DNA of 64,000 bases from positions 62,001 to 126,000 of the forward strand of contig NZ_CP009505.1 of assembly GCF_000970045.1 (NCBI RefSeq). The letters run 5' to 3'. This document shows positions 1 through 64,000 of the stretch, in pieces. A program made the translations under genes and the position numbers. The notes under the pieces are model-generated. The model saw only the letters and a list, made by a program, of their open reading frames with translations, was not told the DNA's origin and searched no databases. Positions within the stretch are counted from its first letter, which is position 1, and the number at the start of each line of letters is the position of its first letter. This DNA is from Methanosarcina sp. MTP4. Lineage in GTDB: Archaea; Halobacteriota; Methanosarcinia; Methanosarcinales; Methanosarcinaceae.

Positions 1-896
1 CTGTGTCCCGTGATTTTTTCTCTGAGGTCGAGGGTGAGGGTGGGAAGAGGAGAGGTCTCGGAATTGTCCAGGATGAAAAGCTGGGTAATAAAAAGTCCTC
101 CCGGCTTCAGGGCTTCGGCAACTTTCTGGTAGAGGATTTTTGCTTCTTCGGGACCTCCTTCCAGGGAAAGGGCTTCAAAGACAATGTCATATCCGTTCCC
201 GAAGTCCTCATGTAGATAGTCGCCGGAGAGAACTTTGACCCTTTCCTGGACGCCGTATTTTTCGACATACTGCCGGGTGAGTTCGGTGATTTCAGGCCGG
301 TCATACACAAAAGCCTCCAGATCGGAGTTTTCCTGAGCAAAGCCAATGGCAAAAAGTCCGTGTCCTCCCCCAAGATCGATCAGGCTTCTGGCTTTTTTAA
401 ACTCGGGGAGGTCAGAAACCAGTTTGAGGGTTTTTTGAAGTCTCCCGTGCATGCAGTCCCTTGCAGTCCATTCAAGCGAATCCTGGGTATAGGCGAATTT
501 TTCTTTTTCCGGGTTTGAAAGGGGCTCCTCTACAAGCGCTTCTGTCAGGTTCATCCAGATTTTGCGCTCTCTTACGGCAGATTTCAGATAACGCGAGAAA
601 TAGGGTTCGCTTTCAACAAGAAAGGGTACAAGTTCAGGGGCTGTCTGGTAGTGTTCGCCTTTTTTACAAAGCAGGTTCATCGCCGTCAGTACGTCCATGA
701 AGCGGACTGTAATTTCCGAATTAAGCCCCATTTCCCTCATAAGAGCTTCTGAAGTCATTGGCTTTTCCAGTTTTGTAAATATACCCAGTTCAAATGCGGT
801 AAACAGGACCTGAGCTCTTTCGAACCCCATCGCAATTTCCCGGAGAAATTCTTCCATGTATTTGACCGGCGGGTTAAGGTCAATTAGTCTGGTCAT
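1..896 (-). CDS. SAM-dependent methyltransferase, partial (C-terminus beyond the window)
   Basis: The frame opens at ATG 896 and runs off the left edge without a stop, giving about 298 residues. The N-terminal part is an all-helical/winged-helix dimerisation domain of the O-methyltransferase type (plant OMT/CrtF-like). The SAM-binding loop reads IDLGGGHGLF, followed by a GDYL segment and an acidic strand. It is a clear paralogue of the protein at 4518-5555; both share FLREIAMGFE near the start and the same SAM loop. It diverges from the operon beginning at 1102, and a TATA-like stretch (TATAAATAAA on the minus strand) lies about 60-70 bp upstream of its start. The substrate cannot be read from sequence. 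A small-molecule O-, N- or C-methyltransferase is the safe call. Confidence 0.85.
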   Translation of the reverse strand, partial: MTRLIDLNPPVKYMEEFLREIAMGFERAQVLFTAFELGIFTKLEKPMTSEALMREMGLNSEITVRFMDVLTAMNLLCKKGEHYQTAPELVPFLVESEPYFSRYLKSAVRERKIWMNLTEALVEEPLSNPEKEKFAYTQDSLEWTARDCMHGRLQKTLKLVSDLPEFKKARSLIDLGGGHGLFAIGFAQENSDLEAFVYDRPEITELTRQYVEKYGVQERVKVLSGDYLHEDFGNGYDIVFEALSLEGGPEEAKILYQKVAEALKPGGLFITQLFILDNSETSPLPTLTLDLREKITGH

Positions 897-1101
897 GTTT
901 ATTACTATTTTTATTCAATAATTTAACATTTTGTCATAACTTATTGTTTTTAGATAGCATTTATTTATACACACATGATTAAGTTTTTTTCGAAATCTTT
1001 ATCAATATGAGTAACTTTCTCTCTACTTATTAATAACAAATTAAAAATAAATAATACTAATTATGATTTCTATTCATAATTGTGGTATATATGGAGAATA
1101 T

Positions 1102-1812
1102 ATGATTAAAAAATATAATCTCATAAGATATTTTTGCATTTTGATTTTTATATGCCTGCTTATATCTCCTTCGGCGGGAAAAGAGCTCGGTGTCCAGAGG
1201 ACTTTTTCAACCGAGTCCCCTTCCGCCGGTTCGGAGTTTACCGTGACGTTGAGGATTAGCGGGCTTGAAGCAGGCGGTATAGTTGAAAAAGTTCCAGAGG
1301 GTTTTACCTTCGTAAGGACTGATTACCCTGAAAACCATGTGTATCTTTCAGGAAATGAAATTGTTTTTGCGGTTGTGGATTCAGAAACAATTCGTTATCG
1401 TGTAGAAGCTCCTTCTTCGGGAAGCGGAATTTTTGAAGGGTCCTGGGAAGATTTTTTAACCGAAAGTCATGGGGAAATCAATGATTCTTCGGTTTCGGTC
1501 GGATCAAAATCTGGAAAAAGTGCAGGTGCGAGTATTGTCATTCCTGTAGAGGAGCAAAAGCCTTTGGGAAGCCAGGAAGCTGAACACGATGCGATCTCTG
1601 ATATCGGAAAAAGTCAAAACGTTGAAAATTCCGAAATCGCTTCCCGCCTCAGGAGTGGAGATACGAAAGGCCTGCCTGAAAAAGAAAGTTCGGAGGCTCA
1701 GGAAGCAGGACAGGATGCTGAAAAAAGCCCTGTAGGGGTTCTTCATCTGGCTGTAAGTTTCCTTGGTGCTACGTGCATAGCGCTAACAAATAAAAAGGGG
1801 GAGACTCAATGA
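1102..1812 (+). CDS. secreted, membrane-anchored surface protein, first gene of the transport operon
   Basis: The product is 236 residues if it starts at ATG 1102, which has a GGAG five bases upstream. An in-frame ATG at 1063 has no such site. A hydrophobic signal segment (CILIFICLLISPSAG) is followed by a beta-rich domain of about 100 residues with the pattern TVTLRISGLEAGG...VPEGFTFV. I recognise this as a Methanosarcina surface beta-sandwich type, but with no known function. A polar, acidic linker then leads to a C-terminal hydrophobic segment (VGVLHLAVSFLGATCIAL) with a short basic tail, which suggests an anchored extracytoplasmic domain. Its stop overlaps the ATG of the binding-protein gene by 4 bp, so the two are probably co-translated. 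It may be an accessory receptor of the transporter; that is inference. Confidence 0.75.
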   Translation: MIKKYNLIRYFCILIFICLLISPSAGKELGVQRTFSTESPSAGSEFTVTLRISGLEAGGIVEKVPEGFTFVRTDYPENHVYLSGNEIVFAVVDSETIRYRVEAPSSGSGIFEGSWEDFLTESHGEINDSSVSVGSKSGKSAGASIVIPVEEQKPLGSQEAEHDAISDIGKSQNVENSEIASRLRSGDTKGLPEKESSEAQEAGQDAEKSPVGVLHLAVSFLGATCIALTNKKGETQ

Positions 1813-3581
1813 ATACATTTAATAGAGCCTTTTTTGCTGCATCTGTACTATCCGTACTCATCCTTCTTTTCGGAGTTTCAGGTCCGGCTTTTGCGCAGAG
1901 TTTTGTTCCTGCGGATGGAAACGGAGACACTCTGGTTTCGGAAGAAGAACTTGTAGAGGCAATTTTAGCCTACATGGAAGCCGAATACCTTGATGAGGAT
2001 GTGTCCCATCTCCAAAAAACTGAACTGAAAGTAGCGGCTCACAACTGCCTGCACGTTCCCTTCGGAAAGGTTGTAATTCCTGTGGAATCCGAGCCAATGT
2101 CCGGGAACGTCTTAAACGGTGGAGGAGCTCCTACCAGTTCTGTCATGTATGAGGGGCTTATCACCCGGGACAGCAGAGAGAACTGTTATGACTGCTGGCT
2201 TGCAGGGGACTGGGAAATGTCCGAAGATGCAAATGTCTGGACTTTTCATATGGCGGATGGAGCGTGCTGGCATGACGGGGTTCCCGTAAGCTCGGAAGAT
2301 GTAAAGTTTACCCATGACTACATAAAGGGAAAGAAACTTTGGCTTTCTTCTCAGCTTTCAAGAGTGGATCATGTGGAATGCCCGGATGATTCGACTGCAG
2401 TTTTTTACCTTTCAAGTGCATATGCTCTCTTTTCGGACAGCCTTTCCCATTGCCCTGGCGTTCCAATTATACCCAAACACATCTGGGAAAATATAGATTC
2501 CCCGACAGGCTACGTGGATGAAGAATTCGTCGGCTCCGGGCCTTTCAAATTCAAAAACAGGGTTCCTGGCTACTTTGAAATGGAGGCAAACACGGGATAT
2601 CACGGAAATATTCCTTATACCGAAAATGTGATTTTTAAGGTATTCAAGAACAAGGATTCCGAAGTCGTAGCTCTTCAATCTGGAGAAATCGATGTTGTCG
2701 GAGATATCCTGCCTGCAGTTGCCAGAGGACTGGAGGGTAGCGAGGATATCAAGGTCTATGCCGTTGAGGATACCCGGGGTTACGAGCTTGGATTCAATGT
2801 AAATACCTATCCTGCGAGTATTCCGGAATTTAGAAAGGCAATTGCTCATTCCGTTGACAGGGAAAATATCTGCAGTATCGTTTTCAGCGGACATGCAAGG
2901 TCAACTGAAACAACTTTCCTTATGCCTTCTTCAGCCCATGATTTCGTAAATCCCGATGCCCGGGGATGTGAGTATAACTTGGGTAAAGCAAGAGAACTGC
3001 TTGCTGAGGCAGGTTTTGAAGATATTGATGGAGATGGGATTTTGGAAGATGCCGATGGAGAGGATCTTTCAGTAACAATCCTTGCAGGTAATTCTCTGGC
3101 AGAAACAAACCTTGCTACCGTTTTGAAGCAGGAATGGGAGGATGAACTGGGTATGGTCGTCAATGTCCAGATAAAGTCCGACCAGTGGCAAAAAGAAGTC
3201 CATGAAAATCCAATGTTTACTGTTGCAATGCCGTACCTCATGCATGATGATGCCGACGATCTGTGCCATTTCGGTTCTGGTTCCTTTTTCGGGAAGGCAA
3301 ACTGGTATGATTACAGTAATCCGGAATATGACCAGCTCGTTGAAGATATCCGAAATACGCCGGACAGGGAGGAAAGAAAACAGATCGGGTATGAAATGCA
3401 GGAAATCCTCGAAGAAGACGTCCCCACTGTTCCAATTTGCAGTGCCAATACCCTGATAGCATACCGTACTGACCGCTTTGCAGGTTGGGAAGATGTCGCT
3501 CCTATGTACTGGAATGTTGTGGACATAAAACTCCTATCGAACATAAAACCCGTGTCTCCAGATGTTGAGGAACGAGAATGA
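1809..3581 (+). CDS. ABC transporter solute-binding protein, peptide/nickel (SBP_bac_5) family
   Basis: The product is 590 residues with a signal peptide (ILLFGVSGPAFA) and then the family core. Typical segments are YEGLITRD, the WTFHMADGACWHDGVPVSSEDV motif (split here as WTFHMADGACW and HDGVPVSSEDV), GSGPFKF, and a C-terminal half containing RELLAEAGF. This family captures oligopeptides, nickel or nickel chelates, and opine-like metallophores for ABC import. Between the signal peptide and the core is an EF-hand/dockerin-like calcium loop (DGNGDTLVSEEEL), a feature I recall on many Methanosarcina extracytoplasmic binding proteins. The gene overlaps the upstream gene by 4 bp and leads the transporter genes at 5628-9239, although the ATPase/methyltransferase pair interrupts them. 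The ligand is unknown. Nickel or a nickel chelate is suggested by the CooC-like neighbour. Confidence 0.88.
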   Translation: MNTFNRAFFAASVLSVLILLFGVSGPAFAQSFVPADGNGDTLVSEEELVEAILAYMEAEYLDEDVSHLQKTELKVAAHNCLHVPFGKVVIPVESEPMSGNVLNGGGAPTSSVMYEGLITRDSRENCYDCWLAGDWEMSEDANVWTFHMADGACWHDGVPVSSEDVKFTHDYIKGKKLWLSSQLSRVDHVECPDDSTAVFYLSSAYALFSDSLSHCPGVPIIPKHIWENIDSPTGYVDEEFVGSGPFKFKNRVPGYFEMEANTGYHGNIPYTENVIFKVFKNKDSEVVALQSGEIDVVGDILPAVARGLEGSEDIKVYAVEDTRGYELGFNVNTYPASIPEFRKAIAHSVDRENICSIVFSGHARSTETTFLMPSSAHDFVNPDARGCEYNLGKARELLAEAGFEDIDGDGILEDADGEDLSVTILAGNSLAETNLATVLKQEWEDELGMVVNVQIKSDQWQKEVHENPMFTVAMPYLMHDDADDLCHFGSGSFFGKANWYDYSNPEYDQLVEDIRNTPDREERKQIGYEMQEILEEDVPTVPICSANTLIAYRTDRFAGWEDVAPMYWNVVDIKLLSNIKPVSPDVEERE

Positions 3582-3603
3582 GCTTAATTTGGAATTTGAA
3601 TGA

Positions 3604-3720
3604 TTGACTTGAGATTCGATTGTTGACTTGAGATTCGATTCTTAACTTGAGATTCGATTCTTAACTTGAAATTTGAATCATTGAATTGGAATGTTAATCG
3701 TTGACCTGGAATATGAATCT
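3604..3720 (+). repeat. degenerate tandem repeat, about 19-20 bp unit
   Basis: Roughly six imperfect copies of a unit like TGACTTGAGATTCGATTCT fill the gap between the binding-protein gene and the CooC-like gene. The last copies are diverged. The position inside an apparent operon means the transcript would carry it. No hairpin or open frame of note was seen in it. Confidence 0.8.
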
Positions 3721-3752
3721 ATGAATTTACATTTGAAAATGAGGTGAAAAAA

Positions 3753-4517
3753 ATGAAAGTTCTGGTTTGCGGAAAAGGTGGAAGCGGCAAGAGTACAGTT
3801 ACTGCTCTGCTCGCGAAGTACATGGCAAAGAAAGGTTATAATGTCCTTGTGATCGACAGTGACGAGTCAAATTTTGGGTTGCACAGGCAGCTCGGGGTTG
3901 AACTGCCCGATGATTTCATGAATTTCATGGGAGGAAAAAGAGCGCTCGGAGAGAAGATGAGAGAGGCATTTCTTAACGGGAAAGAGTTCAGGCTCTTTGA
4001 AAACAGCTGGGGAATTGCTGATGTCCCTGAAGCTTTTGTTGGTCGGAACGAAGGTGTAAGCCTGATGGCTATTGGAAAGATCCATGATTTCGGGGAAGGT
4101 TGCGCCTGTCCCATGGGAGCTCTCGCAAAATACTTCCTGAAAAACATTGAGGTCGGAGAAAGGGATTTTGTAATTGTGGATACCGAAGCAGGTGTGGAAC
4201 ACTTTGGCAGGGGAGTTGAGGAAGGATGCGACCTTGTTTTGATGGTGCTTGATCCCTCATACGAATCTGTCCGGCTTTCTGAAAAAATAAAAGAGCTTTC
4301 CGAAAAGGCCGGAAAGGAGATTTATTTTGTTTTTAACAGGGCGGATGAAATGGCCAGAAACGCAATGCTTGATGCAGTAGCAGCAGACCGTGTTCTTACA
4401 TCCATTCCTCCTAATGAAACGGTTTTCCAGGCAGGCCTTGCCGGTAAGGAGTTTGATGTTGCTCTACCGGAAATCGAATTTCTGTCTGATTTTTTGATTT
4501 CTGCCAGGGGGAACTGA
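3753..4517 (+). CDS. CooC-like nickel-associated P-loop ATPase (SIMIBI class)
   Basis: The product is 254 residues from ATG 3753. A GTG nine bases upstream (3744) is open too, but it lies inside the GAGGTG ribosome-binding site for the ATG. The deviant Walker A is GKGGSGKST at residues 7-15. The Walker B/switch region reads VDTEAGVEHFGRG, as in CooC and the CooC-like proteins of CO dehydrogenase/acetyl-CoA synthase gene clusters. A CxC motif (GCACPMG, Cys117 and Cys119) matches the cysteine pair known to bind nickel or zinc at the CooC dimer interface. CooC proteins drive ATP-dependent nickel insertion into CO dehydrogenase. Here the gene lies inside an ABC-import operon rather than beside a CO dehydrogenase, so the client may be different. 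It abuts the methyltransferase gene with no gap. Confidence 0.85.
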   Translation: MKVLVCGKGGSGKSTVTALLAKYMAKKGYNVLVIDSDESNFGLHRQLGVELPDDFMNFMGGKRALGEKMREAFLNGKEFRLFENSWGIADVPEAFVGRNEGVSLMAIGKIHDFGEGCACPMGALAKYFLKNIEVGERDFVIVDTEAGVEHFGRGVEEGCDLVLMVLDPSYESVRLSEKIKELSEKAGKEIYFVFNRADEMARNAMLDAVAADRVLTSIPPNETVFQAGLAGKEFDVALPEIEFLSDFLISARGN

Positions 4518-5555
4518 ATGGAACGACTGGCAGAAATGGCTCCTCCTCTTGAAGATAGGGGAAGTTTTCTCCGGGAAATTGCAATGGGCTTTGAAAAGGG
4601 GCAGATTTTTCTTACTGCCCTGGACCTTGACATTTTTTCCAAATTAATGGAGCCAAAAAGTGCAGAGACCCTTGCAGAGGAGCTTGAGACCAACCCCGAA
4701 CTTACAGCGCGTTTTCTGGACGTGCTGACAGCTCTCGATGTCCTGGTAAAAAAGGATGATACTTACTGTACGGCTCCGTCACTTGCTCCCTTCCTCCTGG
4801 ATGAAGGTCCTTATTCAGCCAAATATTTGAAATTTTCAAAGGAAGACCGGGACACCTGGACAAATCTTGGAAATTTTTTGAAAAACGGGCCCTCGGGAAA
4901 TGGGGAAGAGAGCCATCACAAGCATGATTACACTCCAGAATCAATCGACTGGATCGCACGTGGAACGATGCTTGGCAGGCTGCAGGCGACTCTTAAAGCA
5001 GTAAGAGAGCTTCCGGAGTTTGCAAAGGCAAAAAAGATAATCGATCTCGGAGGTGGGCATGGGCTTTTCGGGATAGGTTTTGCCCAGGAAAACCCGGAAC
5101 TTGAGGTTCTTATCTTTGACCAGCCCGGAATAACTGACGTTACGGAGAAATATATCAATAAGTACCTGATACAGGAAAGAGTTCGGACAATGACCGGAGA
5201 TTACCTTAAGGACGATCTCGGGTCCGGGTATGATATAGCTTTTGAAGCCTGTTCTTTTGGAGGGAATACCGAACAGGCAAGAAACTTTTACAGGAGAGTT
5301 GCAGATTCCCTGAATGAGGGCGGTTTATTCATAACACAAACGTTCACTCTTGACGATGACAGGACAGCTCCTTTATCTTCCCTGATCTGGGCTTTAAAGG
5401 AGAAGATAACCGGGAGCGGGCATATGCACCTCAAGACTAACTCGGAACTCTTTGAAACCCTTGCCGGGGCAGGGCTCTCAGGGATAAAAGTTATTGATAT
5501 GTCCGAAAGCTGTACAATGCCCATGCGGCTTGTGGTTGCAAGGAAGGGTGCCTGA
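4518..5555 (+). CDS. SAM-dependent methyltransferase, O-methyltransferase-like
   Basis: The product is 345 residues. The ATG immediately follows the TGA of the CooC-like gene, with a purine-rich AGGGGGA about 8 bases upstream. The N-terminal helical/winged-helix domain (FLREIAMGFEKGQIF; RFLDVLTALDVLVKK) precedes a Rossmann-like SAM domain with IDLGGGHGLFGIGFAQ, GDYL and FDQP. It is a paralogue of the divergent gene at 1-896. Family members include plant O-methyltransferases, hydroxyneurosporene methyltransferases and bacterial antibiotic methyltransferases. The local association with a nickel-type transporter and a CooC-like protein hints at methylation of a metal ligand or cofactor. That is inference only. 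Confidence 0.85.
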   Translation: MERLAEMAPPLEDRGSFLREIAMGFEKGQIFLTALDLDIFSKLMEPKSAETLAEELETNPELTARFLDVLTALDVLVKKDDTYCTAPSLAPFLLDEGPYSAKYLKFSKEDRDTWTNLGNFLKNGPSGNGEESHHKHDYTPESIDWIARGTMLGRLQATLKAVRELPEFAKAKKIIDLGGGHGLFGIGFAQENPELEVLIFDQPGITDVTEKYINKYLIQERVRTMTGDYLKDDLGSGYDIAFEACSFGGNTEQARNFYRRVADSLNEGGLFITQTFTLDDDRTAPLSSLIWALKEKITGSGHMHLKTNSELFETLAGAGLSGIKVIDMSESCTMPMRLVVARKGA

Positions 5556-5627
5556 AAAGTGCAAGCAATATAAAAAAATCCGAGACCTGATGTAGAATAA
5601 TGATTCGGTGAAGGGGAAGTTCAGAAA

Positions 5628-6596
5628 ATGAAAGCAGAATACTTTGCCAGAAGGTTTGCTTTCAGCTTTCTGGCTTTCCTTACCAGTGCGAGCATAAGTT
5701 TTACCCTTCTCAGGTTGATGCCCGGGGATTATATACAGCACCTGATGCCATATGTGGCAGACCTGAATCCGGAACTTTCCGCGCTTTTCAGGCAGCAGTT
5801 CGGGCTGGACAGATCTCTTTCCGAGCAGTATTTCCTCTATCTGGTAAATGTTTTTCAGGGCAATTGGGGGCATTCGTACCAGTATTGTGCTCCGGTCTTT
5901 GAACTGATAGCAGAGAAACTTTACTGGACGTTGATTCTTTTGCTGCCTGCAACCTTCCTGTCCATTTCTATAGGAATTCTGATAGGAGCTTATTCCGGCT
6001 GGAAGCAGGGTTCGAGTCTGGATCTCTCCATGCTGAATTTTATGATCTTCATCGGAGCAATTCCTTCATACTGGTGGGCAATAACAGGTATACTTATCTT
6101 CGGATTTTATCTAAAAATGTTCCCGTTAGGAGGCTTCATCGGAATACATGCTCTTGAGAACGGTATCGATTTTTATGATGTTATGCACCACGCCTTACTT
6201 CCCATCTGCACTCTTACACTCTGCTCTCTTCCGGGCAACTACTACCTTATGAGGAACTCCATGCTCCTGACTGCAGGAGAGGAATATATCAGGGCAGCAA
6301 GAGCCAAAGGTGTGTCTGAAAAAAATATCCTTTTTGGACATGCCCTAAAAAACGCAATGCTCCCAATGCTGACCATGATCACCCTCGAGTGTGCGGGCAT
6401 GCTTACGGGAAGCATCTTTATTGAAAGTATGTTTTCCTGGCCCGGGCTCGGGCTTTTAACTTTTGAGGCCCTGGAAGCCCGGGATCTCCCACTGCTACAG
6501 GGGATTTTTTTGATGGATGCCCTCATGGTGATATTTGCTAATTTTACGGCAGATGTTCTTTATTCCTGGGTGGACCCCAGGATCGAGCTGGGCTAA
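5628..6596 (+). CDS. ABC transporter permease, DppB/NikB type
   Basis: The product is 322 residues with six predicted membrane segments. It has the N-terminal DppB pattern (RLMPGDY; a long extracytoplasmic loop after helix 1) and the EAA loop near residues 220-245 (EYIRAARAKGVSEKNILFGH), which contacts the ATPase subunits. It forms the channel with the product of the next gene. The start ATG has a GGGGAAG about 10 bases upstream. Confidence 0.92.
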   Translation: MKAEYFARRFAFSFLAFLTSASISFTLLRLMPGDYIQHLMPYVADLNPELSALFRQQFGLDRSLSEQYFLYLVNVFQGNWGHSYQYCAPVFELIAEKLYWTLILLLPATFLSISIGILIGAYSGWKQGSSLDLSMLNFMIFIGAIPSYWWAITGILIFGFYLKMFPLGGFIGIHALENGIDFYDVMHHALLPICTLTLCSLPGNYYLMRNSMLLTAGEEYIRAARAKGVSEKNILFGHALKNAMLPMLTMITLECAGMLTGSIFIESMFSWPGLGLLTFEALEARDLPLLQGIFLMDALMVIFANFTADVLYSWVDPRIELG

Positions 6597-6638
6597 AAAC
6601 GATGTCAGAATGATTTAAACCGGGAAGGAGATGAAGCC

Positions 6639-7502
6639 TTGGAATCCTCTGAAAAAAATAGTAAAATGACTCGCAGAATAAATTTTCGAAAAATTACTCT
6701 GATTATCAGCCTTAGCATACTCTCCATTTCCTTTCTTGCGGCTTTTTTTGCTCCCTGGATTGCTTTCTATCCTCCTGATGAGTTTTCGGGATCTCCCCTT
6801 GAAAGACCGGGGGCTACTCATCTGCTCGGGACAAATGACCTTGGGCAGGATCTGTTCAGCAGGCTTGTATATGGTACAAGAGCAACTCTAATAATCGGTT
6901 TTCTGGGAGCTCTGGTTTCAGGCGTCATTGCGACAGGTATCGGGATGCTTGCAGGATATTATGGGGGTTTTCTTGATGAGTGTATCTGCCGGTTTATTGA
7001 TGTAATTATGACGGTTCCTACCTTCCCACTTCTGCTTGTTTTAAGCATTTTCCTTAACCCGGGGATATATACGCTGAGCTTTTTAATGGGAGTCCTCGGG
7101 GGGACTCATGGCATCCGGGTAATAAGGTCTCAGGTGCTTTCCCTATCAGAGTCTAATTTCATCTATGGTACCCGGGCGCTTGGGGTAGGGGATTTTTACA
7201 TAATACTGGTGCATGTCTTCCCGAATATTCTACCTCTTGTTCTTGTTCAACTGGTATTTTCGGCCCAGAAATACATGCTGATGGGAGTTGGTCTCGGTTT
7301 TCTCGGAATTGTTGACCCTTCAGTCATTGACTGGGGACAGATGATTAACAGGGCTTATTCCAGTGGAGGATTCGCCCTGGGGCTCTGGTGGTGGCTTCTC
7401 CCTCCGGGTTTGTCGGTTACAGTGCTTTCCGTATCCTTTGCACTTTTCGGGTATAGTTTTGAAGAGAAAATAAATCCAAGATTGGAGGGTGTGTTCCTCT
7501 AA
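6639..7502 (+). CDS. ABC transporter permease, DppC/NikC type
   Basis: The product is 287 residues. The TTG at 6639 is preferred because GGAAGGAG lies about 8 bases upstream; the next in-frame ATG (6666) has no ribosome-binding site. DppC features include the N-terminal HLLGTNDLGQDLFSRLVYG segment and the EAA loop around IRVIRSQVLSLSESNFIYGT. It is the partner of the DppB-like permease. The C-terminus keeps the usual INPRLE ending (DPRL-type). Confidence 0.92.
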   Translation: MESSEKNSKMTRRINFRKITLIISLSILSISFLAAFFAPWIAFYPPDEFSGSPLERPGATHLLGTNDLGQDLFSRLVYGTRATLIIGFLGALVSGVIATGIGMLAGYYGGFLDECICRFIDVIMTVPTFPLLLVLSIFLNPGIYTLSFLMGVLGGTHGIRVIRSQVLSLSESNFIYGTRALGVGDFYIILVHVFPNILPLVLVQLVFSAQKYMLMGVGLGFLGIVDPSVIDWGQMINRAYSSGGFALGLWWWLLPPGLSVTVLSVSFALFGYSFEEKINPRLEGVFL

Positions 7503-7528
7503 TTATCTTTCTTTAAAAGGTTGTTTAG

Positions 7529-8464
7529 ATGAGTCTGCTTGCTATCCGGAATCTGAAGACATGGCTACCTACAGGGATGGGTTTTGTAAAGGCAGTTAAT
7601 ACGGTATACCTTGAAATTGAGCCTGGAGAATCCCTTGGGCTCATTGGGGAGACAGGATGTGGAAAATCGATCCTCGGAAGTTCCATTACCCGACTTTTGC
7701 CTCCTGGAGCAGAACTTGAAGGGGAGATTCTTTACAATGGAAAAAACATTCTTGAACTTTCTGATTCGGAAATGCGGCGAATAAGAGGGGGAGAAATTGC
7801 TATGATCCTCCAGAATCCTACAGCTTCCTTAAATCCGGTGCTTAAAATCGGAATACAGATCGGAGAATCTTTCAGGTTGCACAGGGGATTGGATAAAAGG
7901 AAAGCCAGAGATATGTCAAGGGAACTTCTCAACGAACTCAGGTTCCCCTTTCCTGAAAAGGCAGTGGATTCGTATCCCCACGAGTTTAGCGGGGGAATGA
8001 AAGAAAGAGCAATGATCGCAATGGCCCTTGCCTGTAGTCCTTCCCTGATCATTGCCGACGAGCCGACAAAGGGGCTGGATCTGTCCGTAAAAAGAACAAT
8101 TATAAAGCTCCTGAAGACTGTTTCTGAAGATAAGGCTATGCTTTTTATAACACACGATCTTGATGCTGCTTTTGAACTTTGCGGAAGGGTTGCGGTTATG
8201 TACGCAGGAGAAATTGTAGAGTCCGGAAGAACTGAAGATGTCTTTGAAAATCCTCTTCATCCCTATACAAGGGCTTTTCTGGATTCGCTTCCAGGAAGGG
8301 GTCTGAAGCCTATTCCAGGCATGAGCCCTTCCCTCATTGAACTGCCTTCAGGATGCAGGTTCCATCCCAGATGTGAATTTGTTGAGGAGAGGTGCAGGTG
8401 TGAGCACCCTGATATGGTTAATCTTGAGAATACACATTCTGTGAGGTGTTTGCTTTATGCTTGA
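7529..8464 (+). CDS. ABC transporter ATPase, DppD/OppD type
   Basis: The product is 311 residues. Walker A is GETGCGKS, the signature is FSGGMKERAMIAMAL, Walker B is SLIIADEPTKGLD, and the switch histidine is in ITHDL. The C-terminal oligopeptide-type extension has the conserved cysteine cluster (CRFHPRCEFVEERC). In related ATPases this cluster is reported to hold an iron-sulfur centre; that is recalled, not shown here. The gene overlaps the next ATPase gene by 8 bp. Confidence 0.92.
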   Translation: MSLLAIRNLKTWLPTGMGFVKAVNTVYLEIEPGESLGLIGETGCGKSILGSSITRLLPPGAELEGEILYNGKNILELSDSEMRRIRGGEIAMILQNPTASLNPVLKIGIQIGESFRLHRGLDKRKARDMSRELLNELRFPFPEKAVDSYPHEFSGGMKERAMIAMALACSPSLIIADEPTKGLDLSVKRTIIKLLKTVSEDKAMLFITHDLDAAFELCGRVAVMYAGEIVESGRTEDVFENPLHPYTRAFLDSLPGRGLKPIPGMSPSLIELPSGCRFHPRCEFVEERCRCEHPDMVNLENTHSVRCLLYA

Positions 8465-9239
8465 GGTAAAAAATCTGGAAGTATCCTTTTCTAGGGGAAT
8501 GGTGAAGAAAAGCTGTACAAGGGCAGTAGATGACGTAAGCTTTCAAATTAGAAAAGGGGAAACATTCGGACTTGTGGGAGAAAGTGGCTCAGGGAAAACT
8601 ACCTTGGGAAAAGCTCTTTTGCAACTCGTCAGGCCGAGTGCCGGGACTATATGCTTCAAGGGTACTGAGCTCACGAAGTTAAAAAGAGGAGAACTGAAAC
8701 AGATGCGTCCCAGAATGCAAATGATCTTTCAGGATCCTCAGTCCTCACTCGATCCCAGGATGAAAGTCAGGAAAAGCATTGAAGAATCCTTGAAGGTTCG
8801 GGGCTATGCTGATAAAAGAGAACGTTCAATCAAAATTCAGGACCTTTTGTCCACAGTTGGTTTAAATTCCGAACTGCTGGACCGTTATCCTTACCAGCTT
8901 AGCGGCGGGCAGAACCAGAGAATTGTTCTTTCAAGGGTACTTGCTCTTGAACCCGAGTTTATTGTAGCTGATGAACCCACATCAGCTCTGGATATTTCCG
9001 TTCAGGCTCAAATCTTAAATTTGTTAAAAGAACTGAAAAAGGAATACTCGCTAACTTTACTTTTCATCTCCCACGACCTTGAGGTTGTCCGGCACATGAG
9101 CGACAGAATAGCTGTTATGCATCAGGGAAAGATTGTGGAAATCGGGACTGCAGACGATGTATTTGAAAAACCGGAAAATCCGTACACAAAAACTCTGCTT
9201 TTCCCTGAGGGTGAAGATTTCCAGCAGCCCTATTTTTAA
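8457..9239 (+). CDS. ABC transporter ATPase, DppF/OppF type
   Basis: The product is 260 residues. Walker A is GESGSGKTT, the Q loop is QMIFQDPQSSLDP, the signature is LSGGQNQR, Walker B is FIVADEPTSALD, and the switch is ISHDLEVV. It is the second ATPase of the importer. The protein ends shortly after PENPYTKTLL and lacks the C-terminal Cys-rich extension that its partner has, as is common for the short (NikE/DppF-like) forms. It is the last gene of the operon; a hairpin follows about 90 bp downstream. Confidence 0.92.
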   Translation: MLEVKNLEVSFSRGMVKKSCTRAVDDVSFQIRKGETFGLVGESGSGKTTLGKALLQLVRPSAGTICFKGTELTKLKRGELKQMRPRMQMIFQDPQSSLDPRMKVRKSIEESLKVRGYADKRERSIKIQDLLSTVGLNSELLDRYPYQLSGGQNQRIVLSRVLALEPEFIVADEPTSALDISVQAQILNLLKELKKEYSLTLLFISHDLEVVRHMSDRIAVMHQGKIVEIGTADDVFEKPENPYTKTLLFPEGEDFQQPYF

Positions 9240-9328
9240 TAAACTGGTATCGGTAATTGGCAAAGTCTTGATACTTACAGATCTTGCTAATGGATAACTT
9301 GAAAGCTTCTGTAAAAGAAAAAATAAAG

Positions 9329-9354
9329 AATGCGGTTTTTTTCTTAACCGCATT
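9329..9354. terminator. bidirectional hairpin terminator between convergent genes
   Basis: A perfect 9-bp stem, AATGCGGTT paired with AACCGCATT around an 8-base T-rich loop, is flanked by A-rich sequence on the left and TTTTA on the right. It sits exactly between the end of the transporter operon and the end of the minus-strand HEAT-repeat gene. Confidence 0.75.
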
Positions 9355-9355
9355 T

Positions 9356-10903
9356 TTAGAGTTGCCGATATGCCTGGATTAGAGGCTCAACAGCTCTCTC
9401 ATCCCCTATTTCAATCAGAAGCAGTGCTGCTTCGGTTTTGAGCGTCTCATCCCTGCATGAGAGGCATTCAATCAGTGGTTCCACTGCCGCTTCTCCCATG
9501 CCTGCAAGGGCATTTCTGGCAGAACTTGCGAATTTCTCATCATCCAGCCTTACGATCAGGGTTTCTGCAGCTTTTCTATCCTCTATCTTCCCAAGGGCTG
9601 GAATGACTTCGGTTTTAATGCTCAAAGGCGTTTCTGCGTCGTTAAGCACTCTTGAAAGGGTATCAACTACTTCCGGATCTCCTATTTTCCCCAGGGCTGC
9701 GGCTGCGGCTTTTCTAACTTCCTGATCTTCTTCTTCATCTAGAAGTACGTCGATAAGTGTCTCTGTGGCTTCCTTGCTTCCGATTTCTCCCAGGGCCAGG
9801 ACGACACTTTTTCGGACTTCCGGTTTTGTATTCAGAGCACTCTTTAGCCTTCCGTCTTCGGCTTTTCCGCTTTCAAGGACTTCTATCAGTGGTTCCACTG
9901 CCGTTTCGTCTCCGACCATTCCCAGGGCAAGGGCTGCGCTGCTCCTTACATCCACTTTCCCTTCCCTGAGCCTCTCGATCAGGTAGGGTACGGATTCTTC
10001 AGATCCCATTTTCCCAAGAGAGATTGCAGCGCTGCTCCTGATCTTCTCCTCTTCACTGGATTTCATTTCTTTCAGCAGCACTTCTACTGCACGGTCACTT
10101 CCTATTTTTCCGAGGGCAAAGGCTGCACTTTTTCTGATAAGTGGATAATCCCGGGTCAGGATCTGGTTAATGGGTTCGACTGCAGCTTCTTCTCCTCCCT
10201 CCCCAAGGGCCATTATAGCTGCCAGCCTTATGTTTCCGTCTTTGCTTTTAAGAGCCTTTAGAAGTTTCTCGGTTTCATTTCCTGGTTCCTGAGCTCCGGA
10301 TTCCGAAAGGGCGATAGAAGCATAAGCATTGTAGTCCTGTTCTTCGGAGGTCAGGGCCTCTTCAAGCTCATCGGTTTTTTCCCTGTAATCGATATTAAGG
10401 GAACTGGCAATGTGCTTTCTCAGGGCTTTATCCTTTGCCTCTATGGCCTGCAGCATATCTTCCGAAATTTCTCCACGTTCATCTTCTTTAGCCTTACTGT
10501 TGACTGCCTTCCAGCCAGCCTCTTTTTCTTGAAGGCTCCTCAAAAGGACATCTTCTGCTCTTTTGTCGCCGGTTTCAAGGAGTGCGAGAAGCATGTAATT
10601 GTTTATTTTCCCCGGTCCTGCAGCTTTGTTTTCAATTTTTTCAATAAGGGTATCGGCTGCAGGCTGCCCCATCTGTCCCAGCTCGGCCGCGGCGTCCAGT
10701 TGGCTTTCATGGCTGCCGGTTTCCAGCCTGCTTATGAGATTTACAATCGGCCCTTCGTTTGAAACATTAGTTCCTGTCTGGTTGTATATTTCGTTTGCAC
10801 TCCCCTCCGCAAACTTATCCCCATCTGAAAAAAATGAAACAGAGATAATGAGGGTGAGAAGGGCAAACATAAGATAAATTATCCATCTATCTTCAGGCAT
10901 CAT
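9356..10903 (-). CDS. membrane-anchored HEAT-repeat (PBS lyase-type) protein
   Basis: The product is 515 residues. One N-terminal membrane segment (WIIYLMFALLTLIISVSFF) is followed by a low-complexity stretch and then about a dozen 31-residue HEAT units. These have the periodic pattern AAxALGxIGxxxAVxPLIxxL; examples are SAAFALGKIGSDRAV and AAAALGKIGDPEVVDTL. Such units make an alpha-solenoid scaffold for protein-protein contacts; no catalytic motif is visible. Two adjacent ATG codons (10903, 10900) lie behind GAGGGG. It is the last gene of the minus-strand run after tyrA, 62 bp downstream, so it could be co-transcribed. Nothing in the sequence links it to aromatic synthesis. Confidence 0.85.
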   Translation of the reverse strand: MMPEDRWIIYLMFALLTLIISVSFFSDGDKFAEGSANEIYNQTGTNVSNEGPIVNLISRLETGSHESQLDAAAELGQMGQPAADTLIEKIENKAAGPGKINNYMLLALLETGDKRAEDVLLRSLQEKEAGWKAVNSKAKEDERGEISEDMLQAIEAKDKALRKHIASSLNIDYREKTDELEEALTSEEQDYNAYASIALSESGAQEPGNETEKLLKALKSKDGNIRLAAIMALGEGGEEAAVEPINQILTRDYPLIRKSAAFALGKIGSDRAVEVLLKEMKSSEEEKIRSSAAISLGKMGSEESVPYLIERLREGKVDVRSSAALALGMVGDETAVEPLIEVLESGKAEDGRLKSALNTKPEVRKSVVLALGEIGSKEATETLIDVLLDEEEDQEVRKAAAAALGKIGDPEVVDTLSRVLNDAETPLSIKTEVIPALGKIEDRKAAETLIVRLDDEKFASSARNALAGMGEAAVEPLIECLSCRDETLKTEAALLLIEIGDERAVEPLIQAYRQL

Positions 10904-10965
10904 ACCCCTCTTCTTTACTGTTTATATTGATTTATTCCTTTAAAGATGTAAGGGGTCAGTTCCTT

Positions 10966-12393
10966 TTATTTTTTGAGCTTCAGGTTTTTCTCCCTGATCA
11001 GGCAGCCCAGTCCACGCAGCCGTTTCGTGGTCTCTTTTTCTACTTCATCGGCATTGCAATCACCAAAAATAGTTATCCTGTAGGTCACGCCGGTTCTTTC
11101 CGTCCCCTGTCCTTCTTTTTCTATTTCCGCTTCCCTGGTCCCGGTATAGATGTCGCTTATTTCGCAAACTGCAAGGTGTTCGTTTGTGCAAATCACACCG
11201 AGGATAATTTCAGGTTTTGCTCCTGCGGGGATGAGGACTGCAATGTCCCTTACCGGGTGTTCCAGGTTTTCTTTTCTCCATTCCCTAAGTTCCATTTCGG
11301 AAAGGAGGTGAAGGTTTTCAAGCTTGAGCCGGATGTATTTGTTTTTGATGTGTGGGGAAGTCCCTTTTGAGACCAGTTTTGAGAGGACCACTTCGTCAGG
11401 CCTGACTTTTTCGAGCAGGCCTACATGGGTCTTTCCGGAGTAGACATGGTAAAAGCCGCAGACTTTTCCGATGGAGTTCAGGATTGTCTCGTATTCCGCT
11501 ATCCGGGAGTTGATCAATTTGTCGGACCTGCGCAGGGCATGAGAGGTGTCTCCGTATTTCAGGGAGGCTGCTTTCATTTTCCTGACAAAACCTTCTTCGT
11601 CGTGTTTCCTTACCATTTCCGAAAGGTTTTTGCATTCCTCCAGGAACGCGTCGTGCACCTCGATCACACTAGGGTTTTCCATCTGGATCAGGGCGTAGAG
11701 GTAAGGGTTCTGGCCCAGGATCCTGCCCACGAAGTCCAGCATGATGTCGTAGACGGGACTGACGAATTTCCTGGACTTCCTGACATCGAAATCAAGCCTG
11801 TCAATGGTAGTTCCGATACTGATATATGCAAAATGGGTAAGGCCCTGCACTACGGAGACCAGCCGGTCGTGTTCCGCTGCCGTTGTGACCTCCACATGGG
11901 CTCCACCTTCTTCAAAGAGTTCCCTGATGACCGGGAACCATTTCTTCGAGCGTCCTTCCACAGGTACCAGAATCACGGTTTGCCCTCTGAGGCCTGGAAT
12001 TGTCGGCCCGAACATCGGGTGAGTCCCCAGGACTTCAACATCCGGAGGGGCGAATTTCTTCATGGCTTCCACGGGTTTAACCTTGGTGGAGGTGAAGTCC
12101 ATGAGGAGGCTTCCTGCTTTCATCTTCGGGGCGGTTTCCGCGATCGTCTCTTCCGTTACGTTGATAGGCACGGACACGATCACTATGTCGCTCTCGGAAA
12201 TTGCGGAATCCAGGTCAGTTGCAAAAGGAACTCCCATTTTCCTGGCAATTTCCACCTTGCCCCCTTTGCCCCAGACAGTAAGCTCGTACCCTCTTTCCCT
12301 GAAAAAGCGGGTAAACCATTGTCCCATTTCCCCTGTCCCGCCGAGGATCAGGATCTTTGTTTTTTCCGGTTTTACTTCCTGCTCCCGTTTCAA
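10966..12393 (-). CDS. tyrA: prephenate dehydrogenase (TyrA) with C-terminal extension
   Basis: The product is 475 residues. The NAD(P)-binding start is ILILGGTGEMGQWFTRFF. The following TyrA signatures are DIVIVSVP, DFTSTKVKP, GTHPMFGP and EHDRLVSVVQGLTHF, with GTHPMFGP and the HD pair in the catalytic region. It converts prephenate to 4-hydroxyphenylpyruvate for tyrosine. After about residue 300 an extra 170-residue region follows, which resembles the regulatory or chorismate-mutase-related tails of methanogen TyrA proteins but which I cannot assign. It overlaps the end of aroE by 4 bp, so translation is probably coupled. Confidence 0.9.
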   Translation of the reverse strand: MKREQEVKPEKTKILILGGTGEMGQWFTRFFRERGYELTVWGKGGKVEIARKMGVPFATDLDSAISESDIVIVSVPINVTEETIAETAPKMKAGSLLMDFTSTKVKPVEAMKKFAPPDVEVLGTHPMFGPTIPGLRGQTVILVPVEGRSKKWFPVIRELFEEGGAHVEVTTAAEHDRLVSVVQGLTHFAYISIGTTIDRLDFDVRKSRKFVSPVYDIMLDFVGRILGQNPYLYALIQMENPSVIEVHDAFLEECKNLSEMVRKHDEEGFVRKMKAASLKYGDTSHALRRSDKLINSRIAEYETILNSIGKVCGFYHVYSGKTHVGLLEKVRPDEVVLSKLVSKGTSPHIKNKYIRLKLENLHLLSEMELREWRKENLEHPVRDIAVLIPAGAKPEIILGVICTNEHLAVCEISDIYTGTREAEIEKEGQGTERTGVTYRITIFGDCNADEVEKETTKRLRGLGCLIREKNLKLKK

Positions 12394-13229
12394 ACCTTCA
12401 GAGCCTCCATGACCGTCTTTTTCATAAGTTCCACCGGTGGTTCCGTTCCTGTCCAGAGCCTGAAAGCCTCAGCACCCTGGTACACGAGCATCAGGGCTCC
12501 GCTAACGGTTTTTGCTCCGGCGGCTTTTGCCTCCTTCAGAAGCTTTGTCTCCAGGGGGTTGTAAACGATATCAAAAACGGTAAGGTCCGGATGGAGATCT
12601 TCTGCTTCCACGATGCTCGCATCCCTGTGGGGGTGCATCCCGAGGGTTGTGGTGTTAATCAGGATATCTGTTTCCCGGATGAGGGTTCCCAGCTCAAGCA
12701 GCCCAGTACCTTTAACTTTTCCCGGAAGTTTCGCTGCCGAGATGTCCTCCGCAAGTTCAACTGCCCTGGCTTCGGTCCGGTTTGCGATTAGGACTTCTGC
12801 TCCGTCGGCTGCAAGCTGGAAGGCTATGGCCCTTGCTGCGCCCCCGGCTCCTGTGATTAAGACTTTATACCCCTTTATTTCCACTGCAGTTTCAAGGAGT
12901 GCCTGTCTGGCCCCGAGCCCGTCGGTGTTGTAGCCCAGGATTTCCCCGTTCCTGAACACCATTGTGTTCAAGGCTCCTATTCCTGCTGCAAGGGGGTCCG
13001 GTTTGACGCAGTTCAGTTTCAGGGCTGCCTCTTTCAGGGGCACGGTCAGGTTGAGGCCTCCGAAACCCATGGCTTCGGCCCCGAGGATAGCCTTTTCCAG
13101 CTTTTCCGGCTTCACCCTGAAGGCATGGTAAATGCAGTCCATCCCGAGAGCGGAAAAGGCGGCGTTGTGCATGGCAGGGGAAAGGGAATGTTCGATAGGG
13201 TCTCCGAATACGCCGAATACCTTTTTCAT
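12390..13229 (-). CDS. aroE: shikimate dehydrogenase
   Basis: The product is 279 residues, the usual length. The substrate-binding start is FGVFGDPIEHSLSPAMHNAAF, read here as FGDPIEHSLSPAMHN. NLTVPLKEAAL carries the catalytic lysine. The NADP loop is TGAGGAARAI, followed by ANRTEARA. It reduces 3-dehydroshikimate to shikimate. It overlaps both neighbours by 4 bp (aroD upstream, tyrA downstream), which shows a tightly packed operon. Confidence 0.95.
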   Translation of the reverse strand: MKKVFGVFGDPIEHSLSPAMHNAAFSALGMDCIYHAFRVKPEKLEKAILGAEAMGFGGLNLTVPLKEAALKLNCVKPDPLAAGIGALNTMVFRNGEILGYNTDGLGARQALLETAVEIKGYKVLITGAGGAARAIAFQLAADGAEVLIANRTEARAVELAEDISAAKLPGKVKGTGLLELGTLIRETDILINTTTLGMHPHRDASIVEAEDLHPDLTVFDIVYNPLETKLLKEAKAAGAKTVSGALMLVYQGAEAFRLWTGTEPPVELMKKTVMEALKV

Positions 13230-13972
13230 TCGAGCAGCTCCATCATTTTCTTTACTTCATTCGCCTGTAGCTGTCCCGGGGCTGCGCTGCTTTCCACAGA
13301 GGCGTAACTGAGGACCGAACCGTAGAGGGGAGCAATGACCCTTGTGTGTTTCCCGAGCTTTCCCATTGCAATTGTACACACAGGCCTCCTTGCTTCCCTG
13401 GCGTTCAGGGTAAGCCGGAGCAGGTCAAGTATGTCCTGCAGGGACCCGGGCATGACTGCCAGTTTGGCAATGTCTGCACCTGCCCGGAATGCCTCTTCAA
13501 TGATTTTCTCCATTTCCTGAAAAGAAGGAGTTTTTGAGAAGTCGTGAAAGGAAACTATTACGGTTTTTCCCTGCTTTTTTGCAGTGCTTATAAGCTCTGA
13601 TCTTTCCTTTTCCCCGGCAGAAAGTTCGATATCTACGGCATCTGCGGTATCTACGCCGCCTTCCCTGGAAAAAGAGGTAAGAAGTTCTTTCAGGATTTCA
13701 ATCCTTTCTTTTTCGCTTCCTTCCCATTTTCCTCCCTCGGCACTGGAACGGTTTGTAAGTATCAGGGGCAGGCCGTTTTCGGCTTTGATTTTTCCGGTTA
13801 TTTCCACTGCAAGTCCGGAATCCCGGATTCCCAGGAGATCCAGCCTTATCTCCAGGACATCGGCTCCCATTTCAGCTGCCTTCCTGGAACTTTCGAGAGG
13901 GGAGAGGCTATCGTTGATTACCGCTACAACTGCGGCTTTTTTTTCCAGGTCGAAGTTTCCTATGCGTGTCAT
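13226..13972 (-). CDS. aroD: 3-dehydroquinate dehydratase, type I
   Basis: The product is 248 residues. The type I Schiff-base enzyme pattern is present: LEIRLDLL near residue 40, IVSFHDFSKTP with the catalytic His, and ADIAKLAVMP with the Schiff-base lysine. A C-terminal GSVLSYAS and PGQL segment is also typical. It dehydrates 3-dehydroquinate to 3-dehydroshikimate. The start ATG 13972 follows an 81-bp gap after the aroB'-type gene. Confidence 0.95.
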   Translation of the reverse strand: MTRIGNFDLEKKAAVVAVINDSLSPLESSRKAAEMGADVLEIRLDLLGIRDSGLAVEITGKIKAENGLPLILTNRSSAEGGKWEGSEKERIEILKELLTSFSREGGVDTADAVDIELSAGEKERSELISTAKKQGKTVIVSFHDFSKTPSFQEMEKIIEEAFRAGADIAKLAVMPGSLQDILDLLRLTLNAREARRPVCTIAMGKLGKHTRVIAPLYGSVLSYASVESSAAPGQLQANEVKKMMELLE

Positions 13973-14053
13973 GGATAAATTTTGAATTATAGGTAATACG
14001 GCTTTCGGGGATCGAAATGATTTAATAACGGGATGATTTGAGAACCGGAATTT

Positions 14054-15205
14054 TTACTTTTCAATAATCGTTTCTTCGATTTTCTTCCCGAAATGTCTGG
14101 CTCCTTCTTCCAGGCGGACCAGGACTTCATCGCCTTCTTTAAGTTTGGCAACGGAAATCGGGGTTCCGTCCTTTCCGACCAGCTTGATGGTCTCGGCATT
14201 TTGCAGAATTGCGCTCAGGGTTCTGTCCCTGGCTTTCGCTTCGATAAGCATCATGGGACGGCTTTCGATTTTGACCCTGCCAACGATGCCTTCCCGCTGT
14301 TCTCCTTTCGAGTTCACGATAGTAACCGGGTCCCCTGCCTTTAGTTCCGAGAGGTAGCGGGTCTTTTCTCCTATCTTGAGGTAGGAGTGTACGGCACCTG
14401 CGTTTACCCTGAAAGGCCTGGCTGCCACGTAGGGGCTGTCTTCGGATTCGGAGTTTACCAGGAACATCCCGCTTGCCTGGGAGCCGATTAGCATTCCTTC
14501 TCCCGGCTGCATCAGGTTGCATGTGTCCACGCAGACCCTGTCTCCCATCCCGAGAGGCTCGACTTTTGTTATAGTTGCGGGTTCAAGTTCGGTGCTTCCG
14601 CTTTCTATTTCCCTTGCGGCTTTAACCGTCTCTTTGATCTCATTCGGATCCCCGCTGTCCAGGATGACGCCGTCAGCCCCGCTTTCAAGGGTCTGGAAAG
14701 CGAGTCTTGCTTCTTCTGCACTCTTTACCCCGAAAATGATTTTTACTTTCTGCTGCTGAAGGTCGGCGATAAGATTTTCGAGAGGGATTACCTTCCAGTC
14801 GGTGCCCGTGACGAGCAGGTAGTCGCAGACCTTCCCGAGTTCGGTTGCAAAGTGCTCGTAGTGCTTGTCCTTTATCAGCACGTATCCCCCCACAGTGAGC
14901 CCTTTATCCGTTAGCAGGGTTGCTGCGTTTACATCAAAAGAACCCTGAATTTCCGATGGAAGGGGTTTTGACCCGTCGCCTTCCCCCCTCTTTCCTACGA
15001 CAACGACGTCAGCTCCGTTTTTTCCATCGCGAGCAAAGGCTGCGACCTGGATGTTTCCAAGTTCCCGGACTTTATCCACGTCGCTTCCGTTTACGAGCAC
15101 GCAGTCGGCTCCTGATTCCAGGCCGGTCGTTATCCTGTTCTTCTGCTCTTCCCATCCGCCTTCATCGGCTTTTATCCAGACACTTTTCTTCTGCAAAAGT
15201 TTCAA
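14054..15205 (-). CDS. aroB': 3-dehydroquinate synthase, archaeal type II
   Basis: The product is 383 residues. It belongs to the archaeal class that converts 2-amino-3,7-dideoxy-D-threo-hept-6-ulosonate to 3-dehydroquinate using NAD, and is unrelated to bacterial AroB. The N-terminus (KSVWIKADEGGWEEQK) and the middle (DTCNLMQPGEGMLIGSQA; ARPFRVNAGAVHSYL) are typical. The residue count fits methanogen homologues. It lies between the ADH synthase gene and aroD, so the first four steps are encoded in pathway order. Confidence 0.93.
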   Translation of the reverse strand: MKLLQKKSVWIKADEGGWEEQKNRITTGLESGADCVLVNGSDVDKVRELGNIQVAAFARDGKNGADVVVVGKRGEGDGSKPLPSEIQGSFDVNAATLLTDKGLTVGGYVLIKDKHYEHFATELGKVCDYLLVTGTDWKVIPLENLIADLQQQKVKIIFGVKSAEEARLAFQTLESGADGVILDSGDPNEIKETVKAAREIESGSTELEPATITKVEPLGMGDRVCVDTCNLMQPGEGMLIGSQASGMFLVNSESEDSPYVAARPFRVNAGAVHSYLKIGEKTRYLSELKAGDPVTIVNSKGEQREGIVGRVKIESRPMMLIEAKARDRTLSAILQNAETIKLVGKDGTPISVAKLKEGDEVLVRLEEGARHFGKKIEETIIEK

Positions 15206-15304
15206 CCCCGGTCTTTTTTCCTGTTTTCTTTCTTTGTTTTTTCTCTGTTTTTCCCCGGTTTGTTATTTTCGGGTTTTGTAAGCTTTATTTCGTTAAGCTG
15301 GATT

Positions 15305-16102
15305 TCATTTCAGCTTTTCCAGGGCTTCTTCAACCGGTCTTCTCCCGTGTACGATCTCGCTAATCGCCCGGGTAATCCTGATAGGGTCCTTATGCTGGAA
15401 GACATTTCTCCCGATTGCAACCCCGCGAGCACCTGCTTCCATTGCCCCGTCGATCATTTCAAGGAATTCCTTATCTGTTGAGGTTTTCGGGCCTCCGGCA
15501 ATTACCACCGGTATAGGGCAGCCCCGGACTACGTTCCTGAAACTGTCTATGTCTCCCGTGTACACAGTCTTTATCAGGTCTGCTCCCAGTTCGGCCCCTA
15601 TTCGGGCCGCGTGGGCCACATTTTCAGGGTCATGTGGATTTGTTACCTTTTTACCCCTGGGGTACATCATGGCAAGAAGGGGAATTCCCCACTCTTCACA
15701 GTCCCTTGAAATAGTTCCCAGCTGTTCTAGCTGGTCTGTTTCGGTTTCGGACCCTATGTTGACGTGCATGGAAACGGCGTCTGCTCCCATTTTCATAACT
15801 TCTTCCACGGTGCAGACCTGGACCTTGGCGTTCGGGTCCGGGCTTAGGGAGGAAGATGCACTGATATGGACAATTAGTCCAATGTCATGCCCGTATCCCC
15901 TGTGTCCGTACCTTACCATGCCCTTCTGCATGAGGACGGCGTTGGCTCCCCCTTCCGCCACCTTATTTACAGTGTCAGTTACGTTGATCAGTCCCTCTAT
16001 AGGCCCGTCGGAGATTCCATGGTCCATGGGAATGATGACCATGTTTCTGCTCTCCCGGTTCATCAGCCTTTCTATGCGTATCTTTTTGCCAATTTCGGAC
16101 AT
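15305..16102 (-). CDS. aroA': 2-amino-3,7-dideoxy-D-threo-hept-6-ulosonate synthase
   Basis: The product is 265 residues, a class I aldolase-like TIM barrel. Motifs are [12 protein letters not shown] near residues 23-34, HVNIGSETE, a Schiff-base lysine region LIKTVYTGD, and the phosphate-binding VIAGGPKTS and GRNVFQH. It joins a keto-deoxy-sugar phosphate to aspartate semialdehyde, the first step of the archaeal shikimate route. The start ATG 16102 has AGGGGGAT seven bases upstream. This is the first gene of the operon that runs on to tyrA. Confidence 0.93.
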
Positions 16103-16748
16103 TATGATCCCCCTTTAGGTGTGGGATTTTTTTCTTCATGTATCAAACTTTTTTAATTCAATGATTTAATTCAATGATTTTAATTCAATGAAATATTTTC
16201 GTCAAAGGGTTGCTTTCGGTTTTCACAGGGTGTTTGATTTTTCGTCATCCTCTTCCCTATTGAAAAAAATTGGTTCCGGAAAATCCTCTGTGCTACTATG
16301 TCACATACTAACACAATCCATGTATTTATAGTTATGCCAGAAAGATGCCTGATGTGGAGAGCTCTTTTGTGTGATACATGTGATATATCTCTACACAATG
16401 AATATTCTTGAACCTTTCTGTACAATTATGTGCCTTAATATCCCCTACGCCTCATCTCTTTATTTTAACTGATTATGTCAAATATATAATTGGCTGCACA
16501 TGACTCTGCAAACAAAAGATCCTTCGGGATTTGGAAGAAGCTGATAACAAAAGATCCTTCAGGGTTTGGAAGAAGCTGATAACAAAAGATCCTTCAGGGT
16601 TTGGAAGAAGCTGATTTCCAAAGGTCGGACAAACCCTGAAATCGGATGAAAGGGATACGAGATTTAAAATAGGAGAACATAGGCTAATAAAGTAAACTCA
16701 GAACTCAAGAACCAGTTAGAATCAGTAAAACATGACATGGAAGGAAAC
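16103..16748. other. divergent intergenic region between aro operon and guaA
   Basis: About 650 bases carry no convincing gene. It must hold the promoters of both flanking transcripts. Visible structure: three imperfect copies of TTCAATGATTTAA at about 16157-16190, a direct repeat TGTGATA around 16370-16385, and the three 35-bp tandem repeats listed separately. No operator for a known aromatic regulator could be recognised. Confidence 0.7.
16511..16615 (+). repeat. three tandem 35-bp repeats upstream of guaA
   Basis: Units start at 16511, 16546 and 16581. Each begins AACAAAAGATCCTTC and ends TTGGAAGAAGCTGAT. Copies 2 and 3 are identical; copy 1 differs at two positions. They end about 130 bp before the guaA start, so they may lie in the promoter or 5' leader. 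Confidence 0.9.
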
Positions 16749-17318
16749 ATGAGAGAATTGAAAATCCTTGTTGTAAACAACTACGGGCAGTTCTGCCACC
16801 TCATCCACAGGGCTGTCCGAGACCTTGATATGGACACCAGTATCATCCCAAACACGACCCCTATCGAGGACATCCTTGCTGAAGAGCCAGACGGCCTGAT
16901 CCTGAGCGGCGGGCCGGAAATGGACCGGGCAGGCTCATGCTTTGACTATGTAAAAGAAATCGACCTCCCTATCCTGGGGATCTGTCTTGGGCACCAGGCA
17001 ATTGCCCTTTCCTATGGAGGTTCCGTCAGTTCCGGAAAAAAAGGCGGGTATGCAGAGATAGAAATAGAAGTTATCGAGGAAGACGATATACTCAGGGGCA
17101 TTGGTCCCAGAACCACCGTCTGGGCATCCCATGTCGATGAGGTTTCCGTTCTCCCCGAGGGTTTTATTCACCTTGCCCGTTCCGATATTTGTGAAATTGA
17201 GGCTATGCGCCACCCCATAAAACCGATCTACGGTGTCCAGTGGCACCCTGAAGTTTCGCATACGGAAAAAGGCGAAGAACTGCTAATGAATTTCTTTGAG
17301 GTTTGTGAGCAGTACTGA
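16749..17318 (+). CDS. guaA: GMP synthase, glutamine amidotransferase subunit
   Basis: The product is 189 residues from ATG 16749. An upstream in-frame ATG (16737) would add four residues, but family members start at the [14 protein letters not shown] motif. Class I amidotransferase features: [11 protein letters not shown] with the nucleophile Cys, and the [10 protein letters not shown] motif with the catalytic His and Glu. It supplies ammonia to the separate ATP-pyrophosphatase subunit, which is not in this window, to convert XMP to GMP. Archaea commonly split GuaA this way. Confidence 0.93.
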
Positions 17319-17386
17319 TTTTTTCCCTGCTCATTTTACCGAACTTTTTCACCGGACCTTTCCTTTAAAAACAGGTTTCGGGATGT

Positions 17387-18709
17387 TTACATCCCGAGCT
17401 TCTTTTTCATCATTTTCTGGATATTGAATTTTCCACCCCTGAACCCTTTCAGGGCTGTCTGCATGGTCTTGTGGTACTTAAGAAGTTCCCTGACTTCCTC
17501 CGGGCCGCAGCCGGAACCCCTTGAAATCCTTTTGATCCTGGAGCTGCCTATCATCTTCGGGTCCTCCATTTCGTCCTCGGTCATTGAATCCATGATGATT
17601 TTGTAGTGCTTCATTTTACCGCTGGTGGCCTCGAACATGTCATCCGAGAACTTCATGCCGCCCATGCCCATGGGGAGCATTGACATGATCTGCTTCAGGG
17701 GGCCCATCTTGTTCATGGCTTCAAGCTGTTTGTACATGTCTTTCAGGGTGAAGCGGCCCTGCATCAGGGACTCGATGTCCACGTCTTCTTCCGAAAGGGT
17801 TTCCTCGGCTTTTTCCATGAGGCTCTTGATGTCCCCCATCCCGAGGAGGCGGGAAATGAACCTGTCGGCTTCAAACTTCTCGAAGTCTTCCGGGGTTTCC
17901 CCTACCCCTATAAATGCGATCGGGGCTTTGGTTTCGGAAACTGCAGAAAGGGCTCCACCACCTTTTGCTGTCCCGTCCAGTTTTGTAATGATAACTCCGG
18001 TGATACCTACCGAATCATTGAAGGCATGGGCTTGCTGGCTTGCCTGCTGCCCTATGGCCGCGTCCAGGACCATGAACTTGTGGTCGGGCTTTGCAACTGC
18101 ATGGATCTGCTCCATCTCTTCGATCAGTTCCGCTTCGAGGGCGTGCCTGCCCGCAGTGTCCACGATTTTCACCTCGTATTTTTCCAGGTGAATGAGCCCG
18201 TTTTTAACGATTTCGACAGCGTCGGGGTTTCCGTCCTCTCCGTAGAAAGCCACGTTGAGGTTGTCACAGAGAGTCTTTAGCTGCTGGTAAGCTCCGGGGC
18301 GGAAGGTGTCCGCAGCAATAACTGCCGGTTTGAGGCCTTTGCGCTGGAAATAGCGGGCGAGTTTTGCAGTACTCGTGGTCTTCCCGCTTCCCTGGAGTCC
18401 CACCATCATAATTGTCTGGTGCTTGAGCTGGATGTCAGCTCCCTCGCCGATGATTGCCAGCAGTTCCTGATACACGATTCGGATTACATGCTCCCTCGGG
18501 TTCATACCCGCAGGAGGGTCTTCTTTCATCGCGCGCTCCTTTATCTTCTGGGACATCCCCATGACAAGTTTTACGTTGACATCGGCCTGGAGAAGAGCCC
18601 GCTGGATATCCTTTACAACTTCGTTTACCGTGCGCTCGTCAATGCGTCCCGCACCGATAAGTTTCTTTAGCGCCCCCTGTAAGGAGTCTCCCAGTTTATC
18701 CATTACCAT
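17387..18709 (-). CDS. srp54: signal recognition particle GTPase SRP54
   Basis: The product is 440 residues with NG and M domains. The G1 loop is [17 protein letters not shown] near residue 105. DTAGRHALE is the G3 region, [14 protein letters not shown] holds G4, and the Met-rich M domain with [12 protein letters not shown] binds SRP RNA. It targets signal-bearing ribosomes to the membrane. An alternative start two codons in (18703) is possible. The gene is convergent with guaA, with a T-rich gap of 68 bp between them. Confidence 0.95.
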
Positions 18710-18751
18710 ATGAAAATCGTCCTGCCTGGTTTTTTGAGGATGGATGAAAAA

Positions 18752-18796
18752 ATGTGTTTAAGTAGTTGTTTAAGTAGTTTGTTTAAGTAGTTTGTT
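18752..18796 (+). repeat. short tandem repeat upstream of srp54
   Basis: Three copies of a 13-15 base unit like TTTAAGTAGTTTG lie about 40-90 bp upstream of the srp54 start, in its probable promoter or leader. A diverged AACATATT(A/G)AGTA repeat follows to about 18850. Confidence 0.75.
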
Positions 18797-19034
18797 TATT
18801 TAAAGTAACATATTGAGTAGTATTTAGAGTAACATATTAAGTAATATGTTTGGAGAATTGTTAGAGTAGTGTGTTTAGGGTTAAGCGTTAAATGTGCGCT
18901 TTAAAGATGTCTTCACAATTCTTTTGGTCTTGTGTAAGAAAAGCAATCTTCCCTTAATAAGCTTTTGAATATCCGTTTACGGAATAGCACCGCGACTGAG
19001 AATAAAAAGCATCATAAAAAAGATTATTTGTAGA

Positions 19035-19109
19035 TAGCGGGGGATGGATTCGAACCATCGGTCTACGGGTTATGAGCCCGTCGGGATCTCCTGGCTACCC
19101 CACCCCGCT
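19035..19109 (-). tRNA. initiator tRNA-Met (CAU), copy 1
   Basis: The reverse complement folds as a full cloverleaf. The acceptor is AGCGGGG with CCCCGCT and discriminator A, the anticodon loop is CTCATAA, and the T arm is GATGG/CCATC around TTCGAAT. The three G-C pairs in the anticodon stem (GGG/CCC) and the A1-U72 pair are archaeal initiator marks, which argue against elongator Met or Ile2. A TATA-like AAAGTATAT lies about 20 bp upstream at 19127-19135, and a T-run (TCTTTTTTAT) follows the 3' end. Confidence 0.93.
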
Positions 19110-19417
19110 TCTGGGTTATTAATGGGATATACTTTGAATCAGCAACCACAACATGCTGGCAATCATGTAAATAGTTTACGGTCACTGTCCTTTTAAAGTG
19201 TATTACTAAGGTATGTATGCTTTAAAATTATGTCTTCACAATTTATTCTACCTTATATAAGAAGGTCAATCTTTCCTTAATAAGCTTCCGAATATCCGTT
19301 TATGAAATCATACAGTAAATAAAGCAGTGACCAATCAGTAAACAAGGCAGTGATCAATCAGAACAAATTTTATAAAAAAGCTATATAAAAAGCATCATAA
19401 AAAAGATTATTTGTAGA

Positions 19418-19492
19418 TAGCGGGGGATGGATTCGAACCATCGGTCTACGGGTTATGAGCCCGTCGGGATCTCCTGGCTACCCCACCCCGCT
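19418..19492 (-). tRNA. initiator tRNA-Met (CAU), copy 2
   Basis: The sequence is identical across all 75 bases to the copy at 19035-19109, with the same TATA-like element and T-run. Each copy therefore looks independently transcribed and intact. Confidence 0.93.
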
Positions 19493-19738
19493 TCTGGGTT
19501 ATTAATGGGATATACTTTGAATCAGCAACCACAACATACTGGCGATCACGTAAATAGTTTGCGGTCACTGCTCCTTTTTTACAGTTTTTTTGGAATTCAA
19601 TCGTGAATTTTTCCTTCAGATTGCATATTTTTCCCGGGAAATGTCCAATTTTTGAGCTTTTTTTTATTTGTTTTTTATTTTTCCCTTCCTGGGATTTCCA
19701 GGGGCATCTATTTGAAATCTAAAAACCTAGATTATATT

Positions 19739-19930
19739 ATGACTAAATGTCTGTTCTGTGGGGCTTATTGTGAAGTAAAGTGTGGGGTCTACTGCGAGGG
19801 TTATCCGGGAAGCTCGGGGAAAAAAGAGGAGGAAGAGAGTTCAGATATTCTCGGGTGTACTCAGATAGGTACTTCCTACATATGTGACAGTTGCCTGAAA
19901 GATCTGAAAGAGGCCCTGGGGGTTTCCTGA
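19739..19930 (+). CDS. small Cys-rich (zinc-ribbon-like) protein
   Basis: The product is 63 residues from ATG 19739. The frame extends upstream to 19652, but that part is low-complexity Phe-rich. Cysteines come as CLFCGAYCEVKCGVYC and a C-terminal CDSCLKDL, with one more Cys between, enough for one or two metal sites. The last helix, SCLKDLKEALGVS, is typical of small metal-binding knuckle proteins. No ribosome-binding site is visible, so the transcript could be leaderless. Function unknown. Confidence 0.55.
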   Translation: MTKCLFCGAYCEVKCGVYCEGYPGSSGKKEEEESSDILGCTQIGTSYICDSCLKDLKEALGVS

Positions 19931-20085
19931 GGGCATTCTGAGAACCTTCTGAGGATTTGGATTTTGGTTCCATCGGCTGAAAACCTGGATTTACGGCAGC
20001 GTACGCTCTCTTCGTTAGGTTCTCTTCGGAAAACCCTGCCCCGGTCTGATATGAAAGAAAATATCTATGTAGATTCATGGGGAAA

Positions 20086-20961
20086 TCAGACCACTTCAAT
20101 ATCAAGCACGAAGATTTCTTCTTCTCCTGTTTCGTTTTCCCAGGGCCTTTTGTAAATCCCCTTCAGGTGCTGGTTTCCGTCTGACACAGCTTTGATCTCC
20201 CATATATGGGCTCCACCTGCCCCTACAAGCGGCTCATCGGCTCCTTCCGGAGGTTCCGGAGATATGAATTCGTCATTAAGCAGGCTGAGTCCTTCACTCA
20301 GTTCAAGTTCCCAGGAATAGCCGGTGGTCGGGTTTTCGGAAAGCTTCAGGTAGAAGACTGTTCCGTTTTCAAAGATCGCTGTTGTCCCGTTGTCGGCTTC
20401 GGTGAATGAGGTTTTTTCTCTTGCTTCCGGGAAAGGTTCCTCTATTACGTTATCGGTTGCAAGTTCAAATGTCCCGGTAACCCCGTTTACATCCACGGTA
20501 TATGTCCCGGCTTCCAGGCCCCGCACTTTGAGGGGGATGGTCTCCGTAAAGGGCACAAGTGCCTGGGTGCAGATCGCATCTCTGGGCCTTTTCGTGCTGA
20601 TGCTGACCTTAAATGTGTTTCCTGTCCTCTCGGTTTGAATTTCATCTATTTCCGTGCAGCCGTCGGGCAGGTTGCCTGACGCCAATACCTTTACCTGTAC
20701 CGGGAAGGACTCCAGGGTCATGATTTCTATGTTCTCTACATTTGCGGTCTTGTAGATGAATTCTTCCTCACTGTCGACTTCGTCCACGGTGTTATTCCCC
20801 CCTGTATTATTCACCCCTGCCGTGGGACCTGTTGGTTCCAGGTCCGTATCATTCTCTTCCCCGCCGTCCACGCAGCCGGAAACCACGACTGCGGCAATAA
20901 GGAGCAAAGCTGCAACAGCTTTTACAAAATTTGGACTTTTTTTATTTTTCATTCTTTTCAT
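20086..20961 (-). CDS. lipoprotein with chagasin-type (I42) cysteine-protease inhibitor domain
   Basis: The product is 291 residues. A lipoprotein signal (LLLIAAVVVSGC) leads to a Thr/Asn-rich linker. A middle beta-rich domain follows (residues about 70-175), then a C-terminal chagasin-like domain. In that domain NPTTGYSWE is the hallmark L2 loop, GAGGAHIWEIKA is the second loop, and GIYKRPWE is the third. Chagasin proteins block papain-like peptidases. The protein would be displayed outside the membrane, against self or foreign cysteine proteases. The domain identification is strong; the biological target is unknown. Confidence 0.85.
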   Translation of the reverse strand: MKRMKNKKSPNFVKAVAALLLIAAVVVSGCVDGGEENDTDLEPTGPTAGVNNTGGNNTVDEVDSEEEFIYKTANVENIEIMTLESFPVQVKVLASGNLPDGCTEIDEIQTERTGNTFKVSISTKRPRDAICTQALVPFTETIPLKVRGLEAGTYTVDVNGVTGTFELATDNVIEEPFPEAREKTSFTEADNGTTAIFENGTVFYLKLSENPTTGYSWELELSEGLSLLNDEFISPEPPEGADEPLVGAGGAHIWEIKAVSDGNQHLKGIYKRPWENETGEEEIFVLDIEVV

Positions 20962-21043
20962 TCTAAATCGCCTCAGGATTCTTCTGGTGCCGTATGAATG
21001 AAAAGATGTCTCTGGTTGGATTTATCCTTTGCTTAAACTGCAG

Positions 21044-21859
21044 TCAGGTTCGAAGTTTTCTCGGCTCAGTTAACTCGTTTCCACTTATTTCCCTTGCCTG
21101 TTCTTTATAATGCAAGATCAGGTCTTCAGCCCACTGAAGGGCTGCAGGTCCGAAACACAGGACGTTTTCCTGGTCAAAGGTGCCCTTATAGGTCAGGAAG
21201 TTGACCATCATAAAACATTCCGTTTTCGTGAGCATTGCTATTTTTATTTCATCTGAAAGCACGAACAACTTTTTTTTCTCCTGAGTTAGAAAATTCTCCA
21301 GTTCTTCTTTGAAGTCATTTTCAAATCTTGTAAAAACACCTTCAGTGACGATTAGAGTAATTTCGTTTTCCTCATCCTTTTTTTCGAGAAATGTTTTGAG
21401 GTATAATGGATGAAAAACCGAGCTTAGGGAGAGTATATGCTTTGATTTTTTTATATTCTCCATAAATTTTTTTGGAGGTTCAAAGATATTGTCGGGGTTG
21501 GGTCTGATCAGGGAACTGGGTTTCAATTCGTTAAGTCTTTCGAGAAAAGTAGTTGGCACCCCACTAAGGTCACGTTCCTGCCAGAAATCTTCGTTTTCCT
21601 CAATCACTTCCAGGATGTCCAGCAAGGGTTCCATTTTTTCTACGAGTATCTCTCCGAGGGGAGAAAGCACGTAGTCTCTGTCATTCTGGATTATCAGGTA
21701 CTCTTCTTTCAGTTTTTTGATCTGGGGCAGCATCCCTGTAGGGTTGACGTGAAGCTCGTCCACGATTTCATCTATATTTTTACTTCCTTTTTTTAGAAGG
21801 AGCAGGAGGTCTTTCCTTTTCTGGGACATGAAGAGCAGGTCAGTCAGGGTTTTTTCCAT
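21044..21859 (-). CDS. winged-helix regulator of the methanogen Msr/DUF1724 type
   Basis: The product is 271 residues from ATG 21859; a GTG at 21868 would add three residues. The N-terminal winged helix runs from about residue 5 to 80 (LLFMSQKRKDLLLLLKKGSKNIDEI; LSPLGEILVEKMEPLL). A longer C-terminal sensor-like domain follows, with LIVTEGVFTRFENDF and SSVFHPLYLKTFLEK. It is a paralogue of the regulator at 49291-50082. Msr proteins in Methanosarcina control methanol and methyl-sulfide methyltransferase genes. No methyltransferase gene is adjacent here, so the target is unknown. Confidence 0.82.
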   Translation of the reverse strand: MEKTLTDLLFMSQKRKDLLLLLKKGSKNIDEIVDELHVNPTGMLPQIKKLKEEYLIIQNDRDYVLSPLGEILVEKMEPLLDILEVIEENEDFWQERDLSGVPTTFLERLNELKPSSLIRPNPDNIFEPPKKFMENIKKSKHILSLSSVFHPLYLKTFLEKKDEENEITLIVTEGVFTRFENDFKEELENFLTQEKKKLFVLSDEIKIAMLTKTECFMMVNFLTYKGTFDQENVLCFGPAALQWAEDLILHYKEQAREISGNELTEPRKLRT

Positions 21860-22371
21860 TGTTCTCACTTCTCCCTTTTTATCATTCTGGGGGATGTTTA
21901 TTGTTTTCTAATGGAGAATAAGATATCCGTTTTTCCTTTTTCGGGAACAAATCCTTCAAGAAATTCTCAGATCATTTTTTGAGAAGGGTTTTTCAAATTA
22001 TTTCTAGAGAATATTTGTAGATCATTTTTTTGGGGAAGTTGCCTTAAAGGTTTCTTGAAATTACGCTTAATTAAACTTGCGAAAAGGCAGTGTAAACTAT
22101 TAAAACATTTATCTCCATTTCCCTTAATATTTCTTTTAATATTTCCCTTAATATTTCCCTTAATATTTCCCTTAATATTTCCCTTAATATTTCTTTTAAT
22201 AATTCTTCAGGATAAGACCCAACAAGAAACCTTAAAGTGATATGGCTCTGATTTATATATGTTTTCAGGAGGAAGCTTAAAACATCCCGGCTTTGGAGGC
22301 AGTGGACGTGCTGATTGGCCCTATGCCGGGCTCTGGCTCAGGGAGGGCTTTGTACGGAATCATTTAAATGT
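21860..22371. other. intergenic region, AT-rich
   Basis: About 500 bases hold the 12-bp tandem repeat (listed) and several ATCATTTTTTGAGAAGG-like runs. A TATA-like TTTATATAT lies near 22252-22260 upstream of the phosphoribosyltransferase. An open frame over the repeat (22055-22240) is an artefact of the 12-bp period. Confidence 0.6.
22121..22204 (+). repeat. seven tandem 12-bp repeats
   Basis: The unit is CCCTTAATATTT. Copies 1 and 3-6 match it exactly, copy 2 has CTTTTAATATTT, and copy 7 is CTTTTAATAATT. The period is exact over 84 bases. Confidence 0.95.
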
Positions 22372-23046
22372 GTGCTTACAAACTGGGATTATATCTACAA
22401 CCTGTGCCGAAACGTGTCAAACGAAATAAAGCGTTCGGGCTACGAGCCGGACGTGATCATAGCACTTGCCAGGGGAGGCTGGTTTGCAGGGCGCGTTCTC
22501 TGTGATTTCCTGGGTCTGGACGACCTGACAAGCCTTAAAATTGAACACTATGTGGGAGAGATTGCCATTGATACGGGCGAACCCCACATCAGGTATCCGC
22601 TCTCGGACAACGTTATAAGGGGAAAAAAAGTGCTCATTGTGGACGATATCGTGGACAGCGGGGAGAGCATGCTGAGAGCCAGAGCCTACGTGGAAGGGCG
22701 AAAACCTCTGGATATCCGGACTGCTTCCCTGCAGTACGTCAAGAGTTCGAAGTTTGATCCCGATTATGTAGGAGAAAGGCTTGAGGACTGGGCCTGGATC
22801 GTTTATCCCTGGAATTTTATGGAGGCTATGCTCAACCTCATCACAAAAATTATGAGAAAATACCCTGGAAAAAGCTGGGACCTTGCCGCTCTCAGGCACA
22901 GTCTTTACGTAAACCATGCCCTCGACCCGATAGTTTTTGAAATAACCCAGCCTGGAAGGCTTCCGGAAGTCCTTTATGAAATGGAATGGACAGGAAAAAT
23001 CAGTTCCGAGCTTCTCGACGGGAAAAAGTACTGGAAACTTCTATGA
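22372..23046 (+). CDS. phosphoribosyltransferase-family protein
   Basis: The product is 224 residues from GTG 22372; the frame is open further up to a TTG at 22315. The PRPP-binding motif is VLIVDDIVDSGES (residues about 80-97), and ALARGGWFAGRVL is the preceding strand-loop. The C-terminal half (WAWIVYPWNFMEA) is typical of the Gpt/xanthine-type archaeal enzymes. The likely role is purine salvage, transferring a base to PRPP, but the base cannot be told. No good ribosome-binding site marks either start. Confidence 0.8.
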   Translation: MLTNWDYIYNLCRNVSNEIKRSGYEPDVIIALARGGWFAGRVLCDFLGLDDLTSLKIEHYVGEIAIDTGEPHIRYPLSDNVIRGKKVLIVDDIVDSGESMLRARAYVEGRKPLDIRTASLQYVKSSKFDPDYVGERLEDWAWIVYPWNFMEAMLNLITKIMRKYPGKSWDLAALRHSLYVNHALDPIVFEITQPGRLPEVLYEMEWTGKISSELLDGKKYWKLL

Positions 23047-23189
23047 AAATGAAACATTAATTATAAATTTATCCAAACCGATATGGCTAAAAACCCTGCT
23101 TTCCATTGGAAAGTCAAAAGAAGTAAAAGAAATAGAAGTAAACAAAGAAGTAAACAAAGCAAACGGTAAATACCACCGTACATATTATT

Positions 23190-23262
23190 TACGTTCAAAT
23201 TAATTTACTTTCAAATTAATTTATGTTCAAATTAATTACGTTTGAATTAATTACGTTTACAC
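23190..23262 (+). repeat. AT-rich tandem repeat, about 16-18 bp unit
   Basis: Four imperfect copies of TTCAAATTAATTTA(C/T)G lie immediately upstream of the zinc-ribbon gene, preceded by GAAGTAAA repeats at 23116-23160. It sits in the leader or promoter of the downstream gene. Confidence 0.75.
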
Positions 23263-23282
23263 TATCTATAATCGGTGAACCC

Positions 23283-23747
23283 ATGCCCCACAGATGTACC
23301 AGATGCGGAACCGTTTTCGAAAACGGTGATGGCGCCATCCTCAGCGGCTGTCCTAATTGCGGCTGGAACAAGTTCCTCTACGTAAGAAAGGGTGAGGAAA
23401 CCCGGGAAAACCAGGACAGACCCGCTGAAGAAGAGCAGAAACTGGATCTGGAATCCTCCTTTGATGAGGTGGTCAGGAATATTGACGAAGCCCTGGCGTC
23501 CGAAGAAGAAAGTGAAGAAAAAGAAAAGGAAGCAGAGAAAGAGGATAAAGAAAGGGTGGAGTCTGTCAGGATCCTGGGGCCCGGTTCCTACGAACTGAAC
23601 CTCGATTCTCTCTTCGGGCGCAAGGAACTCGTGATGGCTATCAAAGAGGAAGGCTCTTACGCCCTGCACCTGCCTTCGGTCTTCAGTTCTCAGAAAGAGG
23701 AAGAAAAAGCAAGAGAGAAAGGAAAAGGAAAAGGGAAGAAAAAGTAA
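23283..23747 (+). CDS. zinc-ribbon protein with charged linker
   Basis: The product is 154 residues from ATG 23283, with GGTGA a few bases upstream. An N-terminal zinc ribbon, CTRCGTVF...GCPNCGWNKF, is followed by a long Glu/Lys-rich, probably coiled-coil, stretch (residues 65-100). A compact C-terminal segment (RILGPGSYELNLDSLFGRKELVM) and a basic tail GKGKGKKK complete it. This is a conserved archaeal family (COG3364-like) of unknown role that I associate with nucleic-acid or translation functions only weakly. Confidence 0.75.
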   Translation: MPHRCTRCGTVFENGDGAILSGCPNCGWNKFLYVRKGEETRENQDRPAEEEQKLDLESSFDEVVRNIDEALASEEESEEKEKEAEKEDKERVESVRILGPGSYELNLDSLFGRKELVMAIKEEGSYALHLPSVFSSQKEEEKAREKGKGKGKKK

Positions 23748-24131
23748 AAATAATTCCTTTTCATGGAATTTAGGACCTTTTATGGAATACAATTTTTATG
23801 GAATTTAAGGAAAAGTTTCTGGAAACTTTTTTTCTTTTAGATTTCCGCCCTTTTTTCTTTGTTTCTGATTGTCCTGGTTTTTTCCGTTGGTCTTTGATCT
23901 CCTTTTATGTTGTTAGTCTTTGATTCCTTTTCTGTTTATTCGCTTATTCACTGTATTCGCTTATTTACTGCTTATTCGCTTGCTTATTCTCTATCATCTT
24001 TTCTTTTTATTATGTAACAAGTAATTTTTATTCGAAAGTATTATGTATCAATATGAAAATATTTCTATTGAATATGTGATTATTTATTTTATCGATATCA
24101 CTGTAACTTATTATTTCTGGAATGTGAAAGG
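23748..24131. other. intergenic region, T-rich
   Basis: There is no gene. An irregular repeat of (T)TATTCGC/TTATTCACTG lies at 23933-23990, and an AT-rich promoter-like stretch runs through 24040-24110 before the lipoprotein gene. Confidence 0.6.
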
Positions 24132-25112
24132 ATGAAGATCAGCAGCTTATCAGCAATCAGTATATTTGTACTACTCTCAGTCATTTTCGGTTCTGTCTAC
24201 TTTTCAGGATGTATCTCTCTGGGAAATGAAAATCTGGTAGGGGATGTGGACAATGGAACGGAAGACAAAGGAGTGGCAAATGAAGGTGGTGCAGATGGGG
24301 AAGGGGGAAACTTGTCGCTAGAGGCAAACCCGGAGCTTAACGAAACGGGATTTGGCCAGAGTTCCCCCGGGAACCTTTCGGAAACTGGCGGGGATGGAAT
24401 AATTCCGGTAATAGGGTTCGATAAAAGCTTGCTTGAAATCCCCGAATCCTGCGATTATGTAGCTGCCATAATCATAAATCCTGTAAAATTCAACAAATCC
24501 GCCGCAAACGGCACTGTAAACCTGAGCCTTATGGGAGAGGACTTTGAACTGAAACTGCATGAAACGGATTATCCCACTTCGAAGACAACTTATGCAGGGT
24601 ACATAACCGGAAAACCGCAGAGCAACGTATTTTTCTCAGTAGGCGAGGACTCGATTTCCGGGTCTATTGTCGTGGACTTCTACACATTATCATACGGGAT
24701 TAGGGCTACCGATGAAATGTACGATGGAAAAGTAGTCCATCTCGTGTGGGTGTATCGTCATGAGGATATGAAAGAAAAATTGGAGCAGGAATATTCGTTA
24801 GATCCCCTGCAGTTTTTCCTTAGCAACAGCGATAAAGAAGGCCATGAAATAAGAATCGAGCTCCTTGATTTCCATAATGAGCCCGTATTCAATGGAACAT
24901 ACTCGTTAAACCCGGGCGATGAGGTCGCTTCCCCTGAAATAAATGTGGAACTGGGGAATTACAGGTATGAAATTACCCTGGACGGACAACCACCTTTCGA
25001 ACAAAAAGTAAGAGCTGATTATGCTACTGAACTGGGTTCATCAGAAAAATTGTATATCAACCTTATAGACCATCCTGAATATCCCATGGAAATCGGGATT
25101 GAGGTTGCTTGA
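24132..25112 (+). CDS. secreted lipoprotein of unknown function
   Basis: The product is 326 residues. The lipobox is in SVIFGSVYFSGC. A Gly/Asn/Glu-rich linker (residues 30-95) resembles the spacers of surface-exposed archaeal lipoproteins. Two beta-rich regions follow; the last (RIELLDFHNEPVFNGTYSLN...GNYRYEITLDGQ) looks like a small immunoglobulin-like or carboxypeptidase-regulatory-type fold. N-glycosylation sequons are frequent. The start ATG lies behind GAAAGGATG. I do not recognise the family. Confidence 0.75.
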   Translation: MKISSLSAISIFVLLSVIFGSVYFSGCISLGNENLVGDVDNGTEDKGVANEGGADGEGGNLSLEANPELNETGFGQSSPGNLSETGGDGIIPVIGFDKSLLEIPESCDYVAAIIINPVKFNKSAANGTVNLSLMGEDFELKLHETDYPTSKTTYAGYITGKPQSNVFFSVGEDSISGSIVVDFYTLSYGIRATDEMYDGKVVHLVWVYRHEDMKEKLEQEYSLDPLQFFLSNSDKEGHEIRIELLDFHNEPVFNGTYSLNPGDEVASPEINVELGNYRYEITLDGQPPFEQKVRADYATELGSSEKLYINLIDHPEYPMEIGIEVA

Positions 25113-25242
25113 GCTTGCTTGAAGTTGCTTGAGGGGAAGTTTCCGTATGCGGAGGATTGAATCAGGAATCAGAGTTTCCCGAGGGGAGAGTTCTGGATGC
25201 AAGAGCTTGAATCGCGAATTGTAATTTCTTGAGGAGGTTTCC

Positions 25243-26955
25243 ATGCAAAATAAAGCAAAAATTGCAGTTGCGGTTCTCATTGCCCTGGCAGCAGCCTATT
25301 GCGCTCTTCCTCTCTTCTATGAAACTTTCAATTACTGCCCTGCAATGGAAGAGGACCAGCCTTATAAAAGGGTCTTACAGACGTGGGCAATTTTGACCAA
25401 TCAAAGGGTTGCCCTTGATACTGAAGTTCCCGAACTGCCGGTTTGCCGGCTTCCGGCATATAAGGGGAAATCGCCGTCCAGGGTGCTTAGTGTAAGTTTT
25501 GCAAACTCGATTGAAGCCTACGATAAGTGCACTGAAGACATCTGTTTCCTTGTCATAAATGATGAAATTGTAAAAGGCAAATTCAAGGATGATAATACAG
25601 CCAACAATACAACTGATAATTCAACTGACATTCAGCCTGCAGCTTCCCTCCAGATTGTAGAACTGATAGACGTCAATTCTTCGGGTAAGTACGTGATTCA
25701 ACAGGTAAGAAAAAGGGATTTTGTCACTCCGGAAGGTAATTTCCCGATGTCTCCCCTGGGAAGGACCCGGATTACAGGTGTTGAATTTGTTTATTTCAAT
25801 GGGTTTGAGACCTATCCTTACGGATACGAAGGGGAAACCACGTATTACCCTGCCTGGAAACTCACGGCTCTGACCTCGAACTATGGGGATGAGGTGCTGA
25901 TGATTAAGACAGGTTCACTCTCCTGGGAAGGGGTCCGTGTTCATTCAGGGGATTCGATGCAGCAGGCCGTAAATTATACCGGTTCCGGAGAAATCCCATG
26001 TTCCTTTAACAATACCGATTCCTGGAATGAGATTGCTGTTTATCCCGGGGATTCGATACAGAAGGCTATAAACGGGGCTGCTTCCGGGGACATAATTGTT
26101 GTCTATCCCGGGACTTATGCGGAAAACCTTTTTGTGGACAAACCGTTGACCGTAATCTCGCAGTCAGGAAATCCGGATGATACGGTTATTCGGGCTGATG
26201 ATCCAGAAAATCATGTTTTCCATGTAAGTTCGGACCATGTGGCAATTAACGGATTCAATATAACCGGTGCAGGTGACCGGGGAAAAGCCGGAATATATCT
26301 GCACGCTTCCGATGGGAATATTACCGACAACAGGCTGGTGTACAATGATTATGGAATTTTTCTTAAGGATGCAGGGGACTGGATACTGAAAAATAATTCC
26401 GTATCAAACGGCAAATACGGAATTTATCTTAGTGACTCCGGCAAGAATACCCTGGTTGCTAATAAAGCAAACAACAATTTCTGGTATGGGATGTATCTTA
26501 GAGACTCCGGAAGCAACAACCTGGAATCCAATTTTGCAAACTCAAACGGTAAGTATGGAATTTTCCTAAGAAATTCCGATGATAACCGGCTGCTTGGTAA
26601 CAACATCTCCAATCCGGGGAGTGAGGTTGACAGAAACGGAATTCGGGTTGAGGACTCCTGCAAAAACAAGTTGATCAACAATGATGTGTCCAGCAGCTGG
26701 AGTGCCGTATCCCTCAGCAATTCTTCGGATAACGAGCTGAGCAAAAACGTAATCTCAATGAATTATTTCAGCATCTGTCTTGATGATTCCGATAATAATA
26801 AACTTCTGGATAACACTGTGGATTCAAACGTATACAAATACGGGATTACGCTGGCAAATTCCCGCAATAACACCCTGAAAGGTAACATTGCTGTTTCAGG
26901 GCTTGGTGTCAAAGTCTGGTCTGACCCTTACAGTGAAAACAACAGTGGAAGCTGA
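25243..26955 (+). CDS. surface protein with right-handed beta-helix (NosD/PbH1) domain
   Basis: The product is 570 residues. An N-terminal hydrophobic segment (IAVAVLIALAAAYCALPLF) acts as signal or anchor. Residues 30-255 are an uncharacterised domain. From about residue 262 comes the beta-helix entry motif (IQKAINGAASGDIIVVYPGTYAENL) and about ten PbH1 coils of the type GIYLxDSGxNxLxxNxxxN. Such helices bind or cleave polysaccharides or act as adhesins; here no catalytic residues are evident. An earlier partial copy of the entry motif (GDSMQQAVNYTGSGEI) precedes it. GAGGTTT lies upstream of the ATG, 130 bp after the lipoprotein gene. Confidence 0.85.
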   Translation: MQNKAKIAVAVLIALAAAYCALPLFYETFNYCPAMEEDQPYKRVLQTWAILTNQRVALDTEVPELPVCRLPAYKGKSPSRVLSVSFANSIEAYDKCTEDICFLVINDEIVKGKFKDDNTANNTTDNSTDIQPAASLQIVELIDVNSSGKYVIQQVRKRDFVTPEGNFPMSPLGRTRITGVEFVYFNGFETYPYGYEGETTYYPAWKLTALTSNYGDEVLMIKTGSLSWEGVRVHSGDSMQQAVNYTGSGEIPCSFNNTDSWNEIAVYPGDSIQKAINGAASGDIIVVYPGTYAENLFVDKPLTVISQSGNPDDTVIRADDPENHVFHVSSDHVAINGFNITGAGDRGKAGIYLHASDGNITDNRLVYNDYGIFLKDAGDWILKNNSVSNGKYGIYLSDSGKNTLVANKANNNFWYGMYLRDSGSNNLESNFANSNGKYGIFLRNSDDNRLLGNNISNPGSEVDRNGIRVEDSCKNKLINNDVSSSWSAVSLSNSSDNELSKNVISMNYFSICLDDSDNNKLLDNTVDSNVYKYGITLANSRNNTLKGNIAVSGLGVKVWSDPYSENNSGS

Positions 26956-27539
26956 ATTCTAAATGACCTATTTATTTCAGTCGAATACCTCGACAGCTTG
27001 CTGCGGGGTGCGCCATCGCAACTTTGATTTTTATATTTTATTATGGATTATTTAATTCCCACTTCTTCCATTTCTCTACAAATAAATTGAACAAAGATAA
27101 TTTTATATATTATTAATACTAACTAATGGTTACTAACTTTTACTTCTCTACATTGCTATTTCATTTCAAAAATCCCGAACAGGGATTTACCACGAAAAAA
27201 CCTTGCTTCGGGGATGTTTACGTTAATTCCGTAAAGGAAAAACGACTTATGGGGTTAAGGACACAAAATTTCAGAAAAGCCAGGGAGCAGCAACCAAAAA
27301 AAGCTGGAGGAAGCTCGATAAGTGGTTGTTAAAATCCCGGGTAAAAGTTTGTTTTTAACATCGTCGTAACAATTTACCTGAAAATTGCGAATTAATGTAC
27401 ATAAATCATTCACAAATTAAGGTATCACAAATAACTCCTTATTCAATGTATAATGCATAAGTCACAAATTTACCTGCTAATAGGGTGAAACTCGCTTTTC
27501 AACATTTAGCCATTACACAAATTATCGAAGGGAAAAACA
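26956..27539. other. intergenic region upstream of heat-shock operon
   Basis: 584 bases contain no supported gene. They hold the TATA-like box and the palindrome listed below. Beyond 27140 lies an apparent leader of about 400 bases with AT-rich sequence. An open frame 27126-27332 is present but has no ribosome-binding site and no recognisable content. Confidence 0.6.
27102..27133 (+). promoter_or_regulatory. putative heat-shock promoter with HSR1-like palindrome
   Basis: TATA-like TTTATATAT lies at 27102-27110. CTAAC-TAATG-GTTAC at 27119-27133 follows at the position of the expected transcription start. The palindrome matches nine of ten positions of the CTAAC-N5-GTTAG site that I recall for the Archaeoglobus HSR1 regulator. 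The same regulator-cdc48-hsp20 gene order follows. A repressor bound here would cover the start site. The 400-base distance to the first gene is a weakness. Confidence 0.5.
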
Positions 27540-28298
27540 ATGGAACCAGCAAAATTACTTGACATCCTGGGGAATGAAAACCGCAGGAAGATTATTCAGC
27601 TTCTTGCAAACAGGCCCTGCTATGTCAGTGAGATCTCGGGCAGGCTTGGGGTTGGGCCAAAGGCTATCATCAACCACCTGAGCTTGCTTGAGCAGGCTGG
27701 ACTGATAGAATGTAGCGTGGACGAGCAGAGGCGGAAATATTTCAACATCGCCAATAACATGAGGCTGGAAGTGTCGGTATCCCCTTATGCCTATACGGTG
27801 TCGCTTCAGGACATCTCTTTTGAAAAGGGAAGGAAAGGGGGAGGTCAGGAGAGGAAAGGAAGTGCCGAGAGTGTCCCGGAAGTGAATGGTGAGATCCAGG
27901 GTGACGCTCCTGCTGCTGCTGGTAAGAAAGAAGTTCCTTCCAGGCCCGAACCTTTGGCTGTTTTCCTGAAACTGAGCGGAAGGCTCCGGGAACTGAAAAC
28001 AAGACATGCAGAGCTTGCGAGGATGCAGCAGCAGCTCCAGGCTGACTATACCCGGCTGATGGATAGCTGCCTGGATTCTATCGAGGGGGTTGCAAAAAAT
28101 CCTGTGGAGTGTGAGATCCTCTTTGAGCTTTTGAAGAACGAAACCACTGCAGCCGCACTTTGCTACAACCTGCGCCTGCACCCGAGCATCATTAACGCTA
28201 ACCTCATTGACCTTGCAGAGAGGGGTTTTATCCAATACGCGATCAGGAATAACCAGCAGTACTGGAAAATACGTGAGAAGGGAGAAGAGAAGGTATGA
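27540..28298 (+). CDS. ArsR-like winged-helix regulator, HSR1-type heat-shock regulator
   Basis: The product is 252 residues. An N-terminal ArsR-type helix-turn-helix (residues 3-65: [21 protein letters not shown], split here after LGNENRRKI, then [19 protein letters not shown]) is followed by a Gly/Lys-rich linker. A coiled-coil ([18 protein letters not shown]) and a second helix-turn-helix-like C-terminal segment (residues 190-245) follow. The gene overlaps cdc48 by 4 bp. In Archaeoglobus an equivalent regulator heads an operon with cdc48 and hsp20 and represses it; the same order here supports that role. GAAGGGA lies upstream of the ATG. Confidence 0.85.
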
Positions 28299-30517
28299 CT
28301 GAAGACGTAAACTTGAGAGTCGCCGAAGCTTATCACAAGGATGTTGGAAGGGGCATTGCAAGGATCGACACCCGCCTGATGCAGCAGATGGGACTTGTGA
28401 GCGGGGATATAATTGAGATCTCAGGCAAAGCCAATACCTACGCCATTGTCTGGCCGAACGTGGAACGCGGACCCGGGCAGGAAAACCGGATTCGGATAGA
28501 CGGAAACCTGCGCAGCAATGCAAAAGTAGGGATTGACGATAAGGTTACGATCCAGAAAGTCCGGGCAAAACACGCCCAGAGAGTCACCCTGACTCCTTCC
28601 CAGTCGGTAAGGCTTGTCGGGGGTGCCCATTACATCCTCAGGATCATTGAGGGGAGGCCTCTTAACAAGGGGCAGCAGATCAGGGTGGAGACCGTAAACA
28701 ACCCCCTGACTTTCGTGGTTACGTCTACAAAGCCCGCAGGCCCGGTTGTGGTTACAAAAGATACCGAGATCGTCATCAAGGAAAAGTCTCTTGAGGAGAT
28801 CAAGACTCCGGAAGGTATCTCCTATGAGGATATCGGAGGGCTCAGGCGGGAAATCCAGCTTGTCAGGGAAATGATCGAACTTCCTCTCAGGCACCCGGAG
28901 CTTTTCCAGAAACTCGGGATCGAACCTCCGAAAGGTGTGCTTTTGCACGGGCCCCCCGGAACCGGCAAGACCCTGATTGCAAAAGCTGTTGCCAGCGAAA
29001 CAGATTCTAACTTCATTACCATCAGCGGCCCGGAAATTGTCTCAAAATACTACGGGGAAAGTGAGCATAAACTAAGGGAAATCTTTGAGGAAGCGGAAAG
29101 GGACGCCCCTTCAATCATCTTCATAGACGAGATCGATTCCATTGCCCCGAAGCGTGAAGAAGTCACCGGGGAAATGGAACGCAGGGTCGTTGCCCAGCTG
29201 CTTTCCCTGATGGACGGGCTGCAGTCCAGGGGTGAGGTTGTGGTGATTGCTGCCACGAACCGTCCGAACTCCATCGACGAAGCCCTCCGGAGAGGCGGGA
29301 GGTTCGACCGGGAAATAGAGATTGGGATCCCTGACCGGAACGGCAGGAAGCAGGTCCTCCTTATCCATACCAGGGGTATGCCTCTTGAAAAAGACATAAA
29401 CCTTTCCGAGATTGCTGACGTGACCCACGGTTTCGTGGGCGCGGACCTGTCTTCCCTTTGTAAGGAAGCTGCCATGCACGCCCTCAGGCGGATCACTCCC
29501 GATATTGATATCGATGAAGAGATCCCTCAGGAGGTCCTGGACAACCTGGAGGTCAAGAAGGAAGACTTCAGAGAAGCCCTGAAGAACATCGAACCCTCTG
29601 CAATGCGTGAAGTCTTTGTGGAAGTGGCCCATGTGGAATGGGGAGACATCGGAGGGCTTGAAAAAGCAAAACAGGAACTTGTCGAAGCCGTGGAATGGCC
29701 TCTCAAGTACCCCGAAATGTTCAGGTTAGTCAAAATAAAGCCTCCCAGGGGAGTGCTGCTTTTCGGGCCGCCGGGTACGGGGAAGACCCTGCTTGCAAAA
29801 GCCGTTGCCAGTGAAAGCGATGCTAACTTTATCAGCATCAAGGGCCCCGAACTTCTCAGCAAGTACGTTGGGGAATCCGAGCGGGCGATCCGGGAGACTT
29901 TCCGGAAGGCAAAGCAGGCTGCTCCAACGGTGGTGTTCTTTGACGAGATCGATTCCATTGCTCCCCAGAGGAGTGCCGTTTCGGATACCCACGTTTCCGA
30001 AAGGGTTGTAAGCCAGATCCTGACCGAACTTGACGGGATCGAGGAGCTTAAAGATGTTATCATCGTGGCTGCCACGAACCGTCCGGATATGGTAGACCCG
30101 GCTCTCCTTCGTCCGGGACGTTTCGACAGGCTCATATACATAAGGCCTCCCGATAAGGCTAGCAGGGAGAAAATCTTTGGGATCCACCTGAAAGATAAAC
30201 CCCTTGCAGAAGATGTAAGCTTTAGCGAACTTGCAGAGAAAACCGAGGGTTATGTGGGAGCCGATATCGAAGGTATTTGCAGGGAAGCTGCAATGCTTGC
30301 CCTCCGGGAAGTGATCTGCTCCGGGATCAGCAGAAAGGAGCTCATGGAAAGGGCAAGGAACATCAAGCTTACGAAGAAGCACTTTGGACAGGCAGTCCGC
30401 CGGGTGAAACCCACAACCTCAAGGGAGACGCTCGGGATTTACGAACAAAGTGCCGAACTCTTTGCTAAACATGCCACCGAGATTGACGAAGGAGTTTGCG
30501 AAATTAGTAATGAATAA
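28295..30517 (+). CDS. cdc48: CDC48/VCP-type AAA+ ATPase
   Basis: The product is 740 residues. A double-psi-barrel N domain (1-185) is followed by two AAA modules. Walker A motifs are GPPGTGKT near residues 219 and 491. Walker B motifs are [14 protein letters not shown] and [14 protein letters not shown]. Arg fingers lie in [10 protein letters not shown] and RPGRFDRL. The hexamer unfolds or extracts proteins, feeding the proteasome. It is translationally coupled to the regulator gene (4-bp overlap), which indicates stress control. Confidence 0.97.
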
Positions 30518-30817
30518 CCGGAACCTTAAGTCGTGGAAGAGGCAGACACAGTCCTGACTCCGGGGAAGATATGGCTGTTTGGAGACATTAAGGCTGTTTG
30601 GAGACACATTCTCTGCCGGGGCATTTCCGGGCCATTGAATGTTGATTAAAGCTGGTTTTTATTAAACCGGCTTATGACTTTTTGACTTATTGATTTCACG
30701 ACTTAAAGATGATTTCACGACTAATGGATGCCTACCGGCTAAAATGATGACTTCTGACATAGATGACTATCCGAAAAAATAGATGCCTACCGGATATTAA
30801 TATATGGAGTGATGAAT
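30518..30817. other. intergenic region between cdc48 and first hsp20
   Basis: 300 bases without a gene. GATGCCTACCGG occurs twice (about 30727 and 30782), and GATTTCACGACT occurs twice (about 30690-30720). TTAATATATGG at 30797 could be a TATA-like element, but it overlaps the ribosome-binding region. Confidence 0.55.
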
Positions 30818-31360
30818 ATGGTGGACAGAGACTGGAGAAAAAGGAGAAGTTTCTTTGATGAAATGTTCGGGATCGATCCCCTGCAGGACATAGAAGAGAT
30901 GTTCGATCGTATCAGCAGGGCCATGGGAATGGACATGAACATGAACGATTTCGAGAAACATCCCTTCGTCTACGGCTTTTCCATAACCCGGCAGCCGGGG
31001 GAAGAACCTGAGGTCCGGGAGTTCGGGAATATCCCGTCCGCCTTTGAACGGCGGGATGAAACCGAGGGGCAGCACTACTCTGACATGCGAAGACCCCTGA
31101 TCGATGTTCTGGAAGACGAGGAGACTGTGCATGTGATTGCGGAGATGCCGGGAATCAAAAAAGAAAATATCCGGTTGAACGCAACTGATTTAATACTTGA
31201 AATCGAAACAGTAAATGGGAATCCAAAATATTCCGAACGTGTGGAACTGCCCGTAAAGGTGGACCCCCAGAGCGCAAAAGCCACATACAAAAACGGTGTG
31301 CTGGAAGTTATCTTTAAGCGGCTGGAATCCAGTTCCCGGACTTCTATCGATATCGAGTGA
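30818..31360 (+). CDS. hsp20: small heat-shock protein Hsp20
   Basis: The product is 180 residues. ATG 30818 is chosen because GGAG ends 8 bases upstream; GTG 30809 overlaps that site. The N-terminal arm (about 95 residues, with DPLQDIEEMFDRISRAMG) is followed by an alpha-crystallin domain (RRPLIDVLEDEETVHVIAEM, then the VDPQSAKATYKNGVLEV motif of the conserved A-x-x-n-GVL box). It binds unfolding proteins in an ATP-independent manner. The C-terminal IxI motif is only IDIE. Confidence 0.93.
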   Translation: MVDRDWRKRRSFFDEMFGIDPLQDIEEMFDRISRAMGMDMNMNDFEKHPFVYGFSITRQPGEEPEVREFGNIPSAFERRDETEGQHYSDMRRPLIDVLEDEETVHVIAEMPGIKKENIRLNATDLILEIETVNGNPKYSERVELPVKVDPQSAKATYKNGVLEVIFKRLESSSRTSIDIE

Positions 31361-31409
31361 AGTTTTCCGAGTAAAGTTTTCCGGAGCGCAAGGAAAAGCA
31401 GAGGTAATA

Positions 31410-31910
31410 ATGGTGGGCGCAAGAAAAAGAAAAGATTTCTTTGAAGACTTTGGATCCGAACTTTTTGACAATCTAGAAGAGATGATAGATGCCCTCCTGG
31501 ATGAGATGGGGGAATCCTCTCCCTTTGTTTATGGATTTTCCATCATCCACCGCCCGGGCGAAGACCCGGAGATCCGGGAGTTCGGAAACGTTTCTGAATC
31601 TTCCCAGGAGGAAGGGGATTTCGTTTCCCCTGAAGCTAAAGAACCTTTGATCGATGTATTCGAAACTGATGAAACGGTTCAGGTACTTGCAGAGTTTCCA
31701 GAAGCCGAAAAAGAAGATGTCTGCCTGCGGGCAACAGCCAGTTCCCTTGAAATCATGGTTTCAGGACTTTCCGGCAGTTACTCGGAAAATGTGGAGCTTC
31801 CGGTTCCGGTAGACCCTAAGAGTGCGAAGGCAAGTTACAAAAACGGTGTACTTGAAGTGACCTTCAGGCGCTATCTGGAAGAAGGCCCCATAACAATTGA
31901 TATTGAGTAA
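31410..31910 (+). CDS. hsp20: small heat-shock protein Hsp20, second copy
   Basis: The product is 166 residues from ATG 31410 behind GAGG. Its architecture matches the preceding gene, including the shared FVYGFSI and the PGE(D/E)PE-REFGN segment. The crystallin domain ends in SAKASYKNGVLEVTFRR. A 49-bp gap separates the genes. The two are diverged tandem paralogues, probably forming mixed oligomers; that is inference. Confidence 0.92.
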   Translation: MVGARKRKDFFEDFGSELFDNLEEMIDALLDEMGESSPFVYGFSIIHRPGEDPEIREFGNVSESSQEEGDFVSPEAKEPLIDVFETDETVQVLAEFPEAEKEDVCLRATASSLEIMVSGLSGSYSENVELPVPVDPKSAKASYKNGVLEVTFRRYLEEGPITIDIE

Positions 31911-33248
31911 AGGGATTTAGAGAAATCCCGAATGGACCTGAAGAAACCCAAAAGAAATCAACAAAATAATCTGAAAAAACCCGAGTGAAAATCCGAACAG
32001 AAACCCGAAAGAAACCCTGATAATTGAGACCCTGTCAAATTTGAATGGTGCTTTAATGAAGCTTAAATAAATCCATCAAAAGGGTTTCGAATAATAACAA
32101 CCCCTCCAAAAAAGTCTAAAAATTCTGGGAACTTTCTGAAAATACTTGAAACTTCTGGAAGGTTCTTCTGGAGCCGGTGAAAGAGATATTGAGAAAATTA
32201 TATCAGGGGAACAAATGAGAATAAGCAGAAGAAGGTGCAAACTTTCTTTTGCGTTTTGCTTTTCTGAAGTGGCCTTTTAACTTGCTGACCAGATATTTTT
32301 TCCGTCTGTACCCCAAAATAAAAATCGTTTATGTTTGATTTGAATTGTTTGATTTGAATTGTTTGATTTGAATTGTTTGATTTGAATTGTTTGATAGGAA
32401 TTCTGTCATATTGGGATTTTTTTTCATATTTTTTATAAACATCTTAGGCAGATTTTTTATTTGCTTTTGATTTTTTTTGTCTGACTATTTACTATTGCGA
32501 ATAGTTTTTCCTTTTTTCTGTCTGATCTGTTTTCTAACTACTCCGGTTTTTTGGAAATTTTGTCTAATAAACATTTTTCCTTTTTTTTTCCTTTTTTTGC
32601 ATAAATATTCGTTTTTTCGACCAATTTTTCCAGGCAACTTCTATAATTTCATAAAAATATCTCTGAGTTTTCCTTTTGAAATATACAAAATATTTTTTGT
32701 TATATTTGATTATATTTATATAATTTTTTCATACGAATTGCATAATTCTATTTTTATTGTGTTATTTAAATATATTGTAAAAAATTTATATTTTTAATGT
32801 TTAGCTTTTTGTTTTTGAAATTTTCCTTCAAAAAAATATCTATTTACAGAATGCTATAATTTTTACTGATGTCGGAGGGGCTCATTTATTTACTTCCTTT
32901 ATTACGCAACTAAAATTCTTTTCACAATATCTAAAAAATTTCAATTAAATTGGAATTAAGGAAAATTTGTGGGTTTGATGGGAGGATATCACACCGTTAT
33001 TTGGGAATATGTGGGTAGGGTTTCTTATGAAGGTTTGGACAAAAAATAGTTTGCTTGATATTGAAGAGGCCTAAAACAAAAACCGAAACATTTTTACTAT
33101 ATGACAAAAGAGTATAGGCTGAGGAAAATAGAGGCTAACTACATCTCTTTATTTTCTACGTGGATTGAATTTTGGATTGAAATTTTTATGCCTGACTATT
33201 AACACTAATTGAATCTATAAACAATTTCAGAGGTTGGGTTGATGATTC
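31911..33248. other. long AT-rich intergenic region
   Basis: 1.3 kb without a convincing gene. The first 300 bases are A-rich with many AAACCC/GAAACCC runs. A 14-bp repeat (listed) follows. From 32400 to 32900 the sequence is extremely T-rich; the open frame 32477-32797 there encodes mainly Phe, Ile and Tyr and is not a credible protein. The promoter of the mrp operon should lie in the last 200 bases. Confidence 0.65.
32334..32395 (+). repeat. tandem 14-bp repeat
   Basis: Four full and one partial copies of TTTGATTTGAATTG. The period is exact. Confidence 0.92.
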
Positions 33249-35672
33249 ATGGATCCATTTAATGCAATAGTAATAGCTGTCTTTTTACCATTTATACTTG
33301 CATGGACATTACCCGCATTATATAGTGTATTTAAGCAAAGGATAGGCTGGATTGCAGCAGGCATTGCGTTTGTCTGCTTTGTACTGAGTGTCCAGGTTAT
33401 CCCTTACGCTATGGCGGGTACTCCCGTAAAGGGTTCGTGGGTATGGTTGCCGACAGCGGGTCTTTCTTTTGACATTTATGGGGACGGTCTTGCCGTTCTC
33501 CTGGCGCTAATCGTTTCGGGTATTGGTGTTATCATCATGTCCTATTCAAACGGTTATATGTCCACAAAAGAAGACCTGCCAAGGTACTACCAGTGGCTCT
33601 TACTCTTTATGGGCGCCATGCTGGGCGTGGCCTACACGGATAACACGATCCAGATGTTTATTTTTTGGGAACTGACTAGTATCACATCGTTCATGCTTAT
33701 CGGATACTGGAGAGAAAGACCAGAATCCGTATACGGCGCAACCAAAGCCCTACTGGTGACGGCTGGTGGCGGACTTTTCATGTTCTTAGGTTTCCTGCTG
33801 CTTCGGGTTGCTTCAGGTACCTACGGGATATCGGAGGTTGCCCAGAGTGCTGAACTGCTCTCGGCAGTTCATGGAAGTGAGCTTTACCTTGTAACCCTCA
33901 TCCTGATCTTTATCGGGGCTGCTTCCAAATCGGCACAGGGACCCTTCTATATTTGGCTGCCCAATGCTATGGAAGCTCCGACTCCTGTAAGTGCATTCCT
34001 GCACTCGGCTACAATGGTCAAGGCTGGTGTTTACCTTGTTGCAAGGCTACACCCCATCTTTTCGGGAACTCCCGAATGGCTGATCATTGTTTCAGGAACA
34101 GGGATGATCACCATGGTGATGGCGGGTTTCATGGCCTTCCGGCAGACGGACATCAAAGGTATTCTGGCTTATTCGACAATCAGCCAGTTGGCTTACCTGA
34201 TGACCATGTACGGCTACAGTACGGCCGAACATCCGGGCCTGGGATTCGCTGCAGCGACTTTCCACATGCTAAACCACTCTACCTTTAAAGCTACGCTCTT
34301 CCTGATGGCGGGTATTGTGGCTCATGAGACTGCCACCCGAGACATACGAAAACTGGGTGGTTTGCGAAAGGAGATGCCAAAAACATTTATCATCGGCGTG
34401 ATTGCAGCAGCTTCCATGGCAGGTGTGCCCCCACTCAACGGTTTCCTGAGCAAGGAAATGTTCTATGAAACATCTCTTGAGATCGGTGCGCTGGTTACGG
34501 AAACCTACGGAGGGCCCTGGAACATCATCTTCCCGGTGGTTGCAGTGATGGGTGGTGTGTTCACCCTTATGTATTCCATCAGGTTGATAGATGGGATTTT
34601 CCTTGGAGAAAGGACCAAAGACCCGGACATCCCTCACCATGTGCATGAAGCTCCCTGGGTTATGCTGACTCCGGCCTTCTTCCTGGTAGGTCTGATCATT
34701 TTCTTCGGTATCTATCCGAAGTTCCCGATTGAGACTCTGATCCAGCCTGCATACAGTGGTCAGGTTCCAGGTGCCGAACACCTGCACGTAGCGCTATGGC
34801 ATGGAGTTACAACTCCGCTTTTGATGACGATTGCAACCTTTGCCATCGGTATCGTGCTTTACAAGTTCTATGACCCGCTCGCTGCCTGGCAGAACAGTTT
34901 CAACGCCAAGCTCCCCTGGGTCAGCGTGAACTACTGGTACGATGCAACCGTAAACAATGCAAAGGGTATATGCAAGAAGTTTGCAATCGTTACTCAACCA
35001 GGTCCCCTGGGAGGCTATATTAAGATCGTGCAGCTTTTCATGATCTTCCTGGTAGTGGCCCCGTTCCTGGCTTATTTCGGGTTAGGATACGGTTTCGCAG
35101 ACATACTTCCTGGCGGGTTGAACTTCGCTTCGGAGCCCTATGAAATCGTGCTCTATGCCCTGATAATTGTGTCAGCTTTGGGTGCTGCGATAATCCCGAG
35201 ATACCTGCCTGCAGTCCTATCCCTCTCGGCTGTCGGTTTCCTGGTATCTTTGCTCTACATGTACCTCAAGGCTCCAGACCTTGCAATGACCCAGGTCTGT
35301 GTGGAAACGCTTTCCACCATTATTTTCATCCTGGTGATCATCAAGATCCCTCAGAAATTCAAGGAGCCGATGCCAGCAGGCAAAGTCCTGGTGAACCTGA
35401 TAATTTCGGGTGCAGTTGCGTTTTCAGTCTTCGCAATTATGGTAAACGCAGGCATTGGGATCCTTGCACCTTTCGAGTCCTTCTCTCACTACTTCATGGA
35501 ATACAGCCTGCAACTGACGGGTGGACTCAATGTGGTAAACGTGATAGTCGTCGACTTCAGAGGTTATGATACCATTGGAGAAATTTCAGTGCTGTCCCTC
35601 GCAGCTCTGGGTGTCTATAACTTGATACTCAGCAGATCCGGATCAGCGGCTGAAGGAGGTGAGGAAGAATGA
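33249..35672 (+). CDS. mrpA: Mrp Na+/H+ antiporter subunit A
   Basis: The product is 807 residues, a polytopic membrane protein. The NuoL-like core has IFWELTSITSFMLIGYWRE, GAASKSAQGPFYIWLPNAME with conserved Lys, HSATMVKAGVYL, and HMLNHSTFKATLF. A C-terminal MbhD/MrpB-N-like portion follows (DLAMTQVCVETLSTIIF). It is the largest subunit of the cation/proton antiporter and part of the ion-translocating pathway. It overlaps mrpB by 4 bp. In Methanosarcina the complex is reported to help energy conservation on acetate and sodium balance (recalled). Confidence 0.96.
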   Translation: MDPFNAIVIAVFLPFILAWTLPALYSVFKQRIGWIAAGIAFVCFVLSVQVIPYAMAGTPVKGSWVWLPTAGLSFDIYGDGLAVLLALIVSGIGVIIMSYSNGYMSTKEDLPRYYQWLLLFMGAMLGVAYTDNTIQMFIFWELTSITSFMLIGYWRERPESVYGATKALLVTAGGGLFMFLGFLLLRVASGTYGISEVAQSAELLSAVHGSELYLVTLILIFIGAASKSAQGPFYIWLPNAMEAPTPVSAFLHSATMVKAGVYLVARLHPIFSGTPEWLIIVSGTGMITMVMAGFMAFRQTDIKGILAYSTISQLAYLMTMYGYSTAEHPGLGFAAATFHMLNHSTFKATLFLMAGIVAHETATRDIRKLGGLRKEMPKTFIIGVIAAASMAGVPPLNGFLSKEMFYETSLEIGALVTETYGGPWNIIFPVVAVMGGVFTLMYSIRLIDGIFLGERTKDPDIPHHVHEAPWVMLTPAFFLVGLIIFFGIYPKFPIETLIQPAYSGQVPGAEHLHVALWHGVTTPLLMTIATFAIGIVLYKFYDPLAAWQNSFNAKLPWVSVNYWYDATVNNAKGICKKFAIVTQPGPLGGYIKIVQLFMIFLVVAPFLAYFGLGYGFADILPGGLNFASEPYEIVLYALIIVSALGAAIIPRYLPAVLSLSAVGFLVSLLYMYLKAPDLAMTQVCVETLSTIIFILVIIKIPQKFKEPMPAGKVLVNLIISGAVAFSVFAIMVNAGIGILAPFESFSHYFMEYSLQLTGGLNVVNVIVVDFRGYDTIGEISVLSLAALGVYNLILSRSGSAAEGGEEE

Positions 35673-36121
35673 CCACGATAATAACCAAAACAATCGCAAA
35701 GATCTGTTTGATGGTGGACATGCTCTACTCACTCGACCTTCTGCTGATTGGAGGAAACCGGCCGGGTGGAGGTTTCATCGGTGGTGTGCTCTGTGCATGC
35801 GGAATCGCGCTCATCTACGTAGCATATGGGTACGAAGATATCAAAAAAATCTGGAACCCGGACTGGCATACCTGGTTCGGCTACGGCTTGCTTTTTGCAA
35901 GCATAACGGCCATTTCCCCCTTACTTGCAGGTCACAACTATTTCAGAAGTGCGTTTGAGTTATCCCCGCTGATAGTGGGAGGTTTCCACCTGGGTGAGCT
36001 CGAACTGGTCTCATCGATGTTCTTTGACCTTGGTGTATACTTTGTTGTGATTGGTGGACTACTGTTTATCGTAACGCAAGTAGGTATGGACAAAGGAAAA
36101 GACCCGGAGGGTGGAAAATGA
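35669..36121 (+). CDS. mrpB: Mrp Na+/H+ antiporter subunit B
   Basis: The product is 150 residues with four membrane segments. The MnhB signature GGNRPGGGFIGGVLCACGIAL lies near residues 28-48 (quoted in part: RPGGGFIGG). It overlaps mrpA and mrpC by 4 bp each, which indicates translational coupling throughout the operon. Confidence 0.95.
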   Translation: MTTIITKTIAKICLMVDMLYSLDLLLIGGNRPGGGFIGGVLCACGIALIYVAYGYEDIKKIWNPDWHTWFGYGLLFASITAISPLLAGHNYFRSAFELSPLIVGGFHLGELELVSSMFFDLGVYFVVIGGLLFIVTQVGMDKGKDPEGGK

Positions 36122-36543
36122 ATAATGTTATGCTTTCGCTAACCATCTCTCTGCTCTTTGGAATCGGGACTTTCCTGATCCTCAGACGAGAAATGATGAA
36201 AGTCATTATCGGTTTCGGGATCGTTTCCCATGCCATAAACCTCTATATTGTTGCAAGCGGGGTTTTCAGTGAAGGTACCCTCGTACCGATCCTGGAACAC
36301 CATCAAGCGGTTGAGGGCCTTGGTCAGGGACTGATCGTAGCTGATGACGTGGCAGCCGGGGTAATCGGGCCGATAACGACCAATCCGTTTACCGAGTTTG
36401 TGGACCCTCTTGTCCAGGCCCTTGTGCTCACAGCCATTGTGATCGGGCTTGCGACAACTGCCTTTATCCTGACCCTCGCATACCGTATCTATGAAGAATA
36501 CGGTACCACTGATGTTCAGGAACTCAGGAGGTTGTGGGGATGA
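36118..36543 (+). CDS. mrpC: Mrp Na+/H+ antiporter subunit C
   Basis: The product is 141 residues, NuoK-like with three membrane segments. Conserved motifs are VIIGFGIVSHAINLYIV and DPLVQALVLTAIVIGLATTA. It overlaps mrpB by 4 bp and mrpD by 4 bp. Confidence 0.95.
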   Translation: MNNVMLSLTISLLFGIGTFLILRREMMKVIIGFGIVSHAINLYIVASGVFSEGTLVPILEHHQAVEGLGQGLIVADDVAAGVIGPITTNPFTEFVDPLVQALVLTAIVIGLATTAFILTLAYRIYEEYGTTDVQELRRLWG

Positions 36544-38108
36544 GCTTTTTAATGGAACATCTTCCAATTCTCCTGATTGCCGTTCCCCTTTTAATGGCTC
36601 CTCTCACGATCCTGACCAAATCTTCTCCGGGGCTGCAAAAGGCACTGGATATGGTGGCAAGTGTTGGGTTGCTGGCTTTAAGCGGGCTCCTGCTCTCTTC
36701 GGTCTGGAATGGCGGGATTACGGTTTATGAAGTTGGAGAATTCGGGAAGTACGGGATCGTGCTTGTAGCCGACCTCCTCAGTGCTTCGATGGTAGGTCTC
36801 AACTGCTTAATCGGTTGTATGGGTCTGATTTACTCCTACGATTATATCGAAAGTAAATCCTTGAACCTGACTTACCATTCCCTGTACAACCTGATGCTAG
36901 CCGGGATCAACGGTATCTTCCTGACCGGGGATATCTTCAACCTGTTTGTCTTCTTCGAGATCATGCTGCTCTCCTCGGGAGCTTTGATCGTTGCAAACGA
37001 AACCTCAACGGTTACGAAGATCTCGGACAAGATGGAAGCCACTATGAAGTACATTGTCCTGAACATGCTCGGGTCAAACGTGATGTTGATTGCCGTAGCT
37101 TCTCTCTACGCTTCCATCGGTTCCCTGAACATGGCTGACATTGCCATTAAGGTCAGGATTCTTGCCGAGGCAGGAACCCTTCCCTGGCACATGTATGCTA
37201 TCGGGCTGCTCTTCATCATCGTATTCGGAGGAAAGGCAGCAGTCTTCCCTCTGCACTACTGGCTTCCGGATGTGCACCCCACAGCTCCGTCCCCGATTAG
37301 TGCAATGCTGAGTGGTGTGATTATTAAGATCGGAGCTTATGGCATACTTAGGGTCCTCTTTGTGATCTTTGCTCCCCTTCAAGGGGTCTTTGGACCGATT
37401 CTCCTCATGATGGCTCTGATTACCATAGGACTTGGAGCAACCTCTGCCATAGGGCAAAATGATGTTAAGCGTCTACTGGCTTATTCCAGTGTCTCTCAGA
37501 TCGGATACGTCTTCCTGGGTTTTGGAATGGGTGCAGTCGCATATTCAGAAGGTTTGGTGGCTGGAGCCACTTTAATCATTGCAGCGTCTTTTGTCTATCT
37601 GGTAAACCACGCTCTTGCAAAGAGCATGTTGTTCCTTACTTCCGGTGGAATCATCCACCATGCGGGGACAAGGGATATGCGCAAGATGGGTGGCATGATT
37701 AACAGCAATCCTTTAATGGCCGGTGCTTTCCTTGTGGGAGCAATGTCCATTGGAGGGGTGCCCCCGATGGGCGGGTTCATTGCCAAGTTCTCACTCTTTG
37801 ACGCAGGTCTCAGGTCTGAGTTCTACATACCGATTTTGATAGCCCTGTTGTTTGCAGTCTTCACTCTGTTCTATATGTTCAGAGGCTGGATGCTTATCTT
37901 CTGGGGAGAAAGGGACCCGCAGTACGGGGAATATTCCCATCACAAATTGTCCTTCCTGATGGTGGGCCCTATCCTGCTCCTGGCAGCACTTGTGCTGATT
38001 TTCGGAATATATGCAGAGCCTGTCCTGGATATTGCACAGACAATTGCAGCACAGGTCATAGATCCACAGCCTTATATTGATGCAGTATTAGTGAGGGTGA
38101 TAAGATGA
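36540..38108 (+). CDS. mrpD: Mrp Na+/H+ antiporter subunit D
   Basis: The product is 522 residues from ATG 36540, which gives the ATGA overlap used throughout this operon and has AGGAGG upstream; an in-frame GTG at 36534 is less likely. NuoM/N-like: FVFFEIMLLSSGALI with the key Glu, GGKAAVFPLHYWLPDVHP with the key Lys, and SSVSQIGYVFLG. It is a proton-channel-like subunit. Confidence 0.95.
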   Translation: MSFLMEHLPILLIAVPLLMAPLTILTKSSPGLQKALDMVASVGLLALSGLLLSSVWNGGITVYEVGEFGKYGIVLVADLLSASMVGLNCLIGCMGLIYSYDYIESKSLNLTYHSLYNLMLAGINGIFLTGDIFNLFVFFEIMLLSSGALIVANETSTVTKISDKMEATMKYIVLNMLGSNVMLIAVASLYASIGSLNMADIAIKVRILAEAGTLPWHMYAIGLLFIIVFGGKAAVFPLHYWLPDVHPTAPSPISAMLSGVIIKIGAYGILRVLFVIFAPLQGVFGPILLMMALITIGLGATSAIGQNDVKRLLAYSSVSQIGYVFLGFGMGAVAYSEGLVAGATLIIAASFVYLVNHALAKSMLFLTSGGIIHHAGTRDMRKMGGMINSNPLMAGAFLVGAMSIGGVPPMGGFIAKFSLFDAGLRSEFYIPILIALLFAVFTLFYMFRGWMLIFWGERDPQYGEYSHHKLSFLMVGPILLLAALVLIFGIYAEPVLDIAQTIAAQVIDPQPYIDAVLVRVIR

Positions 38109-38602
38109 AGCGTCGTCTTATTGTTTACCTGGGACTCCCGGTCATATGGTGTCTGGTAAGTGGCCAGGTGACCATAGGCAGCCTTTTCCTGGGCTTCATC
38201 TTCGGAATGGTGGTCGTCCAGCCTTTCAGTAAACTCTACCGGCTGGATGAAGTTGTAACACCTACGGGAGATTGGCTTGCAAAGATCCCCAAGAAACTGG
38301 TGTACTTCTATGTACTGATCAAGGAGATCATAAAAGCGAACATCGTGGTCGCAAAGATCGTTCTTAGCCCAAAAATCGACATCAACCCCGGAATTATCAG
38401 GGTTCCCATAAGAACCAAGACCAATATCGGGATTACCGGTATTGCAAACACGATTACCCTGACTCCCGGGACGCTTACGGTGGACATCTCCGACGACAAC
38501 ACTGCGCTCTTCGTGCATTCGATCGACGCGTCAGATCCCCAGGGTCTCCGTGAATCCATCCGTGACGACCTAGAAAAATACGTGCTGGAGGCATTCGAAT
38601 GA
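38105..38602 (+). CDS. mrpE: Mrp Na+/H+ antiporter subunit E
   Basis: The product is 165 residues with an N-terminal membrane pair and a cytoplasmic domain. The MnhE motifs are FYVLIKEIIKANIVVAK and ANTITLTPGTLTVDI. It overlaps both neighbours by 4 bp. Confidence 0.95.
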   Translation: MKRRLIVYLGLPVIWCLVSGQVTIGSLFLGFIFGMVVVQPFSKLYRLDEVVTPTGDWLAKIPKKLVYFYVLIKEIIKANIVVAKIVLSPKIDINPGIIRVPIRTKTNIGITGIANTITLTPGTLTVDISDDNTALFVHSIDASDPQGLRESIRDDLEKYVLEAFE

Positions 38603-38871
38603 TTACTCTGGAACAAGCAGACTTCCTGGCTCTGATAATTATGGTAGCCGCAACAGCACCGTGTATCTACAGGGTGCTCTACGGTCCGACCCTTCCGGAC
38701 AGGATTGCGGCTGAGGATGCCATGGGTAATGCCCTTGTGGTGATATTCGCGCTCTACGCTTTTCAGGCGAGCTCGATCTTCCTGATGGACGTCGCCATGC
38801 TCCTTGCAATCATCTCCTTTGTGGGGACAATTGTGGTTGCAAAGTATCTCGATAAAGGGGAGGTGATCTGA
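38599..38871 (+). CDS. mrpF: Mrp Na+/H+ antiporter subunit F
   Basis: The product is 90 residues with three membrane segments. The MnhF signature is RVLYGPTLPDRIAAEDAMG. Its last base is the first base of the mrpG start codon (TGATG arrangement). Confidence 0.95.
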   Translation: MITLEQADFLALIIMVAATAPCIYRVLYGPTLPDRIAAEDAMGNALVVIFALYAFQASSIFLMDVAMLLAIISFVGTIVVAKYLDKGEVI

Positions 38872-39221
38872 TGGCAGTTGAACTGGCACTCGTGGCAGAT
38901 ATCCTTAGCATTATCAGCCTGCTTGTAGGGATCTTCTTCCTCTCTGTGGGCATGATCGGTCTCCTGCGTCTGCCTGATGTTTACAACAGGCTGCACGCAA
39001 CCACCAAGGTCGGTACCCTCGGGGCTTTCGGGGTTCTCCTGAGCATCCTGTTTCAGGAAGGTATTACCCCCATGGGCATCAAAGCCTTTACAGTAGGGCT
39101 TTTCATCCTCCTGACTTCCCCGATTTCCGGACACATGATTGCCCGGGCGGCATACAGGATGGGAGTAAAGTTCTGTGATGGCACCTGCATTGATGAGTAC
39201 GCAGGACAGAGAAAAGATTGA
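38871..39221 (+). CDS. mrpG: Mrp Na+/H+ antiporter subunit G
   Basis: The product is 116 residues with three membrane segments. The MnhG signature is GLLRLPDVYNRLHATTKVGTLG. It ends the seven-gene operon. A T-rich tract (39253-39300) downstream would serve as an archaeal terminator. Confidence 0.95.
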   Translation: MAVELALVADILSIISLLVGIFFLSVGMIGLLRLPDVYNRLHATTKVGTLGAFGVLLSILFQEGITPMGIKAFTVGLFILLTSPISGHMIARAAYRMGVKFCDGTCIDEYAGQRKD

Positions 39222-39597
39222 AGACAAAATGGGTGTGTTTTCCAAGCACATTCATTCCTTTTTCGTTTTCTTTTCTTTTCATTTTCTTTTCTGATTTCTT
39301 AATTATCCTTTCAATGTATTCTCTGCTTTTTCATAATTTTAACATCTCCGTTTTTTTAAGGTAAATCTTTAACTGGTGCGTATACTTAGTATTTCATGCA
39401 TGCCTTCTTTGGAAGGATTCTCTTGATTTTGTGAAAAGATTTTTAGGGCCCTGCGTGGAATCACCTTTTTAATATATCCCCTTTAAAATTTGCTGAGATC
39501 AAATATTTGAAGGGAAATAATTTCTCCTTACAGGCTGGAATTATCTGCTCAGTAAAAATCGTTTTCTCCTGAAAACAGGAAGTTGGTTCTTTTTTCT
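39222..39597. other. intergenic region after mrp operon
   Basis: 376 bases, T-rich at 39250-39350. No gene or clear structure beyond the probable terminator tract was seen. Confidence 0.6.
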
Positions 39598-39624
39598 ATC
39601 AGGAAAAATATTGAGCTGTATTTT

Positions 39625-39651
39625 AAAAACACCATCGGTTATGCTATATAT
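39625..39651 (+). promoter_or_regulatory. shared promoter module, site A
   Basis: Five A, then C-ACC-ATC-GGT, then TATGCTATATAT. The spacing is identical to the other four sites (40612, 41806, 43999, 51915). It lies at the head of duplicated element A, and no gene follows within 2 kb. Confidence 0.7.
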
Positions 39652-39669
39652 TTTTGAGTTATATTATTT

Positions 39670-40092
39670 ATTGCCAGTACGGCCCGGAAGAATTTGGGTT
39701 TTTCGCAAGGAGGACATGGAAGACCCGACTGCTCCTGTCCTGCCGGCCTGGATACGAAAAAACGGTTTCAAGCGTGGTAAGCATCCCTCATCCCACGCAA
39801 AGCTTTGAGGATTGACGGATTATGAATGTGAACCTCTTCAGGGAGTTCTCTTTGAAAAACGTCGGTTCTGCAAAGTTCGCTCCCATAAAAAATTTGAAGT
39901 GCGAAATGGACTTTGCTTCCATGAAAATATTAGCCTCTGAAATGAAAGCATCTCCACAAAAAAAGCTTTGCCCCTTTTGCGGGGTTTTATTTCCGAATAG
40001 TCCACTCTCGGGAATTTACTTCCAAAACGTAGTCGCTTTCATGGAAGCTTATTCCGGTAAAAAAAGGATAGTCTTTGATGACTATCCTTTTT
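39670..40092 (+). ncRNA. candidate non-coding RNA A (promoter to hairpin)
   Basis: If transcription starts about 25 bp after the TATA box of site A and stops at the hairpin at 40066-40087 with its T-run, the RNA would be about 420 nt. An internal AGGACA...TGTCCT pairing (about 39712-39743) is kept in copy B. No protein frame is conserved. The ends are inferred from position only. Confidence 0.4.
40066..40092 (+). terminator. intrinsic-type hairpin of element A
   Basis: A perfect 8-bp stem GGATAGTC/GACTATCC with loop TTTGAT, followed by TTTTT. The equivalent hairpin in element B is at 41064-41088. Confidence 0.75.
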
Positions 40093-40165
40093 GAATCATC
40101 CTCATGAGTTCTCTGGAAATTTCTGTGCCTTCTTGCGGGGGTTCAATCTTCCATATAAAAAGTGC

Positions 40166-40360
40166 AAGCGAACCTTCATTAAGCGAACCTGCATTAAGCG
40201 AACCTACATTAAGCGAACCTTCATTAAGCGAACCTTCATTAAGCGAACCTTCATTAAGCGAACCTACATTAAGCGAACCTTCATTAAGCGAACCTTCATT
40301 AAGCGAACCTTCATTAAGCGAACCTTCATTAAGCGAACCTTCATTAAGCGAACCTGCAAT
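40166..40360 (+). repeat. thirteen tandem 15-bp repeats inside element A
   Basis: The unit is AAGCGAACC(T/G/A)TCATT or close (consensus AAGCGAACCTTCATT). Copies 2 and 13 have a G and copies 3 and 7 an A at the variable position. The array is in exact register for 195 bases. The multiple-of-three length keeps three frames open across it, so the apparent repetitive proteins here are artefacts. Element B has only a single related GTGCAAACCCTACAAT at that place. Confidence 0.95.
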
Positions 40361-40611
40361 CTTGAGTTTCCCAACAGATGCATAGCCTTGAAGATAACTC
40401 ATGTGGATGAAAATTTGAAATTCAGCTTTTTCCGATTTAATCTTTTTAGTCTGAAATTGATTCTCTCAAAGTTTCTGCCAATTTCCTGATGTCTCAGATT
40501 CCAGTTTTTATCTAAAATATACTTAATTCTGGGGGTTGTCAACTCAGGACTTCCGGATATATCAGGAAGAAGTTTAGAATCAAAAGGCCTGTGAATATCA
40601 ACGACGTGTTG

Positions 40612-40638
40612 AAAAACAACACAGTTTATGCTATATAC
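40612..40638 (+). promoter_or_regulatory. shared promoter module, site B
   Basis: Five A, then C-AAC-ACA-GTT, then TATGCTATATAC. It is the least conserved of the five in the middle triplets, but the spacing and the TATA part are kept. Confidence 0.65.
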
Positions 40639-40659
40639 TTTAGAATTATTTTAGTTATT

Positions 40660-41088
40660 ACTTGGTCGGTCCGGAAGAATTTGGTCTTTCGGCAAGAAGG
40701 ACATGGAAGGCCCGCCTGCTCCTGTCCTGCCGGCTCGGATGTAAAAAACGGTGTCTTGCGTGGTGACATACCCTTATCCCATGCATGGCTTTGAAAATTG
40801 ACAGGTTATGGATGTTAATTAACCTTTTCAATGGGAGTTCTTCCCCTAAAAACAGCGGTTCTGCAAAGCCCGCTCCCATAAAAACGGTTGAAAACCCTTT
40901 AAATGGCTTTGCTTCCATAAAAAACGGCAGTCTCTGAAAAGAGGAGATCTAAAAAAAAACGGCTTGCCTCTTTTTGGAGTTATTTCCGAAAAAACGTTAG
41001 TTCCTTCGGGAATTTACTTCGAAAAACGTTAGTTCCCTTCCACAGGACTTTATTTCTGTAAAAAAGGATAGTTTTGACAGCTATCCTT
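40660..41088 (+). ncRNA. candidate non-coding RNA B (promoter to hairpin)
   Basis: Equivalent of candidate RNA A: about 430 nt from the expected start after site B to the hairpin AAGGATAG/CTATCCTT at 41064-41088. The conserved CTGCTCCTGTCCTGCCGGC segment and the pairing GGACA/TGTCC are present. The ends are inferred. Confidence 0.4.
41064..41088 (+). terminator. hairpin of element B
   Basis: An 8-bp stem AAGGATAG/CTATCCTT with a 9-base loop. The T-run after it is short (TTCTG), so it is weaker as a terminator than the copy-A hairpin. Confidence 0.55.
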
Positions 41089-41369
41089 CTGAATCATCCT
41101 TATGGGTTATTTAAGGTTCCTGAGTCTCCTTTCAGTGATCCGGCCATTCCAGATAAAAGTGTGTGCAAACCCTACAATTTTGGTTTTTCCAAAAGGTGCA
41201 GGAGCCGGAAATAACTCATGAGGGCTACACCTTCTTTTTTTCTCATATTCCAAAAACCCATACCTATCTATTTAATATTGACTTCTCCACTTTTTTTGTT
41301 GGTATATAGTATAAATCGAATAACTAACTATATGGTACCCTAAATCCTCTTTTTGGAAAATAGCATGAT

Positions 41370-41651
41370 ATGAAAATAAACCAGACAGAGGAATCAGATA
41401 TCATGCTAATTGTGCATCTTTCGGACATTCACTTTTCAGAAGCATATTATCTGCCGGAAATTGCGGATGCCATGATTGAAAGTATAAACCGGTATTCTCC
41501 GGATATTGTTGTAATTACGGGGGATCTGACGGAAAACGGGCTCTTCGCCATGTCCGGGTCCAAAGGGTGTTTGCAGGGGAGAAAAAGAACTGGCTGTGGA
41601 TACGATAATTTAAGTAAGTTGCGGGACTATCGAATGTACCGGTATTCTTGA
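41370..41651 (+). pseudogene. remnant of a calcineurin-like metallophosphoesterase
   Basis: From the internal ATG at 41403 the frame reads MLIVHLSDIHF, then SPDIVVITGDLTENG. These are the first two metal-binding motifs (DxH and GD) of the family. Right after TENGLF the similarity stops and a short unrelated tail follows. A different frame nearby (about 41566-41610) reads GEKELAVDTII, which looks like a protein C-terminus. A full enzyme would need about 180 more residues with GN(H/D) and GHxH motifs. An internal deletion plus frameshift is the simplest reading. Confidence 0.65.
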
Positions 41652-41805
41652 ATTTGCTCTTCTCCAGTGCTAATTCGGAATTTTCCCTTCTCTTCTTTTA
41701 TATATATTTTCCCCCTTTAATATTTCGTACCTTATGATATTTCACACCTTGCGATATTCCACACTTTCCAATATTGCACTCTCCTTCGGAATTCCTATCT
41801 CCAGG

Positions 41806-41832
41806 AAAAATAGTATGGGCTATGTTATATCT
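41806..41832 (+). promoter_or_regulatory. shared promoter module, site C (first ASKHA gene)
   Basis: Five A, then T-AGT-ATG-GGC, then TATGTTATATCT. The TATA centre lies about 27 bp before ATG 41855, so the transcript should be leaderless or nearly so. Confidence 0.7.
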
Positions 41833-41854
41833 TTTTGAAAATAAACCTAATCCT

Positions 41855-43810
41855 ATGAAACTCGGTCTGGGAATCGATACCGGAGGCACATATACTGATG
41901 CCGTTATTATGGATCTTTCGGAAGGGAAAGTTCTTGCTTCCAATAAAGCATTAACGACGCATTCGAACCTGATTGAAGGAATTGAAAACGTAATTGCAGG
42001 TCTGGACCAGGAATATCTGGAGCACGTCAAACTTGTTTCCGTTTCTACGACTCTTGCCACCAACTCTACGCTTGAAGGAAAAGGCCACCATGCGGGTTTG
42101 ATCCTTTCCGGCTACTCTGTGAGCGGGGAAGTCCCTGCCAGGGATATGGTGACCGTAAATGGAGGGCATGATTCAAAAGGAAATGAAATAGGTAGACTGG
42201 ATCTGGCAGCTGTGGAGGAATTTGTCAGCAACACCAAGAACAGGTTATCTTCCTACGCAGTATCTTCTTATTTTGCCATCCGCAACCCCGAACATGAGCT
42301 TGCAATAAAGGAAACCGTAGAGCGCCTTACCAGCAAGCCCGTGGTCTGCGGGCATGAGCTTTCCCTGGACCTGGGAGCCTACGAAAGAGCGGTTACGGCT
42401 ACTTTGAACGCCCGCCTGATCCCTATAAATTCCCATTTCATCCGGGCAGTCCTCTCAGTAATGGAAGTGAGAAACATCAGAGCTCCCCTGATGGTCATGA
42501 AATGCGACGGCTCCCTGGCCAGGATAGAGGACGCCGTTGAAAAGCCGGTTGAGTCCATTTTTTCAGGGCCTGCAGCAAGTCTTGTAGGGGCTGCGCACAT
42601 CAGTGGACTGAAAAACTGTGTTGCAGTGGACATAGGGGGCACCAGTACCGATATAGCCCTTATCGAGAACGGGGTCCCGGAAATCAGTGAAAACGGTGCT
42701 ATCGTAGGGAACTGGAGGACAATGGTCCGGGCAGTCAGGATCCAGACTTCGGCACTGGGTGGGGACAGCCACGTCTGGGTACAGAAAAAACTCTGCATAG
42801 GACCTCACAGGGTCGTCCCTCTCTGCCTTGCAGCTTCCCGTTATCCTTCCCTTGTGGACCGGCTGCTGGAAGGGGAAAAACCTTCTGAAAGGATAATGGA
42901 CGATATCCTCCAGCCAACCAGCTTCTTTGTCAGGAGCGGGCATCCGGATTCCGAAGAAGACCTGCATTCTCTTAATTACGTAATCGAGTTCGAACTTAAC
43001 GATTACGAACGCCGGGTCCTTGACCTGATAGAATATGAGCCGATTTCGGTTTATGACATCTCGGAAAAAATCGGGAAGCATCCCCTTTACTTTGCAAAAG
43101 CCCTGCGTTCCCTGGTCCAGAAGCACTGCATCTGTCATATTGGGTTTACTCCCACGGATGCTCTCCATGTGCTGGGGGACTACGAAGCCTGGGACAGGGC
43201 GGCTTCTTTGCTTGGGGCGGAACTCCTCGGCCGTCATCTGGGCCTGGATGAGGAAGGGTTTTCCAGGGAGATAAAGAAAAACTTTGCAAAGAATGTCGCT
43301 CTTGATCTGCTGACCTTTCTTGCAAAGGACTTCAAGCGGGAGAACCTTGAAAAATTGATGGAAGGCTCCAGGTTTATGAAGTACAAAATCACGACGCCTG
43401 TAGTGATGATCGGAGCCCCGGTGAAAGCTTACGTGTCCGAACTCCGGGAGTTTATCGATGCGGACATCAGGGTCCCCGAGTTCCATGAGGTGGGCAATGC
43501 CGTTGGAGCTCTTGTAGGAAACATAATCAAAAGAAGTGAAATTCTTGTCCGTCCGGTGGGGTCCGGGTCTGACCGATACCACGTTTTTTCGGAAAAGGAA
43601 AGGAAAGTCGCGGACAGCTACACGGAAGCCCTGGATTACGGGTTTGAACTCATGGAACAGCTTATTTTCGAGCATATGGACGGTCACGGGCTCCTGAAGG
43701 AGCAGGTCCGATTCGATCTTGAAAGGAAAGACTTCAATCCGGGATACGGAGCCTCGAAAGAGACCCGCCTGTCAGGTCTTGGGGTAGGAAGTCCACTGAA
43801 ACTCAAATAA
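41855..43810 (+). CDS. hydantoinase/oxoprolinase-like ASKHA protein, copy 1
   Basis: The product is 651 residues from ATG 41855; the frame runs further up, but the promoter module overlaps that part. The first phosphate motif is GLGIDTGGTYTDAV (residues 3-16), and the second is VAVDIGGTSTDIALIENG near residue 257. SGPAASLVGAAH is between them. This matches the HyuA/oxoprolinase N-terminal fold. No HyuB partner is present. From about residue 385 to 430 lies a winged-helix-like insertion (ERRVLDLIEYEP...VYDISEKIG...ALRSLVQKHCI), followed by GFTPTDALHVLG. Reaction unknown. Its promoter and location argue for a role in methyl-sulfide metabolism. Confidence 0.8.
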   Translation: MKLGLGIDTGGTYTDAVIMDLSEGKVLASNKALTTHSNLIEGIENVIAGLDQEYLEHVKLVSVSTTLATNSTLEGKGHHAGLILSGYSVSGEVPARDMVTVNGGHDSKGNEIGRLDLAAVEEFVSNTKNRLSSYAVSSYFAIRNPEHELAIKETVERLTSKPVVCGHELSLDLGAYERAVTATLNARLIPINSHFIRAVLSVMEVRNIRAPLMVMKCDGSLARIEDAVEKPVESIFSGPAASLVGAAHISGLKNCVAVDIGGTSTDIALIENGVPEISENGAIVGNWRTMVRAVRIQTSALGGDSHVWVQKKLCIGPHRVVPLCLAASRYPSLVDRLLEGEKPSERIMDDILQPTSFFVRSGHPDSEEDLHSLNYVIEFELNDYERRVLDLIEYEPISVYDISEKIGKHPLYFAKALRSLVQKHCICHIGFTPTDALHVLGDYEAWDRAASLLGAELLGRHLGLDEEGFSREIKKNFAKNVALDLLTFLAKDFKRENLEKLMEGSRFMKYKITTPVVMIGAPVKAYVSELREFIDADIRVPEFHEVGNAVGALVGNIIKRSEILVRPVGSGSDRYHVFSEKERKVADSYTEALDYGFELMEQLIFEHMDGHGLLKEQVRFDLERKDFNPGYGASKETRLSGLGVGSPLKLK

Positions 43811-43998
43811 ACCCCAGGCAAAAACTTTCTTTTTAAAATCATTTCTTTTTACCCTCCCCGGTTAATTCTTCATGAAGTTTCCGGGTCTGATTTTGTCACG
43901 GGCTTTGATAATCTCAAACCCTTTGCTTAGTTTCTTCCATTTGATTCTCCCGGGGGCTCTGTCGAGGTGAAACCGGCTGATTCAATCAAAACCCGGAA

Positions 43999-44025
43999 AA
44001 AAACGCCATCAGCTATGTTATATAT
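43999..44025 (+). promoter_or_regulatory. shared promoter module, site D (second ASKHA gene)
   Basis: Five A, then C-GCC-ATC-AGC, then TATGTTATATAT. It is almost identical to site E. The TATA centre is about 22 bp before ATG 44043 and 34 bp before ATG 44055. Confidence 0.75.
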
Positions 44026-44042
44026 TCAGATCTCCGAAATAT

Positions 44043-46010
44043 ATGATGAGTAATATGAAGTTTGGTTTAGGGATCGATACGGGTGGCACATACACTGATG
44101 CCGTTATAATGGACCTTTCAGACGGAAGAGTCCTTGAAACGAACAAGACCCTGACTACTCATTCGGACCTCATTCAGGGAATAGAAGGGGTAATCTCCGG
44201 TCTGAACCCCGGGTACCTGAAAGATATCAGGCTGGTTTCTGTTTCAACAACCCTTGCAACGAACTCAACCCTGGAAGGAAAAGGGCATCCTGCAGGCCTG
44301 ATCCTTGCAGGGTATTCGATTAATAGGGAACTGCCTGTCCAGCATATGGTTTCCGTTAGCGGTGGCCATGATGCTAACGGGGGTGAGGCAGATCTGCTGG
44401 ATCTGGATACGGTCAGGGACTTTGTTAACGCTACAAAAAGCAGGGTTTTTTCATATGCAATCTCTTCATACTTTGCCGCCCGGAACCCTGAACATGAACT
44501 TTCCATAAAACAGTGTATTCAGGACCTGACGGAAAGGCCGGTCGTATGCGGACATGAACTTTCCATGGATCTTGGGGCTTACGAAAGGGCGGCTACGGCC
44601 ACTCTGAACTCTCGTCTGATTCCTATTAATTCCCTGTTTATCCGGTCCGTTCTGGCTGCAATGCGTGCGAGAAATATCAATGCCCCTCTCATGGTTATGA
44701 AATGTGACGGCTCTCTTGCCAGGCTGGAAGAAGCAGAGGAAAAGCCTGTAGAATCCATTTTTTCGGGCCCTGCCGCAAGCCTTGTTGGGGCTGCGCATAT
44801 AAGCGGGCTAAAAGATTGCATAGCCGTGGACGTAGGGGGCACAAGTACCGATATTGCCTTTATCAAAAACGGAGTCCCGGAGATCAGTGAGACCGGGGCG
44901 GTTGTCGGGGACTGGAAAACAATGGTCCGGGCGATCAGGATGAGGACCTCGGCAGTGGGTGGGGACAGCCATGTCTGGATGCGGAATAAGTTTTTTATAG
45001 GACCTAACAGGGTTATTCCCCTCTGTCTGGCAGCAGAGCGTTTCCCGAACCTTATTGATAAGCTTTCCAGACCCGGGAAACTCCGTGAAAGGGTCATGGA
45101 CGACATCCTGCAGCCTACAAGTTTCTTTGTCAGGAGCCACCTGGTCGAAACTTACGAAGATTATTCGACCTCTAATTACGCGGTTGAATTCGAAATGGAC
45201 AGGTACGAAAGGAAAATCTTTGGAGTTGTTGGGGATGAACCGGTCTCTGTAGCCGAGCTTTCCGAAAAAACAGGGGACCACCCCCTCCTCTTTACAAAAA
45301 CCCTGCGTTCCCTTGTCCAGAAACGCTGCATAAGCCAGATAGGGTTTACCCCTACCGATGCCCTTCACGTGCTCGGGGAGTATGAAGCCTGGGAAGGGGC
45401 AGCATCCCGCCTGGGTGCAAAAATTCTCGGCAGGGCTCTCGGACAGGGGGAAGAGGACTTTTGCAGGGCTATTAAACAAAAGTTTGCAAAGAATATTGCT
45501 CTGGAATTAATTGCTTTTTTTGTAAGGGACCTCAGGAAAAGCGATCTTGAAAAAGTTATGGACAGTTCGGATTGTACCAAATTTAAGATAACCGTCCCTG
45601 TGGTGCTGATAGGGGCTCCGGTCAGGGCTTATGTTGATGAATTGCTTGAGTTTGTTGATGCGGATATCCGGATTCCGGAATACCATGAGGTCGGAAATGC
45701 CGTTGGAGCCCTTGTAGGGAACATAATCAAGCGAAGTGAGGTCCTGATCCGCCCGGCAGGGCCCGGAAATGAGAAATACCTGGTATTTTCGGAAAAAGAA
45801 AGAAAAATATCCGGGAATTACCAGGAAGCTCTGGCTTACGGGCTTGAGCTGAGCGAACGCCTGATCTCCGAGCACATGGGGGTTTACGGGCTTGACCGGG
45901 AACAGGTTTTTTTCAACCTGGAAAGAAAGGATACCCGGAAAGGAGCGGGATCCCCTCTGGAAACAAAGTTGCTAGGGATTGGAATCGGAAGCCCCTTGAA
46001 ACTGAAATGA
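44043..46010 (+). CDS. hydantoinase/oxoprolinase-like ASKHA protein, copy 2
   Basis: The product is 655 residues, or 651 from ATG 44055, which matches the start of copy 1. It is a close paralogue of the 41855-43810 protein with the same order of motifs: GLGIDTGGTYTDAV, SGPAASLVGAAH, AVDVGGTSTDIAFIKNG, the winged-helix-like insertion (KIFGVVGDEPVSVAELSEK) and GFTPTDALHVLG. Sequence similarity is high throughout, so the pair is a tandem duplication kept intact. The gene has its own copy of the promoter module. Confidence 0.8.
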   Translation: MMSNMKFGLGIDTGGTYTDAVIMDLSDGRVLETNKTLTTHSDLIQGIEGVISGLNPGYLKDIRLVSVSTTLATNSTLEGKGHPAGLILAGYSINRELPVQHMVSVSGGHDANGGEADLLDLDTVRDFVNATKSRVFSYAISSYFAARNPEHELSIKQCIQDLTERPVVCGHELSMDLGAYERAATATLNSRLIPINSLFIRSVLAAMRARNINAPLMVMKCDGSLARLEEAEEKPVESIFSGPAASLVGAAHISGLKDCIAVDVGGTSTDIAFIKNGVPEISETGAVVGDWKTMVRAIRMRTSAVGGDSHVWMRNKFFIGPNRVIPLCLAAERFPNLIDKLSRPGKLRERVMDDILQPTSFFVRSHLVETYEDYSTSNYAVEFEMDRYERKIFGVVGDEPVSVAELSEKTGDHPLLFTKTLRSLVQKRCISQIGFTPTDALHVLGEYEAWEGAASRLGAKILGRALGQGEEDFCRAIKQKFAKNIALELIAFFVRDLRKSDLEKVMDSSDCTKFKITVPVVLIGAPVRAYVDELLEFVDADIRIPEYHEVGNAVGALVGNIIKRSEVLIRPAGPGNEKYLVFSEKERKISGNYQEALAYGLELSERLISEHMGVYGLDREQVFFNLERKDTRKGAGSPLETKLLGIGIGSPLKLK

Positions 46011-46085
46011 AGGGTAAATTCTTTTTTGTTTTTTCGGACCTGGCTTTCCTTATCAGGAGAATCAAAACCCAGGGATAAAGAATAA

Positions 46086-49028
46086 ATGACACGGATTGAT
46101 ATGAAACTGGAAACTCTTGTTAATAACGGCCCTGCAGTTATTTTTCTCTGCAGGGCAGAAACTGGCTGGCCTGTGGAAATGGTTACTGAAAACGTTTCCA
46201 GGTTAGGGTATTCCCTGGAAGATTTTGTTGAAGGAAGCCTGGGGTATGCTGATATTATATACCCTGCAGACCTGGAAATGGCTGTTTCTCAGTTTTCCGC
46301 TTATGCAGAAAAAGAGTACAATGGTGAGGACAGAGAACACAAAGAGGAAGACAGAGGGCACGGCACCTTTACCCAGCAATACAGGCTCCTGAACAAATCC
46401 GGAGACGTGCTATGGGTCGAAGCTGAAATTCAGGTTTTGAAGAAAGAGGTTGGAAATGCAGGTTCTTTCCAGATCACTGTCTTTGACATCTCCCGGTGGA
46501 AACAGACTGAAAAATCAATGCTCAATGCCCTTGATACGGAAAAAGAATTTAAAAGAATCATTAACAGTGGGCATGCAATTGTCTTCCTCTGGAGAGCAGA
46601 ACCGGGCTGGCCGGTCGATTTTGTCTCTGAAAACGTATCTGGACTCGGATATACGCCTGAAGATTTCACCTCAAGGAATATCGTTTATACCGATATTATA
46701 CACCCCGAGGACCTGGAAAAGGTTAAGGTAGAAGTTTCAAAGAATTCCAAAGAGGGCCGGGACTACTTTAGCAAGGAATACCGGGTCCTGATGAAATCCG
46801 GAAAGGTCCGTTATATGGACGAAAGGACCCTGATCCGGAGAAATGAAAAAGGCGAAGTTACCTGTTACCAGGGTATACTCCTGGATATTACCAAACGTAA
46901 ACAGGCTGAGGAGCTTATCTTGAGCCAGAACCGGGTACTTGAAAGGATAGCTTCGGGAGCTTCCCTTGATGAAGTGCTCCTGCTCCTTGTCAACTACGCC
47001 GAAGAAATGAAACCAGGGCTCTTGTGCACGGTAATGCTTCTGGACAGGGAGCAAAAACGTCTTTTCTACGGGGCATGTCCAAGCCTTCCGAAACTTTATT
47101 CTAAGGCTATCAACGGGATGAAGATAAAGGTTAATAACGGGGCTGCCGGAACCGCTGCCGGGACTGCTGCAAGGACCGGAAAGCGTGTAATCGTAGGAAA
47201 CATCATGAAAGACCCCTTCTGTGAGGAGTGCCGGGAAATTGCACAAAAAGTAGGCTTGAAGGCCTGCTGGGCAGAACCCATATTTTCTTCGGGGGGTGAG
47301 GTGCTTGGGGTATTCACGATTTATCTGCGTGAAACAAGGAAGCCCCGCGAAGAGGAACTTGAGTTTATCAGGACAAATGCATACCTTGCAGGCATCGCAA
47401 TCGAACATGCTCAGGACGCAGAAGCTCTAAAGGAATCGGAAAAAAGGTTCAGGACAATCTTTGACAATATCAATGACCAGCTTTACATCCGGGAGCCGGA
47501 TGGAATAAGTTACATGGATGTGAACCAGGCTGTTGTGAACAGGCTCGGCTACAGCAAGGAAGAAATCCTGAACATGGAAGCCGAAGAGATCATTCCTTCT
47601 AATTACTGGGCTTCGGTCAGGGAAAACATGCAGAAGATAAAGGCCGAAGGTTCCAGGATTTTTGAAGCAGGAGCAGTTTGCAAAGACGGGACCGTTATCC
47701 CGCTTGAGGTGAGTGCCAGGATCATTGATTACGGAGGCAAAAAGACCATCCTTTCCGTCTCCAGGGACATCACTGAACGCAAAAAAGCCGAAGCTGCACA
47801 GAGGCTCAACGAATCCAGGCTTGAAACCCTTGTAAAACTTGAACAGATGGCGGGTGCCTCCCTGAAAGAGATCACGGACTTTGCCAGGGAAGAAGCGGTC
47901 CGGCTGACCGGCAGCAAACTCGGGTACCTGGCTTTTATGGACGCATACGAAAGCACCCTTGTAATGCATTCCTGGTCTGACAGTGTGATGGAAGAGTGTT
48001 CGATTGAAGATAAGCAGTTCATCTACCCGGTAAAGAGTATGGGGCTTTGGGGAGAGGCTGCAAGACAGCGAAAACCAATCATTACCAATAATTATCCCGC
48101 CCCTAACCCCCTCAAGAAAGGGTGTCCGAAAAACCATGTGCATCTGACCAGGCATCTGAATATCCCGGTCTTTGACGGAAAGCGGATAGTTGCCGTTGCA
48201 GGGGTGGGAAACAAAGGGGAAGACTATGACGAATCGGATGTTCGGCAGCTAACTCTGCTAATGCAGGGTATGTGGCAGCTGATCCAGAGAAAACAGCTCG
48301 AAGAAGCCCTCAGGGCATATTCCGGGGAACTATCCAGGGCGAATGAGGCACTCAGTTCCATGAACATGATGAAAACCGAATTCATGGAAGAAGTGATGTT
48401 CCCGGAAAAAGTGGAATATGAGGAAATTATGGATTTTGAGACGCTTTATGCTATTGACAGCCAGCAGCAAAAGGCGGTTAACACCTTTATCCATTATTCA
48501 GAAAAGCTGCGCCGCCTTGTTGATTCCCTTCTGTACCAGAGCCTGGAAAAGGCAGGAAAGATCGAATATTTCTTTGAAGAGACACAGCTAAGGGACGTCC
48601 TCTCTGATGCTTTCTTAAACAATATTTTCCTGATCGATGAAAAAGGCCTGGAGGTTGAAAAAGAAGTCCCTGCCAGTTTGCCTGAAATTAAAGGTGACAG
48701 GGAAAAATTGACAGTCCTTTTTACTGCTCTTGTCGACTATGCCATAAAATTCATTCCGCAGGGAGGAAAGCTGGCATTGGAAGTAAAAGAAGAGGCAGAT
48801 AATGTCCACATAGTGATCGTGGACAGTGGAAAGGGCATAAGTAAAGAACTTATACCCTATCTCTTTGACCGGCTTTACCAGGTCAACGACTCCGTAAGTC
48901 GCAGGTACCAGGGGCTTGAATCGGGGCTCTATATCTGTAAAGACATTGTCGATGCCCATAAAGGAGAGATCTGGTTCGAAAGTGAGGACGTTTCGGGTAC
49001 CCTTATGCATGTGAAACTCCCAAAGTGA
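46086..49028 (+). CDS. msmS: multidomain PAS/GAF sensor kinase, MsmS-like heme sensor
   Basis: The product is 980 residues and soluble. Order by eye: PAS about 10-130, PAS about 150-280, GAF about 280-445, PAS about 450-572, GAF about 585-740, helical linker, HATPase domain about 860-980. In the second GAF, Cys638 (MEECSIEDK) and His684 (CPKNHVHL) fit, with a constant offset of 18, the heme-linked Cys656 and axial His702 that I recall for M. acetivorans MsmS. MsmS responds to redox state or dimethyl sulfide and acts on methyl-sulfide genes through a neighbouring Msr regulator. The phospho-acceptor H-box is degenerate (KTEFMEEVMFPEKVEYEE, no SHELRTP), and the N-box Asn is replaced (LVDYAIKF). 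DSGKGIS is intact. Confidence 0.8.
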   Translation: MTRIDMKLETLVNNGPAVIFLCRAETGWPVEMVTENVSRLGYSLEDFVEGSLGYADIIYPADLEMAVSQFSAYAEKEYNGEDREHKEEDRGHGTFTQQYRLLNKSGDVLWVEAEIQVLKKEVGNAGSFQITVFDISRWKQTEKSMLNALDTEKEFKRIINSGHAIVFLWRAEPGWPVDFVSENVSGLGYTPEDFTSRNIVYTDIIHPEDLEKVKVEVSKNSKEGRDYFSKEYRVLMKSGKVRYMDERTLIRRNEKGEVTCYQGILLDITKRKQAEELILSQNRVLERIASGASLDEVLLLLVNYAEEMKPGLLCTVMLLDREQKRLFYGACPSLPKLYSKAINGMKIKVNNGAAGTAAGTAARTGKRVIVGNIMKDPFCEECREIAQKVGLKACWAEPIFSSGGEVLGVFTIYLRETRKPREEELEFIRTNAYLAGIAIEHAQDAEALKESEKRFRTIFDNINDQLYIREPDGISYMDVNQAVVNRLGYSKEEILNMEAEEIIPSNYWASVRENMQKIKAEGSRIFEAGAVCKDGTVIPLEVSARIIDYGGKKTILSVSRDITERKKAEAAQRLNESRLETLVKLEQMAGASLKEITDFAREEAVRLTGSKLGYLAFMDAYESTLVMHSWSDSVMEECSIEDKQFIYPVKSMGLWGEAARQRKPIITNNYPAPNPLKKGCPKNHVHLTRHLNIPVFDGKRIVAVAGVGNKGEDYDESDVRQLTLLMQGMWQLIQRKQLEEALRAYSGELSRANEALSSMNMMKTEFMEEVMFPEKVEYEEIMDFETLYAIDSQQQKAVNTFIHYSEKLRRLVDSLLYQSLEKAGKIEYFFEETQLRDVLSDAFLNNIFLIDEKGLEVEKEVPASLPEIKGDREKLTVLFTALVDYAIKFIPQGGKLALEVKEEADNVHIVIVDSGKGISKELIPYLFDRLYQVNDSVSRRYQGLESGLYICKDIVDAHKGEIWFESEDVSGTLMHVKLPK

Positions 49029-49099
49029 TAACTCTTTGAATGGTAATCCTTTAATGGTAAATCCCAGAATTTCAACGCCTTGAATTAAAAAATCCGGAA

Positions 49100-49147
49100 T
49101 TAGAAGTGAGTAATTAGAAGTGAGTAATTAGAAGTGAGTAATTAGAA
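49100..49147 (+). repeat. three tandem 14-bp repeats
   Basis: The unit is ATTAGAAGTGAGTA, in exact register, between the sensor and regulator genes. It lies in the probable promoter or leader of the regulator gene. Confidence 0.9.
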
Positions 49148-49290
49148 AGAAGGAGGAATTAAGGCAAACAGGATAGAAGCAGGATTAAAAATAGCTTATT
49201 TAGTTCTGGGAGGGGGGCTTTTTGTCAATATAAAAATTTCATGTACTGGATGCAGGATAACTCAGTGTAGAAAATTGCGAGTGAGTTGGA

Positions 49291-50082
49291 ATGAAACTGG
49301 AATTGTTGGGAACTTTATTCCTATCTGATAAGAGAAAAGATCTTCTGCTACTGTTGATCGAAAGGCCCAGGGAAATCGAAGAGATCAAGAATACTCTTAA
49401 TGGGAGCTCGAGTGCGATTATGACCCAGATCAAGATCCTGATAGGGCAGGGACTGATCGTTCATGAGGGGGACATGTACAAACTTTCAAGCATGGGGGAA
49501 GTGATCGTAAACAAGATGGAGCCCCTCCTGAACACCCTGAACGTATACGAAGAAAACAGGGATTACTGGCAAAACCATAACGTAAATTCCATCCCTTCCT
49601 CCCTCCTGAACCAGATCGAAGTTCTGGGGCACTGCGAACTTGTCGAGCCTGAACTGGACCGGATGTACGATCTCCCAAAGCGAATCGAAGCCGAACTCTT
49701 TAAATCAACGTACCTGATGGAAGTTTCCTCTTATTTCAGTCCTGCCCTTCCTTCCCTGTATCTCAAACTAATAAGAAAGGGGATCAACGTTTCCTTAATT
49801 ATTACCGAGCCTGTCTTTGAAAGGTTCAGGAATGAATACGTTGAACTCCTGGAAGAGTACCTCAATAAGGAAAATGCGAATTTGTTCGTATGTGCTTGCA
49901 ATATAGGGCTTGCCTCGAGCACTGTTACCGACCGCTTTCTTGCCCTTTCCTTTTTTTATAAAAACGGAATATACCACAATCATGCACTGATGAGCGTTGA
50001 AAAAGGCTCGATAAGCTGGGGGGAGAGCCTTTTTCTTCATTACAGAAAAAACTCACGGCAAATTACTAAATCGGAACTCTAA
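49291..50082 (+). CDS. Msr-type winged-helix regulator of methyltransferase genes
   Basis: The product is 263 residues. An N-terminal winged helix (LLGTLFLSDKRKDLLLLLIE; SSSAIMTQIKILIGQGLIV) is followed by a C-terminal domain with LIITEPVFERFRNEYVELL. It is related to the regulator at 21044-21859. Its place directly after the MsmS-like sensor, with an Mts gene downstream, matches the arrangement I recall for M. acetivorans msmS, msrG and mtsH. It probably activates some or all of the genes that carry the shared promoter module; that is inference. Confidence 0.85.
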   Translation: MKLELLGTLFLSDKRKDLLLLLIERPREIEEIKNTLNGSSSAIMTQIKILIGQGLIVHEGDMYKLSSMGEVIVNKMEPLLNTLNVYEENRDYWQNHNVNSIPSSLLNQIEVLGHCELVEPELDRMYDLPKRIEAELFKSTYLMEVSSYFSPALPSLYLKLIRKGINVSLIITEPVFERFRNEYVELLEEYLNKENANLFVCACNIGLASSTVTDRFLALSFFYKNGIYHNHALMSVEKGSISWGESLFLHYRKNSRQITKSEL

Positions 50083-50183
50083 AATCCAATTAGAAACATA
50101 ATTACAATTGAAAAATAATGCAATAAAAAATCCAATAAAATAATGCAATTTAAAAAAAATTCAATAAAAAATTATAGAGACAC

Positions 50184-51332
50184 ATGACTGATTACAATTT
50201 AAGAGATCGTTTCCTGAATGTGTTGAAGGGGAAAGCCGTGGATAGGGCGCCGGTACTTTCCGTTACCCAGACAGGAACTGTTTCTCTTATGGAAAAATGC
50301 GGGGCTTTCTGGCCTGAAGCCCACAGCAACCCTGAAAAAATGGCAGCTCTCTCTCTGGCTGCCCATGAAATTACGAGACTGGAGGCTGTAAGGTATCCTT
50401 ACTGCGTAACAGTACTCTCAGAAGCGATGGGGTGTAAGGTTAGCAGGGGAACAAAGGAGACCCAGCCCTATGTAACATTTCCTCCCCTTGGAAACTCAGG
50501 GGAATTGCCGGAAATTCCGTATTCCTTGCTGGAAAAGGGCAGGATCCCTACGGTTCTGGAAGCAACTGCTCTCCTGAAGAATAAAACTGAAGGGACTCTT
50601 CCCCTGATCGTGGGAATAGAAAGTCCGGCTGCTCTTTGTTCCAGGCTTCTGGGGGCGGGCAACTACCTGAGACAGCTTCTTAAATCCCCTGACTATATCA
50701 GGGAATGCCTGGAAATCAATACTGATGCCTGCATTGAGTATGCAAATGCCCTTTTTGAGGAGGGGGTGGATGCAGTTTGTGTCCCGGACGGCATATCGGG
50801 CCCTGACCTTTTGAACCTGGAGATTTTCGACCTTTTAATAAAACCTGCTTACAGGCGTTTTTGTAAGAAGGTAAAAGGGCCCAAAATACTGCATATGTGT
50901 GGAGATGCTTCACCTTTTCTTGGGACCCTCTCTGAATGCGGTTTCGAGGGCATTAGTGTTGAAGAAAAGGTCCGGGACCTGAAAAGTGCAAAGAAAAATC
51001 TCGGAAATGGGATCTGCCTTATAGGAAACGTTTCCAGTTCTTCGACTCTCCTTTGCGGCAGCCGTGAAGATGTAAAAGAGGAAGCAAGAAAAGCCCTGGA
51101 AGGAGGGGTTGATATCCTTGCTCCGGGCTGTGGAATTGCGCCCATGACTCCTCTTGAAAATATGAAGGCACTGGTAGAAGCCAGAGATGAGTATTACGGT
51201 TCTGTTTTTTCCTGTTTTGAAGACTGCAAGTCCAAATGTTACGAATCTAAATCTTATGGGTCGGGATGTCATGAATCCAAATATCGTGAATCTGAATCTT
51301 ATGAATCTAAATGTTACGAACCCGAATACTGA
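50184..51332 (+). CDS. methylcobamide:CoM methyltransferase (MtaA/MtbA family)
   Basis: The product is 382 residues, a uroporphyrinogen-decarboxylase-fold enzyme. The zinc ligands of the MtaA/MtbA type are visible: His237 and Cys239 in LHMCGD, and Cys316 in APGCGIAP. It moves a methyl group from a corrinoid protein to coenzyme M. The enzyme proper ends near residue 347. The last 35 residues are a Cys/Ser/Glu/Lys/Tyr-rich tail of five-residue repeats encoded by 15-bp tandem DNA repeats and are not typical of the family. A candidate partner is the Mts protein, which however has its own methyltransferase domain. Confidence 0.88.
   Translation: MTDYNLRDRFLNVLKGKAVDRAPVLSVTQTGTVSLMEKCGAFWPEAHSNPEKMAALSLAAHEITRLEAVRYPYCVTVLSEAMGCKVSRGTKETQPYVTFPPLGNSGELPEIPYSLLEKGRIPTVLEATALLKNKTEGTLPLIVGIESPAALCSRLLGAGNYLRQLLKSPDYIRECLEINTDACIEYANALFEEGVDAVCVPDGISGPDLLNLEIFDLLIKPAYRRFCKKVKGPKILHMCGDASPFLGTLSECGFEGISVEEKVRDLKSAKKNLGNGICLIGNVSSSSTLLCGSREDVKEEARKALEGGVDILAPGCGIAPMTPLENMKALVEARDEYYGSVFSCFEDCKSKCYESKSYGSGCHESKYRESESYESKCYEPEY
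51226..51332 (+). repeat. 15-bp coding tandem repeat in the MtaA/MtbA-like gene
   Basis: About seven degenerate copies of a unit like TGTTACGAATCTAAA form the last 100 bases of the gene, up to the stop. They produce (Y/C)-x-ESK-type pentapeptides. Confidence 0.85.
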
Positions 51333-51914
51333 TAACCGACTTAATTAACTTTAAATCCTCCTTTATCCCACATTTCTACCCCCTGCCAAGTGGGGAACAT
51401 AATTCATGTATATTGGCCAATTACATAATATATTATCAATAAAGTAACACATTTGTACCATGCTTTTGTACAAAAATGTCATAATTAGAAATGTGGGTTT
51501 ATGATTTGAATTTAATTTCTTAACCTGAATTTGAATTTCTCATTGATATAACCTCATCGATGTAATATCTTCTTAATCAGATATTTTCCCTTTTAAAAGG
51601 AGCTGAGGTTTTCCTGTATTTTTGAGACTTTTTTGATATTTTTGATATTTTTGAGGGGGGTTTGAGCCTTTTTTGAGATCTTTTTGAGAACATTATGTTC
51701 CGGAATATGGCATTGATATTATCAAAGTGTTTGATAATTTCCGGGATTCTTCCTATACTCGTGGTCCTGTCGGTGTCAGGGGTCAGGAGATATTCTGGCA
51801 GGCTGTCAATATCGAGACCCCCTTGAATCCTTGAAGTCCTGTCAACATCAAAAGCTTTGAAAATATCGGGAAATAGGTTTCTATCAAAAGGCCCGGAAAA
51901 ATCAGATCTAGGGG
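51333..51914. other. intergenic region upstream of the Mts promoter
   Basis: About 580 bases, AT-rich, with runs of TTTTTGATATTTTTGA (51633-51690). No gene. Close to the promoter module the text TATCAAAAGGCCCGGAAAAA (51885-51904) resembles ATCAAAACCCGGAAAAAAA before site D and ATCAAAAGGCCTG before site B, so the conserved promoter may extend upstream. Confidence 0.6.
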
Positions 51915-51941
51915 AAAAACGCCATCGCTTATGCTATATAT
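51915..51941 (+). promoter_or_regulatory. shared promoter module, site E (Mts gene)
   Basis: Five A, then C-GCC-ATC-GCT, then TATGCTATATAT. The expected start site is near 51967, which leaves a 5' leader of about 150 bases before ATG 52119. Confidence 0.8.
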
Positions 51942-51969
51942 TAGCCATTATATATTAAAAATTGCAAGT

Positions 51970-52003
51970 GCGGTTTTACAGGATGTGTGTTACTGTTAAC
52001 CGC
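51970..52003 (+). promoter_or_regulatory. hairpin in the Mts 5' leader
   Basis: GCGGTT pairs with AACCGC and, after a TT/T bulge, ACAG pairs with CTGT, closing an 11-base loop. It lies at or just after the predicted transcript start. It may stabilise the RNA or take part in control; no known riboswitch was recognised. Confidence 0.4.
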
Positions 52004-52118
52004 GGTGTCTGATAGAATCTCAGACTTTGTTTGACGGGCGCAAACAGGTGGCTTTGAAGGGCATTTTTGCCTGAAGAACTATAAAAGCCCGTTTTTTCCT
52101 GAATATAGGAGGTTTAAT

Positions 52119-54059
52119 ATGGCAATCGGAAATGAGAATCAAGGAGCGGACGCTATCTCTGAAGAAGATATATTCCGGCAGATGGCTGAAGCAGTTGTTG
52201 ATGGAGACGACGATATCATAGAAGAACTTGCAAACAAGGTACTTGAGCTTAACATTGACCCATATACCGCAATCGTTGAAGGGCTTACCAAAGGCATGTC
52301 CGTTGTAAGTGACATGTATGAGAACGGGGAAGCCTTCGTCCCGAACCTCATGGTTTCCGCAGGTGCGATGTACGAAGGGCTGGATATCCTCTCTCCCTAC
52401 TTGAAGACTGATTCAACAAACAAGCCTTCGAAGATCATTATCGGGACAGTCGAAGGCGACGTGCACGACATCGGCAAGAACCTTGTCAAGACAATGATGA
52501 CCGCAGCTGGTTTTGACATGGTCGACCTGGGTTCGGACGTGACCCTCAGCAGTTTTGTAAGCAGCGCAAGGGACCAACAAGCCGATGCTATTTCCATGAG
52601 CACACTCATGACAACAACCATGCCCGGCATGGAAAAGGTCATTGAACAGCTCAAGGAAGAAGGGTTAAGGGACTCTCTTCTGGTCATGGTTGGCGGTGCT
52701 CCCATCAATGCGGACTATGCGGAAAAAATAGGGGCTGACGCAACAAAAAATGACGCAAGTCAAGCTACCGAATGGTTAACAGGAGCTATTGCCGAACTTC
52801 CAGATGCTGATCTGAGATGGAGTGAGAAACAGATCAGCCTTAACAAAGTAAAGTACAAGGAAGAGCTTGCAAAGAAGGTCACGGTCGAAGCCGTGGATAT
52901 AGGGCTCGAATCTGCAAAGGCTATCATCGAAGAGTTCGAGAGTGTGGGCGTAAAGACAAAGGAATCCATGACGCACACCGACAGGTCTCTCGCTGCCCTT
53001 GCTGATAAAAAGGTGGACCGTCTGCCTGTCTATCCTCTGGCATGCGGAGTCCTGAGGAAGTTTGCTCCCGTGACCTACAAGGAGTATGCCACAAACGAGG
53101 AGGCTTTCGTCCAGAGCGCTTACCTTGGATCAAAGTACCTGGACCTCGATATGTTTGTTGGGCTGGTCGACCTTTCCATCACCTCGGCGGACCTGGGATG
53201 CGGGATCAAGTTCCCTGAAGAAGATACTCCTTCCTCCGAGGGCCACCTTGAAGACTATGAAAAGATCGAGGTCCCCGAAGTCAAAGAAGGGACCCGGGCC
53301 TACGAACTGATTCAAGCAACAAAGCTTGGAAAAGCCAAACTGAACAGCGAATTGGAAACTCCGATGGTTGGCTTCCATGAAGGTCCCCTCCTTACCCTGA
53401 CCCAGCTCATGGGCGCAAGCCGGGTGCTCGGCGATATCAACACCAACCCTGATGTTGTGCTCAAAGCCGTGGACAAATGTGCGGACTACGTAGCCGAAGT
53501 CTCCAGGGCTTTCTTTGAGGAAGATGCCTGTGACGCGCTCTGTATCGACAACCTCTGGTCCAACAACGTCATCATGGGACACGACGACTACTGGAAGTTC
53601 GACGGGCAGTTTGTGTACGACAAGCACGTCCCGGTCTTCAAGGAATACAACCAGCCTTATATCGTCCACAACTGTGCCGATGCTGTCCACTACGATCTTC
53701 AGATTTCTAAGTTCGGGACAGCCCTGTACAGCTATGCCTATTATCCCTCAGGGAAGGATAAGGGCTCCTACAGTTACGACGAACTCATCCCGAAGTACGG
53801 GGAAACCTGCTGCATGATGGGTGAAGTGGACCCGATCCAGTTCCTGGACAACTCTCCGGAAGGCATCCAGAAAATTAGAAACGACACGGAAAGCAACCTG
53901 AGAGGTGCTGTCCAGACCCTTAAAGAGAACGGTTTACAGTCCAAGTACGTGCTGTCTACTGGCTGTGAAATCCCGCCCGGAGCACCTCTTGACACCTCGA
54001 AAGCAATGGTCGATGTAGTCAAGGAACTCGGACCTGAACTCCAGAAGATGATGGGATAA
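52119..54059 (+). CDS. mtsH: fused corrinoid protein/methyltransferase, methyl-sulfide (Mts) type
   Basis: The product is 646 residues. Residues 1-215 form a corrinoid-binding protein: helical cap, then GDVHDIGKN with His116 as the lower cobalt ligand, and SMSTLMTTTM. Residues 270-646 form a UroD-fold methyltransferase with a zinc site, His517 and Cys519 (HNCADAVH) and Cys616 (TGCEIPPG). Fusion of these parts is the mark of MtsD, MtsF and MtsH, which use dimethyl sulfide, methanethiol or methylmercaptopropionate and feed CoM. The letter H is chosen from remembered synteny with msmS and mrp and is not certain. AGGAGG lies 8 bases before the ATG. Expression probably depends on the Msr regulator and promoter module. 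Confidence 0.88.
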   Translation: MAIGNENQGADAISEEDIFRQMAEAVVDGDDDIIEELANKVLELNIDPYTAIVEGLTKGMSVVSDMYENGEAFVPNLMVSAGAMYEGLDILSPYLKTDSTNKPSKIIIGTVEGDVHDIGKNLVKTMMTAAGFDMVDLGSDVTLSSFVSSARDQQADAISMSTLMTTTMPGMEKVIEQLKEEGLRDSLLVMVGGAPINADYAEKIGADATKNDASQATEWLTGAIAELPDADLRWSEKQISLNKVKYKEELAKKVTVEAVDIGLESAKAIIEEFESVGVKTKESMTHTDRSLAALADKKVDRLPVYPLACGVLRKFAPVTYKEYATNEEAFVQSAYLGSKYLDLDMFVGLVDLSITSADLGCGIKFPEEDTPSSEGHLEDYEKIEVPEVKEGTRAYELIQATKLGKAKLNSELETPMVGFHEGPLLTLTQLMGASRVLGDINTNPDVVLKAVDKCADYVAEVSRAFFEEDACDALCIDNLWSNNVIMGHDDYWKFDGQFVYDKHVPVFKEYNQPYIVHNCADAVHYDLQISKFGTALYSYAYYPSGKDKGSYSYDELIPKYGETCCMMGEVDPIQFLDNSPEGIQKIRNDTESNLRGAVQTLKENGLQSKYVLSTGCEIPPGAPLDTSKAMVDVVKELGPELQKMMG

Positions 54060-55507
54060 ACAAATCCCATCTTCTTTCCTTTTCCAATAAACGCTTCCTG
54101 AAAAAAATCCACAAAAAACGAGGTAGCCCTCCGGGGCTCCCTAACCTCCATAAAAGAATCTGCCACTTAGATAAAATCCGGTTTGTATTTCAGAAAAATC
54201 CAACTTATAAAAAATTCAATTTCAGAATAATCCAAGCTCTTCACTGGCCTGCAAGGGAACTTCCTTTCAGGAAAAATTTCCAGGATGTGCTGGCAACCCC
54301 TGCAAAACGACTCACAAAACGAACCTTCAAAACAAACCTTCAAAACGAACCTTCAAAACGATCACTTGGGTGCCATTGCCCTATACGTCAGCGGAGAGCC
54401 TTATCATAATATATTGGTGTTGAGAGGTAGAAATGAATGAAAACTTCAGGAAAGTCCGGAACCGGAATAAACAAGGTCTCGACAACGGTTTCGATGAACA
54501 TTTTCGGGGTATATGACCACGGTTTCAACTGCTCTTCAAGTGTGGCTTCTTTCAGGTACTCGGTTCTTGAGTTTTGTCTACCGAGGTATGAAATCTGTGG
54601 AAGCCCTCTGAAAACGGTATGTTCCTCGATTACGGGAAGACCCGGATTCCTGCAAACGGACAGTTCGTCGAAAGCCGGGGAGCTGTCTTTCCCGGCGGGA
54701 ATGACTTATTCCGCTCTCGCAGAAGTGTGTGAAAACGATACGGAAAAGAAAATCTCCTTGAAAAGGCTGGTTTCCGGGTTATTGCATCTGCAGACGCTGC
54801 TCAGGAAAATTATCAGTGAATTTTGATTCAGTTATCTGAGACTTCCCTGAGTCATCTGCCTGCCCAAACCGGAAACTCCCGCAGTCAAAACCGTCAGCAG
54901 CGATTTCAGATCGGTGCAGGCATACTGACAAATTTCCAATAAACTAAATAAAACTGATGACAGTACCTTTCTCCTCTCTCAGGGTACTGTTATCACATGT
55001 ATCCCCCAAAGCAGACCTTCAATGCCCAATGCCTTTTCCCTGCACACTAACATTTGTTTTCCAGTGCATGGGGAAACATGGGATTTGTATTCCAGAAAGA
55101 AAATTCCCGGGCGGATACCTCCAGAAAGTCCGCATTTGCCATTTTAGCGGGTTTTTACGGCAGGGTTCGGGAAAAAGGGATCAGTAAGCAATGAATGAAA
55201 TCCAGGAACGAAATAAAGGATTCGATGCCTCGCCCCAGTAACCTCCAATCCCTGGGGGGAAATCGGTCTCCTAAATCCGGGAGTGGTGCCTTTCAAACCC
55301 TTATTTGCCATTTTTACGGGTTTGAAAGCGGTCCCCCTCCATCTTCTGAATTTTTGCAGAGGTTTGCATTTCCACTCTATAGTATGTTGCTAGATATGCT
55401 GCTATAATATATACTGCATGTGGAGTCCTGATTATCAACATCAATTACTATTTTATGAATCTGTATTATGCGTATAACGAGGAAACGAGGAAAAGGGTTG
55501 TGAGGAT
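54060..55507. other. long intergenic region between Mts and CobW genes
   Basis: 1.45 kb without a supported gene. A GC-rich hairpin-like stretch (GAGGT...ACCTC, 54121-54149) probably ends the Mts transcript. A 13-bp repeat AAAACGAACCTTC, four imperfect copies, is at 54304-54364; its core CGAACCTTC matches the 15-bp array at 40166. ATTTGCCATTTT(A/T)ACGGG occurs twice (about 55131 and 55303). Frames at 54437-54826 and 55195-55407 have no recognisable content; decayed coding sequence is possible. AT-rich TATA-like text lies at 55405-55425, upstream of the CobW gene. Confidence 0.6.
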
Positions 55508-56659
55508 ATGAGATGTATAATACTGGGAGGCTTCCTTGGAAGCGGAAAAACCACAACTATCAGGAAACTTGTGGAGACTCTGGGAAGAACGGGTGAAAAA
55601 ACGGCGGTAATCGTGAATGAAATCGGGGAAATCGGGATTGACGGGGATACGGTTTCTACCGGTGGGGTAGAGACCCGGGAAATTACCAGTGGATGCATTT
55701 GTTGCACTCTTAGGATCAGCTTGGAACAAACCCTGAGAGCCCTGATGCAAGACTACCACCCTGAAACAGTGATTGTCGAGCCCACGGGAATTGCTTTCCC
55801 TAAACAGATAAAAGACAACATTTCAGCCATGAATATCCCGGGGATTTCCATGGCTCCCATAGTGAACCTCCTTGATGCAAGCCGGTTTAAGCCTGAAGAA
55901 GGTCTCCAGAATTTCATTAAATATCAGATCGAGGACGCAGAAGTACTCTGCATCAACAAGGTCGACCTTATAGACCGGGTGCGCCTTCTGGAGATCTGTG
56001 TTTTCCTGCGTGAAATGAACCCGAAAGCCCGGATAATTCATTTTTCTGCCAGGGAAGGCGGGAAGCTCGAAGAGCTTATGGAAATACTGCTTGAAGGAAA
56101 TATCAAAAGCATCAAAAATACCACAATCATCAAAAGTAACAAAAGCAGTAAAGTGGAAATCTCTACAGTAGAAAGAATGCCTGCATATGACAGGATTCCA
56201 GTAGCTGGCAGGGTCCCAGTAGCCAAAAAAATGCCCCTGGAAGGGAAAAACTCGGTTGAAATGTCCGGAGTCTCGGCGTATTCCTCGGAGTTTGAAGTTT
56301 TTTCCGACAGCATGACCCTCGATGATGCGGTACTCGTTTCCAGGCAGGTTTTGGAAAGTATAAGGGGCAGGGCCAGGGACCTGAATCCCGACTTCACGGG
56401 ACACATAAAGCTTTCCTTCAGTCACCGGGGCACCCTTGTCCGGGGCAGTGTGACTTCTGCTGCCTCAAGCCCTGAAATCGAGATTTTCAAAAAGGGAAGT
56501 GATACAGGCTTGAAAATTAAGGTATTTTCCGCTGTTACGGATGTGTCCCAGAAAGCGCTGAGTGAAGTCATTAATGAAGCTGTAGCCGAACAGCTTGAAG
56601 AGGGGCAGATTGAAATCAAAAAGGTCTGGCAGGCAACTGCCAGTTCTCACGAACATTGA
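55508..56659 (+). CDS. CobW/G3E-family metal-chaperone GTPase
   Basis: The product is 383 residues. Walker A is GGFLGSGKTT (7-16). The family metal motif CICC is at Cys63-Cys66. VEPTGIAFP and NKVDL are the further GTPase motifs. CobW-type proteins deliver cobalt, zinc or nickel to client proteins. Residues about 195-255 form a variable, repeat-like Lys/Ser/Val-Pro linker before the C-terminal domain. Its place after the Mts gene suggests that it serves cobalt or zinc needs of the corrinoid methyltransferases; that is inference. GAGG lies just before the ATG. Confidence 0.85.
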   Translation: MRCIILGGFLGSGKTTTIRKLVETLGRTGEKTAVIVNEIGEIGIDGDTVSTGGVETREITSGCICCTLRISLEQTLRALMQDYHPETVIVEPTGIAFPKQIKDNISAMNIPGISMAPIVNLLDASRFKPEEGLQNFIKYQIEDAEVLCINKVDLIDRVRLLEICVFLREMNPKARIIHFSAREGGKLEELMEILLEGNIKSIKNTTIIKSNKSSKVEISTVERMPAYDRIPVAGRVPVAKKMPLEGKNSVEMSGVSAYSSEFEVFSDSMTLDDAVLVSRQVLESIRGRARDLNPDFTGHIKLSFSHRGTLVRGSVTSAASSPEIEIFKKGSDTGLKIKVFSAVTDVSQKALSEVINEAVAEQLEEGQIEIKKVWQATASSHEH

Positions 56660-56693
56660 AAATGGTAACTTTTCATAATTGGGGCAACAGTCT

Positions 56694-56940
56694 TCCCCCT
56701 TCTTTCCCTCTCTTCATTCCGTCTCTTCTCTTTTCATTCCTTTTCTCCTCTTTTCTCCCCTCTTCATTCCTTATCTTCTCTTTTCACTCCTCCTATTTTC
56801 TTTTAACCCCTCATCTTCTCTTTTTATTCCTTTTTTCCTCTTTTCACTCCTTCTCTCTTCTTTTCATTCCGTTTTTCTTCTCTTTCCTGCTCTTTTCCTT
56901 TTTCTTTTCTTCTTTTTCTTTATCCTTGTGCTGTTACCCT
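56694..56940 (+). repeat. pyrimidine-rich tract with irregular repeats
   Basis: About 245 bases consist almost wholly of C and T on the plus strand, with recurring CATTCC and TCTTCTCTTTT units of 20-28 base spacing. It ends about 120 bases before RuBisCO. The frame is open through it and joins the RuBisCO frame, but the Phe/Leu/Ser-rich product is an artefact. Confidence 0.85.
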
Positions 56941-57059
56941 GCCTCCAAAGCTTTCAAATGAACAAATTTTTATTTACGTTCAGATACTTCCTTCAATCAG
57001 AACTTCATTTTTATCATATAGGAGAAGAATTAACTCTATACAAACAAGGAGATAAAATA

Positions 57060-58340
57060 ATGCGCAGGGACTACGTAGACCCGGGCTACAGCCCGAAAGA
57101 CACAGATCTGATCTGTGAATTCCACATTGAACCGGCAGCAGGAGTAAGTTTTGAGGAAGCTTCCACCCATATGGCGGGGGAAAGTTCCATCGATTCCTGG
57201 ACTGAAATTTCTACCCTGAGCCCCGAGCTTGCGGCAAAACTGAAACCCCATGTCTTTTATCTGGACGAGGGGACAAAATCGGTTCGAGTGGCTTATTCTG
57301 AAGAGCTCTTTGAACTCGGGTCCGTCCCCCAGGTTCTTAGTGCGGTGGCAGGCAACATTTTCAGCATGAAGATTGTGGATAACCTGCGCCTGCAGGATAT
57401 CAGCTTCCCGAAATCCATGCTCCGGGAGTTCAAGGGGCCGAACTTCGGGCTTTCCGGGATCCGGGATATCGTAGGGATTAAAAATAGGCCCCTGATCGGG
57501 ACAATCGTCAAGCCGAAAGTAGGCCTGACCTCGGAAATGCATGCGGAAGTGGCATACAATGCTTTTGCAGGGGGCTGTGACCTTGTAAAGGATGACGAGA
57601 ACCTTACCGACCAGAAGTTCAATAGGTTTGAAAAGAGGGCCGAACTCACCCTGAAACTTGCGGAAAAGGCGGAAGTCGAGACCGGGGAACGGAAGATGTA
57701 CCTGTGCAACATCACGGCTCCTACCTGTGAAGAAATGATCCGGCGCCTGCATGTGCTAAAAGACCTCGGAGCAAGTTACGCCATGATCGACATCGTGCCC
57801 ACGGGCTGGACAGCCCTCCAGACTCTCCGGGAAGCAGCTGAAGACGAAGGCCTGGCGCTCCACGCCCACCGCTGCATGCACTCGGCATTCACAAGGAACC
57901 CCAGGCACGGGGTCAGCATGTTGCTAGTAGCTAAACTCTGTCGGCTGATCGGGCTTGACCAGCTCCATATAGGTACTGTCGTCGGGAAGATGCACGGGGA
58001 TAAAGACGAAGTCCTTTCGATTAGGGACGAGTGTGTACTCGAGACCGTGCTCGCAGATCCCGGACAGAGTGTCCTTGCCCAGGACTGGGAAGGAATCAAA
58101 CCTATGTTCCCGGTAGCCTCGGGAGGGCTTGCCCCAACCATGATCCCGGACCTCTACTCCATCTTCGGAAAAGACGTTATCATGCAGTTTGGCGGCGGAA
58201 TCCATGCCCATCCTATGGGAACTGCACCTGGAGCAACTGCCTGCAGGCAGGCGCTTGAAGCCAGCATGGAAGGTTTCACCCTGGAAGAATATGCGAAGGA
58301 CCGGAAAGAACTCGGGGCTGCCCTTGAAAAATGGGCCTGA
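57060..58340 (+). CDS. rbcL: RuBisCO large subunit, archaeal form III
   Basis: The product is 426 residues from ATG 57060 with AAGGAG 8 bases upstream; the long upstream open frame is excluded. The catalytic TIVKPKVGL has Lys151 and Lys153. The carbamylated-lysine motif is DLVKDDEN (Lys177, Asp179, Glu180). AHRCMHSAF and HIGTVVGKMHG (loop 6-like) and GGGIHAHPMG follow. Form III enzymes carboxylate ribulose-1,5-bisphosphate made from AMP or PRPP, in nucleotide salvage rather than a full Calvin cycle. The other AMP-pathway genes are not in the window. Confidence 0.97.
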   Translation: MRRDYVDPGYSPKDTDLICEFHIEPAAGVSFEEASTHMAGESSIDSWTEISTLSPELAAKLKPHVFYLDEGTKSVRVAYSEELFELGSVPQVLSAVAGNIFSMKIVDNLRLQDISFPKSMLREFKGPNFGLSGIRDIVGIKNRPLIGTIVKPKVGLTSEMHAEVAYNAFAGGCDLVKDDENLTDQKFNRFEKRAELTLKLAEKAEVETGERKMYLCNITAPTCEEMIRRLHVLKDLGASYAMIDIVPTGWTALQTLREAAEDEGLALHAHRCMHSAFTRNPRHGVSMLLVAKLCRLIGLDQLHIGTVVGKMHGDKDEVLSIRDECVLETVLADPGQSVLAQDWEGIKPMFPVASGGLAPTMIPDLYSIFGKDVIMQFGGGIHAHPMGTAPGATACRQALEASMEGFTLEEYAKDRKELGAALEKWA

Positions 58341-58406
58341 AAATAAAAACGAGCATGAAATTCTCTGAAAAATATAAACAAAATACCTGAGCGGGGTTTT
58401 GCGTCT

Positions 58407-59507
58407 GTGCAGGCTGAAAACGGAAGTGGAATAAAGACCCGGGTTTTCCGGGTTTCGGACGAAAATTTTGATGCCGTGCTCGAAGAGGCGGCGGAGCTTA
58501 TAAGGAAAGGCGGGACCGTAGCCTTTCCCACGGAAACCGTCTACGGGCTCGGAGCGGACGGGCTCCTCCCGGAAGCTGTCCGGAAGATTTTCGAGGCGAA
58601 ACAGAGGCCTCCGGGAAACCCCCTTAGCCTGCTGATCCATTCCAGGGAAGACCTCCAACAAATTGTGAGGGACGTCCCGGAAAACGCTTTCAAGCTTATG
58701 GATGCCTTCTGGCCGGGCCCCCTCACTCTCGTGCTGGAAAAAAGTGATTCAGTTCCCGCAATTACCTCCGGGAACCTCCCGTCTGTCGGGGTCCGGATGC
58801 CTGACCACAGGATTCCCCTGGAACTTGTGAAAAGGGCCGGAAGACCCCTTGCAGCCCCCAGTGCCAACCTTTCGGGAAGGCCCAGCCCCAGTTCGGCGGC
58901 CCATGTGCTTGCCGACCTCGAGGGGAGGATCGATGCGGTGCTTGACGGGGGCGCTGTTACGATCGGGGTTGAGTCTACGGTTGTGGATCTGACTGCCGAA
59001 CCTCCTGTTGTCCTTCGGCCCGGGGCAATCGGGCTCGAAGCCCTTGAAGAAATCATTGGAGAGGTCAGGCTCGGATACGAGAACGCAAATGAAGCGGCAG
59101 GAGAGATTTCATCCGAAAAACGAGCCGGGCAAAAGTACGGGCATTACACTCCGGATACTGCGGTCGTGCTTGTAGAAGGGGAAGGGGATCAGGTTTCTGA
59201 AAAAATCGGGGAACTCGCAGGTATTTTCCAGAAGGACGGGCTGAAGGTCGGGTTCCTGCTGAGTGAGGAAAGTGCAAGTTTCCTGAATTCGAAAGGGCTG
59301 CGTTCAGAAGATTCGGAAGAGTGGTTTTTGCTGGGAGGACGGGAAGAGCCAGATACGGTTGCCCGAAGACTTTTTGAAGGGCTCAGGATTCTTGACTTGA
59401 AAGGCTTTGATGTGATCCTGGCTGACGGTTCTTTTAGTAATACGGGACTTGGACTCGCACTCCTGAACCGGCTGAAAGAGGCTGCTTCCACCAAGTTTGA
59501 GGTCTGA
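58407..59507 (+). CDS. sua5: threonylcarbamoyl-AMP synthase (Sua5/TsaC)
   Basis: The product is 366 residues from GTG 58407. The YrdC domain (1-220) contains GGTVAFPTETVYGLGADG, read in part as AFPTETVYGLG, KQRPPGNPLSLLI, and PSANLSGRPSPS. A linker and a C-terminal Sua5 domain follow (GQKYGHYTPDT; VILADGSFSNTGLGLALLNR). It makes threonylcarbamoyl-AMP for t6A37 in tRNAs that read ANN codons, including the tRNA-Met type present here. No strong ribosome-binding site is seen. Confidence 0.93.
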   Translation: MQAENGSGIKTRVFRVSDENFDAVLEEAAELIRKGGTVAFPTETVYGLGADGLLPEAVRKIFEAKQRPPGNPLSLLIHSREDLQQIVRDVPENAFKLMDAFWPGPLTLVLEKSDSVPAITSGNLPSVGVRMPDHRIPLELVKRAGRPLAAPSANLSGRPSPSSAAHVLADLEGRIDAVLDGGAVTIGVESTVVDLTAEPPVVLRPGAIGLEALEEIIGEVRLGYENANEAAGEISSEKRAGQKYGHYTPDTAVVLVEGEGDQVSEKIGELAGIFQKDGLKVGFLLSEESASFLNSKGLRSEDSEEWFLLGGREEPDTVARRLFEGLRILDLKGFDVILADGSFSNTGLGLALLNRLKEAASTKFEV

Positions 59508-59560
59508 GGTCTGAGGTCTGAGGCTTTCCCGGAAAGAGAACATTTGAGGAGGATAGGTCT

Positions 59561-59791
59561 TTGAAAGCGGAGAAAAAGGAAATTCTGGAAAAGGAAATGG
59601 CATACAAACAGGTCCTGGAAAAAAACAAAAAGATGAACAGGATTAACCTGGGTATACTGGCTCTCGGGTTATTGCTTACTGCTTTGGGCATCGAGATAGG
59701 GAGGTACATCCTCTGGGCCGGGATTTTTGTCTTCTTTGTTACTGCAGTATCAAGTATCATCGCTTCAAAGTCCAGGCGCAGGCTTAAATGA
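59561..59791 (+). CDS. small membrane protein
   Basis: The product is 76 residues from TTG 59561, supported by GGAGGAT 7 bases upstream. A charged N-terminal helix (KAEKKEILEKEMAYKQVLEK) precedes two membrane segments (LGILALGLLLTALGIEIG, then ILWAGIFVFFVTAVSSIIA) and a basic tail. It follows sua5 by about 50 bp. Function unknown. Confidence 0.7.
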   Translation: MKAEKKEILEKEMAYKQVLEKNKKMNRINLGILALGLLLTALGIEIGRYILWAGIFVFFVTAVSSIIASKSRRRLK

Positions 59792-59799
59792 AAGTAAAG

Positions 59800-59941
59800 T
59801 GTGTGAAGCTAAGGTTACTGAAGCTAGAGTTACTGAAGTTAAAGTGACCGGAGTTAAGGTTACTGAAGTTAAAGTGACCGGAGTTAAGGTTACTGAAGTT
59901 AAAGTGGCCGGAGTTAAGGTTACTGAAGTTAAAGTGACGGC
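59800..59941 (+). repeat. 30-bp tandem repeat (two 15-bp half units)
   Basis: Three full 30-bp copies from 59831, each TACTGAAGTTAAAGTG followed by (A/G)CCGGAGTTAAGGT, with a diverged beginning and a partial end. It separates the small membrane protein from the DNA polymerase gene. An open frame across it codes for VTEVKVTGVK repeats and is not taken as a gene. Confidence 0.9.
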
Positions 59942-60005
59942 TAAAGTGGTAAACTATTGAAAATAAGATACATCTGCTGTTTTTCTGGAAAAGAGGCTGC
60001 TTCCC

Positions 60006-63000
60006 ATGGGTGAAACAATCGCAAGCGAAGAAATGCATGAGTATTTCAATGAGCTTGAGGCCAGACTCAAAGAGGCTATCGAGCTCGCAAACAGAGCCCG
60101 GGCCAGGGGAGGAGACCCGAAACCCGAGGTTGAAATTCCCCTCGCCAAAGACCTGGCTGACAGGGTGGAAAACCTGATAGGGGTAGTCGGGGTTGCGGCA
60201 AAGCTAAGAGAGCTTGAAGAAGAGATGTCCAGGGAAGAAGTTGCCCTTGAGATCGGAAAACAGGTTGCTGAAGGGGTTGTAGGGGATTTTCCTAGCAAAA
60301 AGGACGCTGTGGAAGCTGCAATCCGGGTTTCGATGGCAACCCTGACCGAAGGGGTGGTTGCAGCCCCTATTGAGGGTATTGATAAGGTAGAGCTCGGGAA
60401 AAACGATGATGGTTCCGAGTATATCCAGATCTTTTACTCGGGGCCTATCCGGAGTGCGGGGGGGACAGCCCAGGCCCTTTCGGTGCTTGTGGGGGATTAC
60501 GTGCGGCGTGGGATAGGGGTTGACAGGTACAAGCCCAGGCCCGAAGAGGTTGAACGCTATGTGGAAGAAATCCTGATCTACAAGCGGGTTGCAAGTCTTC
60601 AGTACACTCCGTCGGAAGACGAGATCCGGATGATTGTCCAGAACTGTCCGGTCTGCATTGACGGAGACCCCACCGAAGAGGCTGAGGTAGAAGGGCACAG
60701 GAACCTTGAAAGGATCGGGACCAACCGCGTTAGGGGTGGGATGTGCCTGGTGCTGGCCGAAGGGCTTGCCCTGAAAGCCCCGAAGGTCAAGAAGCATGTG
60801 AACAAGCTGAAGATGGACGGCTGGGATTGGCTGGACACGCTGATTGGGGGTGCAAAAAGCGGTGGGGATGATCAGGCGGAAGAAAAACCCGTCATCAAAC
60901 CCAAGGACAAGTATATCCGGGACCTGATCGCAGGCAGGCCGGTCTTTTCCCATCCTTCCCGGCCCGGAGGTTTCAGGCTGCGCTACGGCAGGTCGAGGAA
61001 CACTTCCTTTGCCGCAGCCGGGATCAACCCTGCTTCCATGGTCCTGCTTGACGACTTTGTCAGCAACGGGACCCAGCTTAAGGTTGAACGCCCCGGGAAA
61101 GCCGCAGCAATGTCTGCCGTGGACTCCATTGAAGGCCCAACGGTCCGCCTTCGCTCGGGCGACCTTATCCGTATAGATAATATGGAGATTGCTTATGCCC
61201 TGCGCCCTGAGGTCGAGGCGCTTGTGGACATCGGGGAAATCCTGATAAATTATGGGGACTTCCTGGAGAACAACCACCCTCTAATGCCTTCACCTTATGT
61301 TTTTGAGTGGTGGCACTACGATTATGAAGCGAACTGCCCTGAAAAAATCCCTGAGGATGAACTGAAAAATCCCTCTGTAGCCCTGGCGCTGCGGCTTGCG
61401 GAAGAATTCAAGGTCCCCTTACATCCGAAATTCACCTATCTCTGGCATGACGTTTCACGGCGGGAATTCGAGGCTCTCCGGAACTTTGTGACCCTTAAGG
61501 GGAATTATCTGGCTGATGAGGATATATTGAAGCTTCCTCTGGATGCGGCATGGGATGAAGGAATCAAACCCGTGCTTGAAAAACTCCTGGTGCTCCACAA
61601 GGTGGCAGCCGGGAATATCCTGATTGGAGAAGCCCTTCCGTTTATTTTCTGCCTGGGGCTTGACTCTGCCCTGAATGAAAAAGCTTCCATGCCCGACAAG
61701 GATGATATGGTGGAAGCTGTAAACGTCCTGAGTGGTTTTAAGGTCTATCCCCGGGCTCCTTCAAGGATAGGGGCGCGGATGGGGAGACCCGAAAAATCAA
61801 ACCTGCGCAAGATGTCCCCGGCAGCTCAGGTCCTCTTCCCGCTGGGCAATACGGGAGGAACTACCCGTAACCTGGTGGCGGCAGCTGATTACATGACTTC
61901 AATGAACGGGAAGATCGGAGAAATCGAGGTCGAAATGGGGATTCGGGAATGTCCTGCCTGCAAGAAGGAGACGTATTTCTGGCGCTGTGAATGCGGGGAA
62001 TACACCCTGCCCAGGCTTCTTTGCCCGCGCTGCAAGATCGATGTGCGGGGTGCGGAGACCTGCCCAAAGTGCGGAAGAAAGTCAAGCTCCGTTGCAAATG
62101 TGAAACTGGATTTTCGCAGCCTGTACAAACAGGCTTTTGAGAAGCTCGGGGAACGGGAAAAGCTGGACATGATCAAAGGGGTAAAAAGGCTCATGAACGG
62201 GCAGATGACCCCGGAACCCCTGGAAAAAGGAATTTTGAGGGCCAAACATGAGGTTTTTACTTTCAAGGACGGAACCATTCGCTACGATATGTCCGATATC
62301 CCCCTGACCCATATCCGGGCCGATGAACTCGGGATTACGGCAGCTAAACTCCGGGAACTCGGGTACAGGGAAGATATTTACGGGAAACCTCTTGAAAGGA
62401 ATGACCAGGTGGTCTGCCTGAAGGTCCAGGATCTGGTGGTCTCCTATGACGGGGCTGAGTACCTTCTGCGCATAGCTCAGTATGTGGACGAACTACTCGT
62501 GAAGTATTATAATGTAGAACCTTACTACAATGCGGAAACTATCTACGACCTTGTAGGGGCCCTTTTGATGGGTCTTGCTCCCCACACCTCGGCAGGGGTT
62601 CTTGGAAGGCTGGTCGGGTTTACGAAGGCTTCGGTAGGGTATGCTCATCCGTTTTTCCATGCTTCGAAGCGGCGGAACTGCGACGGGGACGAGGACTGTG
62701 TGATGATGCTTATGGACGGGATTCTGAACTTCTCCCGTTCTTATCTTCCTGAAAAGAGGGGAGGGAAAATGGATGCTCCCCTTGTGCTCACCACCCGGAT
62801 CGACCCCAAAGAAGTGGACAAGGAAGCCCATAACATCGATGTCCCTGCCCGCTATCCCCTGGAGTTTTACAGGGCTACGGAAGAGATCAAAAACCCGACG
62901 GAACTCGAAGACCTGATGGACCTGGTAAGCGGGCGGCTGGGGACCCCTGAGCAGTATGAACATTTCATGTTCACCCACGATACCACGGATATTGCTGCAG

Positions 63001-63446
63001 GGCCCCTTAAATCTTCTTACAAGACCCTTGGCAGCATGATTGAAAAAATGGAAGCTCAGCTCTCTCTTGCCGAGCGTATAAGGGCGGTTGATGCTCCTGA
63101 TGTGGCTGAAAGGGTGCTGAAGTCCCATTTCCTTCCGGACCTCATCGGGAACCTGCGTTCCTTTTCCCGCCAGAAGACGCGCTGTATCAAATGCGGGGAA
63201 AAGTTCCGGAGGCCTCCTCTTTCCGGAGCCTGTCCGAAGTGCGGAGGGAACGTGATCCTGACGGTGCATGAAGGGTCAGTCAAAAAGTACCTGGAAGTCT
63301 CGAAGGAAGTGGCGGAAAAGTACGGGGTTTCGGCCTATACCCGGCAGAGGATTGAACTCCTTGACTATGATATACACTCCCTCTTTGAAAACCATAAAAT
63401 AAAACAGATGGGGCTTTCGGATTTCATGTCCGGGCCCGGACATTAA
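60006..63446 (+). CDS. polC: DNA polymerase D large subunit DP2
   Basis: The product is 1146 residues with no intein. An N-terminal helical domain carries [23 protein letters not shown], a family signature (quoted in part: [11 protein letters not shown]). [11 protein letters not shown] and a multi-Cys zinc region ([36 protein letters not shown]) follow. The catalytic acidic motif is NCDGDED, residues 891-897. A second C-terminal zinc finger (CIKCGEKF...ACPKCGG) and a C-terminal PIP-like end complete it. PolD is the replicative polymerase specific to non-crenarchaeal archaea; the small subunit DP1 is not in the window. Confidence 0.97.
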
Positions 63447-63849
63447 AGAAAGGTACACGGAATGTGAATTGATCCGGGAATTGTGAATTGAACCAATAGT
63501 CGGATTGAACAGGAAACGTGAGCTAATTTCTCTGAACTGTCTTATCCGAATCCTGAAAGCCGAAAATATTTTCTATACAATAATGTATACATTCTATCTA
63601 TTTATGGGTAATTTATATAATATGCACATTATTTATATAGGATCGCTTGTATTTTTTATATTTTCTACTTCATTTTTATTATTTTTATGTTTTTCTTGCA
63701 GCCCGGATTTTGGACCCATGTGCCGATAAAGCTTGAAAAAGCAAAGCTGTTGGGAAGAAGGGTAAAAAGAGAATCTGCCCGGAGATAAAGTTGAAAAAGT
63801 GAATCTGCCGGGAAAAAACGGTCAGAAAGTAAATTAGGGGCAGATGGTT
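63447..63849. other. intergenic region, AT-rich
   Basis: About 400 bases with no supported gene. TATA-like text is dense at 63575-63650. A small open frame (63505-63729) has no ribosome-binding site and a low-complexity, Phe/Leu-rich product. AAAAAG(T/C)GAATCTGCC(C/G)GG occurs twice (about 63768 and 63796). Confidence 0.55.
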
Positions 63850-64000
63850 TTATTCCACAGGCAGCCCCAGGGAGTTTATTTGCTCGATTAATTCCGTAAA
63901 ATTCTCGATTTCCAGTTTCAAGACCTCTTCGCGGCTCATTCCTATGGACATTTCCCCGTCCACGGAAAGGCATTCGGGGCCTCTGCGAACAATCCTGTCC
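63850..64000 (-). CDS. unidentified protein, C-terminal 50 residues (partial)
   Basis: An open minus-strand frame enters from the right edge and stops at 63850-63852. It reads as [20 protein letters not shown], then [20 protein letters not shown], then [10 protein letters not shown] regular amphipathic helix at the end and plausible codon use suggest a real gene. I do not recognise the family. Confidence 0.65.

Follow-up and report, generated by a model that had tools for sequence, protein, structure and literature searches.

A 26-bp promoter module at corrinoid-methyltransferase genes of Methanosarcinaceae

The probable mtsH cluster and its five module copies

We analyzed a 64,000-nt stretch of the Methanosarcina sp. 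MTP4 chromosome (the window) containing a cluster of methyltransferase-related genes that, by synteny with a related genome, G074, is probably the mtsH-msrG-msmS region. The cluster comprises the following features:

39625..39650, + strand: module copy 1, AAAAACACCATCGGTTATGCTATATA; predicted promoter of element E1; 0 mismatches to the refined pattern (see below)
39672..40095, + strand: element E1, a predicted structured transcript (z -3.6), putatively an RNA
40612..40637, + strand: module copy 2, AAAAACAACACAGTTTATGCTATATA; predicted promoter of element E2; 3 mismatches to the refined pattern
40659..41090, + strand: element E2, a tandem paralog with 75% identity to E1 (z -2.7), putatively an RNA
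41806..41831, + strand: module copy 3, AAAAATAGTATGGGCTATGTTATATC; predicted promoter of ASKHA1, with the ATG 23 nt on
41855..43810, + strand: ASKHA1, a hydantoinase_A/hydant_A_N protein; candidate corrinoid reactivase
43999..44024, + strand: module copy 4, AAAAACGCCATCAGCTATGTTATATA; predicted promoter of ASKHA2, with the ATG pair 44043/44046 18-21 nt on
44043..46010, + strand: ASKHA2, paralog of ASKHA1
46086..49028, + strand: PAS/GAF sensor kinase-like protein, with an 86%-identical counterpart at this position in G074
49291..50082, + strand: Msr-family regulator, PF08350 (FilR1_middle) with an ArsR-like HTH
50184..51332, + strand: MtaA-type methylcobamide:CoM methyltransferase (499 bits, cutoff 400)
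51915..51940, + strand: module copy 5, AAAAACGCCATCGCTTATGCTATATA; predicted promoter of the mts gene, ending ~178 nt before the ATG
52119..54059, + strand: Mts-type fused corrinoid/methyltransferase, mtsH-like; its counterpart at the same point of the G074 gene order is 93% identical

The series ASKHA1-ASKHA2-PAS/GAF kinase-Msr-MtaA-Mts is collinear with G074, with protein identities of 77-93%, and in that genome modules likewise precede ASKHA1, ASKHA2 and mtsH. By synteny, the kinase is probably of the MsmS type; this kinase type, without an H-box, is treated in PMC11784639.

The pattern AAAAA-N9-YTATGYTATAT occurs exactly, with the same spacing, at 39625, 40612, 41806, 43999 and 51915, always on the + strand, as the initial annotation had reported, and the coordinates above confirm its assignment of these copies to two ASKHA genes, the Mts gene and two duplicated elements. 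Allowing up to 2 mismatches, the window yields 6 matches compared to 0.19 expected, a number that none of 100 shuffled sequences reached. A better consensus is the 26-bp block AAAA-N5-RTSGGYTANGNTATATA, of which the window holds five gap-free copies, all on the + strand. The 27-bp unit with a (C)ATC-like triplet described earlier stands as a block, but one of 26 bp across gene families with background sequence on both sides, and the triplet is present in three copies only, being replaced by ACA at 40612 and by ATG at 41806, where the copy ends in TATATC. The information content per column, taken as a mean over twelve gene families, is 0.99 bit inside the 26 bp, a value inflated in part by pattern-based selection of the sites, and 0.18 and 0.14 bit in the two flanks; the sharp edges of the block are not subject to this inflation.

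Judged by its sequence, the right half of the module is a TATA box, preceded at the BRE place by CGGYT; the purine-rich CAAAA was not found 2 bp before the TATA. The earlier statement that conservation extends beyond a TATA box is upheld. In five genomes (this one and four others), the ATG of ASKHA1 lies only 22-23 nt past the end of the TATA box, which suggests that the ASKHA1 mRNA is leaderless; the mts genes, unlike ASKHA1, have long leaders after the module.

E1 and E2 both fold better than shuffled sequence, with the z values given above, and the end of E1 is formed by a perfect 13-bp hairpin (40061-40092) with a T run. A counterpart locus in G074 lies between mrpG and ASKHA1, has the module as its apparent promoter and starts with similar bases (GCCAGT...CCCGGA); it has homologs in G081, G083, G084 and G097 (77-82% identity) and a diverged form in G096. 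A five-species alignment predicts a closing helix formed by CCAGTAAATCCCGGA and its complement some 300 nt downstream, and E1 and G096 could form a weaker closure by CCGGAA/TTCCGG. Two-sided changes are found in only 5 of the 75 pairs of this alignment, so that the structural evidence is modest, and no curated family was matched in an Rfam search with E1 and E2. We also considered E1 as a small-protein gene, given a 30-codon ORF behind GGAGG, but the frame is broken in E2 after 13 codons, the relatives have no matching frame and contain indels whose lengths are not multiples of three; we therefore treat E1 as non-coding. E1 and E2 are tandem copies of a structured and apparently non-coding locus that lies upstream of ASKHA1 and is found in at least 5 other species.

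Distribution in the genome and among relatives

The complete 4.21-Mb genome contains 6 exact matches to AAAAA-N9-YTATGYTATAT (0 in the reversed control), the sixth lying ~250 bp before another mts gene, which itself follows an Msr gene. A refined pattern, AAAAAYNNYRTCGGYTATGCTATATA, searched with up to 3 mismatches, recovered the same six sites and nothing else, again with 0 in the reversed control. Across 112 Methanosarcinaceae genomes, this pattern found 92 sites compared to 5 for the reversed controls. These scans, which the initial annotation had proposed, show an occurrence far from random frequency in the genome and among its relatives, and the enrichment it anticipated before mts and mta genes and beside Msr genes was found. 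Together, the shuffles, the reversed controls and the whole-genome and 112-genome scans rule out a chance origin. A loose 25-mer with 2 mismatches performed at chance level (49 matches, 50 in the reversed control), and was for this reason not used alone.

We inspected the genes behind a large share of the 92 sites, naming the proteins with NCBIfam. Most of the inspected sites precede mtsF/mtsH-type genes for fused Mts proteins, mtaC (methanol corrinoid protein), mtbC (dimethylamine corrinoid protein), other methylamine corrinoid genes, ASKHA genes, a CobW-type gene or a non-coding locus. In one whole genus (g6), methylamine-type corrinoid protein genes are nearly the sole site, and in three genomes with no Mts match among the matches listed, a CobW-type GTPase stands behind an mtsF-type module. 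When a broader form of the module was searched at 2 mismatches, mtaC2 and also an Msr gene joined these targets. Some sites with 2-3 mismatches precede genes with no clear methyltransferase link, and a few with 3 mismatches, in other genera, precede unrelated genes.

In a selection-free test, mts genes were picked by protein similarity alone and then checked for the module, which was present with up to 2 mismatches at -226 to -295 in 25 of 26 mtsF/mts3-type genes, and before none of 15 mtsD genes. The latter have a conserved promoter of their own, TAATNAAATNNCTGCGTTTATGTTATATG, at about -110. The initial annotation had assigned the module to a single methyl-sulfide region, a scope that proves too narrow, given that it also stands before mtaC, mtbC and other corrinoid genes but is missing from mtsD; the same observations rule out a regulon confined to methyl-sulfide genes. 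As a mark of the gene set, the module is neither limited to methyl sulfides nor all-covering, given the sites in relatives and its absence from mtsD. We regard it as a module that marks promoters of the corrinoid-methyltransferase genes as a set, and not specifically those of methyl-sulfide genes. In related methane-making archaea, it is found almost only before genes that channel methanol, methylamines and methyl sulfides into methane production, and it is probably the common on-switch of this entire methyl-transfer gene set.

The Msr regulators provide a genetic account of how Methanosarcina selects between methanol, methylamines and methyl sulfides. We found no description of a cis site for these regulators in the literature examined, which covers the field in part, and an earlier description is possible. 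A 26-bp block shared across genera offers a concrete sequence for mutation, for footprinting and for predicting members of the gene set, including the unstudied ASKHA and CobW-type helper genes and the structured RNA locus.

Candidate readers of the module

Several observations support the Msr family as the reader of the module. Msr proteins are genetic activators of mtaCB1, mtaCB2, mtsD and mtsF (PMC3960522; also PMC11619418), and among these known targets the module is present at mtaC1, mtaC2 and mtsF, while its absence at mtsD counts against this reading. FilR1, which belongs to PF08350 as well, is a promoter-binding activator (PMC3991700). This genome encodes ~32 PF08350 genes, and 7 of 16 sites lie within 2 kb of an Msr gene (3.2% for random positions, P = 3e-7), as do 4 of 10 sites in G074 (P = 1e-5), although both P values are optimistic because the sites are partly clustered and were counted as independent. 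Only 1 of 39 chance-level matches is found beside an Msr gene.

We propose that the module is a regulated core promoter of the Methanosarcinaceae corrinoid-methyltransferase set, read by an Msr/FilR1 activator or its paralogs, and give this reading a probability of roughly 0.6. The set under its control would comprise the mtsF/mtsH-type, mtaC, mtbC and other methylamine corrinoid genes, the ASKHA genes, the CobW-type helpers and the linked non-coding locus. The left half of the module, an A-tract followed by RTSGG, would be a protein-binding site overlapping the place of TFB contact at the BRE. Its reader would most likely be a winged-helix activator of ArsR-like type from the Msr/FilR1 family (PF08350), or a few such paralogs sharing the core. 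Because the bound activator would recruit TFB or replace its contact, the promoter would fire only on a methylated-substrate signal. The analysis establishes the sequence of the module, its spacing, rarity and conservation, its target genes and its adjacency to Msr genes, while we infer the reader protein, activation rather than repression, and the substrate signalling. The A-tract may be dispensable at the M. mazei mtbC promoter, if the module stands there, as induction is retained by a construct extending only ~36 nt upstream of the start site (PMC11549558). A bolder variant defines a BRE-less promoter class in which Msr proteins replace the TFB-BRE contact as alternative recruitment factors, with the co-regulated E1/E2 RNA acting in trans on methyltransferase or reactivase mRNAs; we consider this variant decidedly improbable.

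The initial annotation had named the Msr protein at 49291 as the plausible common regulator, and the adjacency data agree with its choice of family, but the particular gene is doubtful. If it were the dedicated regulator of all five copies in a local methyl-sulfide regulon, its presence in one cluster with the copies, at distances of 1.9-10 kb, and the retention of the whole order with its modules in G074 would be explained, and Msr genes stand beside sites elsewhere too. However, the block also precedes mtaC1, mtbC and mtsF, and the HTH of Msr 49291 is only 38-52% identical to those of the Msr proteins by the module-bearing mtsF, mts3, mtaC1 and mtbC, whereas its nearest paralog (73% identical in the HTH) adjoins mtsD, whose promoter is without the block. 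We therefore find this local regulon unlikely; a family-wide or global regulator appears to fit better than Msr 49291 alone. The core may be accepted by several paralogs; alternatively, it may have a single global reader, with the local Msr proteins acting at other sites. Site variants do not track the HTH of the adjoining Msr when module likeness and Msr HTH are compared. The second of these options, in which a master Msr-like or ArsR protein or a TBP/TFB variant other than the adjoining Msr reads the block while local Msr proteins contribute substrate specificity through sites elsewhere, is consistent with a block common across substrates next to Msr proteins with differing HTHs, and with the proposal that the ArsR-type MM2441 of M. 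mazei affects the mta, mtb, mtt and mtm operons together (PMC3510493). On its own, it leaves the strong adjacency to Msr genes unexplained, and no candidate factor was identified; we hold it to be somewhat unlikely.

Two further accounts fare worse than a reading by Msr-family activators. The first, in which the block would be nothing more than a strong basal promoter of the ordinary kind (BRE plus TATA) serving highly expressed genes, agrees with the TATA box, whose spacing to the start codons suits the apparently leaderless ASKHA genes, but 6 occurrences in 4.2 Mb, the departure from CAAAA at the BRE place and the functionally restricted targets make it very unlikely; its rarity and the sequence at the BRE place largely refute a plain BRE/TATA promoter. 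The second, in which the five copies merely remain from tandem duplication and have no selected function, would draw on the tandem duplicates E1/E2 (75% identical) and ASKHA1/ASKHA2 (71-77% in aligned blocks), owing to which the five copies do not represent five independent events. However, the sites have been retained at orthologs in other species and genera despite divergence of the flanks, and unrelated gene families carry the block as well, which indicates that it is kept despite duplication. Conservation of the block in orthologs refutes an origin by duplication only, and leftovers without function are scarcely credible.

Relation to known promoters and regulatory systems

The core promoter described for Methanosarcina consists of a CAAAA BRE, two bases and the TATA element TTTATATA, with the start ~23 bp downstream (PMC11409679). 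The module resembles it in the TATA element and in the apparent distance to the start, but has RTSGGYT at the place of the purine-rich BRE and an A-tract further upstream at fixed spacing, and belongs to one functional gene set. The genetic targets of the MsrA-H regulators are mtaCB1-3, mtsD and mtsF (PMC3960522, PMC11619418); the module marks several of these genes, and PF08350 genes adjoin its sites. It differs from that system in lacking the known target mtsD and in extending to unstudied targets, namely ASKHA genes, CobW-type genes and the non-coding locus.

FilR1 of Methanosaeta (Methanothrix) harundinacea shares this Pfam family and binds and activates methanogenesis promoters, but its targets belong to the acetate pathway and it is the response regulator of a two-component system (PMC3991700); no defined FilR1 site sequence was found in the searched text of that paper. 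Compared by description, the sRNA162/MM2441 circuit of M. mazei also links a non-coding RNA to an ArsR-type regulator of methyltransferase genes (PMC3510493), whereas E1 and E2 are located upstream of ASKHA1 and not beside MM2441.

Promoter blocks of the Mts-type methyltransferase genes

In the Methanosarcina genomes examined, a conserved promoter block, TAATNAAATNNCTGCGTTTATGTTATATG, lies about 110 bp upstream of the methyltransferase gene mtsD and is separate from the 26-bp module carried by the mtsF type; loci L032, L117 and L119 are examples of mtsD upstream regions that contain it. Three relatives without a detected Mts gene (loci L205, L206 and L207) retain the mtsF-type module together with an Msr-family gene, and a gene for a CobW-type GTPase now lies downstream of the pair.

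An Msr-like stretch, a gene remnant and a repeat array in the window

Two stretches of the window resemble other genes:

21071-21775, minus strand: Msr-like stretch, 34% identical to the Msr-family regulator gene at 49291
41390-41620: remnant of a metallophosphoesterase-like gene

The match of the Msr-like stretch to the 49291 gene leaves the N-terminus uncovered. The remnant, upstream of the candidate corrinoid reactivase gene ASKHA1, begins like the G074 gene and then stops short; in G074 the gene is apparently intact, with the E locus on one side of it and ASKHA1 on the other, and in G081, another relative, only its tail is present. Between the tandem, apparently non-coding elements E1 and E2, a 15-bp unit, AAGCGAACCTTCATT, recurs in about 13 head-to-tail copies (40166-40360).

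Further apparently non-coding loci

A second family of apparently non-coding loci (L256, L257, L269, L275 and L279), frequently present in more than one copy per genome, has a conserved hairpin pair (AGATTGAGAGTTTAAGGGTTTCCTCTCAATC...) downstream of the promoter core CGGTTATGATATATA, and Rfam returned no match for it. At L215 and L268, a PAS/GAF kinase gene lies near a variant of the module, accompanied in L215 by an Msr gene; close downstream of the variant there is no long ORF, and it possibly gives rise to another non-coding transcript.
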